Source: Streptomyces sp. NBC_01497
Lineage (GTDB): Bacteria > Actinomycetota > Actinomycetes > Streptomycetales > Streptomycetaceae
Direction: 5' to 3'
DNA length: 64,000 nt
NCBI RefSeq assembly: GCF_036250695.1
Contig: NZ_CP109427.1
Location: 8,432,001-8,496,000 of the forward strand
A model generated the notes under the pieces. That model was not told the DNA's origin. It made no database searches and worked only from the letters and a program-made list of their open reading frames with translations. The position numbers and the translations under genes are program-made. Numbering within the stretch: position 1 is the stretch's first letter; every line of letters begins with the position of its first letter. Positions 1 to 64,000 of this stretch are shown one piece after another.

Positions 1-566
1 CAGTCGAAGAACGTCTGCAGGTCCTGGCTGCTGGTAAAACAGCAGAACGGATCTCGCGAGTACGACAGGACCATGTGGAAGGAGTAGACCTTCGGGATGC
101 CCATATGCGCGAGGATCTTCCCCTCGTCACCCCAGTCGACCTGGGCCTGGGCCCCCGGGATCACCTCGAACCGGCGGTGCATGCCCGCCAGTTCCCGCGG
201 CGTGATCCCCAGTTCCTCGGCGACCCTCGGGCGGGCTTTCTGAACGTAGAGCTTGACCCGCTGATAGTTGCCCGTGAACCCGTACTCCCTGGCCAGCCGC
301 TCGTGGATGACCGCGGCCTTCATCAAGATCTCTGCCCGGAGCATCGAATCGATCAGCGGCGCGAACTCGTCGATCACCCTCGCCAACGACCGCCCGTTCG
401 TCGACCGCCGCGGCGGAGTCGCCGGCCCCGGTGCCGAGAGGTACTTGCGGACCGTCTTGCGGTCCAGCCCGGTCTCCCTGGAAATCTCCGACAGGCTCAT
501 CGCCCCGGACTCCAAGAGGCCACGAAAACGCCGCAGTTCCAACCAGCGACGTGGATCCAAAACCAT
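1..566 (-). CDS. istA: IS21-family transposase IstA, 3' part outside window
   Basis: The transposase of an IS21-type element. 188 residues are visible from the ATG at 566; the C-terminal half lies beyond the window edge, as would the IstB helper ATPase. The N-terminus has a helix-turn-helix (SLSEISRETGLDRKTVRKYL, about residues 24-43). The DDE core begins near AQVDWGDEGKI, where the first catalytic Asp sits, followed by VYSFHMVLSYSRDPF, typical of IstA. The element faces away from a truncated FAD monooxygenase, so it probably caused that truncation. No frameshift is visible in the part shown. Confidence 0.85.
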   Translation of the reverse strand, partial: MVLDPRRWLELRRFRGLLESGAMSLSEISRETGLDRKTVRKYLSAPGPATPPRRSTNGRSLARVIDEFAPLIDSMLRAEILMKAAVIHERLAREYGFTGNYQRVKLYVQKARPRVAEELGITPRELAGMHRRFEVIPGAQAQVDWGDEGKILAHMGIPKVYSFHMVLSYSRDPFCCFTSSQDLQTFFD

Positions 567-640
567 CGCCGACCACCCTTCGCCACCCACACCGACATGC
601 AGCAGAGTGCCGAAAGCGGCCCCTCAACACGTCAAGAACT

Positions 641-715
641 GGGGACGTTCATCCGTACGCGGGTGGGGACGTTCATGTGTACGCCGACACGAGGGCCGGG
701 TGAACGTCCCCACCC
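641..715. repeat. Terminal repeats of the IS21 element
   Basis: Two near-identical direct repeats of about 19 bp (GGGGACGTTCATNNGTACG) lie at 641-659 and 665-683. A perfect 15-bp inverted repeat, GGGTGGGGACGTTCA at 661-675 and its complement at 701-715, overlaps the second one. Multiple sub-terminal repeats are usual transposase binding sites at IS21 ends. The element boundary therefore lies within or just after this block. Confidence 0.6.
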
Positions 716-2016
716 GCCGCTACGACGGTGAGCGGGTGGTCTCAGAGGCGGTGGAACTCGCCGGAGGGATGCACACCACGGACGCCCCCTACCCGCCGGT
801 CTGGCTTTCCCAGCCGCGGTTCGAGCACATCCTGCGCGAGCGCCTGGCCGAGCTCGGCGGAACCATCCGCTGGGGAAGCCAGGTCACCGACCTCCAGCAG
901 GACGACGACGGCGTCACCGCCACCATCGAGACCACGGCCGGGCCCGACGCGGGCGTAAGCGTCGTCCACGCCCGCTACGTCGTCGGTGCCGACGGCGGAC
1001 GCAGCACCGTCCGCGCACTGGCCGGCATCGCACTGCACGGCACCTCCCTGACCGACCAGCGCTGGCACCTGGGCGACGTACGCGTCACCGGCCTCTCCCG
1101 CCACTGCCAGCACCTGTGGACCAGCAAGAAGGACGGCCTACTGTCCCTGTTCCCGCTGCCCGGAACCGACCTGTGGCAGTTCCAGGCCTCCATTCCCGCC
1201 GACCGGGCCGAGCCCGAGGAGCCGTCGCTTGAGCTGTTCCGCCGCATCTTCACCGAGCGCGCAGGAGTCCCCGGCGTGGTCATCCAGGACGTCTCATGGC
1301 TCTCCCTCTACCGGATCAACGTGGTCCTGGCTGACCACTACCGCTCCGGGCGGATCCTCCTGGCCGGCGACGCGGCGCACATCCACTCCCCAGCCGGCGG
1401 CCAGGGCATGAACACCGGCATCCAGGATGCCTACAACCTCGGCTGGAAGTTCGCCGCCCTCCTCGACGGCGCGGACCCGGCCCTGCTCGACACCTACGAG
1501 CACGAACGCCGCCCCGTCGCCCGCAACGTCCTGGACGACAGCACAACCCGCCTGGAAAACGTGATGCGCGCGGCAGCCGAGAGCGAAGGCGCCTCCGCCC
1601 AGCAGGGGCTCACCGACGACCACACCACCGGCTTGGGCATCTCCTACGCTGACAGCCCGCTCACCCACGGTCCCGGCGCGGGGGTCCGCGCCCCCGACGC
1701 ACCCTGCCGCGATGCCGAGACCGGCCGCCCCACCCGGCTGTTCGACCTGCTGCGCGGCCCCCACTGGACCCTGCTCTCCTTCGGGGGCACCGTCGTCCAG
1801 CAGGCCCCGGGCGGTCCGCGTATCGTCCGGGTGAGCACCGACCTGGCCGCCAACGATGCCGGCGCCGTCATCGACACCGACGACATCGCCCACCACGCCT
1901 ATGGAGTCACCGGCGACGAACTCGTCCTCATCCGCCCCGACGGCTACATCGCCGCCCGCCGCCCCGCCCACGACCTGCCCGGGGTTCTCGCCCTGGCGGC
2001 CACCAACGGCCTGTGA
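700..2016 (+). pseudogene. FAD-dependent aromatic monooxygenase, N-terminus lost
   Basis: The C-terminal three quarters of a PheA/TfdB-type flavin monooxygenase (family including phenol hydroxylases and rifampicin monooxygenase). Visible features are a DG-type motif (YVVGADGGRSTVRALAGI), the FAD-ribityl motif LLAGDAAHIHSPAGGQGMN near the middle, and the typical C-terminal phrase LIRPDGYIAARRP. The N-terminal GxGxxG dinucleotide-binding fold is missing, and the reading frame runs straight back into the IS21 end. The frame is open upstream to 268, but that part is read across the insertion sequence and is not the gene. A GTG at 700 lies inside the IS terminal repeat, and any product from it could not bind FAD normally. 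Confidence 0.75.
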
Positions 2017-2119
2017 CCCGCCGAGCAGGACGCGCGGCGGACAGAACCGAAAGTCAGCGATCCTCCGCGACATCGCCGGATGATCCGGGGCGCCGGACCC
2101 ACGAAGCTGACCCTTGTCA

Positions 2120-2240
2120 TCAGTGGATGCTGATGCCAGGTGCGAGCAGGCTGGTGAGCTCGGCGATCGCCCCCCGAGGTGGGGCTTGAAGGGGCGGCGG
2201 ACGTTCTCCGTCCTGTTGTGCCTCGCCTTGGCCATCAGCA
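2120..2240 (-). pseudogene. Tyrosine-recombinase/integrase C-terminal remnant
   Basis: On the minus strand ARHNRTENVRRPFKP is followed, after a frame change, by AIAELTSLLAPG and a stop. This resembles the last about 35 residues of Streptomyces site-specific integrases. Only the tail survives and it is frameshifted. The family match is from memory and rests on a short stretch. Confidence 0.4.
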
Positions 2241-3179
2241 TCAGCAGGGCTCGCCCCGGCCCCGCCGAGGTGCGTCAAGCCCGGAGTGGCGCCACTCGTG
2301 GAGGTCTCCGCCTGCCCCAGGCCCGTGGACCGCGGTGTGCTCGTCCAGCAGCGCGCGAGCCCGGCCGTAGGCGGCCGGGCAAGGCCGGTGTCCGGGCGGC
2401 CGACTCACGCGAGCCGGCCGACAGCCTTGCCGGGCCCTGGGCGCCGGGGGGCGACGAACCCGCCCCTGGGCGCGGCGCTTGGGCAGTCACGGCAGGAGGG
2501 CCGTGCCGCCTCCCAGCACACGGTCCCCAGCGAGAAGTCCTTGCGCCTGGCCGCTGCGTCGAACCGTGCGCTGGGCCCACCTTGCCTCAACGGACAGCGG
2601 CGGCCGGCCACGTCCAGGTGCTCGACGTCGACCTCTATCCTTCTCTCTCGCAGGTTCACCTCCCGGCGAGGGATCAGCCGGTCGATCGCCACTTCGACTG
2701 GGCCGAGGTGTCGGAGTCCGGCGCGGTGACCGCTTCGCCCACGCCGGAACCGCCCGCCCGCCGCGCCCACTCCATGCCCGGTTTCCGTAGCGTGCCCGGT
2801 AGTGCGGGGGTGAGCTTCGCCTGGCGCAGGTCTTCGAATCCTGTACGCGAGCTTCACCCTGGCCGGGCTCGACCTGGCCGTCGACCGTGATTGGTTCAGT
2901 GCGTCCGCGGGGTACCGGCCGGCCGGAGCCTTCGCGAAGGTGGGCACCCGCGCGGGCGTCAGGAGGCGGCTGTCCACGGTCGGCTCGGCCCTGTGTCCCG
3001 CCGGCGGCCCATTGACGCGCGCACCTGCTTCCCCAGCAGTTCGTCCACCGTCGTGCACGTTGCCTGCAGCGGGGTGAACTCAAGCAGGATGAAGCCGGCA
3101 GACGAGCACGCACCCCGGGCTGCGCCGTGGAGCCTGTCGCGACAGGCACGGTCCGCGACGGGGCTCCCCGTGTCCGACT
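2241..3179. other. No supported gene
   Basis: Several long open frames exist on both strands but all overlap each other, lack recognisable motifs and have biased, arginine/proline-rich composition. It looks like decayed coding sequence. A plus-strand stretch near 2839-3010 reads as plausible protein (LYASFTLAGLDLAVDRDWFS) but is interrupted and unidentified. Confidence 0.5.
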
Positions 3180-3420
3180 CGGGCACGATCGGAACCGCTC
3201 GGGCGTGGTTGATGCCTCCGGAGTGGACGCTCGGCGCGGCGGCGCGGCGTGAACACTGCGGGTGAGGCGCTGACCTGGCTGAGACAGGCGTCCGACAGCC
3301 GACCCGCGGCGGTGGTGGCGGCAGTGCTCGATGCCACCAAGATCCCGCCCACGTGATGTGGGCCCGCGTCCTCGGACATCTCGGAAAACGTCTGACTGGT
3401 CCACGCCAGAGCGGGGTTCG
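3180..3420. repeat. Long diverged repeat, copy A (partner at 30018-30260)
   Basis: About 240 bp closely match 30018-30260 in the same orientation. Both copies can encode GEALTWLRQAS-type and PAAVVAAVL-type peptides on the plus strand, and both lie upstream of a DUF2267 gene or its remnant. The encoded peptide is not recognised. This is the edge of a duplicated stress-gene segment. Confidence 0.7.
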
Positions 3421-3538
3421 TCGTCAGCGGACGATGCCGCAGGTGAGGCGGAGTGGGCCGCGACAGAGGCCGGCGCAGCCATCTGTCGATGGTGGCGGTG
3501 GTGTGGTTCGAGCGGTGTGGTTCGAGCGGTGTGGGGGG

Positions 3539-3976
3539 TCAGGCGGCTTGGAGGAGTTCGGCGCGGCCGAAGAGGATGGCGTAGCCGGAGGGGAGGTGGG
3601 TGAGGATGTGGTCGACGGTGGGGCCGGCGAGGTGGGCGACGACGCCCAGGACGGAGCCGACGTCCCAGCGGGTGGTGGCGGGGGTTCCGCCGGTGCGGGT
3701 GGCGAGGTCCTTGACGAAGGCCCAGCCTGTGAGGGACTGCGTCTGCGTTCCGGGGTTTTGCGCGGTGAGGATCCGTGCGGCTTCGTGGGGGAGATGGGCC
3801 GCGAGGTCGACGCGGTCGTGGTGGGTGAGTTGGCGTCCGAGGGCGGTCAGGACATCAGCCGTGACGGCCTCGGCTCTTTCGCGGGTGGGGTAGGCGCCGT
3901 TGTAGCGGACGCGTTCCAGCATCTGCGTGTACGACATGGTCGTTTCGCTCGGGGCCTGCTGAGAGGTGAGCTGCAT
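3539..3976 (-). CDS. DUF2267 domain protein (first copy)
   Basis: A 145-residue protein that is one DUF2267 domain nearly end to end: YTQMLERVRYNGAYPTRERA at the start, a middle LGRQLTHHDRVDLAAHLP, and the C-terminal AGPTVDHILTHLPSGYAILF. The molecular role of DUF2267 proteins is unknown; small heat-shock genes are its neighbours at two places in this window. The ATG at 3976 (MQLTSQQ) was chosen; an internal ATG at 3937 (MSYTQML) is also possible. It is transcribed towards lower coordinates, downstream of and co-directional with hsp18, across a hairpin at 4321-4364. The paralogue at 22657-23097 has the same setting. Confidence 0.85.
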   Translation of the reverse strand: MQLTSQQAPSETTMSYTQMLERVRYNGAYPTRERAEAVTADVLTALGRQLTHHDRVDLAAHLPHEAARILTAQNPGTQTQSLTGWAFVKDLATRTGGTPATTRWDVGSVLGVVAHLAGPTVDHILTHLPSGYAILFGRAELLQAA

Positions 3977-4320
3977 CGGAGGGTGGGCCTTTCGCGGTGT
4001 TCGGCGGGGGACGTGGGGCATGTGCGGCAGCGGCCTGGGCCGGCCCCGGAGCGGTGCGGGGCAGCTTGCCGCGGGGGAGTGGTTGCCCGGCGGGTTGGCG
4101 CAACGAGCTGAGTCAAGCGTCGATGTTCGGAGGCGCGGTCGGCATTTTTCTCGTCTCGTGCCGGCGGATCCTGAACGGACCCTTCGCGGTGAACGGGCCG
4201 GAGGGCCGCGGCGGATTCGGCGGGCGGGCTCTGTAGTGCCCGCCGGGTCCTGCTCTTGCCTGAGGGCTGCGAACCGCCGTGCCCGAGGGTCATCTTCCCC
4301 GGGGGACTGGCGGGAGGGGT

Positions 4321-4364
4321 GCGGAGGACGGGCCTTGGGACGAGGAGAGGGGCCCGTCCTCCGC
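4321..4364 (-). terminator. Hairpin after hsp18 (copy 1)
   Basis: A perfect 14-bp inverted repeat (GCGGAGGACGGGCC, 4321-4334, with its complement at 4351-4364) and a 16-nt loop lie 20 bp past the hsp18 stop. A recognisable version, 12-bp arms, persists at 30519-30563. Confidence 0.75.
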
Positions 4365-4384
4365 TGTGGCTTTGAGGCTGGGTT

Positions 4385-4828
4385 TCAGCCGCGGATGGCC
4401 TTGCGCTGTGAGCCGGGGGTGATGGAGATCTTGCGGGGCTTGGCGCGTTCGGCGATGGGGATGCGCAGGGTGAGGACACCTGCGTCATAGCCGGCGTTGA
4501 TCTGCTCGGTGTCCAGGCTGTCGGCCAGCATGACCTGGCGTGAGAAGACGCCGAGGGGGCGCTCGGAGAGCTCCCTGTGGACCTCGTCGCTGTTGGCGGC
4601 GGGGCGGCGTTCGGCCTTGACGGTGAGCATGTTGCGCTCGACGTCGATGTCGATCGCCTCGGGGTCGACGCCGGGAAGATCGAGGGCGATGACGTACTCG
4701 TCGCCTTCGCGGTAGGCGTCCATCGGCATCGCCGAGGGCCGCGACCAGGTGCCGGACGACCCGTTCACCAGAAGCTGCTGGGTGAGCCGGTCCAGCTCAC
4801 GGAAGGGATCGGTGCGCATCATCAGCAT
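4385..4828 (-). CDS. hsp18: Small heat-shock protein Hsp20/Hsp18 (first copy)
   Basis: A 147-residue alpha-crystallin-type small heat-shock protein, an ATP-independent holdase for unfolding proteins in the cytoplasm. The N-terminus is MRTDPFRELDRLTQQL. The ACD begins near DAYREGDEYVIALDLPGVDP, and the signature GVLTLRIPIAERAKP near the C-terminus holds the conserved GVLTL/IP pair. The start at 4828 was chosen because GGAGGTG (4836-4842) sits 7 nt upstream; two further ATGs follow within three codons. It is divergent from rheA with a RheA-type inverted repeat between them, so heat-derepressed control is expected by analogy with hsp18 of S. albus. It closely resembles the second copy at 23368-23805. 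Confidence 0.93.
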   Translation of the reverse strand: MLMMRTDPFRELDRLTQQLLVNGSSGTWSRPSAMPMDAYREGDEYVIALDLPGVDPEAIDIDVERNMLTVKAERRPAANSDEVHRELSERPLGVFSRQVMLADSLDTEQINAGYDAGVLTLRIPIAERAKPRKISITPGSQRKAIRG

Positions 4829-4896
4829 CAGAAAACACCTCCATGTGCGATCGGGCTGTTCTTGCCCGTGCCCTGTTGACTGCTCCTGTTGTAACA

Positions 4897-4915
4897 TGTC
4901 ATCAAGACGATGACA
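4897..4915. promoter_or_regulatory. RheA-type operator
   Basis: TGTCATC-N5-GATGACA, a perfect 7-bp inverted repeat with a 5-bp spacer, lies between divergent hsp18 and rheA. This arrangement matches the operator described for RheA in Streptomyces albus. Because it sits between both start regions it could control hsp18 and rheA together. An identical half-site layout occurs at 23872-23890. Confidence 0.85.
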
Positions 4916-4958
4916 AGTGATGGTGTCGCCTGTCGGGTGACACAAAGGGAGGTAGCTC

Positions 4959-5615
4959 ATGACCGCGGCCGACCAGGACCCGTCGCCCCCTCCCACCTCC
5001 TTCCTGGCCGCCAAGGAGGCTTTGAAGACGATCGAGGACGCCGTCCTCGCCGCCCAGCAGTCGGGGTCCGGCGGGCGGTCGGAACCTGGAGCCGGGGCGG
5101 ACCAGGTGCTGGCGGCGCTGCTGCTGCTGCGCCAGATGCGCGATCAGCTGGCGGGCTGGGAGTCGGGCCTGATCGAAACCGCCCGCGAGGCCGGTGCGAG
5201 CTGGGCCGACCTCGCCGAGCCCCTCGGCGTCGCCAACCGCCAGTCCGCTGAACGCCGCTATCTGCGCCTGCGTCCCGGAGCCCCCGGCAGTACCGGCGAA
5301 CAGCGTATCCAGGCCACCCGCGACCACCGCGCCGCCGAACGCACCGTCACGACGTGGGCCCGAGGCAACGCCGGCGACCTACGCCGGCTCGCCGGAGCGA
5401 TCAGCGACCTGACCGATCTCCCGGACGCATTCCGCCGGCCCCTCGTGCGGGCACTCGGCCAGGACGACGTCGCCGTACTCCTTACCCCTCTGGCCGCCAC
5501 CCGCGAGCATCTCGCCGCGAGTCACCCGGATCTGGCCGCCCGCCTGGATTCCCTCACCCGCCACACCGACGACCTGCGCCAAGCCAGCGGGGACGAACGC
5601 CACCCACACCGGTGA
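4959..5615 (+). CDS. rheA: RheA-like repressor of hsp18 (first copy)
   Basis: A 218-residue protein like the HSP18 transcriptional regulator RheA, which in S. albus is a temperature-sensing repressor. The best-conserved part is the central DNA-binding-like stretch (AREAGASWADLAEPLGVANR, about residues 72-91) followed by AERRYLRLRP; the flanks are alpha-helical and charged. The ATG at 4959 has a good GGGAGG site. It is divergent from hsp18, 130 bp apart, with the TGTCATC-N5-GATGACA operator in between, so it is probably autoregulated. The second copy (23932-24600) shares the LAGWE-GLIE and WADLA--LGVA core but differs elsewhere. Assignment rests on family resemblance and context. Confidence 0.85.
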   Translation: MTAADQDPSPPPTSFLAAKEALKTIEDAVLAAQQSGSGGRSEPGAGADQVLAALLLLRQMRDQLAGWESGLIETAREAGASWADLAEPLGVANRQSAERRYLRLRPGAPGSTGEQRIQATRDHRAAERTVTTWARGNAGDLRRLAGAISDLTDLPDAFRRPLVRALGQDDVAVLLTPLAATREHLAASHPDLAARLDSLTRHTDDLRQASGDERHPHR

Positions 5616-5883
5616 CACGGCCCGCCGGCTACGGGGCCTTTCCCGCTCTCGCCGCCACATCGAGCACGGCTCATGACCTGTGGACCGGCGCTCGGGTGGG
5701 GCGTGATCGGCGTGCGTTCCCGGGCGATCGGTCGCAGCTCACCGAGACGGCGGACGCTGCGAACGCCGGTTGTCCGGACGAAGTCCCGCGTCCTCGTGGT
5801 CATGGGCGTGCGCGCGTACGCCAGTGAGGAGGTGATCGCGACGGTTCCCGCGAATCCGCCGCATTCTGGCTGATGTGCTCCAT

Positions 5884-6015
5884 GGCCCGGCGCGGCCCGG
5901 CGCGGCCCGGCGCGGCCCGGCGCGGCCCGGCGCGGCCCGGCGCGGCCCGGCGCGGCCCGGCGCGGCCCGGCGCGGCCCGGCGCGGCCCGGCGCGGCCCGG
6001 CGCGGCCCGGCGCGG
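5884..6015. repeat. 10-bp tandem repeat, about 13 copies
   Basis: The unit CGCGGCCCGG is repeated without change from 5891 to 6010 (12 exact copies), with partial units on both sides. The sequence is pure G and C. Because 10 is not a multiple of 3 and the unit holds no stop, all six frames stay open and read as the same 10-residue Arg/Pro/Ala/Gly repeat, so overlapping frames here are artefacts. Copy number is likely to vary between strains or assemblies. Confidence 0.95.
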
Positions 6016-6135
6016 TACGCGCGTCGCCTTTGGTGCGTCGCCGCGATGGCCCTCACGGCATTGGAAGACGCTCACGGGGATCCACCCCACCGCCCGCCAT
6101 CTGCTGTGAACGGGGTTGGCGCCTTGGCGTTGGCT

Positions 6136-6528
6136 TTAACGGGGGAGCAGGGCGCTGACGGTCTTGCCGCCGGATGGCCGGTGGGTCACGTTGGTGGAGT
6201 GGGCGAGGTCGTTGACCATGCCCCAGCCGAAGCCTCCGCCTGCGCCGTCCAGGTCGGGGGTGCGCATGCGCGGCGCCTGCGAGCTGGGGTCGTCGACGGC
6301 GACCTCGATGAGGTCGGGGTGGGCGGTGAGGTGGAGGGTGTAGGTGCCGCCGCCGTGTCGAACTGCGTTGGTGACGAGTTCGGAGACGACCAGGACGACG
6401 CTGTCGGCCGCATCGGAGGCGATGGCCGGCTGCTGGAGGGCTTCGAGGAAGCCTCGGGTGCTCTCGCGTGCGTCGGCGACGGTGGCCGGGGAGTGGACGG
6501 CCGTGGTGTTGCGGCAGATCGTGTCCAT
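6136..6528 (-). CDS. HATPase anti-sigma/regulatory protein (RsbW/SpoIIAB-like)
   Basis: A 130-residue single-domain ATP-binding protein of the HATPase_c_2 type that, in its family, phosphorylates STAS proteins or sequesters sigma factors. The N-box is ELVTNAVRHG (Glu50, Asn54). The G1-like region is EVAVDDPSSQAP, and a glycine-rich lid GAGGGFGWGMVNDLA follows near residues 97-111. The product ends with the usual last strand KTVSALL. The ATG at 6528 gives a typical length. The nearest sigma gene is 1.4 kb away (7952) and in the opposite orientation. Its actual partner cannot be told from sequence. Confidence 0.82.
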   Translation of the reverse strand: MDTICRNTTAVHSPATVADARESTRGFLEALQQPAIASDAADSVVLVVSELVTNAVRHGGGTYTLHLTAHPDLIEVAVDDPSSQAPRMRTPDLDGAGGGFGWGMVNDLAHSTNVTHRPSGGKTVSALLPR

Positions 6529-7303
6529 CTGGTCCCCCTGGTCTCTGGTTCGTCAGTGCCTGTCCCTGCGTACCCGCGGTTTGTGCCCTGCCGGGGCAAA
6601 TCTCAACCCTTGCGGAGCGCGATTGCCTCACTGCTGGGCTAAGGGAAATCTGTGTCGGCTGGAGTAGACATTGGGGGGTGGGCGTGGTTATGGTTTCTCT
6701 CGTAGCCGAGATCGAGCGAGGGCCCGGCAGAGATGAACTGGCGGGCAGTTGTGCAGCAGTTGCAGTACGCAGGACGGTGCGGTGGTGGAGTTTCGAAGCC
6801 AGGGTTGTCGCAGGACGGCGACGGGACTGACGACCGCACCGGGTGGCCCGCGGTGATCAGGGGCCGCCGCCAGTAGCAGTGCGGTTCAGCAGTACCCAGC
6901 AGTACCCAGCAGTGAAGTCACAGAGCAGCACCTTGGTGAAGGCGTCGGCTGCGGGCGCGCGCACCGGGAGGTTCGGCAGTGGGGTTCCAAGCCAGGGCAG
7001 ATGCACGACGGGCGACGGGGCTGGCTGTCGAAGAGTGGCGCTGTCACAGGTCACCGAGCAGTACGCATCACCAGCAGTATCGGCAGTAGGTACGTGATCG
7101 CTGAGGGAAGAACGGAGGAGTTGAGCGCCATCAGGATCGCCCGGGCGGAGTCCCAGAGCCCGGGTACCGCAGGACATCGATAGTGGGGTGGTCTCCGGTC
7201 AAGCAACCGCGATCCCCGCATGCCCCGTCCTCTCCCGGACGGTCGTGCGGATACAGAGGGCCGGCGCAGTATGAGGGCCGGCGGATGGTGTAGCAGTTCC
7301 TTC
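6529..7303. other. No supported gene; short direct repeats
   Basis: The stretch holds a direct repeat of AGTACCCAGC (6891-6910, then a partial copy). A 46-codon frame at 6689 (MVSLVAEIERGP start) reads like protein but has no known match and no clear ribosome site. The segment may be the control region of the MerR-like gene at 7361. Confidence 0.4.
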
Positions 7304-7334
7304 GGGGCCCTGGTGCCAATGGCACCAGGGCCCC
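7304..7334. terminator. Perfect 14-bp hairpin before the MerR-like gene
   Basis: GGGGCCCTGGTGCC (7304-7317) pairs perfectly with 7321-7334 across a 3-nt loop. It ends 26 bp before the ATG at 7361. It could end transcription coming from upstream or act as an attenuator in the leader of the MerR-like gene. There is no upstream gene that clearly needs a terminator. Confidence 0.65.
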
Positions 7335-7360
7335 TCCGCATGTTCCACGAGAGAGGTGCG

Positions 7361-7699
7361 ATGGCAGCAGAGGTCTCCTACGGCCGTCTCGATGACGACG
7401 ACTATCCCGCCTACACCATGGGCCGGGCCGCGGAAATACTCCACACCACCCCCGCTTTCCTGCGCGCCGTCGGCGCGGCCCGCCTCATCACACCCCTGCC
7501 ATCCCAGGGCGGGCACCGCCGCTACTCCCGCTACCAACTGCGCATCGCCGCCCGCGCCCGCGAACTCGTCGACGCCGGCACTCCCATCGACGCCGCCTGC
7601 CGCATCGTCATCCTCGAAGACCAACTAGCAGAAGCCCAGCGGCTCAACGCCGAACACCACCGCACCGCTCAAGCCCAGGCCCCGTCTACCGCGCTCTGA
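7361..7699 (+). CDS. MerR-like helix-turn-helix protein
   Basis: A 112-residue protein with an N-terminal MerR-type winged helix: YTMGRAAEILHTTPAFLRAV, then GGHRRYSRYQLRIAARARE and a helix ending IVILEDQLAEAQRLNAEH, which could be a short coiled coil. No effector-binding domain follows, so it resembles the short stand-alone MerR/BldC-type DNA-binding proteins of actinobacteria. The ATG at 7361 follows GAGAGGTG. The frame is open back to 7220, but the hairpin at 7304-7334 lies there, so the later start is preferred. Targets unknown. Confidence 0.75.
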   Translation: MAAEVSYGRLDDDDYPAYTMGRAAEILHTTPAFLRAVGAARLITPLPSQGGHRRYSRYQLRIAARARELVDAGTPIDAACRIVILEDQLAEAQRLNAEHHRTAQAQAPSTAL

Positions 7700-7887
7700 T
7701 ACGGCTGGGACCTGCGGCCTTGCCTCCGCCACTTTGGTTCCTTGCCGCACACGCACGATGGCCGGAGGCCTGAGCGCGGCCGCGTCCCGGGTGAGCCTCG
7801 ACCGCTGCGCGCAGGACGCTTCAGCGGCTGGCACCCGGCGCCCGCAAGCCTGGTGGCCCGGGGTCGATGACCTCGCGAAAGAGGCAG

Positions 7888-7911
7888 GTTTACTCGGCCG
7901 TGTGGGGGATA
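7888..7911 (+). promoter_or_regulatory. SigB-type promoter of the first sigma gene
   Basis: GTTT, 14 nt, then GGGATA, 40 bp upstream of the sigma ATG. This resembles the Streptomyces SigB consensus (G..T then GGGTAT/C). The second sigma gene has the same elements with the same 14-nt spacing at 60636-60659, flanked by the same bases (AGGTTTACT and GGGGATAGCGGG). The conservation suggests autoregulation by a SigB-type factor. Confidence 0.7.
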
Positions 7912-7951
7912 GCGGGGGTAGCGCCGATCAGCGTTTGAGGAGGTTCACCGT

Positions 7952-8827
7952 ATGTCTGCCGGCTCCGCTCTTCCCGCCCCCGATCCCGCCCCCACGTCCG
8001 TCTCCGTGTTGACGATGGGTGAACTGCCGTGGGTGGAGGACCCCCAGGCGGTCGCCCCGTCCGACGCGCGTGCGCTGTCGAAGGTGTTCTTCGACCGGTT
8101 GCAGAGCGTGGAGGAGGGGACGCGTGAGTACGCGTACGCGCGCAACACCCTCGTCGAGATGAACATGACCCTGGTCCACTATGCCGCCAAGCGTTTCCAC
8201 CGCAGGGACCAGATGGAGGACGTGGTCCAGGTCGGCATGATCGGCCTGATCAAGGCCATTGACCGCTTCGATCTCTCCCGCGAGACAGAGTTCACCACCT
8301 TCGCGATCCCCTACATCGTCGGGGAGATCAAGCGGTTCTTCCGGGACACCAGTTGGGACGTGCACGTCCCGCGGCGTCTGCAGGAGCTGCGGGTGGAGTT
8401 GGCCAAGGCCCGTGACGTCCTGCACGCGCGCCTGGATCGCGATCCGTCGGTCGCCGAGCTGGCCGCGTACGTGAAGCGGCCGCAGGAGGAGGTGGCCGAG
8501 GGCATCATCGCCGCCAACGCCTACAGCAGCGAATCCCTCGACATGCCCTACGACAGCGGCGACGGGGCCCGGGGCCGCAACGTCAGCCTTTCCGAGTTCA
8601 CCGGCGCCCTCGATCCGGGTATGGAACTCGTGGAGGACCTCACGTCCCTCGCCCCGCTCATCGCCAAGCTCGGTGAACGCGATCGTCGGATCCTGCACAT
8701 GCGCTTCGTCGAGGAGATGACCCAGTCCCAGATCGGTGAGGAGCTCGGCGTCTCGCAGATGCACGTCTCCCGACTCCTCGCTCGCGCGATCAAGACGCTG
8801 CGCGCGGGCCTGCTCACCTGTCAGTGA
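7952..8827 (+). CDS. SigB/SigF-family stress sigma factor (intact)
   Basis: A 291-residue sigma-70 group 3 factor. After a non-conserved N-terminus, region 2 spans about residues 65-125 (VQVGMIGLIKAIDRFDLSR, then FATIPYI-type FTTFAIPYIVGEIKRFF). Region 3 follows (RDTSWDVHVPRRLQEL to EVAEGIIAA), and region 4 carries the helix-turn-helix EMTQSQIGEELGVSQMHVSR near the C-terminus. A good GAGGAGG site precedes the ATG at 7952. The gene stands alone with its own SigB-type promoter and a strong hairpin behind it. No anti-sigma gene is adjacent, so control by partner switching would have to act in trans. A frameshifted relative lies at 60700-61571. Confidence 0.93.
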   Translation: MSAGSALPAPDPAPTSVSVLTMGELPWVEDPQAVAPSDARALSKVFFDRLQSVEEGTREYAYARNTLVEMNMTLVHYAAKRFHRRDQMEDVVQVGMIGLIKAIDRFDLSRETEFTTFAIPYIVGEIKRFFRDTSWDVHVPRRLQELRVELAKARDVLHARLDRDPSVAELAAYVKRPQEEVAEGIIAANAYSSESLDMPYDSGDGARGRNVSLSEFTGALDPGMELVEDLTSLAPLIAKLGERDRRILHMRFVEEMTQSQIGEELGVSQMHVSRLLARAIKTLRAGLLTCQ

Positions 8828-8933
8828 GTACTCCCTTCGTTACCGTGGAGGGCCGGTCGCCTGCCCGGTTGTCCGGGTCAGCGCGGGTACCGAGTGTTCG
8901 CTGTGAGAGTGGCAGGGCCTGCGGAGGTCGGGT

Positions 8934-8981
8934 CACGCAGGGGTGGGGCCCGCCGAGTCCAGCGGGCCCCACCCCTGCGTG
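8934..8981 (+). terminator. Perfect 20-bp hairpin after sigma gene 1
   Basis: CACGCAGGGGTGGGGCCCGC (8934-8953) pairs with 8962-8981 over an 8-nt loop, 107 bp after the stop. There is no T tract, as is usual in Streptomyces. Confidence 0.85.
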
Positions 8982-9483
8982 TGACGCTGAGCTGTGGCGG
9001 ACGCACGCGGATGAGCCAGCAGTTCTGGGGAGAGGTGGGCAAACGGACCCGGTGGAGCACGAGTCGGCGTCCGTCGAGCCTGTGGTGGACATCCCCGATG
9101 GCCGTCCTGCCGGAGACCGGGATGAAGGGCGGGTCAACGAGGTTGACAGGGCGCCGGGGCCCGAGGCGCCCCCACCGGTTTACTTTCGCGGGCCCGTCAA
9201 TATGGCCGACGCCCGTGTTCCGGTCACCCCGCCAATAGCGGCGGGGTCGGTCTGCCGACGTACCGGGATGGGCGTTTGCCCCCCGGGCGACCAATTCCTG
9301 AACAGAGCTTCGGGCCTTGTTGGAAATGCGATTAACTGCCTTTCCGGCAAGGCCCGGATACGCGAGGGCGTCCGCCGCGTTGGAGGAGCGGTTCCCTATC
9401 GCTGCTACGAGGGCCGTCCCGGCCACTTCTGCGACTACCCGACACCGTGCCTCCCACCCGTTGCGTGAGGGGAAACAGACAAA
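8982..9483. other. No supported gene
   Basis: Open frames on both strands have no recognisable motif or ribosome site. The stretch separates the sigma gene terminator from the palindrome at 9484 and may be decayed sequence. Confidence 0.4.
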
Positions 9484-9525
9484 TGGTGAGGGCGGCCCAC
9501 CGGATCCGGTGGGCCGCCCTCACCA
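9484..9525. terminator. 42-bp perfect palindrome
   Basis: A 21-bp arm and its exact complement meet with no spacer; the centre GGATCC is at 9502-9507. It lies 17 bp past the stop of the small membrane protein gene at 9542 and probably ends that transcript. It can act in both directions. Confidence 0.85.
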
Positions 9526-9541
9526 CTGCGCATGGACGCTT

Positions 9542-9715
9542 CTACCAGCGGTACCAGCGGCTTCGCTTGCCACCGCTGTGCGCGGCCGGGCGGATCAGGA
9601 AGCCCAGCGCCCACACGACGAGGACGATGATCGCGATCCACCACAGCAAGTGCAGAGCGAAACCCGCACCGGCGAGAATGAGTGCGAGAAGAAGAACGAG
9701 CAGAATGGGAACCAT
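9542..9715 (-). CDS. Small hydrophobic membrane protein
   Basis: 57 residues made almost entirely of two membrane segments, VPILLVLLLALILAGAGFAL and a second one (HLLWWIAIIVLVVWALGFLI), with a basic cytoplasmic tail ending GGKRSRWYRW. This is the common Streptomyces small hydrophobic protein; its role is not known. The ATG at 9715 has GGAGG 8 nt upstream, which decides the start against longer readings. The 42-bp palindrome lies immediately downstream. Confidence 0.82.
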   Translation of the reverse strand: MVPILLVLLLALILAGAGFALHLLWWIAIIVLVVWALGFLIRPAAHSGGKRSRWYRW

Positions 9716-10189
9716 AGTTATTACCTCCGGAACGCCGTGTGCCCCCGCTGGGCGGCGCCATGTGCGGGAAAATCGCTCTCTCTTATCTGATGCGTACGTA
9801 CCGCTGACCGCTGACCGCACAGGCCAGGCGCACAGGCCAGGCGCACCGGCGACCGCGGAGGCGCTCCTGACGCGTTTCCGCCGGGGCGATCTCGTCGCAG
9901 GCGAGCGGTGCGGGGGCATCGAATGCGGGACGACGGTCGCGTTCTCCTGCGCGGGCGACGGCGAGGTAGGCGTGGCGCGAGCAGGTCGAGTGACCCAAGG
10001 GACCATCGCGAGGTGTCGGCTTCATGTCAGTGAGCTTGTGGCAGCGACGGTTGACCTGGAGAGGCAGTTCTACGGTCGGTCGCCCCTGTCCGCCCGGCTG
10101 CCGAGGGCTTGGTGCTGTGCGCCTTGACCGCTGGCATGGAGCTGTACATCCCCAAGGTGGGTTCACCGCCATGTAGGTGGTACTTCGCA
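9716..10189. other. No supported gene; short direct repeats
   Basis: Contains back-to-back direct repeats near 9800-9845 (CCGCTGA twice, then a 13-bp CGCACAGGCCAGG unit repeated). No gene can be supported. Confidence 0.4.
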
Positions 10190-10587
10190 AAGGAAGACTG
10201 TCGGCGAGGGCGCCCAGCACGGACCCGGCCACGGTGACGGCCAGCACGGCGAGCAGGACCTGCCGCCTGCCGTGCCGGCCGCCCAGCCTGCTGAGCAGCG
10301 GCGTGCCGACGGCGCCGGGCAACAGTGTCGCCGTGGCGAGCCGGCTGATGTCGGTGGCCGAGGCGTTCAGGTCCTGCTGGAGGTGCCGAGGCAGGCACCG
10401 TCAGCGTCTGCACCATCGAGACCATCGTCGCGCCCGGCCCGAGGGCGAGGGCGAGGCCCCGCCCGCCGCGCGGCGGGCGGCTTGCCACCCTGACCGCGGC
10501 ACGCCTGGCAGCGGGTCTGCTGCCGGGGATGGACGGGATGCGGTGGGCGGGGCATGGGGTGTCCGACCCGCGGTTCGGCGTTGTCAT
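10190..10587 (-). pseudogene. MFS transporter fragment, frameshifted and truncated
   Basis: From ATG 10587 one frame reads to ALGPGATMVSMVQTLTVPA, the usual first transmembrane segment of 14-TM drug exporters. The homology then jumps to another frame (LNASATDISRLATATLL, then GTPLLSRLGGRHGRRQVLLA, the loop 2-3 signature). It ends abruptly after VAGSVLGALADSLP. Only about the first three membrane segments remain, so it is a clear pseudogene. Confidence 0.7.
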
Positions 10588-10636
10588 GAGTGGGTGTTCC
10601 CATGTTCGCGAGTGGTGTGCCGGCCGGGTGGATGGC

Positions 10637-11332
10637 TCAGCTGAGGGTCTTGAGGAGAGCGGCTGCCAGGGATGCCGAGGACTGGGGGTTCTGCCCGGTG
10701 TGCAGGGTGCGGTCGATGACCACGTGCGGCGCCCAGGGCTCACCTGCGGAGTACTCGGCGCCCAGGGCGACGAGACGGTCCTCCAGCAACCACGGCAGGC
10801 CGTCGGCCAGACCTGTGAGCTTCTCCTCGGCGGAACTGAAGCCGGTGAGCCGGTATCCGGCGAACGGCCAGGTGCCGTCCGCCTGCCGCGTCGCGAGCAA
10901 GGCGGCCACCCCGTGGCACACCACGGCCAGCGGTGTGCCCCCGTCCAGGACGGTACGCAGGAGCCGGGCGGAGTCGGCGTCCCGCGAGAGGTCCTGCATC
11001 GGTCCGTGCCCGCCCACGTAGAAGACAGCGTCGTAGTCGTCGGGATCGACGTCTGCCAGGAGGAGCGGGTGGCTCAGCCCGGCGACGCCGTTCAGCGCGG
11101 CAGCGGCCGCGGCGGCACCCTCGGGGCCGCCGTTGACCTCCGGCCGCAGGCTCGCGGGGTCGACGCTGGGCTCGATGCCGCCCGGCGTGGCGATCGACAC
11201 CCGATGGCCGGCCTCCGTGAAGGCGCGGTGGGGCACCGTGAACTCCTCGGCCCAGTAACCGGTGCGGTGCTTGCTGCCGTCAGCCATCTCGAGGTGGTCG
11301 GCGCCGGTCATCACCATGAGTATCTCTGCCAT
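10637..11332 (-). CDS. DJ-1/PfpI family protein, Hsp31-like
   Basis: 231 residues of the class I glutamine-amidotransferase-like fold. The nucleophile elbow is AVVCHGVAALL with Cys139-His140. An acidic residue sits in GYWAEE (about Glu29), and VFYVGGHGPMQDL forms the usual oxyanion-side loop, which matches the Hsp31/glyoxalase-III-like subgroup. Such proteins are linked to methylglyoxal detoxification or chaperone activity; which applies here is not determined. The start at 11332 has AGGGAG upstream. It is divergent from a LysR gene across 118 bp, so that regulator probably controls it. Confidence 0.85.
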   Translation of the reverse strand: MAEILMVMTGADHLEMADGSKHRTGYWAEEFTVPHRAFTEAGHRVSIATPGGIEPSVDPASLRPEVNGGPEGAAAAAAALNGVAGLSHPLLLADVDPDDYDAVFYVGGHGPMQDLSRDADSARLLRTVLDGGTPLAVVCHGVAALLATRQADGTWPFAGYRLTGFSSAEEKLTGLADGLPWLLEDRLVALGAEYSAGEPWAPHVVIDRTLHTGQNPQSSASLAAALLKTLS

Positions 11333-11374
11333 GCCGTGTGTGCTCCCTGAACGTCCCGGGTTTACCGGGATGGA

Positions 11375-11394
11375 GCCGCCGGTGGACCGGCGGC
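11375..11394. promoter_or_regulatory. Inverted repeat between DJ-1 gene and lysR
   Basis: GCCGCCGG-TGGA-CCGGCGGC, perfect 8-bp arms with a 4-bp spacer, in the divergent intergenic region. It could be a regulator site or a leader hairpin. It is not a standard T-N11-A LysR box. Confidence 0.35.
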
Positions 11395-11450
11395 CTGACA
11401 TGGACGACACTAGGCCGCACACTCATCGGCAAACCAATAGGAAGCCCGAC

Positions 11451-12407
11451 ATGAACCATCAGAATTCCGATGTATCGCGAGGTGTGCCCGGAACTCGCCC
11501 GTCCGATGGCGGGTCGCTGGACCTCGGCCTGCTGCGGACCTTCCTGGCCGTCCACCGGGCCCGCTCGCTCACCGGCGCGGCACGGGCCCTGGGCATTTCT
11601 CAACCCACTGTGAGCGCGCAGGTACAGGCCCTGGAGCAGCAGTTGGGCCGCCAGCTCTTCGAGCGTCTGCCGCGCGGCGTGGCCTCCACCACGGTGGCCG
11701 ACGCCCTGGCCGGCGAGATCGCCGCGCCGCTCGACGCGCTCGCGGCCGTCGCGGACCGTGGACGCTCCGACGCGGAGGCCCTTGCCGAACCGGTCCATCT
11801 GGGCGGCCCCGCCGAGATGCTCTCGGTGCTGGCGTTGCCCGCCCTCGCGCCGTTGACACAACACGGTGTCCTGCTGCGCGTCACCGCCGGACTCGCTGAC
11901 GAACTGCTCGACGGCCTGCACGCCGGCCGCTTCGACCTGGTCCTGTCGGCCGTGCGGCCCAGGGGCCGCTCCCTGAGCGCCGTTCCGCTCATGGACGAGG
12001 AGTTCGTCCTCGTCGCCGCACCGGCATGGGCGGAGCGGATCGGGCCGCTCAACTGCAAGGATCCGGGGCCACTCCAGGGTGTACCGCTCGTCGCCTACGG
12101 CGAGGACCTGCCGATCCTGCGCCGTTACTGGCGCCACGTCTTCCGTACGCGCCTGTCCGCACGGCCCGCCGTCGTCGTCCCGGACCTGCGCGGTGTCCGG
12201 GCCTGCGTCGTCGCGGGCGCGGGCATCACCGTCCTGCCCCGTTACCTGTGCAAGGACGAACTCGCCTCCGGCACGCTGCTGGCCCTGCTCTCCCCGCAAG
12301 ACCCACCCATCAACACCGGTTTCCTGGTCGAGCGTGCCGGTGCCCTCCCCCGTCCCGCGCTTGTCGCCGTGCGGACGCACCTCGTGCGGGCAGCCCGCTC
12401 CTGGTAA
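11451..12407 (+). CDS. LysR-family transcriptional regulator
   Basis: 318 residues. The N-terminal winged HTH is LGLLRTFLAVHRARSLTGAA followed by ALGISQPTVSAQVQALEQQL and LGRQLFERLPRG. A co-inducer-binding domain follows (VHLGGPAEML to the C-terminus), with CVVAGAGITVLPRYLC typical of its end. The ATG at 11451 was chosen; a weak AGGAAG precedes it. The divergent DJ-1-family gene is the likely target. The inducer cannot be told from sequence. Confidence 0.88.
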   Translation: MNHQNSDVSRGVPGTRPSDGGSLDLGLLRTFLAVHRARSLTGAARALGISQPTVSAQVQALEQQLGRQLFERLPRGVASTTVADALAGEIAAPLDALAAVADRGRSDAEALAEPVHLGGPAEMLSVLALPALAPLTQHGVLLRVTAGLADELLDGLHAGRFDLVLSAVRPRGRSLSAVPLMDEEFVLVAAPAWAERIGPLNCKDPGPLQGVPLVAYGEDLPILRRYWRHVFRTRLSARPAVVVPDLRGVRACVVAGAGITVLPRYLCKDELASGTLLALLSPQDPPINTGFLVERAGALPRPALVAVRTHLVRAARSW

Positions 12408-13287
12408 CAGCCCGCGGGTTCACGCACGCACTCGTCGCACAGCGGCAGAAGACACCTCCGCGCTTACTGACCGCCGTGCGCGCACCGGCCCTGTGGGTCC
12501 GACCTTAAGGCCCGAGCCCTGGCCGTTCTGCACCCTCGCTCAGCCCGCGGACGAACATGACATCGGCGACAACCTTCCCTTGCCACGGCTGGGCCGTCAC
12601 CGAGAGCTCTCGCCGGTAGGGAGCAGGCTGGTTGAGCTCAGTCATGGCCTCCGCCAGGGTCGGAAGCAATGTCGTTGTCGACGCACACGCCAGTAACGCG
12701 GGACCCGCCACGTGATGTGCGGATCTTCCGTCATTACGGCACGGCACGGCACGGCTCTGCCCAGCGGCGTAAGGCGATCACCGAAGCCGAGCCGGACCGG
12801 GCCCCGCGAACAGAACCACTCAGCCTGGCACAGGCAGGCGGCTGTGCAGTGGTGAAGGCCCGGCCGTCTCGGAACGCCTGACGGCGGGCGTGTCTCGTCG
12901 TCGAGGCGGGGGAGCGGTTGCTTCCGGGCTGGGTGGTTACCAGTCGAGTGGGAGCGGTACGAAGGGAGCGTCTTCCGGTGCGGCTTTGCGGGCCGCCAAG
13001 GCGGTCCTGGCGGGCTCGCCCGCCCGGAGGCGCAGCCGGGGGGAAGGGTAGTTCGAGTGTGTCGGCGAGTGGGGTGGCCGCGTCTTCGCCTCCAGGGCCC
13101 ACTTGCTGGCGGCGTATCGATCGCGGCAGGCTGCGCGGCCCACGCCGGCTGAGGGCGGCCAGGCGGCGGCAGATCGACAGTCGCTGCCGACAGGCCACCC
13201 AGACGCCTCCGCGGCGTCCTCTCATGCCCCTGCTGGACACAATTTCGCCATATCCGTGGCTTATGCGGCCGGCCGCGCCACCAGCCC
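12408..13287. other. No supported gene; probable remnants
   Basis: A minus-strand frame at 12505-12747 contains protein-like wording (AEAMTELNQPAPYRREL, then VVADVMFVRGLSEG) but is not recognised. A minus-strand frame at 12937-13143 ends APFVPLPLDW. ACGGC is repeated four times at 12736-12755. The stretch looks like decayed coding and IS sequence. Confidence 0.35.
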
Positions 13288-13548
13288 CGGCGACTGTTCG
13301 CGGACCGCGGCTACGACACGTACCGCCGCCTCATTCGGACGGCGGGTTGCACCGAAGATCGCGCGCCGCGGAGCCCCGCACGCTCCGGCCTGCGCAAGAC
13401 CCGCTGAGTGGTCGAGCGCACGTTGGCCTGGCTCCACCGGTTCAAACGACTCCGCATCCGCTACGGAATACGCGCCGAACTCCACCTCGCACTCCTCCAA
13501 CTCGCCTGCAGCATCATCTGCTTGAGACGACCCCGAACCTCATTCTGA
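13288..13548 (+). pseudogene. IS5-family transposase C-terminal remnant
   Basis: 87 codons read RRLFADRGYDTYRRLIRTAG, then GLRKTR, a TGA, and VVERTLAWLHRFKRLRIRYG. The catalytic Glu of VVERT-WL is retained but the tryptophan before it has become a stop. The product ends LLQLACSIICLRRP. The N-terminal two thirds of the transposase is missing. Confidence 0.8.
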
Positions 13549-13648
13549 AACGATCAGTGAGAGCCGGGAGCCGGTGTCCGCGCCGAGGATCGTCTCGCTC
13601 GTCTCGCGGGCTCTGTGTGGGCACCGGGTCGGCGGGTACTCGGCGGAC

Positions 13649-14314
13649 GTGACCGAATCCGCAATCGCCGTTCTCGACATCGACGGCACGCTCATCGACT
13701 CCAACTATCAGCATGCGCTCGCTTGGTACCGGGCACTGCGCTCGGTGGGGGAGACCCGTCCGGTGTGGCGGCTGCACCGGCTGATCGGGATGGGCGGGGA
13801 CCAGGTGGTCACCGCTGTGGGAGGCAGGGAGCTGGAACGTCGGGCGGGCGACCGGGCCCGCGAACAGCAGGGCAAGGAGGTCGACGCGCTGCTGGAGGAG
13901 ATGGCGCCGTTGCCCGGTGCGCGCGAGCTGCTCGTGGCCATCAAGGAACGCGGTCACCCGCTGGTGCTGGCGAGCTCCGCTCAGCAGCGCCACGCGGACG
14001 TCTTCCTGGACAAGCTGGACGCCCGCGACATCGTCGACGCGTGGACCACCAGCGCCGACGTCGAAGCGTCCAAGCCTGCGCCGGACCTGCTGCGGGTGGC
14101 GCTGAGGAAGCTGGGCGCGCCGCCCGACGCGCCGAGTGTGATGGTCGGCGACTCGGTGTGGGATGTTGAAGCGGCGAAGAAAGCAGGGATGCCGGCGATC
14201 GTCGTGCGTTCCGGCGGCTTCGGTGACGACGAGCTGCAGAAGGCCGGCGCCGTCGCCATCTATGACACCCCCGGCGACCTCGCGAAGTCGCTGGACGACA
14301 CCCCACTTGCCTGA
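13649..14314 (+). CDS. HAD-superfamily hydrolase (phosphatase)
   Basis: About 221 residues. HAD motif I is AVLDIDGTLIDSN (nucleophile Asp in DIDGT), motif II is VLASSAQ, motif III is the Lys of EASKPAPDLL, and motif IV is VMVGDSVWDVEAAKKAG. The cap is helical, as in beta-phosphoglucomutase/phosphoglycolate-type HADs; the substrate is unknown. The GTG at 13649 (VTESAIAVLD) was chosen because homology begins there. A GTG at 13574 in the same frame would add 25 unconserved residues. A transketolase gene starts 100 bp downstream on the same strand, suggesting a sugar-phosphate role or at least co-transcription. Confidence 0.85.
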   Translation: MTESAIAVLDIDGTLIDSNYQHALAWYRALRSVGETRPVWRLHRLIGMGGDQVVTAVGGRELERRAGDRAREQQGKEVDALLEEMAPLPGARELLVAIKERGHPLVLASSAQQRHADVFLDKLDARDIVDAWTTSADVEASKPAPDLLRVALRKLGAPPDAPSVMVGDSVWDVEAAKKAGMPAIVVRSGGFGDDELQKAGAVAIYDTPGDLAKSLDDTPLA

Positions 14315-14413
14315 CGCTCCTGCCGCCCCAGGACCGTGCCCCCATGTTGCATGCCAGGTCCGGCCGTACGGTTCGAGCGTCCACCGCCCACCCTTGAGGG
14401 AGCACCGCAACAG

Positions 14414-16651
14414 ATGACCGCCAATGAGACAGATCCCGACACCGGGGCGAAGAGTACCCGCCCCGAAGCACCCGCCGAAGCCGCGAGCGACGCGCCCACC
14501 GGCCATCCCTTCCAGCCGCACCCCACTCTCCCCGAAGGGATGGGCGACCTCGACCGGCGCGCTATCGACACCGTGCGCGTGCTGGCGATGGATGCCGTGC
14601 AGAAGACCGGCAACGGCCACCCCGGCACTGCGATGAGCATGGCTCCCACGGCTTACCTCCTCTTCCAGAAATGGCTGCGCCACGACCCGAGCGACCCGAA
14701 CTGGGTCGGCCGTGACCGCTTCGTCCTGTCGATGGGACACTCAAGCCTCACCCTTTACATTCAGCTCTTCCTCTCCGGCTACGGCCTGGAGGTCTCCGAC
14801 CTGCAAGCGCTGCGGACCTGGGGCTCTTTGACGCCGGGCCACCCCGAGGTCAATCACACGCCGGGGGTGGAGACCACGACCGGCCCGCTGGGCCAGGGCG
14901 TCGCCAACGCTGTCGGCATGGCGATGGCCGCTCGTCGCGAGCGCGGTCTGCTGGACCCCAACGCTCCCCTGGGCGAGAGCGTCTTCGACCACACGGTCTG
15001 GGCGTTCGCCTCCGACGGCGACCTCGAAGAAGGCGTCAGCGCGGAGGCGTCGTCGCTGGCCGGGACCCAGGAGCTGGGGAACCTGGTCCTGGTCTATGAC
15101 GCCAACCGGATCTCGATCGAGGACAACACCGATGTCGCGTTCACCGAGGACGTCGGTAAGCGGTACGAGGCCTACGGCTGGCACGTGCAGCACGTCGACG
15201 ACGGCGAGGACCTGGCTGCGGTTGATCGCGCGCTGGCCGCTGCCCGGGACGAGGCCGGTCGCCCGTCGCTGATCGTGCTGCGGACGATCATCGGCTGGCC
15301 CGCACCGAACAAGCAGAACACCGGCGCGGCCCACGGCTCGGCGCTGGGCGAGGACGAAGTCCGGGCGACCAAGGAGATCCTCGGCTTCGGCCCCGACATG
15401 GCGTTCGAGGTCGCCCCGGAGGTGCTGGAGCACGCCCGCCGGGTCGCCGAGCGGGGCGAACAGGCGCACGCGAAGTGGCAGCAGGGCTTCGACGCCTGGC
15501 GGGCCGACAATCCCGAAGGCGCCGCTCTGCTGGAGCGGCTGTCCACCCGTCGGCTGCCACAGGGCTGGGCGGACGACCTGCCGGCCTGGGACGCCGATCC
15601 GAAGGGCGTGGCCACCCGGAAGGCCTCCGGCGAGATCCTTGCCGCCCTGTATCCGGTGCTGCCGGAGCTGTGGGGCGGTTCGGCCGACCTGGCGGAGAGC
15701 AACAACACGGCGGTCAAGGGGGAGGCGTCGTTCCTGCCCGCGGACCGGCAGACCAAGATGTGGTCGGGCGGCCCGTACGGGCGCACGCTGCACTTCGGCG
15801 TCCGCGAGCACGCCATGGGCGCGATCATGAACGGCATCACGCTGCACGGCGGGACCCGCGTGTACGGCGGTACGTTCCTCACCTTCTCCGACTACATGCG
15901 CGGTGCGGTGCGGCTGGCCGCGCTCATGCAGCTCCCGGTCACCTACGTGTGGACGCACGACTCCATCGGACTGGGCGAGGACGGCCCCACCCACCAGCCG
16001 ATCGAGCACTACGCGGCGCTGAGGGCCATTCCCGGCCTGGACTTCGTCCGCCCGGCCGACGCCAACGAGACCGCGGTGGCGTGGCGCACCATCCTGGAGC
16101 ACAACGACCGCCCGGCCGGGCTCTCGTTGTCCCGGCAGAACCTGCCTGTCTTCGATCGCACACGGTTCGCGTCGGCCGAGGGTGCCGCCAGGGGCGGCTA
16201 CGTGCTGGCCGAAGCCTCCGGCGGCACCCCCGACGTCATTTTGATGGGTACCGGCTCCGAGGTGCAGATCGCCGTCGCCGCCCGAGAGGCCCTGGAAGCC
16301 GACGGCGTCCCCACGAGGGTCGTGTCACTGCCGTGCTGGGAGTGGTTCGCGGCCCAAACCCGGGCCTACCGCGAGGAGGTGCTGCCGCCCACGGTCCGCG
16401 CCCGGGTGAGCGTCGAGGCCGGCGTGCCGATGGGCTGGCGCGAGTTCGTCGGCGACGCCGGCCGGATCGTCGGCCTGCACCACTACGGCGCCAGCGCGGC
16501 GTACACCGTTCTGTACGAGCAGTTCGGCCTCACCGCTGACGCAGTCGTCGCCGCGGCCCGGGAAAGCCTCGCCGCCGTCGTGGCGCCACCGGTGGCCCCC
16601 ACTGGCCCGGACAGTGCCGGCGTCCTGCACACCCCTACCGCCGATCGCTGA
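14414..16651 (+). CDS. tkt: Transketolase
   Basis: 745 residues. TPP-dependent transfer of two-carbon units in the non-oxidative pentose phosphate pathway, in the cytoplasm. Visible signatures are GNGHPGTAMSMAP near the N-terminus, the TPP/metal motif SDGDLEEGVSAEASSL followed by VLVYDANRISIEDNT, and the middle-domain signature FGVREHAMGAIMNG with GGTFLTFSDYMRGAV. A C-terminal transketolase domain ends the protein. The ATG at 14414 has GAGGGAG upstream; the about 45-residue N-terminal extension before DLDRRAIDTVR is longer than usual. A core-metabolism enzyme in an accessory region suggests a second, stress-associated paralogue. Preceded by a co-directional HAD hydrolase. Confidence 0.95.
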   Translation: MTANETDPDTGAKSTRPEAPAEAASDAPTGHPFQPHPTLPEGMGDLDRRAIDTVRVLAMDAVQKTGNGHPGTAMSMAPTAYLLFQKWLRHDPSDPNWVGRDRFVLSMGHSSLTLYIQLFLSGYGLEVSDLQALRTWGSLTPGHPEVNHTPGVETTTGPLGQGVANAVGMAMAARRERGLLDPNAPLGESVFDHTVWAFASDGDLEEGVSAEASSLAGTQELGNLVLVYDANRISIEDNTDVAFTEDVGKRYEAYGWHVQHVDDGEDLAAVDRALAAARDEAGRPSLIVLRTIIGWPAPNKQNTGAAHGSALGEDEVRATKEILGFGPDMAFEVAPEVLEHARRVAERGEQAHAKWQQGFDAWRADNPEGAALLERLSTRRLPQGWADDLPAWDADPKGVATRKASGEILAALYPVLPELWGGSADLAESNNTAVKGEASFLPADRQTKMWSGGPYGRTLHFGVREHAMGAIMNGITLHGGTRVYGGTFLTFSDYMRGAVRLAALMQLPVTYVWTHDSIGLGEDGPTHQPIEHYAALRAIPGLDFVRPADANETAVAWRTILEHNDRPAGLSLSRQNLPVFDRTRFASAEGAARGGYVLAEASGGTPDVILMGTGSEVQIAVAAREALEADGVPTRVVSLPCWEWFAAQTRAYREEVLPPTVRARVSVEAGVPMGWREFVGDAGRIVGLHHYGASAAYTVLYEQFGLTADAVVAAARESLAAVVAPPVAPTGPDSAGVLHTPTADR

Positions 16652-16826
16652 CCGCGTCGCCCGCGCCTCCCACCCAGCGAGCCCGAAAGGCACTGCCACG
16701 GCACAGAACGACAAGCCGGCGTGTCTCCCGGAGGGGCACACGACACCGACGCCGATCGGGCCCGTGGTCACGTGACGGCTGCCATGGCTGCGTGCCCAGG
16801 CCCTGATCGGCGCCGACGAGGAGCTG

Positions 16827-16984
16827 GTGGTCATCCGTGCCGAACCTGACCGCGCCAGGTGCGTGATCGTTGATCGCGAAGGTCCGGTCCTGATCGAAGG
16901 ACCCCTGGAGGTCGTCTGTGATCGTCGAGCCGATGACCCTCCTCGCTCGGATGCCGGGACGGGCGCAGATGCGAACGACCCGGG
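16827..16984 (+). pseudogene. CDGSH iron-sulfur protein remnant (tentative)
   Basis: The peptide VDREGPVLIEGPLEVVCD matches the front half of Streptomyces CDGSH proteins, where it precedes the 2Fe-2S motif. The expected Cys/His cluster is not present in frame; in another frame TTRDRSARG sits where C-D-x-S-H would be. Genes for CDGSH, CtaG-like and DUF2243 proteins often cluster in Streptomyces, which supports the reading. Confidence 0.35.
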
Positions 16985-16989
16985 ATCGC

Positions 16990-17826
16990 TCAGCGCGGGG
17001 TGGCGGTGGCACTCAGCCCGGCGGGCCGTGACCGGGTGGCTGCCGTCCGGGTCCGCGGTTCGGGCCGCCACGTGGTCACCAGCGCACCGGCAAGCAGGAG
17101 TTCGGCGATGTCCCCGCCGTAGTACATGATCTCGGCGCCCTGTTGCACCTGGCTGATGGGGGAGTGGATGTCGATGAAGAATCCGCCGTACATGGCCTCG
17201 GCGATCAGGGCGTGAACGGTGATCGCGGCGCCGAGGCAGACGATCCGGGCCGGTACACCTGGCCGGGCGGGAGCTGGGTCGGGGCCTGCGATGACGTGGG
17301 CGAACAGGCACCCGGACGCGAAGAAGTGTGCGTCCATCAGCCAGTGCCCCGGGGTGTGCGCCATGGCGGTGTTGTACAGGGGGGTGAAGTAGAGCACCCC
17401 CAGGGTGCCGGTGCTGAGCGCGAGCGCCACCACGGGGTGGGCCAGGGCTCGCGCGGGCAGGCTGTGCAGTACCGCCGTCACTCGCCGCGCCCGAGCAGTC
17501 GGCAAGACGCGCAGCAGGAGTGTGACGGGCGCGGCGAGGACCAGCGCCAGGGGAGCGAACATGCCGATGAGCATGTGCTGGGCCATATGGCCGCGGAAGT
17601 CGGTGTGCGCGGCAGGACCCAGTGGTGGAAGCAGCGCGACGCCGAGTAGGGCGAGCCCGACGACGAAGGAGGCCGAGCGCCAGGGGTTCCAGCCCCGAGC
17701 GGGATTGCTGTGTCGTGCTCGGCGTGCGGCCAGCAGGTAGCCGCTCCCCACCGGGAGGAGGACCAGCGCGGTCAGTACCGACCCCACCAGACCGCCGTCG
17801 CTGCCGTCGTGCCGCATGCCGTCCAT
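16990..17826 (-). CDS. CtaG-like cytochrome c oxidase assembly protein
   Basis: 278 residues, about seven membrane segments, Caa3_CtaG type. Conserved signatures are HMAQHMLIGMFAPLALVLAA in the third segment and PGHWLMDAHFFASGCLF in the fifth; the histidine-rich faces would bind copper or stabilise the oxidase. The ATG overlaps the stop of the DUF2243 gene by one base (TGATG), so the two are translationally coupled. A role in copper delivery or oxidase assembly is family knowledge; no cytochrome oxidase genes are in this window. Confidence 0.88.
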   Translation of the reverse strand: MDGMRHDGSDGGLVGSVLTALVLLPVGSGYLLAARRARHSNPARGWNPWRSASFVVGLALLGVALLPPLGPAAHTDFRGHMAQHMLIGMFAPLALVLAAPVTLLLRVLPTARARRVTAVLHSLPARALAHPVVALALSTGTLGVLYFTPLYNTAMAHTPGHWLMDAHFFASGCLFAHVIAGPDPAPARPGVPARIVCLGAAITVHALIAEAMYGGFFIDIHSPISQVQQGAEIMYYGGDIAELLLAGALVTTWRPEPRTRTAATRSRPAGLSATATPR

Positions 17827-18392
17827 CAGGCCCGGCCTCCGGCACGCCGGGAGCCGTGTGGTGCGTCAGGATCGAAGGGACGGCCACTGCGCTGGAGGAG
17901 GTAACCGCCGATGATGAGCGATCCGCCCAGGACGAGGAAACCGGCATCCCACCACGCCTGGTAGGGGCCGCCGTGGACGTGGTGGATTCCCAGGATCTGG
18001 TGGTCCAAGATCCCCTCGACCAGGTTGAACAGCCCCCAGCCCGCGAAAATCCAGCCCCACAGCACCCGTGAGGCCCACACCGCCCGGCGATTGTTCGTGA
18101 CTCGTGCATAGAGGATCGCCAGGCCCAGGAGGACGGCGATCCAGCACACGGCGTGGAAGATGCCGTCCCACACCGTGTTCATTTCCAGTCCCGACACCGT
18201 TTTCGGGTTGTAGTACTTCACCCCGATGCGGTCGTGGTTGGTGCTGGTGAGCATGTGGTGCCACTGCAGTAGCTGGTGCAACAGGATGCCGTCGACGAAC
18301 CCACCGAGTCCCACTCCGAGGATGAGCCCCGGCGACTGCAGACTGTTCGGCACCGCCAGAACTGGTCGGGCTTCGTCTGCCGTGCCGGCCAT
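17826..18392 (-). CDS. DUF2243 membrane protein
   Basis: 188 residues with four predicted membrane segments (SPGLILGVGLGGFVDGILLH, AVCWIAVLLGLAILYARV, WIFAGWGLFNLVEGILDH, FLVLGGSLIIGGYLL). Conserved histidines occur in LLHQLLQWHHML and GILDHQILGIHHVHG. Function unknown; commonly found next to CtaG-like genes. It is first in a two-gene operon and its TGA overlaps the next ATG. The start at 18392 was used. Confidence 0.87.
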   Translation of the reverse strand: MAGTADEARPVLAVPNSLQSPGLILGVGLGGFVDGILLHQLLQWHHMLTSTNHDRIGVKYYNPKTVSGLEMNTVWDGIFHAVCWIAVLLGLAILYARVTNNRRAVWASRVLWGWIFAGWGLFNLVEGILDHQILGIHHVHGGPYQAWWDAGFLVLGGSLIIGGYLLQRSGRPFDPDAPHGSRRAGGRA

Positions 18393-19176
18393 CGCCTGTT
18401 CTCCGTCCGGTCGACAGTGCGCGTGGGATCATCTCGACACGTCTTCCCGCCCCGCCTGTCCCCTTCACTCACTGCCGGAATGCTTCCGCCGTTTCGCCCA
18501 CACCCGGACTGCCCCAGCATGGGTTGTGTCGGTCCGCTTTCTGTCTCACAGCCGAAACGGACACCGAGGAGGATCAACGTGTCGGGACCCTGCACCGAGG
18601 CTTCTCCGTCGGATGATGTGCCACTGCCCCTCTTCAGCCCGAAATCGGATGCGCTCCGCGAAGTGGTGGGTCACCGCGAAATCACTGAGAGCCCGTCCGC
18701 CCGATCGTGTTCGGAGCCGGCTGATCAGTGCGGTTGCTGTTGCGGTACCGAGGAGACGCGTCCGGGATCGGTGGGCTTGCACCCACCGCATCTGGCGCTT
18801 TGCCCACCGTGTACCGCCGAAACGTCCGTTCCGCCGCGTGGGGCACACGGGCAGGCAGGGGCCGTATGGGGAAGGGCGGGGTGTCGGTCAACGGGCTCAG
18901 GGGGTTGGTGTGTCGCGCACTGCGTGCGCGTGTCAGCCAGAGGGTTCGGTGACCGAGCTGCCAGAGTGGGCCCACCCTGTGTGCGAGTGCCACACGTTGG
19001 AGGTGGACGGGGCGAAGGCCGCGTCGTTGCCTCGGTCACTGGCACGCCGTGTCCTGGGCGGAGGGACCTGGCTCTGCTGGCACGACACGTCGATGCCGGC
19101 CGCCGCACTGCCCACCTGAGCTGCCGCTATTTCCGCAGGCGCGGACTCGCCGGCCGATCGTTACGAGAGGAAGTCC
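18393..19176. other. No firmly supported gene; two possible small ORFs
   Basis: A GTG at 18579 behind a good GAGGAGG opens a frame with a cysteine cluster (DQCGCCCG), but the frame runs on without a sensible stop into the next gene. A GTG at 18949 starts a 56-residue frame (VTELPEWAHPVCECHTLEV to the stop at 19119) with a protein-like start. Neither is recognised and both need independent support. Confidence 0.3.
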
Positions 19177-20994
19177 GTGTCGATGAAGGTCTCCGACTAC
19201 GTGCTCCAGCGCTTGCGTGAGTGGGACGTCGAGCACGTCTTCGCGTACGCGGGCGACGGCATCAACGGACTGCTCGCCGCGTGGGGGCGGGCCGGGAACA
19301 AGCCCCGGTTCGTCCAGGCTCGGCATGAGGAGATGGCGGCATTCGAGGCGGTCGGCTACGCGAAGTTCTCCGGCAGAGTGGGGGTCTGTGCGGCGACGTC
19401 GGGACCCGGCGCCATTCACCTGCTCAACGGTCTGTACGACGCCAAGCTCGACCACGTGCCTGTGGTCGCGATCGTCGGCCAGACCGACCGAACAGCCATG
19501 GGCGGTTCCTATCAGCAGGAGGTCGACCTGCTGAGTCTCTACAAGGACGTGGCCGCTGAGTTCTGCGAAATGGTCACCGTCCCTGAGCAGTTGCCGAACG
19601 TCCTCGATCGGGCGATGCGCACCGCGTACGGCAAACGTACCGTCACCGCCGTCATCATCCCCGGCGACGTGCAGGAACTCGACTACTCGCCACCCACGCA
19701 CGCCTTCAAGATGGTCCCTTCCAGCCTCGGGCTCGGACGCTCCGCGCCGGTGCCGGAGGACGCGGACCTTGAACGGGCCGCCGAGGTGCTCAACGCGGGT
19801 GAGAAGGTGGCCATCCTGATCGGCCAGGGCGCACGTGGAGCCCGCGCCGAGGTGGAGCGGTACGCCGACGTCCTCAGCGCGGGGGTCGCGAAAGCTCTGC
19901 TGGGCAAGGACGTTCTGTCCGATGAGCTTCCCTACGTCACCGGCGCGATCGGGCTGCTCGGCACCCGCCCTTCCTACGAGCTGATGCAGGGCTGCGACAC
20001 ACTCCTGATGGTCGGCTCGAGTTTTCCGTACACGCAGTTCATGCCGGGCCTGGACCAGGCCCGGGCCGTGCAGATCGACATCGACCCCTTCATGATCGGC
20101 CTGCGTTATCCGTTCGAGGTCAATCTCGTGGGCGACGCCCGCGCGACCCTCGCCGCGTTGCTTCCTTATCTGAAACCGAAGAAACACGGTTCGTGGCGAA
20201 GGAAGATCGAGGAGGACACCGCCCGGTGGTGGGAGGTCATGCAACGCAGGGCCGCCGTCGACGCCGTCCCGATCAACCCCGAATATGTCGTGCACGCACT
20301 CGACGACCTGCTGCCCGACAATGTCATGATCTCGGCCGACTCCGGGTCCTCCGCGAACTGGTACGCCCGACATCTGCGGCTGCGGGGCGCCATGCGCGGG
20401 TCGCTCTCGGGCACCCTCGCCACGATGGGCCCCGCCGTGCCGTACGCCATCGGGGCCAAGTTCGCCCATCCCGAACGACCCGCGATCTCCCTCGTCGGCG
20501 ACGGTGCCATGCAGATGAACAACATGGCCGAACTCATCACGGCCGCCAAGTACTGGCAGGACTGGCAGGACCCGCGGCTGGTCGTGGCGGTCCTGAACAA
20601 CCAGGATCTCAACCAGGTGACGTGGGAGATGCGCGCGATGGAGGGCGCCCCCCAGTTCCTGCCCTCACAGGGCCTGCCCGACGTCCCCTACGCGGACTTC
20701 GCCCGCTCCATCGGCCTGGACGGCGTCCGCGTGGAGAAGCCGGACGAGGTGCGCGGCGCCTGGGAGCGCGCTCTTGCCGCGGACCGGCCGTTCGTCCTCG
20801 ACTTCCGCACCGACCCGGCCGTCCCGCCCATCCCGCCGCACGCCTCGCTGGACCAGATCGCAGCGGCCGCGTCCGCCGTGCTGCATGGCGACGCCGACCG
20901 GACCGGGATGGTCCGCCAGGGCATCAAGGCCAAGGTGCAGGAGATGCTGCCCGGTCGCCACCAGCGCCAGGACCGTCCGGGAGCCCCGGACTGA
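19177..20994 (+). CDS. TPP-dependent pyruvate oxidase/acetolactate-synthase-like enzyme
   Basis: 605 residues, the full three-domain POX/AHAS fold. The N-terminal PYR domain has the TPP-activating Glu in ARHEEMAAFEAVGYAK. The middle domain carries a nucleotide-binding-like segment (KVAILIGQGARGA), and the C-terminal PP domain has the TPP motif GDGAMQMNN near residue 441. The nearest described relatives are PoxB-type enzymes that decarboxylate pyruvate to acetate and CO2. Substrate and FAD use are not certain. The GTG at 19177 has AGAGGAA 5 nt upstream; ATG at 19183 is the alternative. Monocistronic by spacing. Confidence 0.88.
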   Translation: MSMKVSDYVLQRLREWDVEHVFAYAGDGINGLLAAWGRAGNKPRFVQARHEEMAAFEAVGYAKFSGRVGVCAATSGPGAIHLLNGLYDAKLDHVPVVAIVGQTDRTAMGGSYQQEVDLLSLYKDVAAEFCEMVTVPEQLPNVLDRAMRTAYGKRTVTAVIIPGDVQELDYSPPTHAFKMVPSSLGLGRSAPVPEDADLERAAEVLNAGEKVAILIGQGARGARAEVERYADVLSAGVAKALLGKDVLSDELPYVTGAIGLLGTRPSYELMQGCDTLLMVGSSFPYTQFMPGLDQARAVQIDIDPFMIGLRYPFEVNLVGDARATLAALLPYLKPKKHGSWRRKIEEDTARWWEVMQRRAAVDAVPINPEYVVHALDDLLPDNVMISADSGSSANWYARHLRLRGAMRGSLSGTLATMGPAVPYAIGAKFAHPERPAISLVGDGAMQMNNMAELITAAKYWQDWQDPRLVVAVLNNQDLNQVTWEMRAMEGAPQFLPSQGLPDVPYADFARSIGLDGVRVEKPDEVRGAWERALAADRPFVLDFRTDPAVPPIPPHASLDQIAAAASAVLHGDADRTGMVRQGIKAKVQEMLPGRHQRQDRPGAPD

Positions 20995-21120
20995 CCCCTC
21001 ACGGCGACGGGCACCACGCGCGGGCCGTGCCACGGTGGCCCGACTCCTCCGGTCGCCGCCTTCTTGACCGGGTACCACGACCTGGCGGACGTCGTGTGTT
21101 CATCTTGCCGCGGGCCGTAC

Positions 21121-21441
21121 TCAGCCCTGGTCCTCCGCGCGGCGTACGCCCTGCTGGTGCGCGGGCCCCGTTCCCTTCTCGGGGTCGCGCCGGGAGCGGT
21201 GCGAACCGCCGGCCGGCTTCTCACGCGCCGGCGAGGTGGTCGCACCCCCCGGTGTGCGCTCGGGATCCGGCGCCTTCATCGCGTCATCCTCGACGGGGCC
21301 GGTGGCACCGCCAGTGCGCGGGCCGTTCTCCGTCGACTCACTGTGGCCCCTGACGCGGCCCCCCTCTTTTCGCCCCTTGTAAGGGGGTACGGTCTTGCCG
21401 CGTGTGTCGACCCCCTCTGGGTCCTGCCGTTTGCTGGTCAT
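21121..21441 (-). CDS. Small hydrophilic protein, unknown function
   Basis: 106 residues, highly charged, rich in Gly, Glu, Lys and Pro, with no hydrophobic core (MTSKRQDPEGVDTRGKTVPP at the start, ending GVRRAEDQG). It resembles disordered small proteins found across Streptomyces. AGGGAG precedes the ATG at 21441. Its hydrophilin-like composition would fit a stress role, but this is inference. Confidence 0.6.
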   Translation of the reverse strand: MTSKRQDPEGVDTRGKTVPPYKGRKEGGRVRGHSESTENGPRTGGATGPVEDDAMKAPDPERTPGGATTSPAREKPAGGSHRSRRDPEKGTGPAHQQGVRRAEDQG

Positions 21442-22276
21442 GGCGCTCCCTGATGAGCGGCGGCGGTCGCTCAGCCGCCGGCCTTGAGGATTCGAGGTGT
21501 TCGCTCCGCGGGCACACCCGCCAAGATCGCGGTGTCCGCGTCTTTCTCCGCGGTCCCCTGCGGGCCGCTCAGCACGGCCGCCGGGGGCGGCGTTCGCGAG
21601 CCGTTCGCGCCGCGCTCCGCCCGAGGTTTCTTGTGATTTTCACGGCGCGTCTGCCGTTCAAAAACCACTCTTCCTCGGTCGGCGGAGTCTCGCCACGCGG
21701 GAACCGACCTCGGGCTCACCGCGCCGGAGAGCGTGGCGATGGTTCCACAGTGCGCAGGTCCGCAGCCCGGCCGCGCAGGGTCCGTTGCGCACGCGGATCC
21801 ACACGAACCGGTAGGCCAAGGCGGATGCGCTGTCACGCGTGACCAGTAGCGGGTGGCCTCGGGCAGCGCACGAGAGGCCCCACAGGGCCCGGCGCGGATG
21901 TACGGCGGCCCGCTTGCCGGGGGCCTCGGCCACGGAGCCGTGGCGAGTGTCGTGCGGGGGCACACTCTCCTCTTGCAGGGCTCGTAGCGCCAGCAGGGGT
22001 GGCGCAGAGCGCGGAAGGTATACGGAACCGGCGTTCTCGACCCGCCGTGCGAACCGCCGAGCAGCTTTGTCTCGGCCGGCTGCGGCGCGACCACCCTGCT
22101 GCCTCCCTCTGCCGGCTCGCCATCTCGTTGATCCGCCCTCCTGGGTCATCCGTCGCGCCTCATCCATGCCCGGGTCACGCGTAATCGGTGACGGTGTGGG
22201 GACGACGGCGTCTCAGGGCTGTCTTCAACGGGCCATGCCCGCATGAGGAGTGGCGCGATGGTGATGGCTGTTTTCG
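21442..22276. other. No supported gene
   Basis: A minus-strand open frame spans most of it (stretch LLVTRDSASALAYRFVWIRV near 21810-21850) but shows no known domain. It lies between an intact small gene and IS/catalase fragments and is probably decayed. Confidence 0.35.
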
Positions 22277-22389
22277 TTAGGATTCGCGGTTTTTGTCGTA
22301 GCGTGCGGAGATGGCCCAGTACTGCTTCAACGTGTTGAAGCAGCGTTCGACGACGTTGCGCTGCTTGTAGCGCTCCTTGTCGAAAGGCG
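22277..22389 (-). pseudogene. IS5-family transposase C-terminal stub
   Basis: FDKERYKQRNVVERCFNTLK followed by QYWAISARYDKN and a stop matches the end of IS5-group transposases, with the catalytic Glu in VVERCF. Upstream of about 22390 the sequence switches abruptly to catalase coding sequence on the other strand. Confidence 0.75.
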
Positions 22390-22615
22390 CGGTGCTGGGC
22401 GGCACGGATCCGCAGCAGGCGATCATCGCCGGTGGCGGGGCACTGCCCGCAGACAGCAATGGCTGCCTGTGGAACGGCCGCTACTCCGTTGCCGGCGGCA
22501 CCCTCCTGGCGGACGTCTGCGCCAACGTGGCCGCCGAGGAGCAGAGCCGGCCCTGCAGACCGCCCGGCTCTACAACATGACCGACGACCCCGGCTTCAAG
22601 GACACGCTCAATTCG
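22390..22615 (+). pseudogene. Manganese catalase fragment
   Basis: One frame reads AIIAGGGALPADSNGCLWNG, then GRYSVAGGTLLADVCANVAA and EEQSR. After a frameshift near 22547 another reads LQTARLYNMTDDPGFKDTL. These are the central part of the di-manganese catalase fold. Both ends are missing: the left end is fused to an IS5 stub and the right end runs into the DUF2267 gene's 3' side. Not functional. Confidence 0.75.
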
Positions 22616-22656
22616 TGTACGACCCGGCGGCTTGCGGCCATTCACGACACCGCTGT

Positions 22657-23097
22657 TCAGGCCGCCTGTCTGAGTTCGGGCCGGCCGAAGAGGAGCGCCC
22701 AGCCCGTAGGGAGCTGGGCCAGGATGTGGGTGAGGAGTTCGGGACCGGCCAGTGCGGCGACGGCAGTGAGTACCGATCCTGTATCCCAGCGGGTGGGGGC
22801 GAGAGCGGTGTCGGTGCGGGATGCCAGTTCCTTGACGAAGCCGCAACCGGTGAGGGGCTCACCTTCGGGGTCGGGGGCCTGCGCGGCGAGAACCTGTGCG
22901 GCTTGCCGGGGGAGTCGCTCGGCGAGCTTCTCGCGTTCCGGCCTGGCCAACTGGCGGCCCAGCCCGCCGAGGACCAGACGTACAGCTTCCTCGGCGCGTT
23001 CCCGCGTGGGATAGGCGCCCGCGTATCGGATGCGCTCCAGCATCTGCTCGAAGCTGATCGTTGGCTTCAACTCGACTACCGGAACACTGTGTCGCAT
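22657..23097 (-). CDS. DUF2267 domain protein (second copy)
   Basis: 146 residues. Conserved blocks are FEQMLERIRYAGAYPTRERA, LGRQLARPEREKLAERLP and LTHILAQLPTGWALLFGRPE, clearly paralogous to the protein at 3539-3976. The ATG at 23097 was used; a TTG at 23109 would add four residues and sits closer to AGAAAGG. It is downstream of the second hsp18, separated by a hairpin, exactly as in the first cassette. Confidence 0.85.
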   Translation of the reverse strand: MRHSVPVVELKPTISFEQMLERIRYAGAYPTRERAEEAVRLVLGGLGRQLARPEREKLAERLPRQAAQVLAAQAPDPEGEPLTGCGFVKELASRTDTALAPTRWDTGSVLTAVAALAGPELLTHILAQLPTGWALLFGRPELRQAA

Positions 23098-23293
23098 GGC
23101 TTGACTCAAGCCTTTCTGATCGTATCCAGACGCCCGTCCCTGCAGCCGGGTAAAGCCGAGCCGTGGGACTTGCTGAGGGGGAGCCGGAACTCTTTCCTGC
23201 GATCCACCAGGGTGCGCGACAGCCCGTGCTCTCTCTGGGACCAGTACCCGGATGCCGCGCGCTTATGGCACCTTCCTCGGTCCGGCCGCCCCT

Positions 23294-23328
23294 GTCGGCC
23301 CTTCGAAGCCTCTCTTCGAAGGGCCGAC
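23294..23328 (-). terminator. Hairpin after hsp18 (copy 2)
   Basis: GTCGGCCCTTCGAAG (23294-23308) pairs perfectly with 23314-23328 over a 5-nt loop, 39 bp past the stop. Its sequence differs from the hairpin at 4321, so position is conserved rather than sequence. Confidence 0.8.
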
Positions 23329-23367
23329 GGGGGATGAGGCAGGGGCCCGTGCGGCCCGTCCAGGCCT

Positions 23368-23805
23368 TTAGCCCGTGATCCGGCGCGGGCTGGACGACAC
23401 ACCGGCGGAGACCGTGATCTTGCGTGACTTCGCCCGCTCGGCGATGGGGATGCGCAGCGTCAGCACTCCGGCGTCGTAGGCGGCGTGAATGTGCTCCGTG
23501 TCCAGGCTGTCGGCGAGGACGATGCTGCGGGAGAACACCCCGAGTGGCCGCTCGCTGAGATCCATCCGCACCACATCGTCCTTCGCGGCGGGCCGCCGCT
23601 CCGCTTTGACGGTGAGCACGGTGTCCTCGACATCGACGTCGATCGCGTCCGGTGCCATGCCGGGAAGGTCGAACGCCACCACGTACGTGTCGCCCTCCCG
23701 GTAGGCGTCCATGGGCATCGAGGCCGGCCGGGACCAGGTCCCCGGGGCCATCAGCTGCTGGGCGAGACGATCGAACTCGCGGAAGGGGTCAGTGCGCATC
23801 AACAT
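23368..23805 (-). CDS. hsp18: Small heat-shock protein Hsp20/Hsp18 (second copy)
   Basis: 145-residue alpha-crystallin-type holdase. MRTDPFREFDRLAQQL at the start, ACD beginning DAYREGDTYVVAFDLPGM, and GVLTLRIPIAERAKSRKI near the end. GGAGGTG (23813-23819) lies 7 nt before the ATG at 23805, the same spacing as in copy 1. It is divergent from the second rheA with the same operator between. It is strongly similar to the first copy, with most changes in the N-terminal arm and the tail (VSSSPRRITG). Confidence 0.92.
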   Translation of the reverse strand: MLMRTDPFREFDRLAQQLMAPGTWSRPASMPMDAYREGDTYVVAFDLPGMAPDAIDVDVEDTVLTVKAERRPAAKDDVVRMDLSERPLGVFSRSIVLADSLDTEHIHAAYDAGVLTLRIPIAERAKSRKITVSAGVSSSPRRITG

Positions 23806-23871
23806 GGTCGAACACCTCCGAAGCTCCAGGCAACAAGTGCCAATGCGCTGGTCGTTGCCACTGTTGTAGCA

Positions 23872-23890
23872 TGTCATCCAAAGGATGACA
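23872..23890. promoter_or_regulatory. RheA-type operator (second cassette)
   Basis: TGTCATC-N5-GATGACA, half-sites and spacing identical to 4897-4915. Here the inner bases extend the palindrome (TGTCATCC-AAA-GGATGACA). Confidence 0.85.
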
Positions 23891-23931
23891 ACTATCGAGG
23901 TCGTCCAGCAGACGACAAAGAAGGAGAGAAT

Positions 23932-24600
23932 ATGTCGGCACCAGAAGGCCCCCGGGCTCCGGAGAGCGTCGAAGACCCACCCCTGGTGACCGCCCACGCG
24001 GCCGTCACAGCCCTCCGCGTCATCGAACGGACCGTGCGTGAGGCGGCCCAGGAAGACGATGATCCGGCGACGACCACGGAGGATGTCCTCGCCTCCCTCG
24101 TGCTGCTCCGCGAGATTCGGGAGCAGTTGGCGGGCTGGGAGAACGGATTGATCGAGGCTGCCCGGGAAGGCGGAGCCAGTTGGGCCGACCTTGCCGCACC
24201 CTTGGGCGTCGCAAGTCGTCAGGCCGCCGAACGCCGCTACCTGCGCGGGCGACCGGACGCCACCGGGACCACCGGCGAGCAGCGCGTGACCGCCACGCGC
24301 AACCGACGCGCCGCCGACCGCTCGGTCAACGCCTGGGCACGGGACAACGCAGCGACCCTGCGCCGGCTGGCCGGCCAGATCACCGCCCTCACGGACCTCC
24401 CAGCCCGGTCGAGGCCCCCCATCGACCGCCTCGGGGAGGCACTCGGCGACAACGACCCGGCGCACCTGATCAGTCGGCTCGCCGACACCCGCCAGCACCT
24501 CGGATCAGACCACAACGACCTGGCCGCCCGTCTCGACGCCGTCACCGGACACGCCGAAAAGTTGCGGGAACACAGCCATCAGGAACGTGTCCGCAACTGA
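23932..24600 (+). CDS. rheA: RheA-like repressor (second copy)
   Basis: 222 residues. The core AREGGASWADLAAPLGVASR then AERRYLRGRP corresponds to residues about 79-110 and matches the first copy; N- and C-terminal parts differ more. The ATG at 23932 has AAGGAGA upstream; a longer open frame back to 23485 runs antisense through hsp18 and is not real. Whether the two repressors cross-regulate is open, since the operators share identical half-sites. Confidence 0.85.
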   Translation: MSAPEGPRAPESVEDPPLVTAHAAVTALRVIERTVREAAQEDDDPATTTEDVLASLVLLREIREQLAGWENGLIEAAREGGASWADLAAPLGVASRQAAERRYLRGRPDATGTTGEQRVTATRNRRAADRSVNAWARDNAATLRRLAGQITALTDLPARSRPPIDRLGEALGDNDPAHLISRLADTRQHLGSDHNDLAARLDAVTGHAEKLREHSHQERVRN

Positions 24601-25236
24601 ACATGGCACCACAGTGGAACAGACGATTACGGGAACCCCCGATACGTTCCGCGCACACCCGCCGGCCCCCGATCCACCGAGGCGAGCCGTGTACTTTCAG
24701 GCGAGGCAATCACGGTGGCGCGGCACAACTGACCGCCCCTACTCGGGGACGTCACCAGTCGCGTGGAGCACTACGAGCCCCAGCTCAACAGGGACCGCAC
24801 GAACGATCCGGACGCCCCCCGGAAGATCTGCGCACCTGCCGCGAGGTCGCCCTCGGCGACGCGCTGCCCACGCCAAACGCGCCCTGCCCACCGGCCGGCT
24901 CGAACGCCGCACCACCAGCGCCACCCGCATCCAGGCCGGCCTGCCCAGGGGGTGGAACGTAGCCGACCAGACCCCGATCGACCAGACCCCGATCGACGAC
25001 ACCCCGGTCGCCGAGGCGACCGATCACATCATCTCGGTCCTCACCTGATCCGGGCCTGCGCGGCCGGATGCCCTACGAGGAAGGGGCTCAGGCAGGTGAC
25101 GAGCGCCGCTCAGTCCAGCCGCCTACACGTCTTTAGTTGACACCGGCACGCGCCGAGGACGCGCCGGGATCGCGGCGACCCCGGACACCGAGTAGCCGAC
25201 GGCCAGCGCTGCTCGGCGAACAGGGCAAGCGACGGG
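24601..25236. other. No supported gene; 15-bp tandem repeat
   Basis: Three 15-bp units (GACCAGACCCCGATC and variants) lie at 24965-25009 and would read D-Q-T-P-I repeats in one frame. Open frames here have no recognised domains; the sequence looks decayed. Confidence 0.4.
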
Positions 25237-25794
25237 TCAGCTGCCGAGGCCGGTCATGCGGCGCGCCCGTTCGACAATGCCTCCCGCCTGCTTGGCGGGA
25301 CGTTGCTGTTCGCCATGCAGGGCGTTGAGGATGACCAGGGCCCCTGTCAGTGCGGGGACCGCCCACTGGGCGATCCTCAGTTGCCTGCGTGCCGAGTCGA
25401 GGTCGATGGGGTGTTTCTCGGCCTTCTCCTGGTTGCCGAGCTTCTCCGAAACGGCCAGCTGCACCTTGCTGCCCAGGACGGCGCTGTAGGCGGTCGCTGC
25501 CAGCGCAGCGGCGGTGACCGCCCCCTTGGCGATGGTCGAGGCCATCACGCCCTTCTGTGTGGCGACACGGTGGGCGTTGTCCGCCAGCAACGCCGCCCCG
25601 CCGGCCAGGTGCGCGGTGATGGCGGCGGCGTTCACCGGCGTCCACACCGCCCAACCGTGGGCCGCCACCCGCTCCGTCGAGGCTGCTTCCTCGCCCTCAC
25701 CGGCACGGTTGACCCCTACCGCGCCCATCAGGGCGCCTCCGAACCAGGCGGCCAGTCCCAGATCGTGCGCGCTCCGCCAACCCGTTACCGTCAT
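25237..25794 (-). CDS. Conserved Streptomyces membrane protein
   Basis: 185 residues, about four membrane segments: HDLGLAAWFGGALMGAVGVN, WTPVNAAAITAHLAGGAALL, KGAVTAAALAATAYSAVLGS, and a C-terminal RIAQWAVPALTGALVILNAL. No catalytic motif. It matches a widespread actinobacterial family of unknown role with the GLAAWFGG start. The ATG at 25794 follows GGAG at 6 nt; earlier starts read through unrelated sequence. Confidence 0.72.
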   Translation of the reverse strand: MTVTGWRSAHDLGLAAWFGGALMGAVGVNRAGEGEEAASTERVAAHGWAVWTPVNAAAITAHLAGGAALLADNAHRVATQKGVMASTIAKGAVTAAALAATAYSAVLGSKVQLAVSEKLGNQEKAEKHPIDLDSARRQLRIAQWAVPALTGALVILNALHGEQQRPAKQAGGIVERARRMTGLGS

Positions 25795-25866
25795 AGTCTG
25801 CTCCAACAGTTCCTCGCGAGGACGGCGCGGGCGCGCCGATGCTCCCACACCACCACTTCTGCGACC

Positions 25867-26139
25867 GCTCTGCACCCTGACGTGCACTACCTGAGCGACA
25901 CGACGGGTACGCCCGAGGTGGAGATGAACGGGGTGTTGGAGAGCGTCCGGGAGTTGGGGATCGGATGTGTGTCCTACGCGCCGCTCGGCCGGGGACTCCT
26001 GACCGGCGGAGTACCGTACCCGGTCGCGATCGCAGGGCGGGACCTGCGCCATATCCTCCCGCGCTTCCGAAAGGAGAATCCCGACGCCGACCTGGCGCTG
26101 GTCGAGCGGATTGCTCGGACCGCGACGGACCCGCGGTGA
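25867..26139 (+). pseudogene. Aldo/keto reductase fragment
   Basis: VLESVRELGIGCVSYAPLGR and GLLTGGV are the substrate/cofactor-side motif of YajO/YakC-type aldo-keto reductases. The sequence RFRKENPDADLALVERI follows, then a premature stop. The N-terminal half with the catalytic Asp-Tyr-Lys-His and the C-terminal NADPH site are missing. Confidence 0.7.
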
Positions 26140-26352
26140 CCGGTGCCCAGATTGCCCTCGCTTGACTGCTGGCGCGCAGCGAACCTGGGCCGCGGGGGGC
26201 AGGAGTGGGGCCGTCGGGACCGAGTGGCGGTGGTTTTGCGGCTACCTGTCTGACGACGAGCGTGCGGTCCGCGCGTACTGGAGCCTCGTGATCATGATCC
26301 GGGGGGCCAGGCCTCTGCTTCACCCGGATAGGGTGATGGGAAACTGGCGGGT

Positions 26353-27156
26353 ATGGATATACGCCGCAGGAACAACGTGACCGTCACTGGCCGTGCCGAC
26401 GGGCCGGTACTTCTTCTGGCGCACGGCTTCGGCTGCGATCAGAACATGTGGCGTCTGGTGCTCCCCACTCTGGCTGAGAGCTACAGGGTGGTGCTCTTCG
26501 ACTACGTGGGCTCCGGCCGAGCAGATCCGTCGGCCTGGGATGAGCGGCGCTACAGCTCTCTGGAGGGTTACGCGCTCGATGTGCTGGAGGTGGCCGAGGA
26601 GCTGGACCTGCGGGACGTGACCTTTGTGGGGCATTCGGTCAGCGCGATGGTGGGGGTCCTCGCGGCCGCGAAGGAGCCGCGGCGTATCTGCCGCCTGGTC
26701 ATGGTCGCCCCCTCGCCCCGCTACATCGACGACGACGGTTACCGGGGCGGGTTCAGCGCCGACGACATCGACGAGCTGCTGGAATCCCTGGATTCAAACT
26801 ATCTGGGCTGGTCGGCGGCGATGGCGCCGGTCATCATGGGCAACGCGGACCGGCCCGAGCTCGGTCAGGAGCTGACGGCCTCGTTCTGCGCGACCGACCC
26901 GGACATGGCCCGGGTCTTCGCGCACACCACGTTCCTGTCCGACAGTCGTGAGGACCTCAAGACGGTCACGGTGCCGACGCTGATCCTGGACTGCCGGCAA
27001 GACGTGATCGCTCCCCGTGAGGTCGGCGCGTACGTCCGCGACGCGATTCCCGGCAGCCGCCTGGTCACCCTGGAGGCGACAGGCCACTGCCCGCAACTGA
27101 GCGCACCGCAGGCCACCGCGGGGGCGATCACCGACTTCATCGGAGGTGTCCGATGA
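26353..27156 (+). CDS. rsbQ: RsbQ-like alpha/beta hydrolase
   Basis: 267 residues. The alpha/beta hydrolase has oxyanion HGFGCDQNMW, nucleophile elbow FVGHSVSAMVG (Ser in GHSVS), acid in ILDCRQDVIAP and catalytic His in ATGHCPQLS. These are the RsbQ signatures; in Bacillus, RsbQ makes or processes a small hydrophobic ligand needed by the PAS phosphatase RsbP. Its TGA overlaps the rsbP ATG by 4 bases (ATGA), indicating coupled translation. No strong ribosome site precedes ATG 26353. Confidence 0.9.
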   Translation: MDIRRRNNVTVTGRADGPVLLLAHGFGCDQNMWRLVLPTLAESYRVVLFDYVGSGRADPSAWDERRYSSLEGYALDVLEVAEELDLRDVTFVGHSVSAMVGVLAAAKEPRRICRLVMVAPSPRYIDDDGYRGGFSADDIDELLESLDSNYLGWSAAMAPVIMGNADRPELGQELTASFCATDPDMARVFAHTTFLSDSREDLKTVTVPTLILDCRQDVIAPREVGAYVRDAIPGSRLVTLEATGHCPQLSAPQATAGAITDFIGGVR

Positions 27157-28445
27157 TGTGCGGTACCGACCAGGCTCCGGAGCCGGGCGGGGAGCAGGAC
27201 ACCGACGCCACGGACGCGATGTTCACCTCGCTGCTGGAGGACAGTGCCGAGGAGCTGTACGAGCAGGCCCCCTGCGGCTACCTATCGACCCTGATGGACG
27301 GCACCATCGCCAAGATCAACACCACGTTGCTGGAATGGCTGGGCCTGGATCGGTCCCGGGTGGTGGGGCGGATGCGGTTCACCGATCTGCTCACCGTGGG
27401 CGGGAAGCTCTACCACGAGACGCACTTCGCGCCACTGTTGCAGATGAAGGGCGAGGTCAGCGGTATTGCCCTGGACATCAAGGGCGCCACCGGCGAGCGG
27501 ATGCCGGTACTGGTCACCTCGAAGGTGAAGGTGAGTGAGGACAGCGAGCCGCTGCTGATCCGTACCACCGTCTTCGACGCCCGGGACCGCCGTGCCTACG
27601 AGGCCGAGTTGCTGCGCGCCCGTCGGGCGGCTGAGGAAGCGCGCCGGCAGGCGGAGACCGACCGTGAACGGCTCCAGGAGGCTCTCGCCGTCCTGCAGCA
27701 GAGCCTGCTGCCCGCCCAACTGCCCACCGTTCCGGGCCTGGAAGCCGCCTCGTACTACCACACAGCCTCCCCGGATCTGCTCGGCGGAGACTTCTACGAT
27801 CTGTTCCCCCTGGACACCGGCCGGTGGGCGTTCTTCCTCGGCGACGTGTGCGGCAAGGGCCCCCAGGCCGCGGCCGTCACCTCGCTGACCCGGTACACGC
27901 TGCGCGCCGCGGCCCTGCACGACGCCGACCCCGTCACCGTGCTCAGTACGTTGAATACGGTCCTTCACGAGCGATACACCCGCGGCGATACCCGCTACTG
28001 CACCGCCATATTCGGTGTCTTGGAACCCGGCGGCGACCACGTCGGCGTGCACCTGGCCTCTGGCGGACACCCCTCGGCGCTGATCCAACGCGCGGACGGC
28101 ACCGCCGACTATCTGCCGACCCCGGGCGGGATGCTCATCGGTGTCCTGCCCCAGGTCCAGTTCACCGCCGCCCGCACCCGGCTGTCGCCCGGCGACACCC
28201 TGCTCCTGTATACCGACGGCCTGACCGAGGCCCGCACGGGACCCGGGCGCGAGCTGTATGGCGACGATGCCCTGCGTGCCTTCACCGCCGGTCAGCCGCC
28301 GTCAGGTCCGCAGGCCCTGATCACCGCCCTGACCGGGCTGCTCGCTCGTTTCGGCGACGGCCTCGACGACGACACCGCGCTGCTCGCCTTCGGCGTACCG
28401 GCTCCGCTTGCGGTCGCTGTTCACACCCCCGTGAGTGAAACCTGA
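27153..28445 (+). CDS. rsbP: RsbP-like PAS-PP2C serine phosphatase
   Basis: 430 residues. A PAS domain covers about residues 35-150 (YEQAPCGYLSTLMDGTIAKI), followed by a helical linker (about 150-185; LLRARRAAEEARRQAE). The PP2C/SpoIIE domain has metal-binding motifs GGDFYD (211), GDVCGKG (230), YTDGLTEAR (353) and DDDTALLAF near the end. The family dephosphorylates STAS anti-anti-sigma proteins; here the substrate is probably the STAS protein encoded next. GGAGGTG precedes the start. The RsbQ partner is upstream, so this is an energy-stress-type module. All PP2C acidic residues expected are present. Confidence 0.92.
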   Translation: MMCGTDQAPEPGGEQDTDATDAMFTSLLEDSAEELYEQAPCGYLSTLMDGTIAKINTTLLEWLGLDRSRVVGRMRFTDLLTVGGKLYHETHFAPLLQMKGEVSGIALDIKGATGERMPVLVTSKVKVSEDSEPLLIRTTVFDARDRRAYEAELLRARRAAEEARRQAETDRERLQEALAVLQQSLLPAQLPTVPGLEAASYYHTASPDLLGGDFYDLFPLDTGRWAFFLGDVCGKGPQAAAVTSLTRYTLRAAALHDADPVTVLSTLNTVLHERYTRGDTRYCTAIFGVLEPGGDHVGVHLASGGHPSALIQRADGTADYLPTPGGMLIGVLPQVQFTAARTRLSPGDTLLLYTDGLTEARTGPGRELYGDDALRAFTAGQPPSGPQALITALTGLLARFGDGLDDDTALLAFGVPAPLAVAVHTPVSET

Positions 28446-28446
28446 G

Positions 28447-28800
28447 ATGACCCCCCTGACGATCACATCCCGCAACGCTGTCACCGGTCCCGTATTGGAG
28501 ATCACCGGTGACCTCGACCACACGACGGCGCCGGAGCTCCGCAGGGCCGTGGACGGCCTCACCCTCGCCGCGGGGCAGCTGCTGGTCCTGGATCTGGCAG
28601 CCCTGGATTTCTGCGACTCCAGTGGCATCAGCGCCCTGCTGGCGGCCCGGAACCTGGCGAGGGAACAAGGCAGCGGCGTCGCTCTGGCCGCGGTCCCCGC
28701 CAACACCGCCCGCATCCTGCGCCTCGTCGGTCTGGACCGGGTTTTCACCATCCACCCGGACGCCTCAGCGGCCGGCGCACGCAACTACGCCGCGTCCTGA
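28447..28800 (+). CDS. STAS anti-anti-sigma factor (RsbV-like)
   Basis: 117 residues, a single STAS domain. ITGDLDHTTAPELRRAV is the first strand-helix, and the phosphorylation loop is LDFCDSSGISALL with Ser58 in DSSG. When unphosphorylated it should bind and neutralise a HATPase anti-sigma factor. The ATG lies one base after the rsbP stop, making rsbQ-rsbP-STAS a tight operon. No anti-sigma kinase is encoded in the operon, so the partner must be elsewhere (candidates at 6136 and, broken, 58944). Confidence 0.9.
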   Translation: MTPLTITSRNAVTGPVLEITGDLDHTTAPELRRAVDGLTLAAGQLLVLDLAALDFCDSSGISALLAARNLAREQGSGVALAAVPANTARILRLVGLDRVFTIHPDASAAGARNYAAS

Positions 28801-28832
28801 TCCCGGCGCGTCGAGCGGTGACGCCCTGCCGG

Positions 28833-28849
28833 GCCCCGCGAAGCGGGGC
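28833..28849 (+). terminator. Hairpin after the rsbQ-rsbP-STAS operon
   Basis: GCCCCGC-GAA-GCGGGGC, 7-bp perfect arms, 32 bp past the stop. Confidence 0.6.
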
Positions 28850-29336
28850 GTGAGCCCGTGGCCCGCGGGCTCGTTCCCGGCCATCCTGCTGGGCTCCGCG
28901 CTCGCCGGACCACGGGTCGGCCGCCGGGTCGTCGACCAGCGCCCGCTCACCCTGTGACCATCGGCTCGGTTTCGCCGTGCTCAGCATCCCACTCGGCCGC
29001 CCGCCGCCTCCACCTTCCTTGTATGCGGACCGGTTGAGTCGGTGGCCGAGGGAGGGTCAGTGCCGCTTGGCCGACCGACGGCCCGAGGCGACGATATGGG
29101 GCGCGCGTGCGCCCGGCCGTCGCTGCTCCGCTCTGTGCTCCGGGTGGCCGCGTCCATCCCACGCGCCCCTGCAGTGGCGCAGCCCCCTGTAGCCGACGGA
29201 TACGGGAAGGGGGCGGCGGCTCCTGCTGCTGTCGCGGTCGGCGAGCCGGCATGGGCAGGGGAATCAGGGGCACGAGGGGTTCAGGTTCCCTGCCAGTGGA
29301 TGCGCAGGGTCAACGTGAGGCGGAAGAGGTAGCGGC
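28850..29336. other. No supported gene
   Basis: Probably holds the promoter of the CsbD-like gene near its right end, but no clear SigB-type promoter with correct spacing was found. Frames across it have no recognisable domains. Confidence 0.4.
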
Positions 29337-29510
29337 ATGAGCGCGGAAAACAAGGTCGAGAACACCGGGGACAAGGTCAAGGGCAAGGCCAAGGAAGCGG
29401 TCGGCCACGTCACTGGCAACGAGCGCCTCAAGGCCGAAGGCAAGGCCGACCAGGTCAAGGGCGACGCCAAGCAGGCCGTCGAGCATGCCAAGGACGCCCT
29501 CGACCACTGA
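29337..29510 (+). CDS. CsbD-family general stress protein
   Basis: 57 residues, Lys/Ala/Glu/Gly-rich: MSAENKVENTGDKVKGKAKE followed by AVGHVTGNERLKAEGKADQV and GDAKQAVEHAKDALDH. This is the CsbD family, SigB-dependent in Bacillus, of unknown molecular role. The ATG at 29337 has GGAAGAGG upstream. A hairpin follows, so it is monocistronic. Confidence 0.9.
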   Translation: MSAENKVENTGDKVKGKAKEAVGHVTGNERLKAEGKADQVKGDAKQAVEHAKDALDH

Positions 29511-29526
29511 AGACCCGAGTGCTGCC

Positions 29527-29562
29527 GTGGTCCCGCCCGCCTCTGTAGGCCGGCGGGACCAC
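29527..29562 (+). terminator. Hairpin after the CsbD-like gene
   Basis: GTGGTCCCGCC (29527-29537) pairs with 29552-29562; the loop can pair further (GCCT/AGGC). It starts 17 bp past the stop. Confidence 0.8.
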
Positions 29563-30017
29563 GCATGTTCGGGACGGTCGTTGCCGTAGACGGGCTTTCG
29601 CGGTTTGCAGATGCGCCGGGCGGGCGGTGGCTGTTCTGGCTCGCGGCATCTGGGGCGGGTCGGGAGGTTCATCAGCCTTGTGGCTACGGCGGGCCGGCGA
29701 GAGCGCTCGGTAGCGGCCACCCATCGGGTCCCTGCCGGCAGCGGTCTTCAGTGACAAGGGCGAGCTGCGCGGCACCGTGCTCGCTGTGGCGATACTGCTT
29801 CTCGTGGCGGTCGTCACGGCCCCGCCCGGTGGCCTCGACAGCACCCTGGACGGCAGCGCGGCGGGGGCTGTGGGAGTGGCTGGGGATGTCTCACCGGGCT
29901 GCCGCTGCGGCTACGGCTACGGGCCGCAGGTTCGTGCTGCCCACCGGCTCGCTGGTCGGGCGGTTCGGATCTCATCCGCGAACGGCAGGCCTGCTGGGCG
30001 TGAGCGCCCTGGGGCGG
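29563..30017. other. No supported gene
   Basis: A plus-strand stretch near 29750-29820 encodes a possible membrane segment (GTVLAVAILLLVAVVTAPP) inside a longer open frame that continues into the repeat at 30018, but no start or family could be assigned. Confidence 0.3.
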
Positions 30018-30260
30018 TCACGATCGGTCCCACTCGGGCGTGGTTCCGGCCCTTGGATGCACGCTCGGCTCGGCTGCGCGGCCTGAACAGTGAGGGTGAG
30101 GCGCTGACCTGGCTGACACAGGCGTCCCACGGCGGGCCTGCGGCCGTGGTTGCGGCAGTGCTCACCGCCTCCCCAAACCGCCGCCTACACGATACGGGCC
30201 CGCGTCATCGGACCTCGGAAAACGTCTGACTGATCCACGTCAGAGCGGGGTTCGTCGTCA
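30018..30260. repeat. Long diverged repeat, copy B (partner at 3180-3420)
   Basis: Matches 3180-3420 in order and orientation, including CTCGGAAAACGTCTGACTG-like and GAGCGGGGTTCGTCGTCAGC segments. It continues into a DUF2267 remnant and hairpin remnant like those of the first cassette, so this is the flank of a third, mostly deleted cassette. Confidence 0.7.
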
Positions 30261-30329
30261 GCGGGCGATGCCGCGGGTGAGTCGGAGTGGGCTTGGGCAG
30301 AGGCCGGCGCAGCCTCCTGGTGGTGGGTT

Positions 30330-30440
30330 CGAGTGGTGCGGGTGGCGAGGTTTTTGATGAAGGCCCAGCCGCTGAGGGGCTACGTCTGCGTTCCGGGGGT
30401 TTGCGCGGTGAGGATTTGTGCGGCGTGGGGTGCCCGCCTG
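30330..30440 (-). pseudogene. DUF2267 remnant (third copy)
   Basis: AQILTAQTPGTQT, a stop, then LSGWAFIKNLATRT on the minus strand corresponds to ARILTAQNPGTQTQSLTGWA and VKDLATRT of the first DUF2267 protein. About 30 codons of the core remain. Confidence 0.7.
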
Positions 30441-30518
30441 GTCCTGCTCCTGCCGGGGGCTGCGAACCGTGCACGAGGGGTCTTCTTCCCCTGGGGGCTC
30501 GGGACTGGGGGAAGGGGT

Positions 30519-30563
30519 GCGGAGGACGGGGCGATGTGGACGAGGTGAGCTCCCGTCCTCCGC
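30519..30563 (-). terminator. Relic of the hsp18 hairpin
   Basis: GCGGAGGACGGG (30519-30530) pairs with 30552-30563; the left arm and loop sequence match the hairpin at 4321-4364. No hsp18 follows: the tetR gene comes next. Confidence 0.6.
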
Positions 30564-30621
30564 AGCGGGCGCGGCGAGCCCGGGCATGCGTAGTGAACCC
30601 AGGAGCACCTGAAACTGCCGT

Positions 30622-31323
30622 TCATGGGTTGGCCGGCCCCACCGATTGGATGGCGCCGTCGACCTCCAGATCGATCAGCCGCTGCGCTTCGAGCGGATGG
30701 CCGTCGAACATACCGGCCAGTTCAAGACTCACGATCCCGTGGACCCGCGACCAGATCAGTAGGGCCGCCCGGGCGACGCGCGGTGTGGTGCCCGGTCGTT
30801 CCTGCGAGCGAGCCCACAGCCGCAACTGCCCGTCGAGCGTTCGGTCGCCGCTGCTGCTGCGTTCCCGCGTGGTGTCTTCGACGATCACCAACAGGTCGAT
30901 CAGCAGCGCCATCGCCTGGTCGAGCGGGGTCTGCGCGCCGACGTCGCCCGGCAGGTCCCCGGCCCGCTCGCCGAACAGCATCCCGTAGCGCCGCCGGTTC
31001 TGCAGCGCCCAGTCGCGGTACGCGGTGACCAGCAGCCGTACCCGCGCGTGCGGCCCTCGCCTGCTCCCTCCCGCGGCGTGGCCCATCGCCGACGCGAGTT
31101 GCTGGTAGGACAGCGTGACCAGGTGCGCCACCAGCGCGTCGCGCGACCGGAAGTAGCGGTAGAGGGCCGGTGCGGACATCGCCAGGCTCCGGGCCAGCGC
31201 TGCCATGGACAGGGCGTCCACGCCGTCAGCGTCAATGATCGCGAACGACGCCTCCTCGATCTCCCGGAGCGTCTGGACCCGCAGCCGCTCGCGCCTGCTC
31301 ATGGTCGGCGGTGTGTTGGTCAT
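30622..31323 (-). CDS. TetR-family regulator
   Basis: 233 residues. The N-terminal HTH is LREIEEASFAIIDADGVDAL then AALARSLAMSAPALYRYF with the usual YRYF/FRSRDALVAHL ending. The C-terminal part is a TetR_C ligand domain (LLIWSRVHGIVSLELAGMF). ATG 31323 was chosen; ATG 31344 in the same frame would add seven residues. It is divergent from a quinone oxidoreductase gene across about 190 bp and very likely represses it. Confidence 0.87.
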   Translation of the reverse strand: MTNTPPTMSRRERLRVQTLREIEEASFAIIDADGVDALSMAALARSLAMSAPALYRYFRSRDALVAHLVTLSYQQLASAMGHAAGGSRRGPHARVRLLVTAYRDWALQNRRRYGMLFGERAGDLPGDVGAQTPLDQAMALLIDLLVIVEDTTRERSSSGDRTLDGQLRLWARSQERPGTTPRVARAALLIWSRVHGIVSLELAGMFDGHPLEAQRLIDLEVDGAIQSVGPANP

Positions 31324-31363
31324 CGTCGCATCGTAACGTGCCATAGGACTTCTACGGACGCGA

Positions 31364-31375
31364 CGTTGCGCAACG
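31364..31375. promoter_or_regulatory. Palindrome in the tetR/oxidoreductase intergenic region
   Basis: CGTTGCGCAACG is a perfect 12-bp palindrome 41 bp upstream of the tetR start, flanked by GTTACGTAC on one side. It is a candidate TetR operator. Confidence 0.4.
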
Positions 31376-31515
31376 GTACGTAACTGATTTGAGGTCACGT
31401 TCGACCGCAGCGCCGGGCCGCTGCAGGTTACGGATTGACGCAGGATGACAGGACGGTGCAGAGTTACGATCATTAACTGAGTGACGAACAGTCCCGGTCC
31501 TATGAAAGGTCGATC

Positions 31516-32592
31516 ATGTCCGAAATGAAGGCAACTGCCGAGGCCACTGTGACCGCGACCGAGGTGGTGCTCCCGGGCAAGGTCGCGCCGTCCGGCCTGC
31601 GGTTGGTCCGGCGTGCGCTTCCCGCGCCCGCCGCGGGCCAGGCCCTTGTGCGCGTCGAGTCGACCGCCGTGTCCTTCGCCGAGAGTGCGATGCGCCGAGG
31701 CCGCTACTACGGCCAGCCCGCGTTCCCGTTCGTGCCTGGCTACGACCTCGTCGGCGTCGTCGAGGCCGTCGGCCCCCGAGTGGACCGCGCGATGGTCGGC
31801 CGGCGGGTCGCCGCGCTGACCAAGACCGGCGGCTGGACCACGGCCGCCCTGCTGACCGCCGCCGACCTGGTGGAAGTACCCGACGGGATTGGTCCCGACG
31901 AGGCGGAGACGCTGATCGTCAACGGACTGACCGCCTATCAGATGGTGCATCGCAGCGCGAAGGTACGGGCTGGGCAGACCGTGCTCATAACGGGCGCCGC
32001 CGGCGGCGTGGGCTCAGTCCTGGTACAACTCGCTCGGGACGCCGGAGCCCGCGTGATCGGCACGGCCGGCGCGCGCCATCACGAGGCGCTGCGTGCCCTG
32101 GGAGCGGAGCCGATCGACTACCGGGACCCCAAGCTGGCGGCCCGCGTCCGGGAACTGGCCCCCGACGGTGTGGACGCCGTGTTCGACCACCTCGGCGGCA
32201 AGAGCGTCACCCTCTCCTACCGACTGCTCAACCGCACCGGCACTCTGGTCTCGTACAGCATCGCGGCCGCGCTCGACGACACCCGCCCCGTGCTGCTCGA
32301 CTTCCTGCCGCTGCTGGCCAAGCTGACCTTCTGGAACCACCTGCCCACAACACACAGGCACGCGAGCTTCTACGACGTCTGGGCCGGCGCCGGCAAGCCG
32401 GACTCGGCCAAGCGCGAGGCATTCCGGACCCGGATGCGCACCGACCTCACACACGTCTTCGACCTGCTTCGCGACGGCCGACTCACCGCGACGATTGCCG
32501 CCCGATTCCCGCTGAGCGAGGCGGCCGCGGCCATGGAACTGTCGGAGTCCTCCGGCCGCACCAACCTCGGCAAAATCATCCTCGCGCCGTGA
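31516..32592 (+). CDS. MDR-family NADPH:quinone oxidoreductase
   Basis: 358 residues, zinc-independent medium-chain reductase. GYDLVGVVEAVGP lies in the N-terminal GroES-like domain and the Rossmann motif is VLITGAAGGVGSVLVQLARD near residues 156-175. There are no zinc ligands. The family reduces quinones or enones with NADPH. GAAAGG precedes ATG 31516. It is divergent from tetR, giving a classic detoxification pair. A second MDR reductase lies at 57139. Confidence 0.88.
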   Translation: MSEMKATAEATVTATEVVLPGKVAPSGLRLVRRALPAPAAGQALVRVESTAVSFAESAMRRGRYYGQPAFPFVPGYDLVGVVEAVGPRVDRAMVGRRVAALTKTGGWTTAALLTAADLVEVPDGIGPDEAETLIVNGLTAYQMVHRSAKVRAGQTVLITGAAGGVGSVLVQLARDAGARVIGTAGARHHEALRALGAEPIDYRDPKLAARVRELAPDGVDAVFDHLGGKSVTLSYRLLNRTGTLVSYSIAAALDDTRPVLLDFLPLLAKLTFWNHLPTTHRHASFYDVWAGAGKPDSAKREAFRTRMRTDLTHVFDLLRDGRLTATIAARFPLSEAAAAMELSESSGRTNLGKIILAP

Positions 32593-32931
32593 TCTTCGCA
32601 CCACGGCGCCGCGATAGAGGGCGCTCCATTCGGCTGCTCTGCCGAGGTGGTCCCCAGGCCCCTTCGGGTCGAAGAAATCGTCGGTAATGCCGTCAGCGAG
32701 GCGTTCAAAAACAGTGTCTGACATACCTGGCCCTGGTGTCCTCTTCACAACCGCGGCGAAGCCCGGACCAGGACCACCGCGCGGCTCCGCCAAAGTTGTT
32801 CACGGGGACGAAGCGTGTCAGACCGCATCGTCCTTGATTGGCGAAAGGCCTCCGCAGGGCACTGTGCATCCTGCAACCGGATGGCCGACGTCGTGTTCAC
32901 CGTAAAGATAGACAGGGAGATCAGCACAACC
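32593..32931. other. No firmly supported gene
   Basis: A minus-strand frame starting at 32721 (MSDTVFERLADGITDDFFDP) reads convincingly for about 40 residues and then runs antisense into the reductase gene. It may be the first part of a truncated gene. Confidence 0.3.
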
Positions 32932-33645
32932 ATGTCCGCCACCACGGCTACCCCGACGACCTCGTCCCGAGCCATTGCCCGTTGGACCGGCCCCGCCCTC
33001 ATCGCCGCAGCCCTTGTCAGCCTGATCGCAGAAGCGATCGTCGCCGCCGCATGGGACCGGCGTCCCTACAGCTACATCGATGACTACGTCAATTTCCTCG
33101 GCAGCCCCTTCGCCGGAAAATTCCGCGGCGTCCTTATATCCTCTCCGCTGTGGTGGCTGATGAGCCTCGCGTGGGTCGTCGCCGGAACGCTCGTCGCCGC
33201 CGCGAGTATAGCCGTCAGCCACCGGCTCACCGGCTGGAAACAACGGACGGTCCGATCCCTCGGCGTGGCCCAGTGGACCGCCCTGATCCTGTTCGCGGTG
33301 TTCCCTCTCGACCCAGCGCGCTTCGACGACGGGACCCTCCCGCTCTATCTGATCGGAGCGTTCGTCTCGATCATCGCTGGGAACGCCCTCGCCATAGTCA
33401 CCGGCCTCTCCCGCGAATCCCTCGGGCTCCCCCGGTGGTTCTCGACTGTCAGCATCAACCTGGGGGCCATCGGGCTGGTCAATATTCCTCTCACCTACGG
33501 ATGGGTGCCCACCGGACTGGCCGAACGTATCTCCCTCTACAGCTACCTCCTCTGGGCTCTGATCACCGGTCTCGCCCTCATCCGGTCCGCCGCAGGCGAG
33601 CCCGCACCCACCAGTGCGCAGCCCCGTACGTCTGTTGACAAGTAG
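32932..33645 (+). CDS. DUF998-type membrane protein
   Basis: 237 residues, six membrane segments, the first being TGPALIAAALVSLIAEAIVA and later ones including WWLMSLAWVVAGTLVAAASI and SLYSYLLWALITGLALI. The arrangement and the conserved FPLDPARFDD loop fit DUF998. Function unknown. ATG 32932 was chosen with GGGAG 11 nt upstream; a longer reading from 32815 adds unconserved residues. Confidence 0.75.
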   Translation: MSATTATPTTSSRAIARWTGPALIAAALVSLIAEAIVAAAWDRRPYSYIDDYVNFLGSPFAGKFRGVLISSPLWWLMSLAWVVAGTLVAAASIAVSHRLTGWKQRTVRSLGVAQWTALILFAVFPLDPARFDDGTLPLYLIGAFVSIIAGNALAIVTGLSRESLGLPRWFSTVSINLGAIGLVNIPLTYGWVPTGLAERISLYSYLLWALITGLALIRSAAGEPAPTSAQPRTSVDK

Positions 33646-35034
33646 GGTCGGAGACCGGCCCAGGGCTGATGGGTTCTCAGCCGGTGACGTGAAGTGAAAC
33701 GCCTGCGTAAGCGCCGCCGTGGTCGGTCCGCCGGGTTGGGCAACGGCCTCTGGACTGGTAAGCCCGCATGTTCAGGAGTCGTGGGCCGCGGACTGCCCAG
33801 TACTGATCTTCCCCGGGCGGTGCTGTCCGGCGGCGTGTCAGGCGGAGTTGTCCGCCGCGGGCCTTCTTCGGTGCGGCCACCGGCGCCAAGGCTCGCCGGG
33901 GGCCGGAGGATGTCGTGGGCTGGATTCTGAGGGCTCCGCTGGCCCGGAGCGCGTCCAGATCGGGGACCTCGCCGCTGTCGAAGCGATCGGACGCCATGAG
34001 GGGGGCCAGTACCTGGTCCCGCTGGGACAAGGACCGCACCACGAGCGGCGCCTGGCTGGCTTTCACGACCGACCCGATCCGCAGCGACCTCGTCTGGATC
34101 GTCGATAGCACCCCCACCACGGCCGGACTGTCCTCCTGGCCGAGAGGACGACGCCTCCTGCCGGCACAGCAACTGGTGGGGGCCCGGCTCCTGTTCCGGC
34201 AAGGCGGCTACGGGTGGGACGGCACCGTCTAGTGCCGGTCCGACCAGGTCCGAGACGCTCCCGAGCGAGCGCCACGAACACAGCCCCGTCGAAGCAGCCA
34301 CACCGTCACGGCCGCCGAGGTCCTCGACGACAACGCTCACGCCGCCGGGCGGTTGCCTGCTGAAGGCCGCCAACTTCGACCTGGACGCTCCGCCCCCGGA
34401 TCCGTGGAACGATCACCTGGCCCTCTGGGCCGGACCGCCGACCGAAGGACGCCCACCCGCTGACCGAGTGCGTGGTCAGACTCACCGCACCGGACCTGGC
34501 TGCGGATCAGCTCATCGGGGCGCCGGAGTGCAGCCGCCACCATGAAGTCCAGCGACTCCGACGTCTCCAGCGGCATCTCCGAACTGCGGCCATCAAGGTC
34601 ACGGCACCTACGCCAAGTGCGACGCCACGCACAGCAACATCGGGGTGCCGCGGCGCCGACTACCGCCGACCGTTGCGGCCCCGTCAGCCGTCAGCCGTTG
34701 ATGGTTGTCTCGGCGTTCGCCGTTCGAGTACGACAAGCCCACCTCGAACCAGCGCAGCAGCTGCCGGCCCCGTCGCGGGCGTCGGAGGAGCCGTCACTGA
34801 TATGGCCGGTCCCTGATTGAGCAGGTCTTCGAAACGCCGGTCGTCGACCGCCAGCGCCTGCAACGGGCGGTAAACCTGCTCGTCCCCGAAGGAGGTGCGG
34901 ACCAGCAGAACCACGTCGGTGGTGGGCATGGCAGGGAAGGACAAACGCCGTGCCTACGGCAGGATGGGGAAAGCAGCCCGGGCGCCGCCCCCCTGGTACA
35001 GACCGTAGGCGCCATGTCCTGTACCAGATCCCCG
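33646..35034. other. No supported gene; decayed sequence
   Basis: Overlapping open frames occur on both strands. A plus-strand stretch at 33950-34230 (RWDKDRTTSGAWLAFTTDP) and a minus-strand stretch at 34840-34944 (TTDVVLLVRTSFGDEQVYRP) are protein-like; the latter resembles the start of DUF6924-type proteins. None has an intact frame with a start. Confidence 0.35.
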
Positions 35035-35392
35035 AGCGCACTCACCGTCCAGCAGATCGGCCAGGACCTTGCCGAGACGGGCTCTCGGGACCCGGATCCC
35101 GCGGCCGGGTATCGAGGTCCGGTCCACCAGTCAACGGGCCGTCCCCGCTGCTGCCACGGAGACGTCCGCCGGCACGAGGACCGGTGGGACGGGGCGGCCG
35201 TCGGGCAGGAGCCCAGGTGTGTTCCCGCCGCGCAGGCCGTCCCCTTCGGGATCCTCGACCATACGGAGTCGGACGCCGCCGTCTTCTAGGACGAGCACGT
35301 CGCCGTCCCGGCGGCCTCCGATCTCCTCGAGGCAGCTCCCCACCGGGCCTCGCCGTCCTCGTAGGACGTGCAGACCAACTGACCTTCTCCGG
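35035..35392 (-). pseudogene. Possible DUF6924-like remnant, frameshifted
   Basis: Minus-strand pieces LVCTSYEDGEARWGAA, then in a second frame RRDGDVLVLEDGGVRLRMVE and PVPPVLVPADVSVAAAG, then in a third RTSIPGRGIRVPRARL, would line up as one protein of the DUF6924 type. The identification is from wording only. Confidence 0.3.
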
Positions 35393-35816
35393 AGGCGGGC
35401 TGGGGGAGTTGCGGAGAAGAACGGCCCTCCTTCGAGGTCTCGGCACAGGGAGCCGAAAGCCGTCCCCCGAGCAAAGCGGCCGTACAAGAAAACCATGCGG
35501 CGGAGACCGGAGGACGCACCGCCGGAAGCCCTCCGGTCCGAGGCCGCCAGGGCCGGCGCCGAGGCCGGGGGCCGGGACGCGCCGGCCCGTGCGCGAGCGG
35601 AAAGCCGAACTCCCTCGCACCCGGCGCCGACCCGCCGGCGATGTAACCTGGCCCGGGTGCGCGACACGGGGCACACCACCCGCACGTCACACCCGCACCC
35701 GCGGGTCAACCGCGGTTCGGCGGCGGGATTTTGCCGGGCCGGAGCTCGTGGCCGGCCCCTCGTACCGCGGTAGGCGTCCTCCAAAACACGACGCCCAACG
35801 AGTGAGAGGGCCATCG

Positions 35817-36026
35817 ATGACGACAGCCGGACCCGTCCCCGCGGAAGCCGACAGTACCGGTGCGACCGCGGGGCGGCCGCCGGCGCAGGACCTCCGCCTG
35901 CACGTGGCGGCGGTGGCCTCTGTGTTCAGCTCCGCGCTCGACGGGCTGCGTGGCCTCGACTTCGGGGAGACCCGGCCCGCCGCCTCGTACACGGCCGGAG
36001 AGGAGAGCACTGATGCAGCCGTTTGA
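35817..36026 (+). CDS. Small amidase-associated protein (AtzG/DUF4089-like)
   Basis: 69 residues, mostly helical: DLRLHVAAVASVFSSALDGL near the middle, ending TAGEESTDAAV. AtzG-like small subunits sit directly upstream of amidases and stabilise them; length, position and helix pattern fit. GAGAGGG precedes ATG 35817. Its last 14 bases overlap the amidase start, so translation should be coupled. Confidence 0.6.
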   Translation: MTTAGPVPAEADSTGATAGRPPAQDLRLHVAAVASVFSSALDGLRGLDFGETRPAASYTAGEESTDAAV

Positions 36027-37419
36027 GCTGACCCTCGCGGACGCGTCCGGCGCGATAGCCCGACGGGAGCTCTCCCCGGTCGAGTTGACCGAGTCGGTGC
36101 TCGAACGGCTCACCGCGGTCGACGACCGGTTGTGCGCCTACGTCGCCGTCGCGGGGGAGACGGCACTGAGGTCGGCCGCCCGGGCCGAGCGTGAGATCGC
36201 CGCCGGCCGCCGGCGCGGCCCGCTGCACGGCATCCCCATGACGCTCAAGGACATGATCGACGTCGAGGGCCTGCCGACGTCGGCGAGTTCCCAAGTACGG
36301 TCGGGACACGTCGCGAAACAGGACAGCGCCGTGGCGGCCCGGCTGGACGAGGCCGGGGCAGTGTTCCTCGGCAAGACCCACACCCACGAGTTCGCCTCCG
36401 GTCTGATCACGCCGCAGACGCACAACGCCTGGGACCAGGACCGGATCGCCGGCGGATCCAGCGGGGGATCGGCTGTGGCCGTCGCCGCGGGAGCGGCCAC
36501 CTTCGCGCTGGGCACGGACACGGCCGGGTCGGTCCGTGTTCCGTCCGCCCTCAACGGCGTGGTGGGGCTCAAGCCCACGTACGGTCTGATCCCCCTGACC
36601 GGAGTGACCTCACTTTCCTGGTCGCTCGACCACGTCGGCCCGATCACCCGCACGGTGCGGGACGCGGCCCTCGTACTGGCCGCTGTCGCGGGACACGACC
36701 CGGGGGACCCGGCGAGCCGTGTCACCGTCCCGGCGCTCGCCGCGGCCGGTGACGAGGAGGCCCCGCAGGACCTGGCGGGCGTCAGGGTCGGGGTGCCGCG
36801 CACCTACTACTTCGACCACGTCACCGCCGAGGTGGAGACCATCGTCCGCGCGGCCGTGGAGCAACTCGCCCAGCTGGGCGCGGAGCTGGTCGAGGTCGAG
36901 ATCCCGATGGCGCGTCACATGCTGGCCGTCGGGACCGGGCTGTTGGTTCCCGAGGCGAGCGCGTACCACGAGGAAATGCTGCGCGCGACGCCGGACCTCT
37001 ACAGCCCCGAGCTCCGCCTCGTGCTGGAGGCCGGCGCGCTCGTTCCCGCGGTGGACTACCTGCGGGCCCAGCGTGCGCGGACGATGATGCGCGAGGCGTG
37101 GTCGGACCTGTTCCGCCGGGTCGACGTGATCGCCGCTCCCACCGTGCCCATGGCAGCCGTCCCGTCCGGGCAGCAGAGCATGGAATGGCCGGATGGCACC
37201 GTGGAGTCCGTCTCCGACGCATGTCTGCGCCTGTGCGCGCCCGCCAACATCACCGGAGTGCCCGCCCTGAGCCTGCCCGCCGGATACGACGGCGCCGGCA
37301 TGCCCGTCGGCATGCAGCTCATCGGGCGCCCGCTGGACGAGGCGAAGGTGCTGCGCGTGGGGCGCGCCTATGAGGCGACCAACGAGTTCCGGGGCGGCCT
37401 CGCCCCGATCGGAGCGTAG
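36013..37419 (+). CDS. Amidase (amidase-signature family)
   Basis: 468 residues. The Ser-cisSer-Lys triad is visible: Lys in PMTLKDMIDVEG, the cis-Ser in the signature AGGSSGGSAVAVAAG, and the nucleophile Ser in TDTAGSVRVPSALNG. GLKPTYGLIPLTG follows as usual, and the C-terminus has PALSLPAGYDGAGMPVGMQL. The family hydrolyses amides such as biuret, allophanate or aryl-amides; the substrate is not predictable. The AtzG-like partner suggests relatives of AtzE/biuret-type hydrolases. Confidence 0.9.
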   Translation: MQPFELTLADASGAIARRELSPVELTESVLERLTAVDDRLCAYVAVAGETALRSAARAEREIAAGRRRGPLHGIPMTLKDMIDVEGLPTSASSQVRSGHVAKQDSAVAARLDEAGAVFLGKTHTHEFASGLITPQTHNAWDQDRIAGGSSGGSAVAVAAGAATFALGTDTAGSVRVPSALNGVVGLKPTYGLIPLTGVTSLSWSLDHVGPITRTVRDAALVLAAVAGHDPGDPASRVTVPALAAAGDEEAPQDLAGVRVGVPRTYYFDHVTAEVETIVRAAVEQLAQLGAELVEVEIPMARHMLAVGTGLLVPEASAYHEEMLRATPDLYSPELRLVLEAGALVPAVDYLRAQRARTMMREAWSDLFRRVDVIAAPTVPMAAVPSGQQSMEWPDGTVESVSDACLRLCAPANITGVPALSLPAGYDGAGMPVGMQLIGRPLDEAKVLRVGRAYEATNEFRGGLAPIGA

Positions 37420-37469
37420 GACGCCCCACAGGGCGAGTCGTGCCGCAACTTGACGCCGACTGTTGAAGG

Positions 37470-37501
37470 GGTGGTGGCCGCCCGTGACGGGGGCCACCAC
37501 C
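37470..37501 (+). terminator. Hairpin after the amidase
   Basis: GGTGGTGGCC (37470-37479) pairs with GGCCACCACC (37492-37501), and the loop can pair further (CCC/GGG). It starts 50 bp past the stop. Confidence 0.75.
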
Positions 37502-38012
37502 CGGACGTTTCGGACGGGACGCGCGTTCAGCCGCGTGTCGCCGCAGGCATCCCGGACCCTCGGATCGTCCGTCGAAGTCGCCCCCTGCGACCGTCTCCCA
37601 TGGGCGCCGCTGCCCGCTGCCCGCGCTTGTGGTGCGGTCGAGCGCCGTGACCTGTCGCGGTGGTTCGGCCGAGGCGCTGAACTGCTCGGACGGCCTTCGG
37701 CGGCCTCATGCTCGACGCTGGGTCGCGAAGACCCAACGGTAGCCCCCAGCGCCTCGTTCGGTGACGGTAGACCAGGGACCGCTGCTGCAGGGGCGATCGG
37801 CCGTGTTCCAGTCGACCGCGGACAGCTGTGGGTATGGCCGATCGGTGTGACGGCCGGCGGTGGCTGTGGGTGGGCAGCGTCTGGTCGATGTGTCGTCGCA
37901 TCGTGGGTGGGGTGGTTCGGTAGGCAGCACCGAGCGGAAGATCGAGGAGGGGTTCGCGCAGCTTCAGCAGAGGTTGGTGCGCGCCGTGCCGAGGTGCTGA
38001 CGCACGCCGAGG
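37502..38012. other. No supported gene
   Basis: Mixed open frames without motifs; the right end (from about 37900) may be the frameshifted upstream part of the DUF6000-like fragment that follows. Confidence 0.35.
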
Positions 38013-38279
38013 GTGATCACTTCGTCGTCGAGTACGTACCTGGATCGCTACCTGCGTCGGCCCGACCTCGCCTACGACCAGCCGACGGCCGTGGGCGCCC
38101 TGGCCTACACCGACTCCGCCCTGCACGGTGACCGGGCCGGCCGCCTCCTCCAGGAAGGCGGGCTGTGGCGGCAGTGGTTCCAGGATGCGCCCCACATGCA
38201 CGGCGACGACGGTGTCTCCACCTACATGGGCGGCATCCGCCTCGCCTGCGCCGTCATCGACGAATGCTCCGCCACCTGA
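38013..38279 (+). pseudogene. DUF6000-like C-terminal fragment
   Basis: YLDRYLRRPDLAYDQPTAVG then ALAYTDSALHGDRAGRLLQE and GLWRQWFQDAP match the end of actinobacterial DUF6000-type proteins. Upstream coding (for example EVLTHAEGDHFVVEY) is in another frame, so the gene is broken. Function unknown. Confidence 0.4.
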
Positions 38280-38345
38280 TCCCTTTGGTTTGTTTTGTTC
38301 GAGTTCAGGACTCGGGCTCGTCGTTTGTGACGCGACGCACCTCGG

Positions 38346-38795
38346 TCATGCCAGCAGGACTCGCTTGCGGAGGAGTTCGAAGCCGACGCGGCCGAACGAC
38401 TGGCGCTTGAGCACCTTGATGCGGTTGACGTGGCCTTCGACGACGCCTGAGTTCCAGGGGAGGGTGAGACCGGCAGTGGCGGTGTCACGATCGCGGTCGA
38501 TGCCTGCTGCGAGGGTGTGGAGGCTGGGGAGGTCGTCTTGTCTTACGGCGGCGAGCCAGTCGGGCAGGAGTTCGCCCCGGCGCTCGGTGAGCATGGTCGC
38601 GAAAGACCGGACGTGCCTGGTGAGGGCGTCGATTTCGGGGCAGTTGGCCCGGACGTGCTTCAGGCGAAGCCGTTCGGCCGCGGCCAACGTCGACCCCGAC
38701 GCGTCGATCCGCCCCGACTCGGCGCCCGTGCACGAGCGTGACGCTTCCGCGAACGCCTCCTTTCGGACAGCATCAGGCAGCAGACTCACCCTCAC
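38346..38795 (-). pseudogene. ISL3-family transposase C-terminal fragment
   Basis: About 150 codons ending WNSGVVEGHVNRIKVLKRQS then FGRVGFELLRKRVLLA. The GVVEGHVNRIK block is the ISL3 signature with the catalytic Glu. The N-terminal two thirds of the transposase is absent. Confidence 0.85.
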
Positions 38796-38948
38796 GGCCT
38801 TCGTCGTGGTCAGGTGGACCTTGGTCGGAGCACATGATCAGACGAAGGCAGCCACCACGTCCGGCGAATCCCCATGCGAGCAAATCCGTTCGAGACGCCA
38901 TTCGAGATCGTGGCACCATGTACGGCGTGACGACCAACCGAAAGGTCC

Positions 38949-39347
38949 ATGCCGCGTAGACGGCCAGGACAGATCCGTGCCGGCGCCCCCGGCAGCCACC
39001 TGACAACGGGTGCAAAGCCAGTCATCGACGGCCTGTCTTCGCGTGCACTGTCCGATATCAGCCGTCTCGAGCGCACCCGCAACTATCTGCAGCCAGGCGA
39101 TGTCAGCACAGCTGTGGGCCTGTGGATGAACTACGTCCATCAGCCCGAGCGGGATCTGTGGCACGACTACGAGTGGGGCAACGTGCATTGGTACTGCTGC
39201 GGCAACCCCCTCGAATCCCGAGCCCTCTTCGGCACCGTGATGCAGGCCCTGTTACCCCGAAGTGTCCGCGAACTTCAGAAGGTTGTCAGCCGGTCAGACG
39301 CCGTCTGGAACCGTCAATCCCCGCCCTATGACGCGGACGGTAGATAA
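38949..39347 (+). CDS. Conserved hypothetical protein
   Basis: Up to 132 residues; conserved-looking core GLWMNYVHQPERDLWHDYEW followed by GNVHWYCCGNPLESRALF and a helical C-terminus (LPRSVRELQKVVSRSDAVWN). It resembles small Streptomyces hypotheticals with the D-L-W-x-D-Y-E-W motif. The true start may be the GTG-type valine at VIDGLSS rather than 38949. Role unknown. Confidence 0.55.
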   Translation: MPRRRPGQIRAGAPGSHLTTGAKPVIDGLSSRALSDISRLERTRNYLQPGDVSTAVGLWMNYVHQPERDLWHDYEWGNVHWYCCGNPLESRALFGTVMQALLPRSVRELQKVVSRSDAVWNRQSPPYDADGR

Positions 39348-39460
39348 GAACAAGCTCAGTGCGTGTTTCTGATTCCTGATTCTGGGTGGCCTGGAATCCT
39401 ACGCCGCCACCGGCTCGGCCCCTTCCCTGGCATCCACACTGCCGCAAAGGGGGGCGCAGT

Positions 39461-40273
39461 TCAGGACAGCGGGTGGCGGGAGACGAAGTCGGTGATGGTC
39501 CGGGCGACCAGGTCGGGGTCCTCCAACGGGAGGCTGTGGCTGACGCCGGGCAGGACCGCGCTCTCGGTGTCAGGGATGTACCGCGCAAGGTGCGCGGCCC
39601 GGGCGCGGTGCGGGGTGTTGCGCTGCTCGCCCACCGCCCCGACGGCAAGTAGCACGGGAACGCCGATCGCGCGCATTTCGTCTGGCCCGAAGGACCACGC
39701 CGCGAACGCCGGGCCCTCGGCCGCGAAGAAGTACGGGGTGTTGTCGACAGCTCGGTGCAGACCAGCCTCGCCCAGCTCGCGGGTGAAGACATCGCGGTAG
39801 CCCGGCCCAGACAGGCTGCTCATGAATTCGTCGAAGGCCCGCTCGTAGTTCCCTTCCTTCGCTGCGGCGATCGCGCGGGGCATGCCGGGCATCGCCGGTT
39901 CGTCAGGGGCGTACGGGAAGGCGGTCTCGAGCAGGGCCAGCGTGCCCACCAGCTCGGGATGGGCATTGGTCAACTGCAGGGCCACACCGCCACCGGCCGA
40001 GTGCCCGACCACGTGAGCCCTTTCGGTGCCGACGGCGCGCACCACCGCGGCCGCGTGGTCGGCATAGGCGACGACGCTCGCGCCGCCAGTCAGATCCTCG
40101 CTTTCCCCGTAGCCGGTCCGCTGCATCGTGACGACCTGGTATCCCGGCATGCGGGAGGCGACAGGCGTGAACCAGTCCGGCGAGAAGCCGCCGTGCAGGA
40201 GCAGCACCGTCTCGCCGTTCCCCGTGACGGTGAAGACGATGCGGGCGTCGGGCAGGTCCAGCTGCCTCTTCAT
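39461..40273 (-). CDS. Alpha/beta hydrolase
   Basis: 270 residues. Oxyanion loop LLLHGGFSPDWF, nucleophile elbow VVGHSAGGGVALQL (Ser in GHSAG), acid near LLAVGAVGEQRN and His in LPGVSHSLPLEDPD. The N-terminus is VTGNGETVLLLHGG. Typical of esterase/lactonase-type hydrolases; substrate unknown. ATG 40273 has GGAG 6 nt upstream. It is divergent from the broken alcohol dehydrogenase; the about 300-bp gap is relatively AT-rich and likely holds promoters. Confidence 0.85.
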   Translation of the reverse strand: MKRQLDLPDARIVFTVTGNGETVLLLHGGFSPDWFTPVASRMPGYQVVTMQRTGYGESEDLTGGASVVAYADHAAAVVRAVGTERAHVVGHSAGGGVALQLTNAHPELVGTLALLETAFPYAPDEPAMPGMPRAIAAAKEGNYERAFDEFMSSLSGPGYRDVFTRELGEAGLHRAVDNTPYFFAAEGPAFAAWSFGPDEMRAIGVPVLLAVGAVGEQRNTPHRARAAHLARYIPDTESAVLPGVSHSLPLEDPDLVARTITDFVSRHPLS

Positions 40274-40571
40274 CGTGCTCCATCCCACTGCGCTCTGTAT
40301 GCACCGATACGGCACGAGGCATGCCGCAGGCTTTCTCACGGTCCGGCGAGGCCCGGGCCAGAGCCGCACAAAACATGATGATCAGGTATGAACCGGAGGA
40401 TATCAGCGTGACCCATAGAGGGGGTCGGACACGCCCGTGGATACAGGAAGCGAGCGGTAAATATAAGGCACGAATAATCACATTACGCACGGTTTAGGCT
40501 CATACTGTTCGCCAACGAGCCGACGGGGGACCGACCGGGGCGCGGAACATCCAGGATCGGAAGGCCTCACT

Positions 40572-41490
40572 GTGAGTGACCAGAGGCGAGCCGTGCGGGT
40601 TGCCGGGCCCGAAGGGGAGTTGACCGTCACCACGACCAGTGCCTCGGGGCCCGCTCCGGGCCAGGTGCGGATCGCGGTGGGTGCGTGCGGGCTCTGTCAC
40701 TCCGATGCTCCGGCTGGAGGTCGGGCAGCGCGTCGCGGCCGACCCTTTCACGGGGTCCTGCGGGCGCTGTGAAGCGTGCCGGTCCGGGGACAGCGACAAT
40801 TGCCCTGAGGGCCGCATCCCGGGCGTCGCCTATCCCGGTGGATGCGCTGAGTCGGTCGTCGTCCCGGCCAACGGCGTGTCACGCGTCCCCGACGAGATCG
40901 ACGACCGCGACACGTCCGTGCTCGCCTGCACGGGAGTCAGCGCCTTCAACGCCCTGCAGAAGAGCGGTCCCAGGCCGGGCGAGGTGGTGGCCGTCCTGGG
41001 CATCGGTGGTGTCGGGCACATGTCGATCCAGATGGCCGCACGAATGGGTTTCGTCACGGTGGCGGTCTCCCGCGGGCGGGACAAGGAGGATCTGGACCGA
41101 CGGCTTGGCGCCGACCACTTCGTCGACGGCTCGGCCCAGGACCTCGACGAGGAACTACGCCGACTCGGCGGAGCGCAGCTCATCGTCTCCACGACCACGG
41201 AGGCCGCAGCCGTCTCCGGCGCGATCGAGGGCCTCAAGCGCCGAGGGGAGATGGTCATGATCGGCATCCCCCAGGAGAACCTGTCTCTCAACGCCCTGCA
41301 GCTCATCACGAACACACGCAGCATCACCGGTCTGATCTCCGGGACGCCCCTGGACCGGGAGCAGGCATTCGGTTTCGCGGTGGCGGAAGATATCCGCCCC
41401 ATGTTCTAAAAGTTCCGCCTCGAACAGGCCAGCCAGGCGTACGAGAAGATGCTTGCCGGCCACCTGCGCTTCCGAGCGGTGCTGGTACCC
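40572..41490 (+). pseudogene. Zinc alcohol dehydrogenase with deletion, frameshift and stop
   Basis: The first frame reads VRIAVGACGLCHSDA, the catalytic-zinc Cys loop. The next about 35 residues, which should hold the GHE zinc motif, are deleted, and the frame shifts. The second frame continues LEVGQRVAADPFTGSCGRCE (structural zinc cysteines) and VVAVLGIGGVGHMSIQMAAR (NAD site). TAA at 41407 then interrupts it before FRLEQASQAYEKMLAGHLRF. Three independent lesions make it nonfunctional. Confidence 0.85.
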
Positions 41491-41565
41491 AGTGGTTCAG
41501 CGCTACGTCCGGCAATGACGTAGAGCCCCTGACCTCGCTGCGGACAGTGCACCGCTGACATTAAG

Positions 41566-41650
41566 CGGGTGGGTAGTTGGTGCGGGGGAGGGGTGTGGGC
41601 TGGGGTGTTGGTGGTTGGGTGAGAAGGGTGGTGGGGTGGACCTTGGTGGT
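41566..41650 (+). repeat. G/T-rich tract with many GGG runs
   Basis: About 85 bases of the plus strand are almost all G and T with repeated GGG and GGGG runs, an extreme strand asymmetry for this window. It could form G-quadruplexes. It lies just before the 5' end of the group II intron. Confidence 0.6.
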
Positions 41651-42265
41651 CTTGTGTCCTGAACATGAAAGGGAGTTGGTTGTAGGACCGCTTCTGGAAA
41701 TGGTGCTGTGCGAAAGATGAAGGTATGGCCCTTCAGAGTCGCCCTGCGGGGGGAGGCTCTAAACCGCCTCATGCTGCGTTGGCTGAAGACCGTCGTGGTG
41801 AGCGATGAGGAGAAGGCGTCGTAAGAGGCGTCAGGTGGGGATCGGAAAGGCGAACGCAAGTGAATCGCTGCTGACGTGTCGAAAAAGATAAAGACGGCAT
41901 CGAAACCGGGGTGTGACCACTATCCCGGGATGAGCCTGGCGGGTTCCCGTTTATTGGCCAGGTGGTGTCCGGCATGTAGGTGACGCGAGTCCGGTCTGCT
42001 GCTTTCGTACGGAACAGGAGAAGGCAGGTCCCGATACTGCCCGGTGGGTAGTGGGCGAGAGGAAGTACCCCGAGCAGCAGAAACTGTGAGGGGCAGAGTA
42101 CCGACGCGGGGCCTGCTGGCGGACCGGTCCGTAGTAGTGATGAAGCCTCTTAACGGAGGTGGAGCGAAGGGGCCGGGTTGTTCGTGACTGAGTTGATCGC
42201 ATCAACCAGACAGTGAGCCTTTGCCAACTTGCGCCCGGTAGCGGCTCAGTTGGTTCGACACATGA

Positions 42266-42326
42266 GTGAAGCCTCTGGTAGACGGGTTCACGACCAAGAT
42301 CACCCGATACCCACCAGAGGCTTCAC
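42266..42326 (+). promoter_or_regulatory. Hairpin that buries the transposase ribosome site
   Basis: GTGAAGCCTCTGGT (42266-42279) pairs perfectly with ACCAGAGGCTTCAC (42313-42326). The 3' arm contains the GAGG ribosome site and ends immediately before the GTG start codon at 42327. Transcripts reading in from outside would fold this and block translation, a known safeguard in other IS elements. Confidence 0.65.
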
Positions 42327-43097
42327 GTGCTTGTCTACCGGTGCGGGCTGGACGTGTCCAGTCGGTCCTTGACGTACCTCGCCACTCGTCTGCGCGAACA
42401 CCGTCGCCGGATCGGAAGCCGCTGGCGCCGGCTATCGGTCAGCCGTCAAGCTCTGCTGGTGTTGGCGCATCTGCGCAACGGGACTACGTACGCCCAGCTC
42501 GCAGCGGGTTTCGAGATTGGGACGAGCACGGTCTACCGCTACATCAGCGAGGCCGTCGACCTCCTGGCCGCCCTCGCACCGACCCTCGACGAGGCTGTCC
42601 AAGCCGCATCGACGAAGGCTTACGTCCTGCTCGACGGGACTCTCCTGCCCATCGACCGGATCGCTGCCGACCGGCCCTACTACTCCGGCAAGCACAAGGG
42701 ACACGGCATGAACGTGCAGGTCATCGCCGACCCGTTCGGCCGGCTGCTGTGGGCCTCGCCGGCACTGCCTGGGGCCGTCCACGACGTTCGCGCAGCCCGG
42801 GAACACGGCATCATCGATGCTCTTGACCAGGCCCACCTCCCCTGCTGGGCGGACAAGGGCTACCAAGGCGCCGGCGGCACGATCCGGGTCCCCTTCCGCG
42901 GCCGATGGGAGGCTCTCTCCGCCGGTCAGCAGGCCGTGAACCGATCTCAGGCCAAGATCCGAGCCCTCGTCGAGCAAGCCATGGCCACCCTCAAGTCCTG
43001 GCGACTACTCCGCAAACTTCGCTGCTCGACCACACGCATCACCGGCCTCGTCCAGGCCGTACTCACCCTGCATCACGCCAGCTCAACCGCAGGTTGA
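42327..43097 (+). CDS. IS5-family (DDE_Tnp_4) transposase, intact
   Basis: 256 residues. N-terminal HTH: LRNGTTYAQLAAGFEIGTST then VYRYISEAVDLL. DDE domain: VLLDGTLLPIDRIAADRPYY (first Asp), LPGAVHDVRAAREHGI (second Asp) and ALVEQAMATLKSWRLLRKL (Glu). GTG 42327 is the start. No frameshift or stop is seen, so this element may still be active. It is nested in a group II intron, so it arrived after the intron. Confidence 0.88.
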   Translation: MLVYRCGLDVSSRSLTYLATRLREHRRRIGSRWRRLSVSRQALLVLAHLRNGTTYAQLAAGFEIGTSTVYRYISEAVDLLAALAPTLDEAVQAASTKAYVLLDGTLLPIDRIAADRPYYSGKHKGHGMNVQVIADPFGRLLWASPALPGAVHDVRAAREHGIIDALDQAHLPCWADKGYQGAGGTIRVPFRGRWEALSAGQQAVNRSQAKIRALVEQAMATLKSWRLLRKLRCSTTRITGLVQAVLTLHHASSTAG

Positions 43098-44295
43098 AAA
43101 AGCCTCAGTGTCTGGGAGGAGTTCGGTGAGCCAGTTGAAGTCTCAGATCAAGCCGTTTGATGTTTCTAAGTGGGAAGTCAAGGAGGCGTGGGAGGAAGTC
43201 AGAGCGAACAGAGGCGCGCCCGGCGTGGACGGCCAGAGTATCGACGCGTTCGAGAAATACCTGAAGAGTAATCTGTACAAGGTCTGGAACCGCATGTCAT
43301 CGGGCTCCTACTTCCCGCCTCCGGTGCGTGCGGTTGCTATTCCCAAGTCGCACGGAAATGGAACGAGGATGCTCGGCATTCCCGCCGTCTCCGACCGTGT
43401 GGCTCAGACCGTTGTGGCACGGCATCTGATGCGGAGGGTGGAGCCTATTTTCCATCCAGACAGCTATGGATATCGGCCAGGTCGGTCCGCTTTGGACGCG
43501 GTAGGGAAGTGCCGGGAACGCTGCTGGAAGCGGGACTGGGTGATGGAGTTCGACATCACCAAGTTCTTCGACAGCGTGCCCTGGGACCTGCTGGTCAAGG
43601 CGGTGGATGCGCACACCGACGCCGTCTGGGTGAAACTATATGTCCGGCGTTGGCTCAAAGCCCCGCTGGCCATGCCCGATGGCACTCTGCTGCAACGGGA
43701 ACGCGGAACCCCGCAAGGGGCTCCAGTTTCTCCTGTGTTGGCGAACCTGTTCCTGCACTACGCGTTCGACACCTGGATGGCACGGGAGTTCCCGAACATC
43801 TGGTTCGAGCGGTATGCGGACGATGCAGTCTTGCACTGCGTCACCGAGCGCCAGGCCCGGACGGTGCTGGCCGCGCTCGTGGACAGGATGGCTGAGGTCG
43901 GGCTGCACCTGCACCCGGACAAGACCCGGATTTTGCAGGGACGGACGACGCCAAAGAGCATTCGAGCATACGGCGTTCACCTTCCTCGGATACACGTTCC
44001 GAGCCAGACAGAACCAGGATCGATACGGCAAGTCATTCCAGTCGTTCGACCCCGCTGTCAGCAAAGACGCCCTGAAGAAGATGGGACGGGAAGTGCGGTC
44101 TTGGCGTTTGCACACCCGGTCCGATCTGTCCTTCCGAGAGCTTGCCCGAAGGACCAACCCTGTCGTGGCCGGCTGGATCAACTACTACGGACGGTTCAGA
44201 CCGTGGGAGCTGAATCCCTTCTTGATGCGTATCAACTCCTATCTGGTGCGCTGGATCCGCCAGAAGTACAAACGGCTTGCGGCCGAACGGAAAGC

Positions 44296-44850
44296 TGAGC
44301 CGAGGCGCGATGATTGACACCAAGGCAGCCTTGGTGTCACTCCGCGTCGAAGCCTGGCTCTGCCGAGGACTTGGTTCTGGCAACGCCGGTGCACGCCAGT
44401 ACTGCGGTAGCGGCGGCGTTGAGGAAGAGCATGAATGTCCAGGACGCGTCCGCAGTGTCGATGCGCCCGATACGGATGGGCTTTTCAGCTGCCTGGGAGA
44501 GGAGGTCGACGGTGGCGGAGAGGGCCAGCGTCGGCTGTCCGCGCTTTTGGGTGGAGCGGAGCCGGCCCCGGTAGATGCCTGCGAGCTCATTGGCGGGAAC
44601 CAGGCCATCCCAGACGATGAAGGTCCCCCCGGTGATCAACGCGTCGCGCGCAGGGCCACATGCGGTCGTCTGCTCGCCGAGCATGTCGGTCAGGTCGTCG
44701 CGTATCACACCGCGGCCGGGTGGCAGGAGAGCCGCTGATGCAGAGTCTGTGACAAGTGGCCTGCCTTCCAGGTGACAACCAGGCTGCTTCGACCCGGTCT
44801 TTCGCCAGCGTAATCGGCTTTGCCGGTGACAACCATCGTGCTTCGGCAGA
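44296..44850. mobile_element. 555-bp element with 5-bp target duplication
   Basis: Flanked by AAAGC at 44291-44295 and 44851-44855. The ends match inversely at 20 of the first 26 positions (TGAGCCGAGGCGCGATG versus TCTGCCGAAGCACGATG). Removing it plus one AAAGC restores the maturase frame exactly (RLAAERKA then IAKMLEIAQRYPRM), which proves insertion. The right end has three TTGTCAC-type direct repeats; the left end has a 10-bp hairpin (GACACCAAGG-CAG-CCTTGGTGTC). No transposase is encoded, so it moved with help from elsewhere. Family not recognised. Confidence 0.8.
44337..44708 (-). CDS. Hypothetical protein carried by the 555-bp element
   Basis: 123 residues from GTG 44708 (VIRDDLTDMLGEQTT), middle TFIVWDGLVPANELAGIYRG, end SWTFMLFLNAAATAVLACTG then a stop. 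Composition is protein-like but no family is recognised. It fills two thirds of the mobile element. It could be a captured gene piece or a real passenger. Confidence 0.4.
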   Translation of the reverse strand: MIRDDLTDMLGEQTTACGPARDALITGGTFIVWDGLVPANELAGIYRGRLRSTQKRGQPTLALSATVDLLSQAAEKPIRIGRIDTADASWTFMLFLNAAATAVLACTGVARTKSSAEPGFDAE

Positions 44851-44955
44851 AAAGCCATCGCGAAAATGCTGGAGATCGCCCAGCGATACCCCCGCATGTT
44901 CGCGCACTGGCGCTGCACCGTCGCAGCTGTGATGACCTGACGATCAGAACGACAA

Positions 44956-44989
44956 GAGCCGTGTAACGGGAGACTGTTACGCACGGTTC
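44956..44989 (+). ncRNA. Group II intron domain V
   Basis: 34 nt, GAGCCGTG ... CACGGTTC, with an internal TAACG/TGTTACG stem and GGAGAC loop. The AGC catalytic triad lies in the 5' strand (AGCC). The placement 15 nt after the maturase stop and just before the domain VI stem is canonical. Confidence 0.88.
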
Positions 44990-45024
44990 TGTGAGAGCCG
45001 GGAGGTGAGATTCCTCCCGGCTAC

Positions 45025-45461
45025 TCGGCAGTCCGTTTCGCGAGCGCCCCTGCGCCTGGCGAGCCACTGCGTGTGCGCGCCTGATCGCACAGTCGATCAG
45101 GGAGCAGGGCCGGCAGACGCCTGCTGGGTGAGCGGGCACGGCTGGCAGAGGCTGCCGGGTCGCCCCCGGACCTGGCGTCCCGGGTCGTCCCTCGGACGTG
45201 GAGTCCGGGGGGGGGAACCCCCGGTTCGGCGCGGTCCGGCCGGGAGGTGGCAAGTGTCGTAGCCCGCGACCGACCGGGTCGGCCGACGCCCCTGGCCGGC
45301 GGCATCCGGCCGCACCCGGTCCGTCGCGACCGGACGCCCCCGCGCCTGCCGCGAGGGACTCCTGGCGTGCGTGTGGGGTGTCCGGCGATGAGTTCTGGTG
45401 CCTACAAGCTGTCTGCACAACGGGAAGCGCTCCGATCACAACTCAGAGGCAGGTGGCATTT
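45025..45461. other. No supported gene; 9-G run
   Basis: Downstream exon of the intron. Nine G in a row at 45207-45215 face five C, a small hairpin. No recognisable protein on either strand. Confidence 0.4.
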
Positions 45462-45809
45462 ATGGACATCGCACGCGTACTGATGGTTGCGCCCGTGGGG
45501 AACATCGAGACCGCGGTGGTCTGGTACGGACGGCTGCTGGGACGCCCGGCGAACACCCGGCCGATGGCGTCGCTGGCCGACTGGCACCTCACGCCGGGCG
45601 GCTGGCTCCAGGTCTTCGAGGATCCCGAGCGTGCCGGATCGGCGCTTCTCAACCTGGAAGTGCCCGATCTGGACGAGGCGTTGGCGCGGATCGCGGAGCG
45701 CGGCTTGAGCGCGGGGCCGGTTCAAAGGGGTGGCGAGCGCACCCGGATCGCCGCACTGGAGGACCTGGACGGCAACCGGGTCACGCTGCTGGAGAACCCG
45801 GTCGCCTGA
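45462..45809 (+). CDS. VOC-superfamily (glyoxalase-like) protein
   Basis: 115 residues, paired beta-alpha-beta-beta-beta modules: VLMVAPVGNIETAVVWYGRL at the start, WHLTPGGWLQVFEDPERAGS in the middle, and IAALEDLDGNRVTLLENP at the end. Metal-ligand positions are not all obvious. ATG 45462 has AGGTGG upstream. Likely a small resistance/isomerase-fold protein of unknown substrate. Confidence 0.8.
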   Translation: MDIARVLMVAPVGNIETAVVWYGRLLGRPANTRPMASLADWHLTPGGWLQVFEDPERAGSALLNLEVPDLDEALARIAERGLSAGPVQRGGERTRIAALEDLDGNRVTLLENPVA

Positions 45810-46145
45810 CCCGCGCTCTTCGGTCCCCGACCGGGCCGGGACGGCGGCCCGATCAAGGGCGGGCGGAGCGCCGTTGTCGCACCAGGGGCGGCAACGGCGG
45901 TCGAAGGTGATGCGACTCCGGACTTGGCGGCGGGTGTGGTGCCTCCGAAGCCGTGACGAGATGTCGGCTCGCCATCGTCACACGAGGGCGGAGCCGACGA
46001 GGCGCGGTGGCAGGGGCTTGCATCCCGTCGGTCCCCGCCGCCGCGGCCTTTGACAGAGTCTCCTGAAAGGCGGTGCAGCCAGGTGACGGCGGGCTCCGCG
46101 GGGCCGGGAGCGTGATGGCGCCGGGCCCCGCCGGTGCTTGTGCGG
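45810..46145. other. No supported gene
   Basis: Short frames only, no motif and no convincing ribosome site. Confidence 0.4.
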
Positions 46146-46322
46146 TCAGGCCCATTCGATGCCGAACTCCCGGAGCGCGTGCGGCTGCTCGGGGGTGAGT
46201 TCGTCCCGCCGCGTTTTGGTGTTGCTGTGCCAGATGCCCAGCGCCAGGTCGTGCTCCTGGCCGGCGATAACGCTCCGTTCTCGGTGGGCTCGCTTCACCG
46301 ACGGCGTCCCTTCGCGAGCGAC
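46146..46322 (-). pseudogene. Helicase-associated-domain fragment
   Basis: HDLALGIWHSNTKTRRDELT then PEQPHALREFGIEWA and a stop matches one repeat of the helicase-associated domain that ends many large actinobacterial helicases. Nothing upstream continues it. Confidence 0.65.
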
Positions 46323-46667
46323 GTATGCGTGAGGGCTACCGGGCCCCGCTGGAACCCCGCCTCAGCCTTCCCCCGGACCCTTGACCGCGTCGGCCGGCGC
46401 CGGGGGAAGCTCCGCCGGGTCGGGAGACGGGGCCGCGGCCCCGGCCAAGGGAACACACCCGTGAGGGTGGCCTCGCAGGCCCTGCGGTCGAGGTTGTGAC
46501 GTTCCGTCACGCTCTTCGCGCGCCGAACTCGGTGCGCCCGTTGCAGGCGGGGGAGAGGTCTTCGTCTCGACGGGGGTGCCGACGTTATGTCGGGGACATT
46601 CTGGGCGCTTCTGAACGCCGGGTGGCTGACGAGCTGTCGTGGGTGAGTCGTCGCAAACTGTTCGGTC
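46323..46667. other. No supported gene
   Basis: Arginine/proline-rich frames on both strands without recognisable motif. Confidence 0.4.
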
Positions 46668-47748
46668 GTGGCGCTCCTGGCGGACCCGGACGCGCCGACA
46701 GAAGTCGCGCAGTGCGCAGCTCGGGACCTCCCCGCTCGCCTCGTGGACAGGATCGGTCGGCATCGGCGATCCCACATCAGGGTCGTGAGAGAGCCCTTCA
46801 CCGCGGGGACCGAGGATCTGTCCACGTTGGCGGGCCGGATCCGGGCGCGCGGGCGTGGAGAGGATTGGGACGTCGTTGTAGCGCTCACCGACCTGCCGTT
46901 GCACGCGCAGGGGCGCAAGCTCGTCGTGGAGCTGAGCCATGAGCACGGCCTGGCGCTGCTGTCCCTCCCCTCGCTGGGGGGCCAGCGTTTCCAGGAGGGC
47001 CCGGCGGGCGGCTGAGGGGGTCGTGGTCAGCTTGGCCGGTGGTCAGGCTGCTGCGGCGGAACGGGCCCGCCGTCTGTCGGCGGGAGGTTTCACCGGTCGC
47101 CTTGGTTGGCGACGACGGGGCCGCGGATCTCCGGTATGTCGTCGGCGGGCCGCGCGGTTACCCGAGGGTGCTCGGCGGTATGGTCCGGGCCCAACCGGCC
47201 GTGGCGCCTGGTTCCGGGGCTCTCGAAGGCATTGGCGGCCGCGCTCGCCACGGGGGCGGTCGCCACCGTGAACTCCACACTCTGGAATCTGGCCGCATCC
47301 CTCGACATTCCACGTCTTGTGATTGCCACGGTCGGTTCCATCGCACTCATGGTCGGCTGGCTGATTGTGGACGCGCGCCTGTGGCATCGGTCGGTGGAGG
47401 ACTCGCCGGAGGCGAGGAAGCGGGCGGCTCTCTACAACGCGTCCACGGTCGTGACGGTGGGCATCGGGGTGGTTGTCTGTTACGCGGGGCTACTGGTCAT
47501 CAACTTCGTGTGGGCGCTCTTCATCCTCAACGGCCACGTTCGCCTCCATGACACGGACCCCGCTGCATGCCGCCCAGTACTGGACGCTGGCCTGGTTCGT
47601 TGCTTAGGTCGCCACGGTGTGCGGCGTCCTGGGGTAAGGGCTGGAGAGCGACGAGGCGGTGCGGGCGGTCGCCTACTCCAAGCGCGAGCAGGAACGTCGT
47701 GACATGCTCCGCGACACCGGCGGTGACCAGTCGGGGGCGGAGGGCTGA
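46668..47748 (+). pseudogene. Conserved membrane protein with several frameshifts and stops
   Basis: Starts GTG 46668 (VALLADPDAPTEVAQCAARD, then DWDVVVALTDLPLHAQGRKL). It changes frame near 47000 and at least twice more. It resumes as WRLVPGLSKALAAALATGAV, IALMVGWLIVDARLWHRS and YNASTVVTVGIGVVVCYAGL. It shows stops within YWTLAWFVA*VATVCGVLG* and ends ESDEAVRAVAYSKREQERRD near 47748. The order matches a Streptomyces membrane protein of unknown function. Confidence 0.75.
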
Positions 47749-48033
47749 GTTTCGGACGCGTGGTCGGTCGGTGGCGCCCGCTTCGAGGATTCCGGCGGGT
47801 CGGTCCGTGCATGGCTGTTTCGCCACCGGGCCGGGGGACACCCGGACATTACGTCGCGGGGCGCCGTAATTCGACCGGCGAACCGGCGACGGGATCCCCG
47901 CCGCCAAGATCCTGGTGTGCGGGCCCGCACAGGCACCCGAGCATCGCTGTAGCGCCTCACGGGACTCAGGCTCACACGCAGTGTTCCTCATCGTCGCCGC
48001 TGCGGTCATGCCACGACAACCAGGGAAGTCATC
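47749..48033. other. No supported gene; probable promoter region
   Basis: Intergenic region before the formaldehyde-dehydrogenase-like gene; no motif certain. Confidence 0.4.
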
Positions 48034-49209
48034 ATGAAAGCAGCGGTATACGAAGGTCCGCGGGACGTCACGGTGAAGGACGTACCGGACGCCAGGATCG
48101 AGCACCCCTGCGACATCATCGTCAAGATCACCACAACCAACATCTGCGGTTCGGACCTGCACATGTACGAGGGCCGCACCTCGTTCGAGACGGGCCGCAC
48201 GCTCGGCCACGAGAACATGGGCCAGGTCGTGGAGGTCGGCTCGGCCGTCAGCAAGGTCCAGGTCGGCGAGTACGTGGTTCTGCCGTTCAACATCGCCTGC
48301 GGCTTCTGCAAGCAGTGCGAGAGGGGGCTGACGAACTACTGCCTGACCATGCAGCCGGAACCGGCCCTCGCCGGAGCCGCCTACGGATTCGCGGACATGG
48401 GGCCCTACCAGGGCGGCCAGGCGGAACTGCTGCGCGTGCCCTACGGCGACTTCAACGCGCTGCGTCTTGGTGAGGACGCCGCCGAGCGGCAGAGCGACTA
48501 CGTGATGCTCGCCGACATCTTCCCCACCGGGTACCACGCCACCGAGATGGCCCACGTCAAGCCGGGCGACCAGACCATCGTGTACGGGGCCGGCCCCGTG
48601 GGGCTGATGGCCGCCTACTCCGCCCTCCTGAAGGGAGCCGGCCGCGTGTGGGTGGCCGACCACCAACCCGACCGGCTGCAGAAGGCGGAGGAGATGGGCG
48701 CCATCCCGATCAACACCGCCGAGCACGAGCCGGCGGAGGTCGTCAAGGATGCCACCCTCGGTCTGGGTGCCGACAACGGTTGTGAGTGCGTCGGCTACCA
48801 GGCGCACGACGCCGAGGGCAACGAGGACGCCAGCCTCACACTCAACGGACTGATCGACTCGGTCAGGTTCACCGGCGACATCGGCGTGGTAGGTGTGTTC
48901 ATGCCCCAGGATCCCGGTGGCGAGCAGGCCCAGGGGAAGCTGGAGGCACGGGGAAAGGTTCCGATCGACTTCGGCCTCATGTGGTTCAAGGGCCAGCAGA
49001 TGGGCACCGGACAGGCGCCGGTGAAGCGGTACAACCGGGCCCTGCGGGACCTGATCGCCGGCGGCAAGGCCAAACCGAGCTTCCTCGTCTCCCACGAACT
49101 GCCCCTGGACGAGGCATCCACCGCCTACCAGCACTTCGACGCCCGCGACGAGGGCTGGACCAAGGTGGTCCTGCACCCGGACGGACACGGAAACGGCCAC
49201 AAGCGGTGA
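48034..49209 (+). CDS. Glutathione-independent formaldehyde-dehydrogenase-like enzyme
   Basis: 391-residue zinc-dependent medium-chain dehydrogenase. Catalytic zinc ligands are Cys38 (NICGSDLHMYEGR) and His59-Glu60 (TLGHENMGQVVEVG). Structural-zinc cysteines are 89, 92, 95 and 103 (NIACGFCKQCERGLTNYC). The NAD fold motif is VYGAGPVGLMAAYSALLKG. The inserts GYQAHDAEGNEDASLTLNGL and FTGDIGVVGVFMPQDPGG fit the Pseudomonas-type FDH/threonine-dehydrogenase-like group. GGGAAG precedes ATG 48034; a hairpin follows. Aldehyde detoxification is the likely role. Confidence 0.9.
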   Translation: MKAAVYEGPRDVTVKDVPDARIEHPCDIIVKITTTNICGSDLHMYEGRTSFETGRTLGHENMGQVVEVGSAVSKVQVGEYVVLPFNIACGFCKQCERGLTNYCLTMQPEPALAGAAYGFADMGPYQGGQAELLRVPYGDFNALRLGEDAAERQSDYVMLADIFPTGYHATEMAHVKPGDQTIVYGAGPVGLMAAYSALLKGAGRVWVADHQPDRLQKAEEMGAIPINTAEHEPAEVVKDATLGLGADNGCECVGYQAHDAEGNEDASLTLNGLIDSVRFTGDIGVVGVFMPQDPGGEQAQGKLEARGKVPIDFGLMWFKGQQMGTGQAPVKRYNRALRDLIAGGKAKPSFLVSHELPLDEASTAYQHFDARDEGWTKVVLHPDGHGNGHKR

Positions 49210-49225
49210 CGACTGCCGCCGCCGT

Positions 49226-49263
49226 GCCGCCCGTCTCCTGGACCGGTCGGGGAGACGGGCGGC
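49226..49263 (+). terminator. Hairpin after the dehydrogenase
   Basis: GCCGCCCGTCTCC (49226-49238) pairs with 49251-49263; 17 bp past the stop. Confidence 0.8.
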
Positions 49264-49438
49264 GATCGCCCCGGCTCCGCCGAGGTCGGACAGGCATGAG
49301 CCGCATGCGCTGCGGTCGATCTGAACCAGCTGCGATCGCGCGCGTCCAGCGGTCATGACGCACGATCCGCGTCCAGGGTCCGTCCTTGACTCCCCGGACA
49401 GCAGCCCTCACAAGCTCCCGACACAAGGAATGAGAACC

Positions 49439-50008
49439 ATGGCAGACGAACTCCGCGGCCGTAAGGTTGCGATCCTGGCGACAGACGGCGTTGAGCGCGT
49501 CGAACTCGAACAGCCGCGTGGCGCACTCTACGGCGCCGGTGCGACGACAGAAGTCCTCTCCATCCACCCCGGAGAGATACAGGCCCGCCAGGGCGACCTG
49601 GACCCCGCGGGGACCTTCCCCGTCGACCAACTCGTCTCGGACGCCTCCGCCGACGACTACGACGCCCTGCTGCTGCCCGGTGGCACCATGAACCCCGACC
49701 AGCTGCGTACGAACAAGGACGCCATCGGCTTCGTCCAAGCCTTCATGAACGCGGGGAAGCCGGTAGCCACGATCTGCCACGGCCCGTGGACCCTGGCGGA
49801 GGCCGATGTCGTACGCGGACGCCGTCTCACCTCGTGGCCCAGCATCCGCACGGATCTGCGAAACGCCGGAGCCGAAGTCGTCGACGAAGAGGTCGTCATC
49901 GACCGCCAACTCACCTCGAGCCGTTCGCCCGCGGACCTGCCCGCTTTCTGCGCCGCCATCATCGAGCAGTTCGCCCGGACCGGCAGCCCGGTCTCCGCCG
50001 GCGCCTGA
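49439..50008 (+). CDS. DJ-1/PfpI family protein (protease/deglycase type)
   Basis: 189 residues. Nucleophile Cys113-His114 in VATICHGPWTLAEA and a conserved Glu near VERVELEQPRGAL. The loop ALLLPGGTMNPDQLRTNKDA is typical of the PfpI/YhbO group. The family has been linked to deglycase and general stress protection. AAGGAA precedes ATG 49439. A strong hairpin follows. This is the second DJ-1-superfamily gene here (the other, at 10637, is of the Hsp31-like type). Confidence 0.9.
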   Translation: MADELRGRKVAILATDGVERVELEQPRGALYGAGATTEVLSIHPGEIQARQGDLDPAGTFPVDQLVSDASADDYDALLLPGGTMNPDQLRTNKDAIGFVQAFMNAGKPVATICHGPWTLAEADVVRGRRLTSWPSIRTDLRNAGAEVVDEEVVIDRQLTSSRSPADLPAFCAAIIEQFARTGSPVSAGA

Positions 50009-50022
50009 CCCGGCCGTGACGC

Positions 50023-50056
50023 GCCCCAGGCGCCCGCAGGACGGGGCGCCTGGGGC
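50023..50056 (+). terminator. Hairpin after the PfpI gene
   Basis: GCCCCAGGCGCCC (50023-50035) pairs with 50044-50056, 14 bp past the stop. Confidence 0.8.
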
Positions 50057-50148
50057 ATCGCCGGACAGCGGGCATCCCGCCTGCACTCCGGAAAGGCGGG
50101 GGCGTACCGGCCCTCTCGTCGGGGCGGGCGGCGCCGACGAGAGGGCAT

Positions 50149-50837
50149 TCAGCGAGGCTGGCCCAGCGCCGCTGCGGGGCGCAGATCCTCTTCGACCCCT
50201 TCGTCCATGGCGCGCCGGCCAACGCCCGCCCGAGCCGAGGTGCCTGTTTGAAGAGGTTGTGCCCGGCGGCGAAGAAGATCCTGTCGGCTTCCCAGACCGC
50301 CATGCTGTCCTCGCTCCACGGCAGGCTTGTCATCCAGCAGTTGAGGTACTCGACGGGCTCGGGGACGAGACCCGGCAACGCGTGGGAGACGTACGCGCGG
50401 GCTCGGTCGCCGAGTGCCGCCAGTTCTCCGGGGTCCGCGAACCTGCCATCCTCCCGCACCTCGACCGTTTGGCTCAGGCCCACCGCATAGCGGCTGTTGC
50501 CCGGGTAGGGAGCCGGGTAGACACCCACCTCTCCGAAGTCGCCGCTACTGTCCTGCAGGCAGGCGACCCGTTTCGGGGGCGATCCCTTGACCCGGAAGGT
50601 ATGGCGCGGATGTGGGCCGCCGGCTGCACGGGCAGCGAAAGCCCCACGTTGCGCGCCAGCCGCGCGATGCCCAGGCTCGCGCACATCACGGCCGTCGCGT
50701 ACTCTTCGCGGCCGGCGGTACTGAGTACCTCCACCGTGCCGCGGCCCGTCGGGCGCAGCGAGATGACTTCTTCGGTGACCAGCGAGTCACCCAGCGCCTC
50801 GGACAGGCTCTCGACCGCGACCGGTTTTATCTCGTGG
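50149..50837 (-). pseudogene. Sarcosine-oxidase-like FAD enzyme, C-terminal part, frameshifted
   Basis: Three frame segments line up: LGDSLVTEEVISLRPTGRGT with GREEYATAVMCASLGIARLA; then TFRVKGSPPKRVACLQDSSG, VPEPVEYLNCWMTSLPWSED and IFFAAGHNLFKQAPRLGRAL; then AMDEGVEEDLRPAAALGQPR and a stop at 50149. This is the second half of a monomeric sarcosine oxidase/SolA-type enzyme. The N-terminal FAD-binding half is missing: the sequence meets the IS3 gene at about 50838. Confidence 0.7.
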
Positions 50838-50839
50838 TC

Positions 50840-51139
50840 ATGAAGAACTACCCGCCACAGTTCAAGGCGGACGGGGTCGCGCTGTACGAGTCGCGGCCCG
50901 ATGCGACGATCAGGTCGGTCGCCGCCGATCTGGGGATCAATGCGGAGACCCTACGGAACTGGGGGCGAGCTGCGGGAGTAAACCGTCCAAGGGGACGTCG
51001 GACGCAGGAAGCGGCCCAGCCGCCGACCCTGCTGGAGGCGGAGAACGCGGCTCTTCGGAAGAAGGTTCGCGAGCTCGAGGAGGAACGCGAGATCCTGCGG
51101 AAGGCGGCGAAGTATTTCGCCGGGGAGACGCGCTGGTGA
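50840..51139 (+). CDS. IS3-family OrfA (transposase N-terminal protein)
   Basis: 99 residues. HTH_Tnp_1 domain YPPQFKADGVALYESRPDAT to LGINAETLRNWGRAAGV, then a leucine-zipper-like helix LLEAENAALRKKVRELEEER ending ILRKAAKYFAGETRW. The stop overlaps the OrfB start (GTGA), the usual arrangement for frameshift fusion. OrfB is cut after about 19 codons, so the element is dead. Confidence 0.85.
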   Translation: MKNYPPQFKADGVALYESRPDATIRSVAADLGINAETLRNWGRAAGVNRPRGRRTQEAAQPPTLLEAENAALRKKVRELEEEREILRKAAKYFAGETRW

Positions 51140-51195
51140 ACCGCTTCCAGTGTGTCGCCGACCTCCAGCGCCGTTACGGCGTGAAGCGGGAGCGG
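51136..51195 (+). pseudogene. IS3-family OrfB, first 19-20 codons only
   Basis: VNRFQCVADLQRRYGVKR matches the start of IS3 OrfB. Homology stops abruptly at about 51195, where a segment similar to 51629-51656 takes over. Confidence 0.7.
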
Positions 51196-51312
51196 TTGAG
51201 CGGCGAGCCCCACACCCTGCACCTGAAAATCCGGCCAAGTGGGATTGGGAAGGCAACGCCCCGTAACTCGCCCTCCACCTGCCCGTACTTCGTTTGCCCT
51301 ATCGTTTCGTCT

Positions 51313-51804
51313 GTGACGAAACCAGTGGGTGTCGGGCAGCTGAGTGGCGGCGATGAGCCGCAGGAGCGGCGCACTATGCGCGAGCGGCTGGTGGAGCGTA
51401 CATGCGCCTGGTGCGGTCAGTCCGTCCCATACGCGGGGACCGGGCGCCGCCCGAAGTACTGCAGCGCCGCTCACCGCACGCGCGCGTACGAGCTGCGTAC
51501 CGCGCAGGCCCGCGCGGGCCTGTCGCCTGCCGAGGGTGGCCGCTCGCCGGACCCGGTGACGCAGATCGTCGAGCGCACCGAGACGGTGGTGCGCACAGAG
51601 CCGGGCGGGGTCCGGCAGGTGCCGGCGGCCCGGTTGAGTGGCGAGCCCTACACGCTGCCGGAGGACGCGGTGGAGTGGGTCCAGGCCCTCGCTCACCTGC
51701 GCCAGGTCATAGCGCGGGGCGGCCTGCCGGAGATGGCCCGGGAGCCACTCGCGCGTGCCTGCGAGGCGGCCGCTCGCGAACTGCGCGGCCCGACGCCGTC
51801 GTGA
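51313..51804 (+). CDS. Hypothetical protein with a zinc-finger-like motif
   Basis: 163 residues from GTG 51313 (ATG 51376 is the alternative, with AGGAG upstream). ERTCAWCGQSVPYAGTGRRP followed by KYCSAAHRTRAYELR gives C-x2-C...C-x3-H, a plausible zinc site. The C-terminal half is helical (WVQALAHLRQVIARGG). Such proteins occur on actinobacterial mobile elements, but no function is known. Its RLSGEPYTLPE segment is echoed by RLSGEPHTLHL at 51198, upstream. Confidence 0.6.
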   Translation: MTKPVGVGQLSGGDEPQERRTMRERLVERTCAWCGQSVPYAGTGRRPKYCSAAHRTRAYELRTAQARAGLSPAEGGRSPDPVTQIVERTETVVRTEPGGVRQVPAARLSGEPYTLPEDAVEWVQALAHLRQVIARGGLPEMAREPLARACEAAARELRGPTPS

Positions 51805-52154
51805 AGGTCGTGTGGGGCTGCCGCTGACGCGGGACGCCGCAGACCACGCCGCTGGGGAACACCTGGGCCAGTGCGGGTGTTGGAGCGAGCGTGGCCGTGG
51901 AGGGGACAGTGTCCCCGGGCTCCACATATTGCCCGTGGGGAAGATCGTTCGGCTGAAGTCCCACGGAGCCTTTCGCCGCGAGGCGACCGCCCTCCGCGAC
52001 CACCCTCTTCTCGGCCCGAGTCCCTCGGCTTGCCGGGCGGTTTCATGTCCAGGCGCAGTGGCTCGGGGCCCCGGTACGGCGGGTCAGCTGGGCTCGGTGC
52101 GGGTCTGGACGTAGCTGCCTTTTCCGTGGGTCGTGACCCGCCCGGGGAGTCCTA
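51805..52154. other. No supported gene
   Basis: Spacer between the zinc-finger-like gene and the IS630 element; no motif seen. Confidence 0.4.
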
Positions 52155-53283
52155 GTGTCCTGAGTCGTTAGTTCGGTTGCGGTTGTAGGGTGGGGCGGTG
52201 CCTGGTCCGAAGCCGTTGCCGCTGGAAGTGTCCGATCACGAACGTCGGGTTCTGCGGGGCTAGTTGCGTAAGCAGACCGCCCCTCAGGCGCTGGTGCTGC
52301 GGTCGAGGATCGTGCTGGCGTGTGCGGATGGTGTGTCGAACGCGCGGGTCGCGGATGACCTCGGTGTGTCGAGGGAGACGGTGCGCAAGTGGCGGTCCCG
52401 GTTCGCCGCGGACCGGCTGGAGGGCCTGGCAGACCGGCCGCGGTCGGGGCCGCCGCGGAAGATTACGGACGAGCAGGTCGAGGCCCTGGTCGCCAGGACA
52501 CTCGACCAGGCGCCACCGACGGGCGACTCCCACTGGTCGACGCGTTCGATGGCCCAGGCGGCGGGGATGTCGCAGTCGGCTGTCTCGCGGATCTGGCGGG
52601 CGTTCGGCCTCAAGCCGCACATCGTGGAGACGTGGAAGCTGTCGACCGACCCACAGTTCGTGACCAAGGTCCGCGACGTGGTCGGCATCTACCTCGCCCC
52701 GCCGGAAAATGCCCTGGTCCTGGCGGTGGACGAAAAGTCGCAGATACAAGCCCTGGACCGCACCCAGCCCGTGCTGCCGATGGCGCCGGCCACACCGGCG
52801 AAGATGACCCACGACTACGTCCGGCACGGCACGACCAGCCTGTTCGCCGCCCTGGACATCGCCTCCGGCTCGGTCATAGCCCAGCACTACCGCCGCCACC
52901 GCCACCAAGAGTTCCTCCGCTTCCTGAAGGTCATCGACGCCGCCGTCCCCCAGCACCTCGAACTCCACCTGGTCCTGGACAACTACGCCACCCACAAGAC
53001 CGAACCGGTCAAGAAGTGGCTGCTCCGACACCCCCGCTTCCACCTGCACTTCACCCCCACCTCCGCGTCATGGCTCAACCTCGTCGAGCGCTGGTTCGCC
53101 GAGCTGACCTGCCGCAAACTCCGCCGCTCTGCCCACCGCAGCGTCATCGAACTCGAACGCGACATCCGCCACTGGATCAACGAGTGGAACAAGAACCCCA
53201 AGCCGTTCGTCTGGACGAAGACCGCCGACGACATCCTCGACACCCTCGCCGCATACTGCACACGAATTAACGACTCAGGACAC
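52155..53283. mobile_element. IS630-family element
   Basis: 1129 bp with terminal inverted repeats of about 22 bp (GTGTCCTGAGTCGTTAGTTC left; one mismatch to the right end) and the IS630 target duplication TA at 52153-52154 and 53284-53285. One transposase gene with a premature stop. Confidence 0.85.
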
Positions 53284-53286
53284 TAG
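52198..53286 (+). pseudogene. IS630 transposase with an in-frame amber stop
   Basis: GTG 52198 reads VPGPKPLPLEVSDHERRVLR and glycine, then TAG at 52261. It continues in frame for 340 codons: HTH LVLRSRIVLACADGVSNARV, then DLGVSRETVRKWRSRF. The DDE region has VLAVDEKSQIQALDRTQ, LHLVLDNYATHKTEPVK and SWLNLVERWFAELTCRKLRR. Reading could restart at TTG 52264. The frame's final stop (TAG 53284-53286) is made by the TA duplication plus one host base. Confidence 0.85.
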
Positions 53287-53469
53287 CGCCTCACACGGCA
53301 ACGTCACCGACTCCGCGGCGACGCCTCGGCGACGGCAGCGGTGGCCTTCAGGAAGCGCCACTCGGCATCGCTGACTGACGCCCTCAGGACGCAAAGGGCC
53401 CTCAGTGCCAGGCAGTGCACACAGTTGTGGCGCTCGGGCGGCCCTGGGCAGGCCCGCGTGGAACCGCGA

Positions 53470-53638
53470 TGAGCAGCTGCTGAACGGCCGCATTTACGGC
53501 TCGGAGTACGACGACCCCCACCCCGGCCCGGTCCCACATCGGAACTATGCCGAGCTGGTCGGCGGGCCGCTGGACGGCCTGCTGCTGGACGTCCACGAGT
53601 GGCACTCTGAAAACGGTCAGTGCGATTCCCGGATGTGA
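53470..53638 (+). pseudogene. Fragment of a conserved hypothetical gene
   Basis: GRIYGSEYDDPHPGPVPHRN then YAELVGGPLDGLLLDVHEWH reads like the start of a Streptomyces hypothetical with the Y-A-E-L-V-G-G-P-L-D-G motif. It ends at a stop just before the ISAs1 end and may be cut short by it. A minus-strand frame at 53304-53537 is not recognised. Confidence 0.35.
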
Positions 53639-53655
53639 CTCACCGGGCCACCCCC

Positions 53656-55005
53656 CAGGGCTTGATCAAGTTCCCTCGGTTCCCGTCTTGTTGGTGATGC
53701 CCAGGAATGGGAGTGCTCGTTCGGGTTGGTCACGGATCGCGCGGGTGGTCTTGGCGATGTTGTCGGCTCCGAGGGTCTTGAGCAGGCCGATGGCGAGGTT
53801 GCGGAGGGTGGCCATGGCGCGGGGTGCGGTGCCGTTGTGGACGGTGGATGCGTCCTCGGCGAAGGTCACGTCTCTGACGTGGTGCAGGGCTTCGATTGTC
53901 CAGTGGCCGCGGCCCGCGGCGGCGAGTTCGACCGGGCGGGCCTCGTGGGCGTCGAGGCTGGTGACGGCGTAGACCGTCTCGCGACTCTCGCGGCGGCCGG
54001 TCTGCTTGCGGCGGCGGTGGACCCGGATGGCCAGGCGGCCATGGGGGAAGGCGATCCCGGCGAGCTCGTCCGCGATGCCGCAGGTCTTGATCGAGCGGGA
54101 TTCGCGGCGACCGTGGCCGGTGGAGGAGGAGGTGTGCTGGACGGCGATGTCCCGCCAGGGCAGGGCGGCGAGCTGCCGGTGTGCGGTCGGCTGTTTTGCC
54201 TTGATCACCGCGACGTAGTGGGCCTTCTTGGTCTCGACCAGCCAAGTGACGTTCGCCCGGACCGAGTGCAGGGCGTCGAAGGTGACGAGGGCTCCGGCCA
54301 GGTCCAGCGGCTCGAGCAGGGGCCGGAAGTACGCGGTCTCGTTCGTCTTCGTGCCGACCTCCGCCTGGGCAAGGGTCACCGCGCGGTGGTGGGTGACCGC
54401 GGAGAGCAGGTGCCTGCGGGTGGCGGTGAGACGGACGGAGCCCTTCAGTGCCTTGGCGTCGACGGCGATCACGCGCCGCCCGGACGCGGTCCCCGCGGCA
54501 ACGGCATGGCGGCCGGCGAGGTAAGCGCCCATGCCCGGTCCAGGGCGTCACCGTCAACAGTCCCCAGTACCCGCCCGATCGTGGTCCGCGAGGGAGCCCG
54601 CCGCCACCGCAACGGATGACGGCGGACACCAACCGCCGCCAGCAGTGCGTCCGAGGCGCGTTGCGCCCACTCGGCGATCTCGTCAACGCTTCTCGCTCCC
54701 GAGACGGCCGCGCACGCGCACACCAGCAGAATAGCGGTCAGCGAGTACCAGCGGCCCCGCCGCCCACGAGGATCGGGCACCAGGTCCAGGTAAGGGCGCA
54801 GGTCAGCGACCCGGTCCGCGTCCAGCGGGCCCAGCTTCACCAGCACCGCGGGAATAGGGGAAGATACAGCGGCAGGCACGGGCCACCTCATGATCGTTGA
54901 GCTTCGACACCCCAATGATCACGGACCCCGTGCCTGCTCTGCTATGCACCCCAACCTGTCACTGCCTGACCCACCGACACGACTCCGGAACTTGATCAAG
55001 CCCTG
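53656..55005. mobile_element. ISAs1-family element
   Basis: Perfect 19-bp inverted ends, CAGGGCTTGATCAAGTTCC at 53656-53674 and its complement at 54987-55005. 1350 bp. No target duplication could be recognised. One transposase, frameshifted. Confidence 0.85.
53666..54891 (-). pseudogene. ISAs1 transposase, one frameshift
   Basis: From ATG 54891: VPAAVSSPIPAVLVKLGPLD, then RPYLDLVPDPRGRRGRWYSL and ILLVCACAAVSGARSVDEIA up to VLGTVDGDALDRAW. At about 54528 homology changes frame: AYLAGRHAVAAG, RRVIAVDAKALKGSVRLTAT, ETAYFRPLLEPLDLAGALVT and GHWTIEALHHVRDVTFAEDA. All catalytic-region blocks are retained, so the slip may be recent. The stop lies inside the terminal repeat. Confidence 0.85.
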
Positions 55006-55250
55006 AGCCTGACCACCACACCAAAGGTGTCCGTCAAAGCGGAACAAGCTCAAACCATGGGCGAATTGCGCCGACCCGGCCCGACCCCTCAACGGCGCCA
55101 TTGGCGGAGCCAGCCCTGCGGCGGCCGACGCTCCGACGTCACCTTCTTACCGAAGTCATCACCTCGATCGTCCATGAGGGATCGACGAGCTGCTCATGCA
55201 TGTCGTGGCGCCCGTGGTGGGTGGTGTGGCGCACCGGCCGACGGTTAAGG

Positions 55251-55643
55251 TCAGATGCCCGGCCGGTAGCGCATCGGGTGGTCTTCCGGTACTTCGACCA
55301 CGCAGATGTTCACCCCGTCCGGATCGGCGGTCCACATCTCGATCAGCCCCCAGGGTTCTTTTGCGGGCGGCCGCTGGATCGGGACACCCAGGCGGGCGAG
55401 TTGCTCGTACGCCGCCTGGGCGTCCCCTACCTGCAGCCAGAGCTCGAGGCCGGCGGACGGCGGGCTGTCGGAGCGGCCCGAGACCTCGAGGAAGCCTCCC
55501 CCGAGGAAGTAGACGGTGCCGCGCTCGGGTCCGGTGCCGAACTCACGGAAGACTTCCAGGCCGAGCTTCTCACGGTAGAAGGATCGCGAGCGTTCGGGAT
55601 CGGTGGGCCGGAGCAGGATCCTGCTGCTCAGTACGTGCATCAT
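55251..55643 (-). CDS. VOC-superfamily (glyoxalase-like) protein
   Basis: 130 residues: SSRILLRPTDPERSRSFYRE, GTVYFLGGGFLEVSGRSDSP, and the final module WGLIEMWTADPDGVNICVVE. Two beta-alpha-beta3 modules; the glutamate in IEMWTADPDG is in a ligand position. GGAGG lies about 10 nt before the ATG at 55643. Role unknown, possibly detoxification. Confidence 0.85.
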   Translation of the reverse strand: MMHVLSSRILLRPTDPERSRSFYREKLGLEVFREFGTGPERGTVYFLGGGFLEVSGRSDSPPSAGLELWLQVGDAQAAYEQLARLGVPIQRPPAKEPWGLIEMWTADPDGVNICVVEVPEDHPMRYRPGI

Positions 55644-55863
55644 GCCCTAACTGTCCTCCGGGCCGCGGGTGTGCGGCTCGTCCGACTCGCCGCGTCAGCG
55701 GTCTGTCGCGGCACAACCGGGTCGTGGTGAAGGCGTCGATGCGCTGCGCGGTCGGCTTGCTCGTCGCCGAGGTTCGGACGTGCGTCCGCGAGGAGACTGC
55801 CTTCCTCAGCCGTGCTGCAGTACAGGGGAGGAGCCGATGTGGAGCTCTTGGGCTGCGGGTTGC

Positions 55864-56043
55864 CACCTGACCCTCAAGATCGCCGGTGAGCCGCGAGTCG
55901 GACCGGCGTCGGCTGAAAACCTCACCCAGGTGGTCACCGAGATGGTCGCCCACAAACCGGACGGCTTCGTCTACGCGGGCACCCCCGCCCGCGCCGCGGC
56001 CGTCGCACACACCCTCGCATAGACGGACTTCAACGGGCCCCGG
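55864..56043 (+). pseudogene. Periplasmic-binding-protein fragment (ABC type), tentative
   Basis: NLTQVVTEMVAHKPDGFVYA then GTPARAAAVAHTLA, a stop, and TDFNGPR matches a short stretch of branched-chain amino-acid-type substrate-binding proteins. About 60 codons, interrupted by TAG. Confidence 0.35.
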
Positions 56044-56597
56044 GGCCCTGGTGGAGCTCCACGTCCGGCGCCAGGCCGGGCACGACCACGTGCTCGGCGC
56101 GGCCTACATCCCCGAGCGCGGGTCGGTGTGGCTGGAGATCCGCCACGGCGGGCGGGGCAGCCCCGTCGGCAGGTACAACGTGCGCCCCAGGTCGACCATG
56201 GAGCTCCTGGTCGGACAGGCGATCTTGGTCGTGAACCCGTCTACCAGGAGCTTTCTCACGTGCCGACACCGCCGCACACCTCAACCATCCGCCCTCAGCC
56301 AGGTTGAAAAAGGTTCATGGAGTCCCTTTTTTCAGTGACGGGTGACCAGGTGTCCAGCGCCATTCACCGCCGGCCGCCGCGTACCCGGTCGCGTGAGCGT
56401 GGGAGCGACGGCTGGCTCTGTTGATGACGAGGAGCAGCGTCTTTCGAGCAGTTCGAAAGGCGGTTCCCGCGTCGAACCTAGATGGCTTCAGACAGCAGCT
56501 CGCTCGAGCGGCAAGAGGCCGTCTCCCGCTCCCCCTCGACCTGCCGCCTGCGGGGCCCCCGCGCGAGGTCTGGGCCCGGAAGGTGCAGGCTGGGGGT
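56044..56597. other. No supported gene
   Basis: A plus-strand stretch at 56045-56240 (DHVLGAAYIPERGSVWLEIR) is protein-like but unidentified and lacks a start. The rest has no coding signal. Confidence 0.35.
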
Positions 56598-56831
56598 ATG
56601 GCGGGCGTTCCGATTGTGGTGCACCGGCTGTCCGGGACGGGTGGCCGGCGGGTCGTGGTGCGCGGGGAGATCGTCGGACTCGCGCACTCGGACCATGACC
56701 TGGACGTGTTCCTCGAACGGGTCGGCCTGCCGGACGCGGACCTGTCCGGTCTGTTGGATGATCCGCGGTGGGTGGAGTGGCGGGGAGATCCGCCGCACGA
56801 GTGGGACAGCGGCAACGCCGCCGGGTCCTGA
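56598..56831 (+). CDS. Small conserved protein upstream of the ligase
   Basis: 77 residues: VPIVVHRLSGTGGRRVVVRG, EIVGLAHSDHDLDVFLERVG, and LLDDPRWVEWRGDPPHEW. Similar small proteins are known in Streptomyces; function unknown. It ends 22 bp before the ligase start on the same strand, so the two were probably one operon before the ligase was broken. Confidence 0.65.
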   Translation: MAGVPIVVHRLSGTGGRRVVVRGEIVGLAHSDHDLDVFLERVGLPDADLSGLLDDPRWVEWRGDPPHEWDSGNAAGS

Positions 56832-56853
56832 CCGCGCCCCGGGGAGGAGGCTG

Positions 56854-56949
56854 GCGTGCTGACGCCTCCGATCGAGCCGATGCTCGCCCGTCCGCTTCTC
56901 GCCCTGCCTCCCACCGGACGGACGCCCGCGCTGTACCAGCCGAAATTAT
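56854..56949 (+). pseudogene. ligC: ATP-dependent DNA ligase, N-terminal piece
   Basis: GTG 56854 reads VLTPPIEPMLARPLLALPPT, then GRTPALYQPK. This is the start of LigC-type ligases up to the catalytic-lysine region (expected ALYQPKWDG). Homology ends at about 56944. The rest of the gene is found at 59603-60305, same strand. Confidence 0.7.
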
Positions 56950-57138
56950 GGACAGAGGGCTGATCTGTCCGCTGTCCATTCTCAGGTGCTTGACCCGTGG
57001 GACCTGGCGACTCTGGCATCGAGGGGGCGCTCTCGTCGTCGCTTGCCACCCGGCGCGGGAGTTGCGCACCGCGCGCGTGCAGTGTGCGCACCGTTGGCGA
57101 TTCGGGCCGCAGGCACGTGCAGATGCGTGAGCGCTGCT
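56950..57138. other. Junction sequence
   Basis: Short stretch between the ligase N-terminal piece and the 3' end of the MDR reductase gene; no gene seen. Confidence 0.4.
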
Positions 57139-58080
57139 TCACCGGACGCGGATGATCGTCTTTCCGTTGATCTTCTGGGTCGGGTTGAAGGCAGCGACAG
57201 CATCGTCGAGGCTCGCGACCTGGCCGATATGCGTCCGCAAACGTCCGTCCTGCACTCGCCGAGCGATCTCGCCCAGTTGGGCGCGGTCGGAGACAACAAC
57301 GAAGTCGACCGCCAGGCCGTTGGCCGGCCGCGCCTCCGGCGGGCCGGTGACCGTCACGAAGGTTCCTCCAGCTCGCACCAGCCGGGCCGATCGTGCGCCG
57401 ATGTCGCCGCCGAATACGTCGAACACGAAGTCGACTCCGCCGACGTCTTCCAGCGTGTCGTTGTCGAGGTCGACGAACTCGTACGCGCCGAAGTCGAGTG
57501 CGCCCTTGCGATGGGCGGCGCGTCCGGTGCCGATGACGTACGCACCGGCCTCGCGTGCGAGCTGCGCCGCCATCGAACCGACCGCGCCTGCGGCGCCGTG
57601 CACGAGCACGCTCTGCCCCGCCGAGAGGTGACCGTGCTCGAACAGCCCCTGCCAGGCGGTCAGGCCCGTCATCGCGACGCTCGCGCCGACCGTGAAGTCG
57701 ACGTCACCGGGCAGCGGCGCGAGGTTGCGCGCCTCGACGACGACGTACTGCGCGAGGGTGCCGTCGCGGGTCCAGTCCGTGATGCCGAACACACGCTGTC
57801 CGACCGACAGCCCCGCCGTTCCAAAGCTGAGCGAGGTGACCACTCCGGCCACCTCGTGACCGGGGATCGACGGCGTCCGGTCCCGGCCGAGGCGATCGAC
57901 CCAGGTCGAGGGCCACTCCAGCTCGTTCCCGGTGAAACCCGACGCATGAACTTCCACGACGACATCACCGTAGTTCGCGCCGTCAAGACTGGCGAGCCGC
58001 GCCGCGTCCGGATCGGGCCGCTCAGCCAGCGTCATCCCTGCGGTTCCGGCAGCCGGGTCCGTGACCACGATCGCTTTCAT
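57139..58080 (-). CDS. MDR-family NADP-dependent oxidoreductase
   Basis: 313 residues: IPGHEVAGVVTSLSFG in the GroES-like domain, then VLVHGAAGAVGSMAAQLARE (Rossmann motif, about residues 161-180) and VDFVFDVFGGDIGARSA. The C-terminal phrase is VASLDDAVAAFNPTQKINGK. No zinc ligands. Likely quinone or enone reductase. ATG 58080. Together with the decayed genes beside it, it occupies the place of the missing middle of the ligase gene. Confidence 0.88.
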   Translation of the reverse strand: MKAIVVTDPAAGTAGMTLAERPDPDAARLASLDGANYGDVVVEVHASGFTGNELEWPSTWVDRLGRDRTPSIPGHEVAGVVTSLSFGTAGLSVGQRVFGITDWTRDGTLAQYVVVEARNLAPLPGDVDFTVGASVAMTGLTAWQGLFEHGHLSAGQSVLVHGAAGAVGSMAAQLAREAGAYVIGTGRAAHRKGALDFGAYEFVDLDNDTLEDVGGVDFVFDVFGGDIGARSARLVRAGGTFVTVTGPPEARPANGLAVDFVVVSDRAQLGEIARRVQDGRLRTHIGQVASLDDAVAAFNPTQKINGKTIIRVR

Positions 58081-58159
58081 CTGCCTGCCTCTTTCTACGC
58101 TGGTCTTTGTTCGTCCCCGTCACGACGTGACGGGATATGGGTGGTATCTCCGCTCCCTA

Positions 58160-58400
58160 CGGGCGGATCTGGCTGATCGTCATTCGCTTGGCCGGAGAAC
58201 GCCGCAACCGCATCATCGAGGGTTGCGACGTTGCCGGTGACTGTCCGCAGGCGTGCGCTGGGCAAGATCGCCCAGTTGGGCGCGGTCGGAGTAGACACCG
58301 AAGTCGATCGCCGGGCCGTTGGCCAGCACCTACCGCCGATCACGTCGAAGACCAGCGCCGAGGCCGGTGCGTACGTCTTCGCCTGCGACTGCTTAGCCAG
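58160..58400 (-). pseudogene. Remnant of a second MDR oxidoreductase
   Basis: VFDVIGG, then LANGPAIDFGVYSDRAQLGD, then in another frame LRTVTGNVATLDDAVAAFSG. These correspond to VFDVFGG, GLAVDFVVVSDRAQLG and VASLDDAVAAF of the intact neighbour. It is a frameshifted and internally deleted tandem relative. Confidence 0.7.
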
Positions 58401-58453
58401 GCCGGGGGCTGCGCCGGAAGCTCGACGGCGGGCGCGGCTGGCAGACTGCGGGC

Positions 58454-58792
58454 TCAGTCGGCGATGGGGCCGACGACTTGGGGGATTTCGAACAGGTTGC
58501 CGGTGTCTCCGGTGTGCAGGAATGCGACGTTGCTGTCGCCGGGGATCCGTCCGCTGCGGGCGTGGTCGAGCATTCCGGCGAGTCCCTTGCCGGTGTAGAC
58601 GGGGCCGACGAAGACGCCTTCAGCTCGGGCCAGCTCGCGGATGGCCTCTGTGCTTTCGGGGGACGCGACGGCGTATTCCTCGCCGATGGAACGCTGGTCG
58701 GAGGACTCGGGCGCCACCGACACCCCGTGCGCTTCCTGCGGCTGCGCACCGACGTGGCGGCGGACAGCCTGTGAGCGTCGGCGACGACCCAC
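58454..58792 (-). pseudogene. PLP enzyme C-terminal fragment (D-cysteine desulfhydrase/ACC deaminase type)
   Basis: GEEYAVASPESTEAIRELAR, AEGVFVGPVYTGKGLAGMLD and NVAFLHTGDTGNLFEIPQV. PVYTGK and FLHTGGxPxLF-type phrases mark the D-cysteine desulfhydrase/ACC-deaminase family. The N-terminal two thirds, including the PLP lysine, is missing. Confidence 0.7.
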
Positions 58793-58943
58793 CGGTGATA
58801 TCGCGGCGCTCCCTCGCAGCCCACTCCTAGGCGGTGCACGGAGCGGCCCCCGGTAGTCGCCTCCCGCCAGTATGAGGCGGCCCGAACGTCAGGCGCCGAG
58901 CACCGCCGACTGGGCCAGCAAGTACGCCAACCGGTTCGGGTGC

Positions 58944-59393
58944 TTACGGCCGTCGTTGTCTCCGTGACCATCTGCGCGGGGCAGGAACAACTGAGTGCAG
59001 GACGCTGGCGCGGGGGCATAGCGTCTGGCGGCCGGCGGCATGGCCGCCGGGGTCGTCTGCGAGTCGGATGGCTGCTGTGATCCGTTTGCCTACGGGTTCT
59101 CGGCGGATACGGAAGGTCTGACACACGGCCATCACGATTTCCAGTCCGTGCTCCATGAGGCACGGGCCGGGCGCGTACCTGCGGGCATTGGTTACCAGTT
59201 CACTCACCACCAGCTGCACCGTGTCCATCGCCCGCTGCGACACCGGTAGCCCGTGTTCGGTTTGCACGATGGTGAGGAAGTCCCGGGCCGTTTCACGGGC
59301 CTGCGCGATTTCCGCGCTGTCCTCGAGCACGAGGGACGCGAGGAGGGGACGGTCGACGAGCGGCTCGCCCTCGTTGTGCGAAACAGTCTCCAT
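58944..59393 (-). pseudogene. HATPase regulatory protein with internal deletion
   Basis: 149 codons, open throughout. The N-terminal half is normal (QARETARDFLTIVQTEHGLP, then VVSELVTNARRYAPGPCL with the N-box). The next phrase, MEHGLEIVMAVCQTFRIRRE, belongs about 35 residues further on. The missing part is the G1 box with the DxG-type aspartate that contacts ATP. The deletion is in frame, so a stable but ATP-binding-defective protein could still be made. Confidence 0.65.
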
Positions 59394-59602
59394 GGGCCCC
59401 CCTTAGTCTCGAAGGACCGTACATCTTTCTCATCATCTGCCCCTGACAGGCTCCAATATCCGCACACCGGCAAGGCATAGACCCCAACTGCGCCAAAGGC
59501 CGGGCGAAGGGCTGAACACCCGCAAAGCAGCCCCGCCGGACGGGCGAGAACGACGAGGCCGCGCAAGACGGTCCCACAGTCAGGAGGTCTGCAGCGGGTT
59601 TT

Positions 59603-60305
59603 CTGGACGACGCCTTGCAGCAGCGCGCCCGCTACCGCCGCCCCCGCGCTGCGGCGGCCGCCACCACTGCGCCGGCGCATCTGGTCGTCTTCGACGCCTT
59701 AGAACACCGCGGCCGCGCCCTCCTGGGCGAGTCGCTGGGGAGCGATGGGACCTGCTGGTGGACGTCTTCGAGCGGCGCTCCCTCCACGCGCCCTGGACTC
59801 TGGTGCCGTGCACGCGCGATCGGACGGTGGCGCTCGGCTGGTTCGATCCGGCGTGGGTGAGGCGGGTATCGAGGGCGTGGTGGTGAAGCCGGTTGCCGGC
59901 ACCTACCGGCCGGGCGAGCGGGTGAGCTGGTCCAAGGTCCGTCGCGTACAGCACGGCTGAGGGACTGGTTGCCGGAGTGACCGGCCGTCCGGGCGCGCCG
60001 GCGACGCTGCTGCTGGGCCGCCACGACGCGGTGGGCGGTCTGCGCTTGGTGGCGCGCACGACGCCGCTGTCCCGAGAGGCTCGCGCGGAGGTGGGCGCCC
60101 TGCTCACTCCGGCAGGCGTGGGCATCCCTGGTACGGGGGCCTCTTCTCCGCTGGGTGGGGTAGCCGCGAGATGCTCGAGGTCGAGCCGGTGGAACCCGTC
60201 GTCGTGGTGGAGTTCCGCGTGGACAGCGCGCTCGACCACGGCCGCCACCGCCACCCCGTGCGTTACTTGCGCATCCGTCCGGACCTGGAACACGGAGACC
60301 TCTGA
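59603..60305 (+). pseudogene. ligC: ATP-dependent DNA ligase, C-terminal part, frameshifted
   Basis: Segments in different frames line up with LigC from the middle of the adenylation domain: LQQRARYRRPRAAAAATTAP, HLVVFDALEHRGRALLGESL; RWDLLVDVFERRSLHAPWTL, PCTRDRTVALGW; GIEGVVVKPVAGTYRPGERV (motif IV EGVVVK); LLLGRHDAVGGLRLVARTTP; and VEPVVVVEFRVDSALDHGRH, ending at TGA 60303-60305. At least three frame changes. This continues the N-terminal piece at 56854. Confidence 0.75.
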
Positions 60306-60420
60306 CCCCTACACGCTGTGCGTCTCTACCGGCACCCGGGATGTCGGGGCGGCACTGGAGGTCGCACGGCAGCGGCTGGCGGAAGCCGCCCAGGTGACAC
60401 GCGACGCCGTCGCTGCCTGA
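60302..60420 (+). pseudogene. DUF5133 C-terminal fragment
   Basis: PYTLCVSTGTRDVGAALEVA then RQRLAEAAQVTRDAVAA matches SYTLCISTGTRSIDTALRAA and RQRLTDSAP of the intact DUF5133 protein at 63431-63655. It is fused to the tail of the ligase remnant. Confidence 0.7.
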
Positions 60421-60635
60421 CCGTCCGGCGCGTCCCGTCCGCAACACCCAGGCTGGGGAGCAGGGTTGACGTGGCCGCGGCGTAATCTCGGCGAAGGGGA
60501 CTGTCGGCACCTTGAGTGTGGCAGTCCCCTTCTGCGTCTCCTTGCCGGGCGCCGTATGCGGCGCCCTGGCCCCCAGGACGTACGAGAGCCGCGGCAGGGC
60601 GGCGGCGTGGGATGAGGGCGGGGCGGAATCGACAG

Positions 60636-60659
60636 GTTTACTGCTCCGATCGGGGGATA
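60636..60659 (+). promoter_or_regulatory. SigB-type promoter of the second sigma gene
   Basis: GTTT-N14-GGGATA, 40 bp before the ATG, the same motif, spacing and distance to the start as at 7888-7911. Conserved flanks (AGGTTTACT, GGGGATAGCGGG), diverged spacer. Confidence 0.7.
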
Positions 60660-60699
60660 GCGGGCAACTGCCCACCACGGCACGGAGGAGGTTTCCCGC

Positions 60700-61571
60700 A
60701 TGTCTGTCAGCACCGTACTCACCGCTCCAGCTCCCATATCCGCGCCTCGTGAAGAAGTGTCGGGTGGCTTGCCGTTGGTGGAGGATCCGCAGGCGGTGGC
60801 CCCTGCGGTGCGCGGGCGGTGTCGAGGGTGTTCTTCGACCGGCTGCAGAGCTTGGAGGAGGGAACCCGCGAGTACGCGTATGCGCGTAACACGCTGATCG
60901 AGATGAACATGTCGCTGGTCCACTTCGCGGCCCGCCGCTTCAACGGCAGGACCGAGATGGAGGATGTGATCCAGGTCGGCATGGTCGGCTTGATCAAGGC
61001 CATCGACCGTTTCGACCTCTCGCGCGAGACGGAGTTCACGACCTTCGCCGTCCCCTACATTGTCGGGGAGATCAAGCGGTTCTTCCGTGACACCAGCTGG
61101 GGCGTGCACGTCCCCCGCCGGCTGCAGGAGCTGCGTGTGGAGCTGGCCAAGGCCCGTGACGTCCTGCACACCCGCCTGGACCGTGACCCCACCGTCGCCG
61201 AGCTCGCCGCGTATCTCGGCCGGCCGCAGGAGGAGGTCGCGGAGGGCATCATCGCCGCCAACGGCTACAACACTGACTCCCTCGACATGCCCTACGACCA
61301 TGGTGACGGCGCCCGCGCCCGCAACGTGAGCCTCTCCGAGTTCACCGGCGCCCTCGACCCCGGCATGGAACTTGTTGAAGACCTCACCTCCCTCGCCCCG
61401 CTCGTCGCCAAGCTAGGCGAACGCGACCGGCGCATCCTGCACATGCGCTTCGTCGAAGAGAAGACCCAGTCGCAGATCGGCGAAGAACTCGGCTACTCCC
61501 AGATGCACGTCTCCCGCCTCCTCGCACGAGCCCTCAAGACCCTGCGCAGTGGCCTGCTCACCGAGAAATAA
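60700..61571 (+). pseudogene. Second SigB-type sigma gene, one-base frameshift near the start
   Basis: From ATG 60700 (good GGAGGAG) the frame reads MSVSTVLTAPAPISAPREEV and VEDPQAVAPAV. A single missing base near 60811 (compared with the intact paralogue) then throws it out. The rest is open and conserved in the next frame from GTG 60819: VSRVFFDRLQSLEEGTREYA, region 2 (MVGLIKAIDRFDLSRETEFT), region 3, and region 4 with KTQSQIGEELGYSQMHVSR. A shortened but otherwise complete 250-residue factor could be made by reinitiation at 60819. A sequencing error is also possible. Confidence 0.8.
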
Positions 61572-61667
61572 GTTCCCAGCATGCGGCCTGTGAGGGCGCT
61601 CACACATTCGTTTGCTGCGGGGGGCGCCGGGTAGCGGAGTTTTTGCTGGCGTGGCCTGGGGAGGTCC

Positions 61668-61724
61668 GCCGTCATACAGCGGTGGGGCCCATCGATTCGA
61701 TGGGCCCCACCGCTGTATGACGGC
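61668..61724 (+). terminator. 57-bp near-perfect hairpin after sigma gene 2
   Basis: 28-bp perfect arms (61668-61695 and 61697-61724) around a single central T, 96 bp past the stop. One of the strongest hairpins in the window, parallel to the one behind sigma gene 1. Confidence 0.85.
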
Positions 61725-62149
61725 CGCGCGAGGCCGCGTTCCGTGTCGCTCACCACCGACCGGGCGGCGGTGGCGAGGTAGGGCCGCGGCTTGTGCCCGC
61801 CGGGTGCCGGCCGGGCTGTTGAACGAGGACGATGGGTCTGCTCGTTCGCGGACGGAGAGGGCTCTTGTGGGATTCTTCGTCACTGCACCGCGTCAACTCC
61901 CCTCGCGATGGTCTTGCTCCTGCCGTCCACGGCCCCGGATACATGGTCGGCGGCGGTCGGCCGCGCCGCGCAGCTGCTCGCTTCGGCATGGGGCGCCAGT
62001 CGCGGCCGCAGAGCTGAGGGATGGGCTCGCGGGCTTTGGCGTGAGGTGCGCGACCAGGTTTGCTCGCGCCCGGTGCAGCAGGCGAACGGTCGGTGGTGTG
62101 GGCATCGCCTGGGACTTCACAGCCCGGCAGGGGTGGGGCGACTTCGCAG
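61725..62149. other. No supported gene
   Basis: Overlapping frames on both strands without motifs; likely the frameshifted upstream part of the next remnant. Confidence 0.35.
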
Positions 62150-62619
62150 AGCCCGATCTGTCGGTGGTCGAGCGGGTGGCGCCGCGTTGCGCAGCGCCTC
62201 CTGGACGTCGGCGTTACTGTGCCGGTGCCGATGGTCGCGGCGGGCCGGCTGGTGGTAGCGGTGCCCGTCGCATCGGTGGTGAGCGCCATCAGCGTGATGG
62301 CGCTCGGCTGCCGCTGCGAACGGCCCGGCAACGTGCACCTGGTCGTGGACGGCCTGCGGGTCGAGGCGAGTGCCAGCTCATCACGGACGGCCGCCTGGCC
62401 GCAGGCCACATCCGCCGTGCCCTGGGCGCGCACGGGTTCACGCCGTGGACGCGGGGCCGGAACCGAGTGAACGCCAGCATCCTGCACGTGGCTGCCGCGA
62501 GCATGGACGAGGACTTCGACCCGCAGAACAACGTGATCCTCGCTGCGGGTCGCCAGCCGCTTGTAGGCCGCGAGCTGGAGTTCGCCGCGCTGGACAGCCT
62601 CGCGGCTGACGCCCAGTAG
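62150..62619 (+). pseudogene. Unidentified gene, frameshifted
   Basis: The first frame reads RRVAQRLLDVGVTVPVPMVA then GRLVVAVPVASVVSAISVMA and RPGNVHLVVDGLRVEA. After about 62370 the next frame reads CQLITDGRLAAGHIRRALGA and ASILHVAAASMDEDFDPQNN with a stop at 62617-62619. Protein-like in both halves; family not recognised. Confidence 0.45.
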
Positions 62620-62798
62620 GGCGCCGCTCCAGGTCGCGCTCCCGGTCGCGTCTGGGAGTCATGGCGCGCACCGCCGAAAAGATGCTCTGACCTGCTGGAC
62701 AAGGGGCCGGTTGGGGTGGCTGCGCCACGCTGGCTACTTCCCTGTGCTGTGTCTTGCGCGCGTGGTTGCGTCGGGGAACTGCTGGTTGGAGCTGTCGG

Positions 62799-63005
62799 CT
62801 ACTGAGTGTCCAGTTCGCCGTCGGGTCGGCAGCCGGGGCAGGATTCCGCGCCGTGGGCGAGGGCGTCCAGGGCCTGTTGTTGGGTGCAGGCGTGTCCGTC
62901 GTCGTGGCGGGAGATGAGGAAGCAGCCCATTGTGTGGAGTCGTATGGGTCGTCCGTCTTCGTGGTGGATCCGCCACGGTCGCTCGGCCGCACGCTGGGCG
63001 ATCAT
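62799..63005 (-). CDS. DUF6233-like C-terminal piece
   Basis: 68 residues: WRIHHEDGRPIRLHTMGCFL, then QQALDALAHGAESCPGCRPD. The H-x-x-x-C and C-P-x-C-R-P-D pattern matches the end of DUF6233 proteins, common in Streptomyces and of unknown role. The usual longer N-terminus is absent, so it may be a fragment. Confidence 0.45.
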   Translation of the reverse strand: MIAQRAAERPWRIHHEDGRPIRLHTMGCFLISRHDDGHACTQQQALDALAHGAESCPGCRPDGELDTQ

Positions 63006-63430
63006 CGTATGCCGGGTCTGCTTCGCCGATGGGCTGGCGTACGCGAGAAGGGAATCGGCCGGCGGTTCCGCCGGTCGGCCTTATCCCTTGCACTGCGGCC
63101 CGTGCCGGGTCACCGAGACGGCGACGGTCGGGATACGGCGGTTGCGGAGGCCAGACCACGAGCGGGCGTTATGGCCGTCACCTCAGGGAAGTTGAGGGGC
63201 CGTTCAGCCGTCGCGGGGAGGGAACGAAGCCGCGCGGGTCTCGCCGAGTGCGGCGAGGTGGCCGGCGGACATGCCGAGGACGGAAGCCGACCAAGGCGAG
63301 AGCGACCTTTGCCAGAGACGATCGCAGCCTCTCGGTGCGCTGGTCGTGTCGTCGCGTCAGTCCGGTTATCGCTGCTGCAGTCCTCGCGTGGGCGACGGCT
63401 GTGCCTGCTGTCGCGTGGGTGGTCGCGGGG
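63006..63430. other. No supported gene
   Basis: Arginine-rich frames without motifs on both strands. Confidence 0.4.
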
Positions 63431-63655
63431 TCAGGCGGCGATGGCGGGTGGCTGGGGAGCCGAGTCCGTCAGTCTCTGTCGAGCGGCGCGCAGGGCGGTG
63501 TCGATGCTGCGTGTGCCGGTGGATATGCACAGTGTGTAGGAAACGTCCTCCAGGCGCTGCCGGGCCTCGGCGGAGCCTTCCTCGGCATGCAGGGTGTGGA
63601 GCGTCTCGTACTGCTCGACAAGTTCCTGCAGCACGGCGGGGTGGGCCATCAGCAT
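63431..63655 (-). CDS. DUF5133 protein
   Basis: 74 residues from ATG 63655 (AGGAG 7 nt upstream): MLMAHPAVLQELVEQYETLH, RLEDVSYTLCISTGTRSIDT, ALRAARQRLTDSA. DUF5133 is an actinobacterial family of unknown function. A GTG at 63709 in frame overlaps the stop of the STAS gene upstream (GTGA) and would add 18 residues, so the two genes probably form an operon either way. Confidence 0.82.
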   Translation of the reverse strand: MLMAHPAVLQELVEQYETLHTLHAEEGSAEARQRLEDVSYTLCISTGTRSIDTALRAARQRLTDSAPQPPAIAA

Positions 63656-63705
63656 GGCGGCTCTCCTCATGGGGATCGGGCGAACGTGCTCCGGTATCGC
63701 GGCGG

Positions 63706-64000
63706 TCACGTCCGCGTCGGGGCGGTGAAAAGGTCGGTCGTGCCGGTGAGGTCGAGGACGCGACGCACGATGGGGCTGGCCGTGAGCAGAGTCAGGGACT
63801 TCCCCTCCGCGACGGCATGCTGCCGGGCTTCGAGCAGGGCGCCCAGGGCCGAGCAGTCCCAGAAGCTGACAGCGTCGAGGCGGAGGTCGACTCCCCGATG
63901 TGAAGCGCGCAGGGCCTGAACCAGGTGATCGCGGACCAGGTACCGGGCCTCATGGTCGACCTCTCCCCGTATCGCGACCGAGATCCGCGCATGGTCCGGT
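63706..64000 (-). CDS. STAS anti-anti-sigma-type protein, 5' end outside window
   Basis: About 98 residues visible: VAIRGEVDHEARYLVRDHLV, LRLDAVSFWDCSALGALLEA, LLTASPIVRRVLDLTGTTDL, then FTAPTRT and TGA at 63706-63708. The phosphorylation loop is WDCSALG, with Ser in the DCS position. The start lies beyond the window. Followed by DUF5133. A candidate partner-switch protein. Confidence 0.75.
   Translation of the reverse strand, partial: PDHARISVAIRGEVDHEARYLVRDHLVQALRASHRGVDLRLDAVSFWDCSALGALLEARQHAVAEGKSLTLLTASPIVRRVLDLTGTTDLFTAPTRT

Follow-up and report, generated by a model that had tools for sequence, protein, structure and literature searches.

Bacterial group II introns that lack an endonuclease domain, RmInt1 among them, have been described (PMC4238363, PMC4496777, PMC3552965), and a contact between the first and the penultimate intron base was reported by Chanfreau and Jacquier (1993), a study known to us through papers that cite it (PMC4238363, PMC3669008). 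Within the reach of a search that covered part of the literature, no intron ends with U at the first and G at the penultimate position, including the form UUGYG, were found. The window, a 64,000-nucleotide stretch of the Streptomyces sp. NBC_01497 chromosome, holds an intron that is like RmInt1, as described in the accessible sources, in having a reverse transcriptase/maturase that lacks the endonuclease domain. Our main reading, to which we assign a probability of about 0.86, is that this intron lies antisense in an IS5-type transposase gene, that it was later hit by an IS5 element and by a miniature Tn7-like element, and that it belongs to a U/G lineage.

Relatives with unrelated flanks share homology from T41652, and the limits of this homology, together with the joined flanks of relatives, place the intron at 41652..45029 on the plus strand, a length of 3378 nt as found, starting with TTGTG and ending with GC. 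The initial annotation had recognized a group II intron here, correctly, but had drawn both ends too far in, at 41708..45024; the 5' end lies 56 nt further out, and the last base is C45029. The GTGCG found at 41708 is internal sequence. It agrees with the GUGYG consensus, and an Rfam match begins shortly after it, but it is very improbable that the intron starts there and that the preceding 56 nt are exon: this stretch is conserved despite unrelated flanks, and also between copies within one genome, a start at 41652 yields transposase frames across the joined flanks, and nested intron copies share the first base equivalent to 41652. When joined-flank frames of relatives were scanned, a Pfam transposase or integrase match spanned the junction in six of eight (L009 and L011 with U1; L016, L021, L026 and L029 with G1). 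For the nested copies L233, L245 and L259 the uninterrupted form of the insertion site is available, so U1 and the terminal GC are fixed without sliding. Covariance models, a check proposed earlier, matched both ends of the interrupted sequence with its insertions left in: RF01999 (D1-D4 region) at 41719..41836 on the plus strand (103.5 bits, gathering 36), over 118 nt that cover only part of the domain I-IV region, and RF00029 at 44954..45029 on the plus strand (59.5 bits, gathering 40), where domains V and VI could be placed, as had been claimed. By eye, the probable branch point is A45023, seventh when counted back from the 3' terminus. The boundaries read UUGUG...GC rather than GUGYG...AY, and since the remaining group II features are present, the window intron is a boundary variant of a group II intron.

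Read on the minus strand, the two flanks are the sides of a single IS5-type transposase gene remnant, with the 5' exon at 41634..41651 (TTKVHP) and the 3' exon at 45030..45107 (CSLIDCAIRRAHAVARQAQGRSRNGL). Joined across the junction (slash), they read RSRNGL/TTKVHP in the window and GRSRGGL/TTKIHLASD in the nearest relative. The joined flanks of L009 match Pfam DDE_Tnp_1 from residue 94, with the junction at residue 99; the window's own 57-aa remnant gave no Pfam or NCBIfam family match. A group II intron whose protein lacks an endonuclease domain entered this gene antisense, near an end of the linear Streptomyces chromosome, presumably by retrohoming. The maturase gene occurs in two identical copies at mirrored places on the contig, at both chromosome ends, and the whole nest, with the intron and both insertions in the transposase remnant, is duplicated there. 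The identical copy at the opposite end was absent from the initial annotation.

Taking both insertions out was said to leave an intron of normal size, and the arithmetic bears this out: 3378 - 895 - 560 = 1923 nt, next to 1927 nt in the closest relative, which comes from another genome of the same genus, is 92-97% identical, lacks both insertions and runs across both sites. Uninterrupted homologous introns, which the initial annotation had suggested searching for, do exist; in the first set of relatives, where length was no selection condition, 52 of 56 are no longer than 2100 nt, and the 11 to 13 relatives displayed per insertion site are all continuous across it. The other four exceed 2100 nt, so introns of this family do acquire DNA, but it is scarcely conceivable that the inserted segments are native to the family rather than later arrivals, given the uninterrupted relatives and the finding that no BLAST piece from 80 loci (E 1e-5, pieces >30 nt) falls inside either segment. 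Since the target duplications of both insertions consist of intron sequence, the intron arrived first, as had been proposed.

The IS5-family element is 892 bp long (42215..43106, plus strand), within limits common to other copies in the genome, and carries an open frame for a 256-aa transposase (42327..43097, plus strand; DDE_Tnp_4, 5.8e-27; NF033581, 5.6e-42) that scores 144 bits against the NF033581 cut-off of 140, as expected of an IS5-type DDE transposase. Its presence just before the maturase had been noted; the limits then given, 42206-43115, take in both arms of an intron hairpin, CCAGAC (42206..42211) and GTCTGG (43110..43115, both plus strand). Comparison with relatives and genome copies identified AGT on either side of the element, at 42212..42214, the 3-nt loop of the hairpin, and at 43107..43109 (both plus strand), and most relatives shown carry CCGGAC-NNN-GTCCGG or a variant at this place. 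This is a 3-bp duplication of the ANT type, which we take to be the mark of the ISL2 group of the IS5 family; equal triplets flank 6 of 10 copies viewed, the window copy included. The IS5-family element entered this small hairpin loop, immediately upstream of where the maturase begins, after the intron had arrived.

The maturase gene begins with GTG and, as far as the second insertion, occupies 43126..44295 on the plus strand; it matches RVT_1 (3.6e-36), GIIM (3.2e-16) and TIGR04416, in keeping with its earlier placement inside the intron, though it is now broken. Its RVT_1 and GIIM domains fall in two frames, and alignment with relatives locates the break near 43932, at a 5-nt net deletion. 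This frameshift had been overlooked. The severed C-terminal end, aligned with relatives, follows at 44856..44940 on the plus strand, with the stop read at 44938-44940. Among solved structures the GsI-IIC reverse transcriptase matched best, which does not by itself assign the intron to one of the A-F, CL or g classes. In group II introns the maturase reading frame belongs to domain IV and not to the catalytic core. The lesions are in or beside the maturase and therefore lie in that domain and spare the core, which means that the ribozyme may be sound; it may also be stranded, because the host genome holds just one further maturase of this kind, the identical one at the opposite chromosome end. 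Besides the insertions, a small deletion broke the maturase frame.

The second insertion, at 44296..44850 on the plus strand, is a 555-bp miniature Tn7-like element that splits the maturase C-terminus between two copies of AAAGC (44291..44295 and 44851..44855, plus strand), a 5-bp duplication identified by comparison with relatives; its length, site and duplication had been described exactly. It carries on the minus strand (44337..44708) a frame for a 123-aa protein of unknown function, for which 74 proteins were found, itself among them, and neither Pfam nor NCBIfam matched the longer and overlapping frames of the element given to the search. That frame is all it encodes, TnsA, TnsB, TnsC and TniQ being absent, and by this gene content it is classed as a non-autonomous Tn7-like derivative and not as a full member. 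Its ends read TGAGCC on the left and GGCAGA on the right, where the family has GGCTCA or GGCACA, and the terminal bases are TG on the left and, on the right, GA rather than CA. Three TTGTCAC sites are found at the right end and no exact one at the left, so, with its right end in GA, the element may no longer be able to move.

The 555-bp element also belongs to a family, which corrects the initial account. Its ends and 5-bp duplications are common to 13 other short elements with various genes, where the 14 pairs of ends whose 5-bp flanks agree correspond to 13 distinct elements, and the same family ends flank unrelated genes elsewhere. Genes for TnsA, TnsB, TnsC and TniQ were found in L167 and L265, the latter a complete 8119-bp transposon on a Streptomyces plasmid with the duplication GTCGA; 5-bp duplications occur in both L265 and L266. 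In alignments with L167, the left end of the 555-bp element agreed with the L167 right end at 42/59 aligned bases, scoring 22.0 where 300 shuffles reached at most 9.5, and its right end agreed with the L167 left end at 88/127 (score 41.5; best shuffle, 10.0). We regard it as quite improbable that the 555-bp element is instead a MITE of some insertion sequence or a chance copy of a cellular gene; it has neither a transposase nor a domain match, and its right end deviates from CA, but a complete TnsABC-TniQ transposon matches it in ends and in duplication length, and ends of its type bound unrelated genes elsewhere. The miniature Tn7-like element entered the maturase C-terminus after the intron had arrived, and a TnsA-TnsB-TnsC-TniQ machinery probably mobilized it in trans. 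A TniQ match is missing in 5 of the 14 cassette-bearing genomes, the window genome has TniQ matches, none of them linked to a TnsB that fits the ends of the 555-bp element, and no TnsABC was found within 6 kb of the plasmid cassette ends H8, H28 or H1 (the surroundings of H1 being unannotated). A literature search for Tn7-like elements without a transposase returned none on Streptomyces, as judged by title or the start of the abstract.

The first and penultimate bases were counted in 85 introns, after removal of 36 of the 121 rows examined, giving 29 U/G, 49 G/A and 7 G/C, or 25, 42 and 6 among the 73 distinct introns. In the latter, U1 was paired with penultimate G in 25/25 and G1 with A or C in 48/48, and 24 other distinct relatives have the U1 and penultimate G seen in the window intron; L241 was counted as U/G, though its 3' end is odd. 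Two dropped loci, L231 and L246, read as exceptions, with U1 and penultimate A. L246 is an apparent exception because of nesting, as it contains a further inner intron (1109-3047) of the U1/GC type; in L231, which is also nested, no inner 3' end could be located, and it still reads as an exception. As far as sequence comparison can tell, the window intron's lineage carries U and G at these positions instead of G and A.

On the best tree of 70 introns, built without the first eight intron bases and without the 3' end, each trait changed nine times, in joint switches; a tree of 57 gave five, and one of the nine falls in the distant pair L073/L074. In the larger tree 19 of 65 inner branches are unresolved, and its well-supported branches give only four independent pairs, which agree in 4/4, a number too small to reach p 0.05. 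Many of the U1 introns are closely related, and this, with the four pairs, is what favours an association through shared descent in place of compensation, which we consider unlikely; against it stand the nine changes of each base, the distant pair among them, on a tree independent of the bases compared, and the lack of any exception among the 73 distinct introns kept. Compensation is the reading we prefer, in which the two bases, held to contact each other in the second splicing step, would switch together in this lineage. We consider it fairly probable that joint G/A to U/G switching, in either direction, occurred up to nine times in this actinobacterial lineage, and that Streptomyces holds a large family of transposase-less cassettes with Tn7-like ends, moved in trans by TnsABC-TniQ.

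If so, the joint switches are a natural experiment showing that the first/penultimate contact is under selection; a contact proposed from model introns would become testable with natural pairs, and the switch would also inform the general question of how splicing reads an intron's first and last bases. The cassettes would form a common vehicle by which small genes of metabolism and regulation are delivered, and would account for the travel of small Streptomyces genes, often adjacent to regulators, that have no transposase of their own. The nest, in which an intron sits in a transposase gene and itself harbours an insertion sequence and a miniature Tn7-like element, occurs at both chromosome ends and is a clear record of mobile elements landing in one another.

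Mobile insertion cassettes hold a passenger gene between element ends, without a transposase. The papers found on them concern other bacteria; for the cassettes described here, a Tn7-like machinery of several genes is the probable partner. The Tn7-like clade dominated by Actinobacteria (PMC8649781) is alike in its core genes, its 5-bp duplications, as in L265 and L266, and its cargo; the 555-bp element, in contrast, is far too short for the core genes, and members without them are not mentioned in the accessible part of that paper. A group II intron split by a transposase is described from Methanosarcina mazei in the accessible text of PMC8919778, and the window intron is likewise interrupted, but by two elements that are unrelated to each other and each flanked by a target duplication, with a frameshift in addition. 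According to the parts of the RmInt1 literature at hand, that intron too resides in insertion sequences and deviates from the AY 3' end; its 3' end is CC, whereas the window intron's lineage has a U start and a GC end, and its usual target is an IS630-type element, whereas the window lineage is found in several kinds of transposase gene. The contact of Chanfreau and Jacquier (1993), as represented in the citing papers, concerns the same two bases, and what is seen here is their repeated natural change within one family.

Rfam models matched both the 5′ part of the intron (RF01999, 41719-41836, 103.5 bits) and its domains V and VI (RF00029, 44954-45029, 59.5 bits), and profile matches placed RT and GIIM domains in its maturase, in agreement with the initial annotation of a group II intron. 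Relatives were collected by searching the RT part against genome contigs, where 218 stretches were confirmed and 80 loci kept. When these were aligned and their flanks set side by side, homology within unrelated outer flanks extended from 41652 to 45029. Accordingly, the ends first proposed, 41708 and 45024, were both revised: the GTGCG at 41708 is internal, since homology in relatives begins at 41652, and at the 3′ side it stops at 45029.

To examine the insertion site, flanks were joined in 31 loci, and eight of the frames, transposase-like or long, were put through a Pfam scan. A match spanned the exon junction in six of the eight (L009, L011, L016, L021, L026, and L029), being DDE_3 in L011 and DDE_Tnp_1 in L009, the latter by five residues only; in L024 the match lay on one side of the junction, and the joined flanks of L081 had no Pfam match. 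The Pfam scan covered these eight joins, and the other 23 include many frames that make no evident sense; we therefore do not claim a transposase-gene location for all copies. Joining the window's own flanks gives RSRNGL/TTKVHP on the minus strand (slash, junction), and the same motif was seen in the nearest relative, L220 (GRSRGGL/TTKIHLASD); the window's transposase remnant had no family match in Pfam or NCBIfam.

No endonuclease domain was found among the domain matches of the maturase, which carries a 5-nt net deletion near 43932 in addition to the 555-bp insertion. Open frames of at least 400 aa were present in 76 of 84 relatives (duplicates counted, frames taken stop to stop), and L220 lacks a full-length maturase frame (292 aa). 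Uninterrupted introns, which the initial annotation had proposed to search for, were found: L220 has no insertion (1927 nt; 96.7, 93.1, and 92.4% identity in three pieces), and relatives run straight across the 555-bp site. In the first set, 52 of 56 relatives were no longer than 2100 nt; the median over all 84 was 1932, a value that leans on the second set of 28, chosen for lengths of 1800-2300 nt. Within the window genome, the RT matched nothing beyond its second copy, the two maturase copies lying in the terminal inverted repeats of the 8.55-Mb contig, in mirrored positions. The whole nest is found twice in these repeats (window 41652-45029, and from position 8473652 of that contig onward), identical in the compared stretches.

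The consensus for group II introns is given as GUGYG...AY, with the first and penultimate bases interacting after lariat formation (PMC4238363, PMC3669008). Both ends were readable in 57 of 81 introns (80 loci and the window), and two further genome searches, with matches in 51 of 392 and 52 of 297 genomes, added 40 stretches, 28 of them passing. Written as first base/penultimate base, the 85 introns comprised 29 U/G, 49 G/A, and 7 G/C, or 25, 42, and 6 among 73 distinct introns, and no exception to the pairing of U with G, and of G with A or C, was seen among the introns kept. The distant pair L073/L074 is also U/G; G1 occurs with penultimate C, not A, in L046, L071, L075, L078, L081, L082, and L084. 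L241 was tallied as U/G and has an odd end. L231 and L246, both dropped from the count, had appeared as U1 with penultimate A owing to lengths above 3 kb; the inner intron of L246 (1109-3047), lying within other introns, is U1 with terminal GC, and L231, which yielded only a single 3′ end, still reads as an exception. For the tree, the first eight bases and the 3′ end were excluded, as were three rows with long branches; either base required nine changes on it, starred branches gave four independent pairs, all agreeing, and all branches gave nine. An earlier tree of 57 had five first-base changes and five agreeing pairs.

Three copies (L233, L245, and L259) lie within domain I of another intron, nested at or just before position 135. 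The unbroken sequence of this site was seen in five other relatives, thereby fixing the ends of the nested copies as TTGTG...CTCGGC. U1-type introns occupy the same domain I site in loci from four genomes, and in three of these loci the joins were verified; L246 seems to contain several levels of nesting, and a candidate inner start lies at 501 in L231.

The IS5-type element had been described as apparently intact, and its transposase frame is indeed open and matches the IS5 family, but the limits proposed (42206-43115) included hairpin arms that lie outside it. The element occupies 42215-43106, with AGT on each side, inside a three-base hairpin loop: at this site relatives show hairpins of the type CCGGAC-NNN-GTCCGG, and the window reads CCAGAC-AGT...AGT-GTCTGG. 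These limits are common to other copies in the genome, and equal ANT triplets flank six of the ten copies viewed, including the window's. The element may have arrived recently, given that another of its genomic copies shares 99.3% identity with it over 902 bases. On the second contig (529 kb), members of this IS5-type family are common, many of them in fragments.

The 555-bp element (44296-44850) lies between two copies of AAAGC at a site uninterrupted in relatives, confirming the 5-bp duplication noted initially. It contains a minus-strand frame of 123 aa, with which a protein search returned 74 proteins, itself included, the named ones being hypothetical or uncharacterized save one short response regulator match. 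DNA matches to the element, mostly partial and few end to end, occurred in 75 of 295 congeneric genomes, including the window's own. Its ends also flank other genes: 14 end pairs with equal 5-bp flanks correspond to 13 distinct elements (L123 and L130 are one) of 556 to 2166 bp, three of them carrying the 123-aa kind of gene, and an end score of this order arose 3 times in 220,020 bases of shuffled DNA. The right end is GA in the 555-bp element and CA in the family. A domain scan of nine cargo proteins, each from a different element, gave LysR, alpha/beta hydrolases (L132, L154), TetR, HEAT repeats, and a pyridoxamine-oxidase-like protein; three of the nine had no match. Our reading of the translations suggests SDR, XRE/cupin, and monooxygenase neighbors. 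No transposase was seen in the open frames of ten other elements and four more without equal flanks, and the cassettes are too short to hold Tn7-like core genes. In L113 (1501-3104) and L116 (1395-3356), adjacent cassettes are separated by six or five bases, as though one had inserted next to the other. On plasmid NZ_CP109267.1 a LysR and SDR pair, resembling the cargo of L129, borders on 43 bases that match the right end of the element.

A larger candidate partner was found in L167, a 7037-bp contig that starts and finishes with the element's ends. TnsA, AAA/TniB, and TniQ were matched by its frames, as was, below cut-off, an integrase core; the TniQ match is one of those counted below. The left end of the 555-bp element aligns with the right end of L167, and its right end with the left, far above shuffles; the remaining two pairings were at shuffle level or slightly over. 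When the L167 TnsB was searched against plasmids, 101 records were obtained, the best being Streptomyces nojiriensis NZ_CP107888.1, annotated with TnsA-like, transposase, AAA ATPase, TniQ, NUDIX, and GNAT genes; its 8119-bp element has family ends and the duplication GTCGA. A related element with different ends, L266 (7282 bp, duplication ACTCC), has its own core genes, and no end pair was found in L267 or L268. TTGTCAC sites lie at 19, 73/74, and 96/97 on one side and at 19 and 39 on the other in L132, L133, and L144; one or more are missing in L167 and four other listed cassettes. The 555-bp element has all three on the right and no exact site on the left, and is perhaps no longer mobile. 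TniQ was detected in 9 of 14 genomes holding family ends or elements (eight over cut-off); the other five had no TniQ match, and the partner therefore need not be present now. In the window genome, a TniQ-matching gene lies ∼4 kb in from each end of both contigs (first, 3957-4379 and 8548599-8549021; second, 3956-4378 and 524441-524863), inside a 1109-codon open frame. These sequence comparisons lead us to class the 555-bp element as a miniature Tn7-like transposon, which would have moved in trans.

The overall architecture, an intron with two insertions, and the order proposed for it, intron first, were upheld. The intron entered a transposase gene; the IS, the 555-bp element, and the frameshift came later and may have arisen in any order. 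As a whole, the nest is a variation on known kinds, the intron belonging to a lineage whose non-consensus ends are coupled and carrying a non-autonomous Tn7-like passenger.
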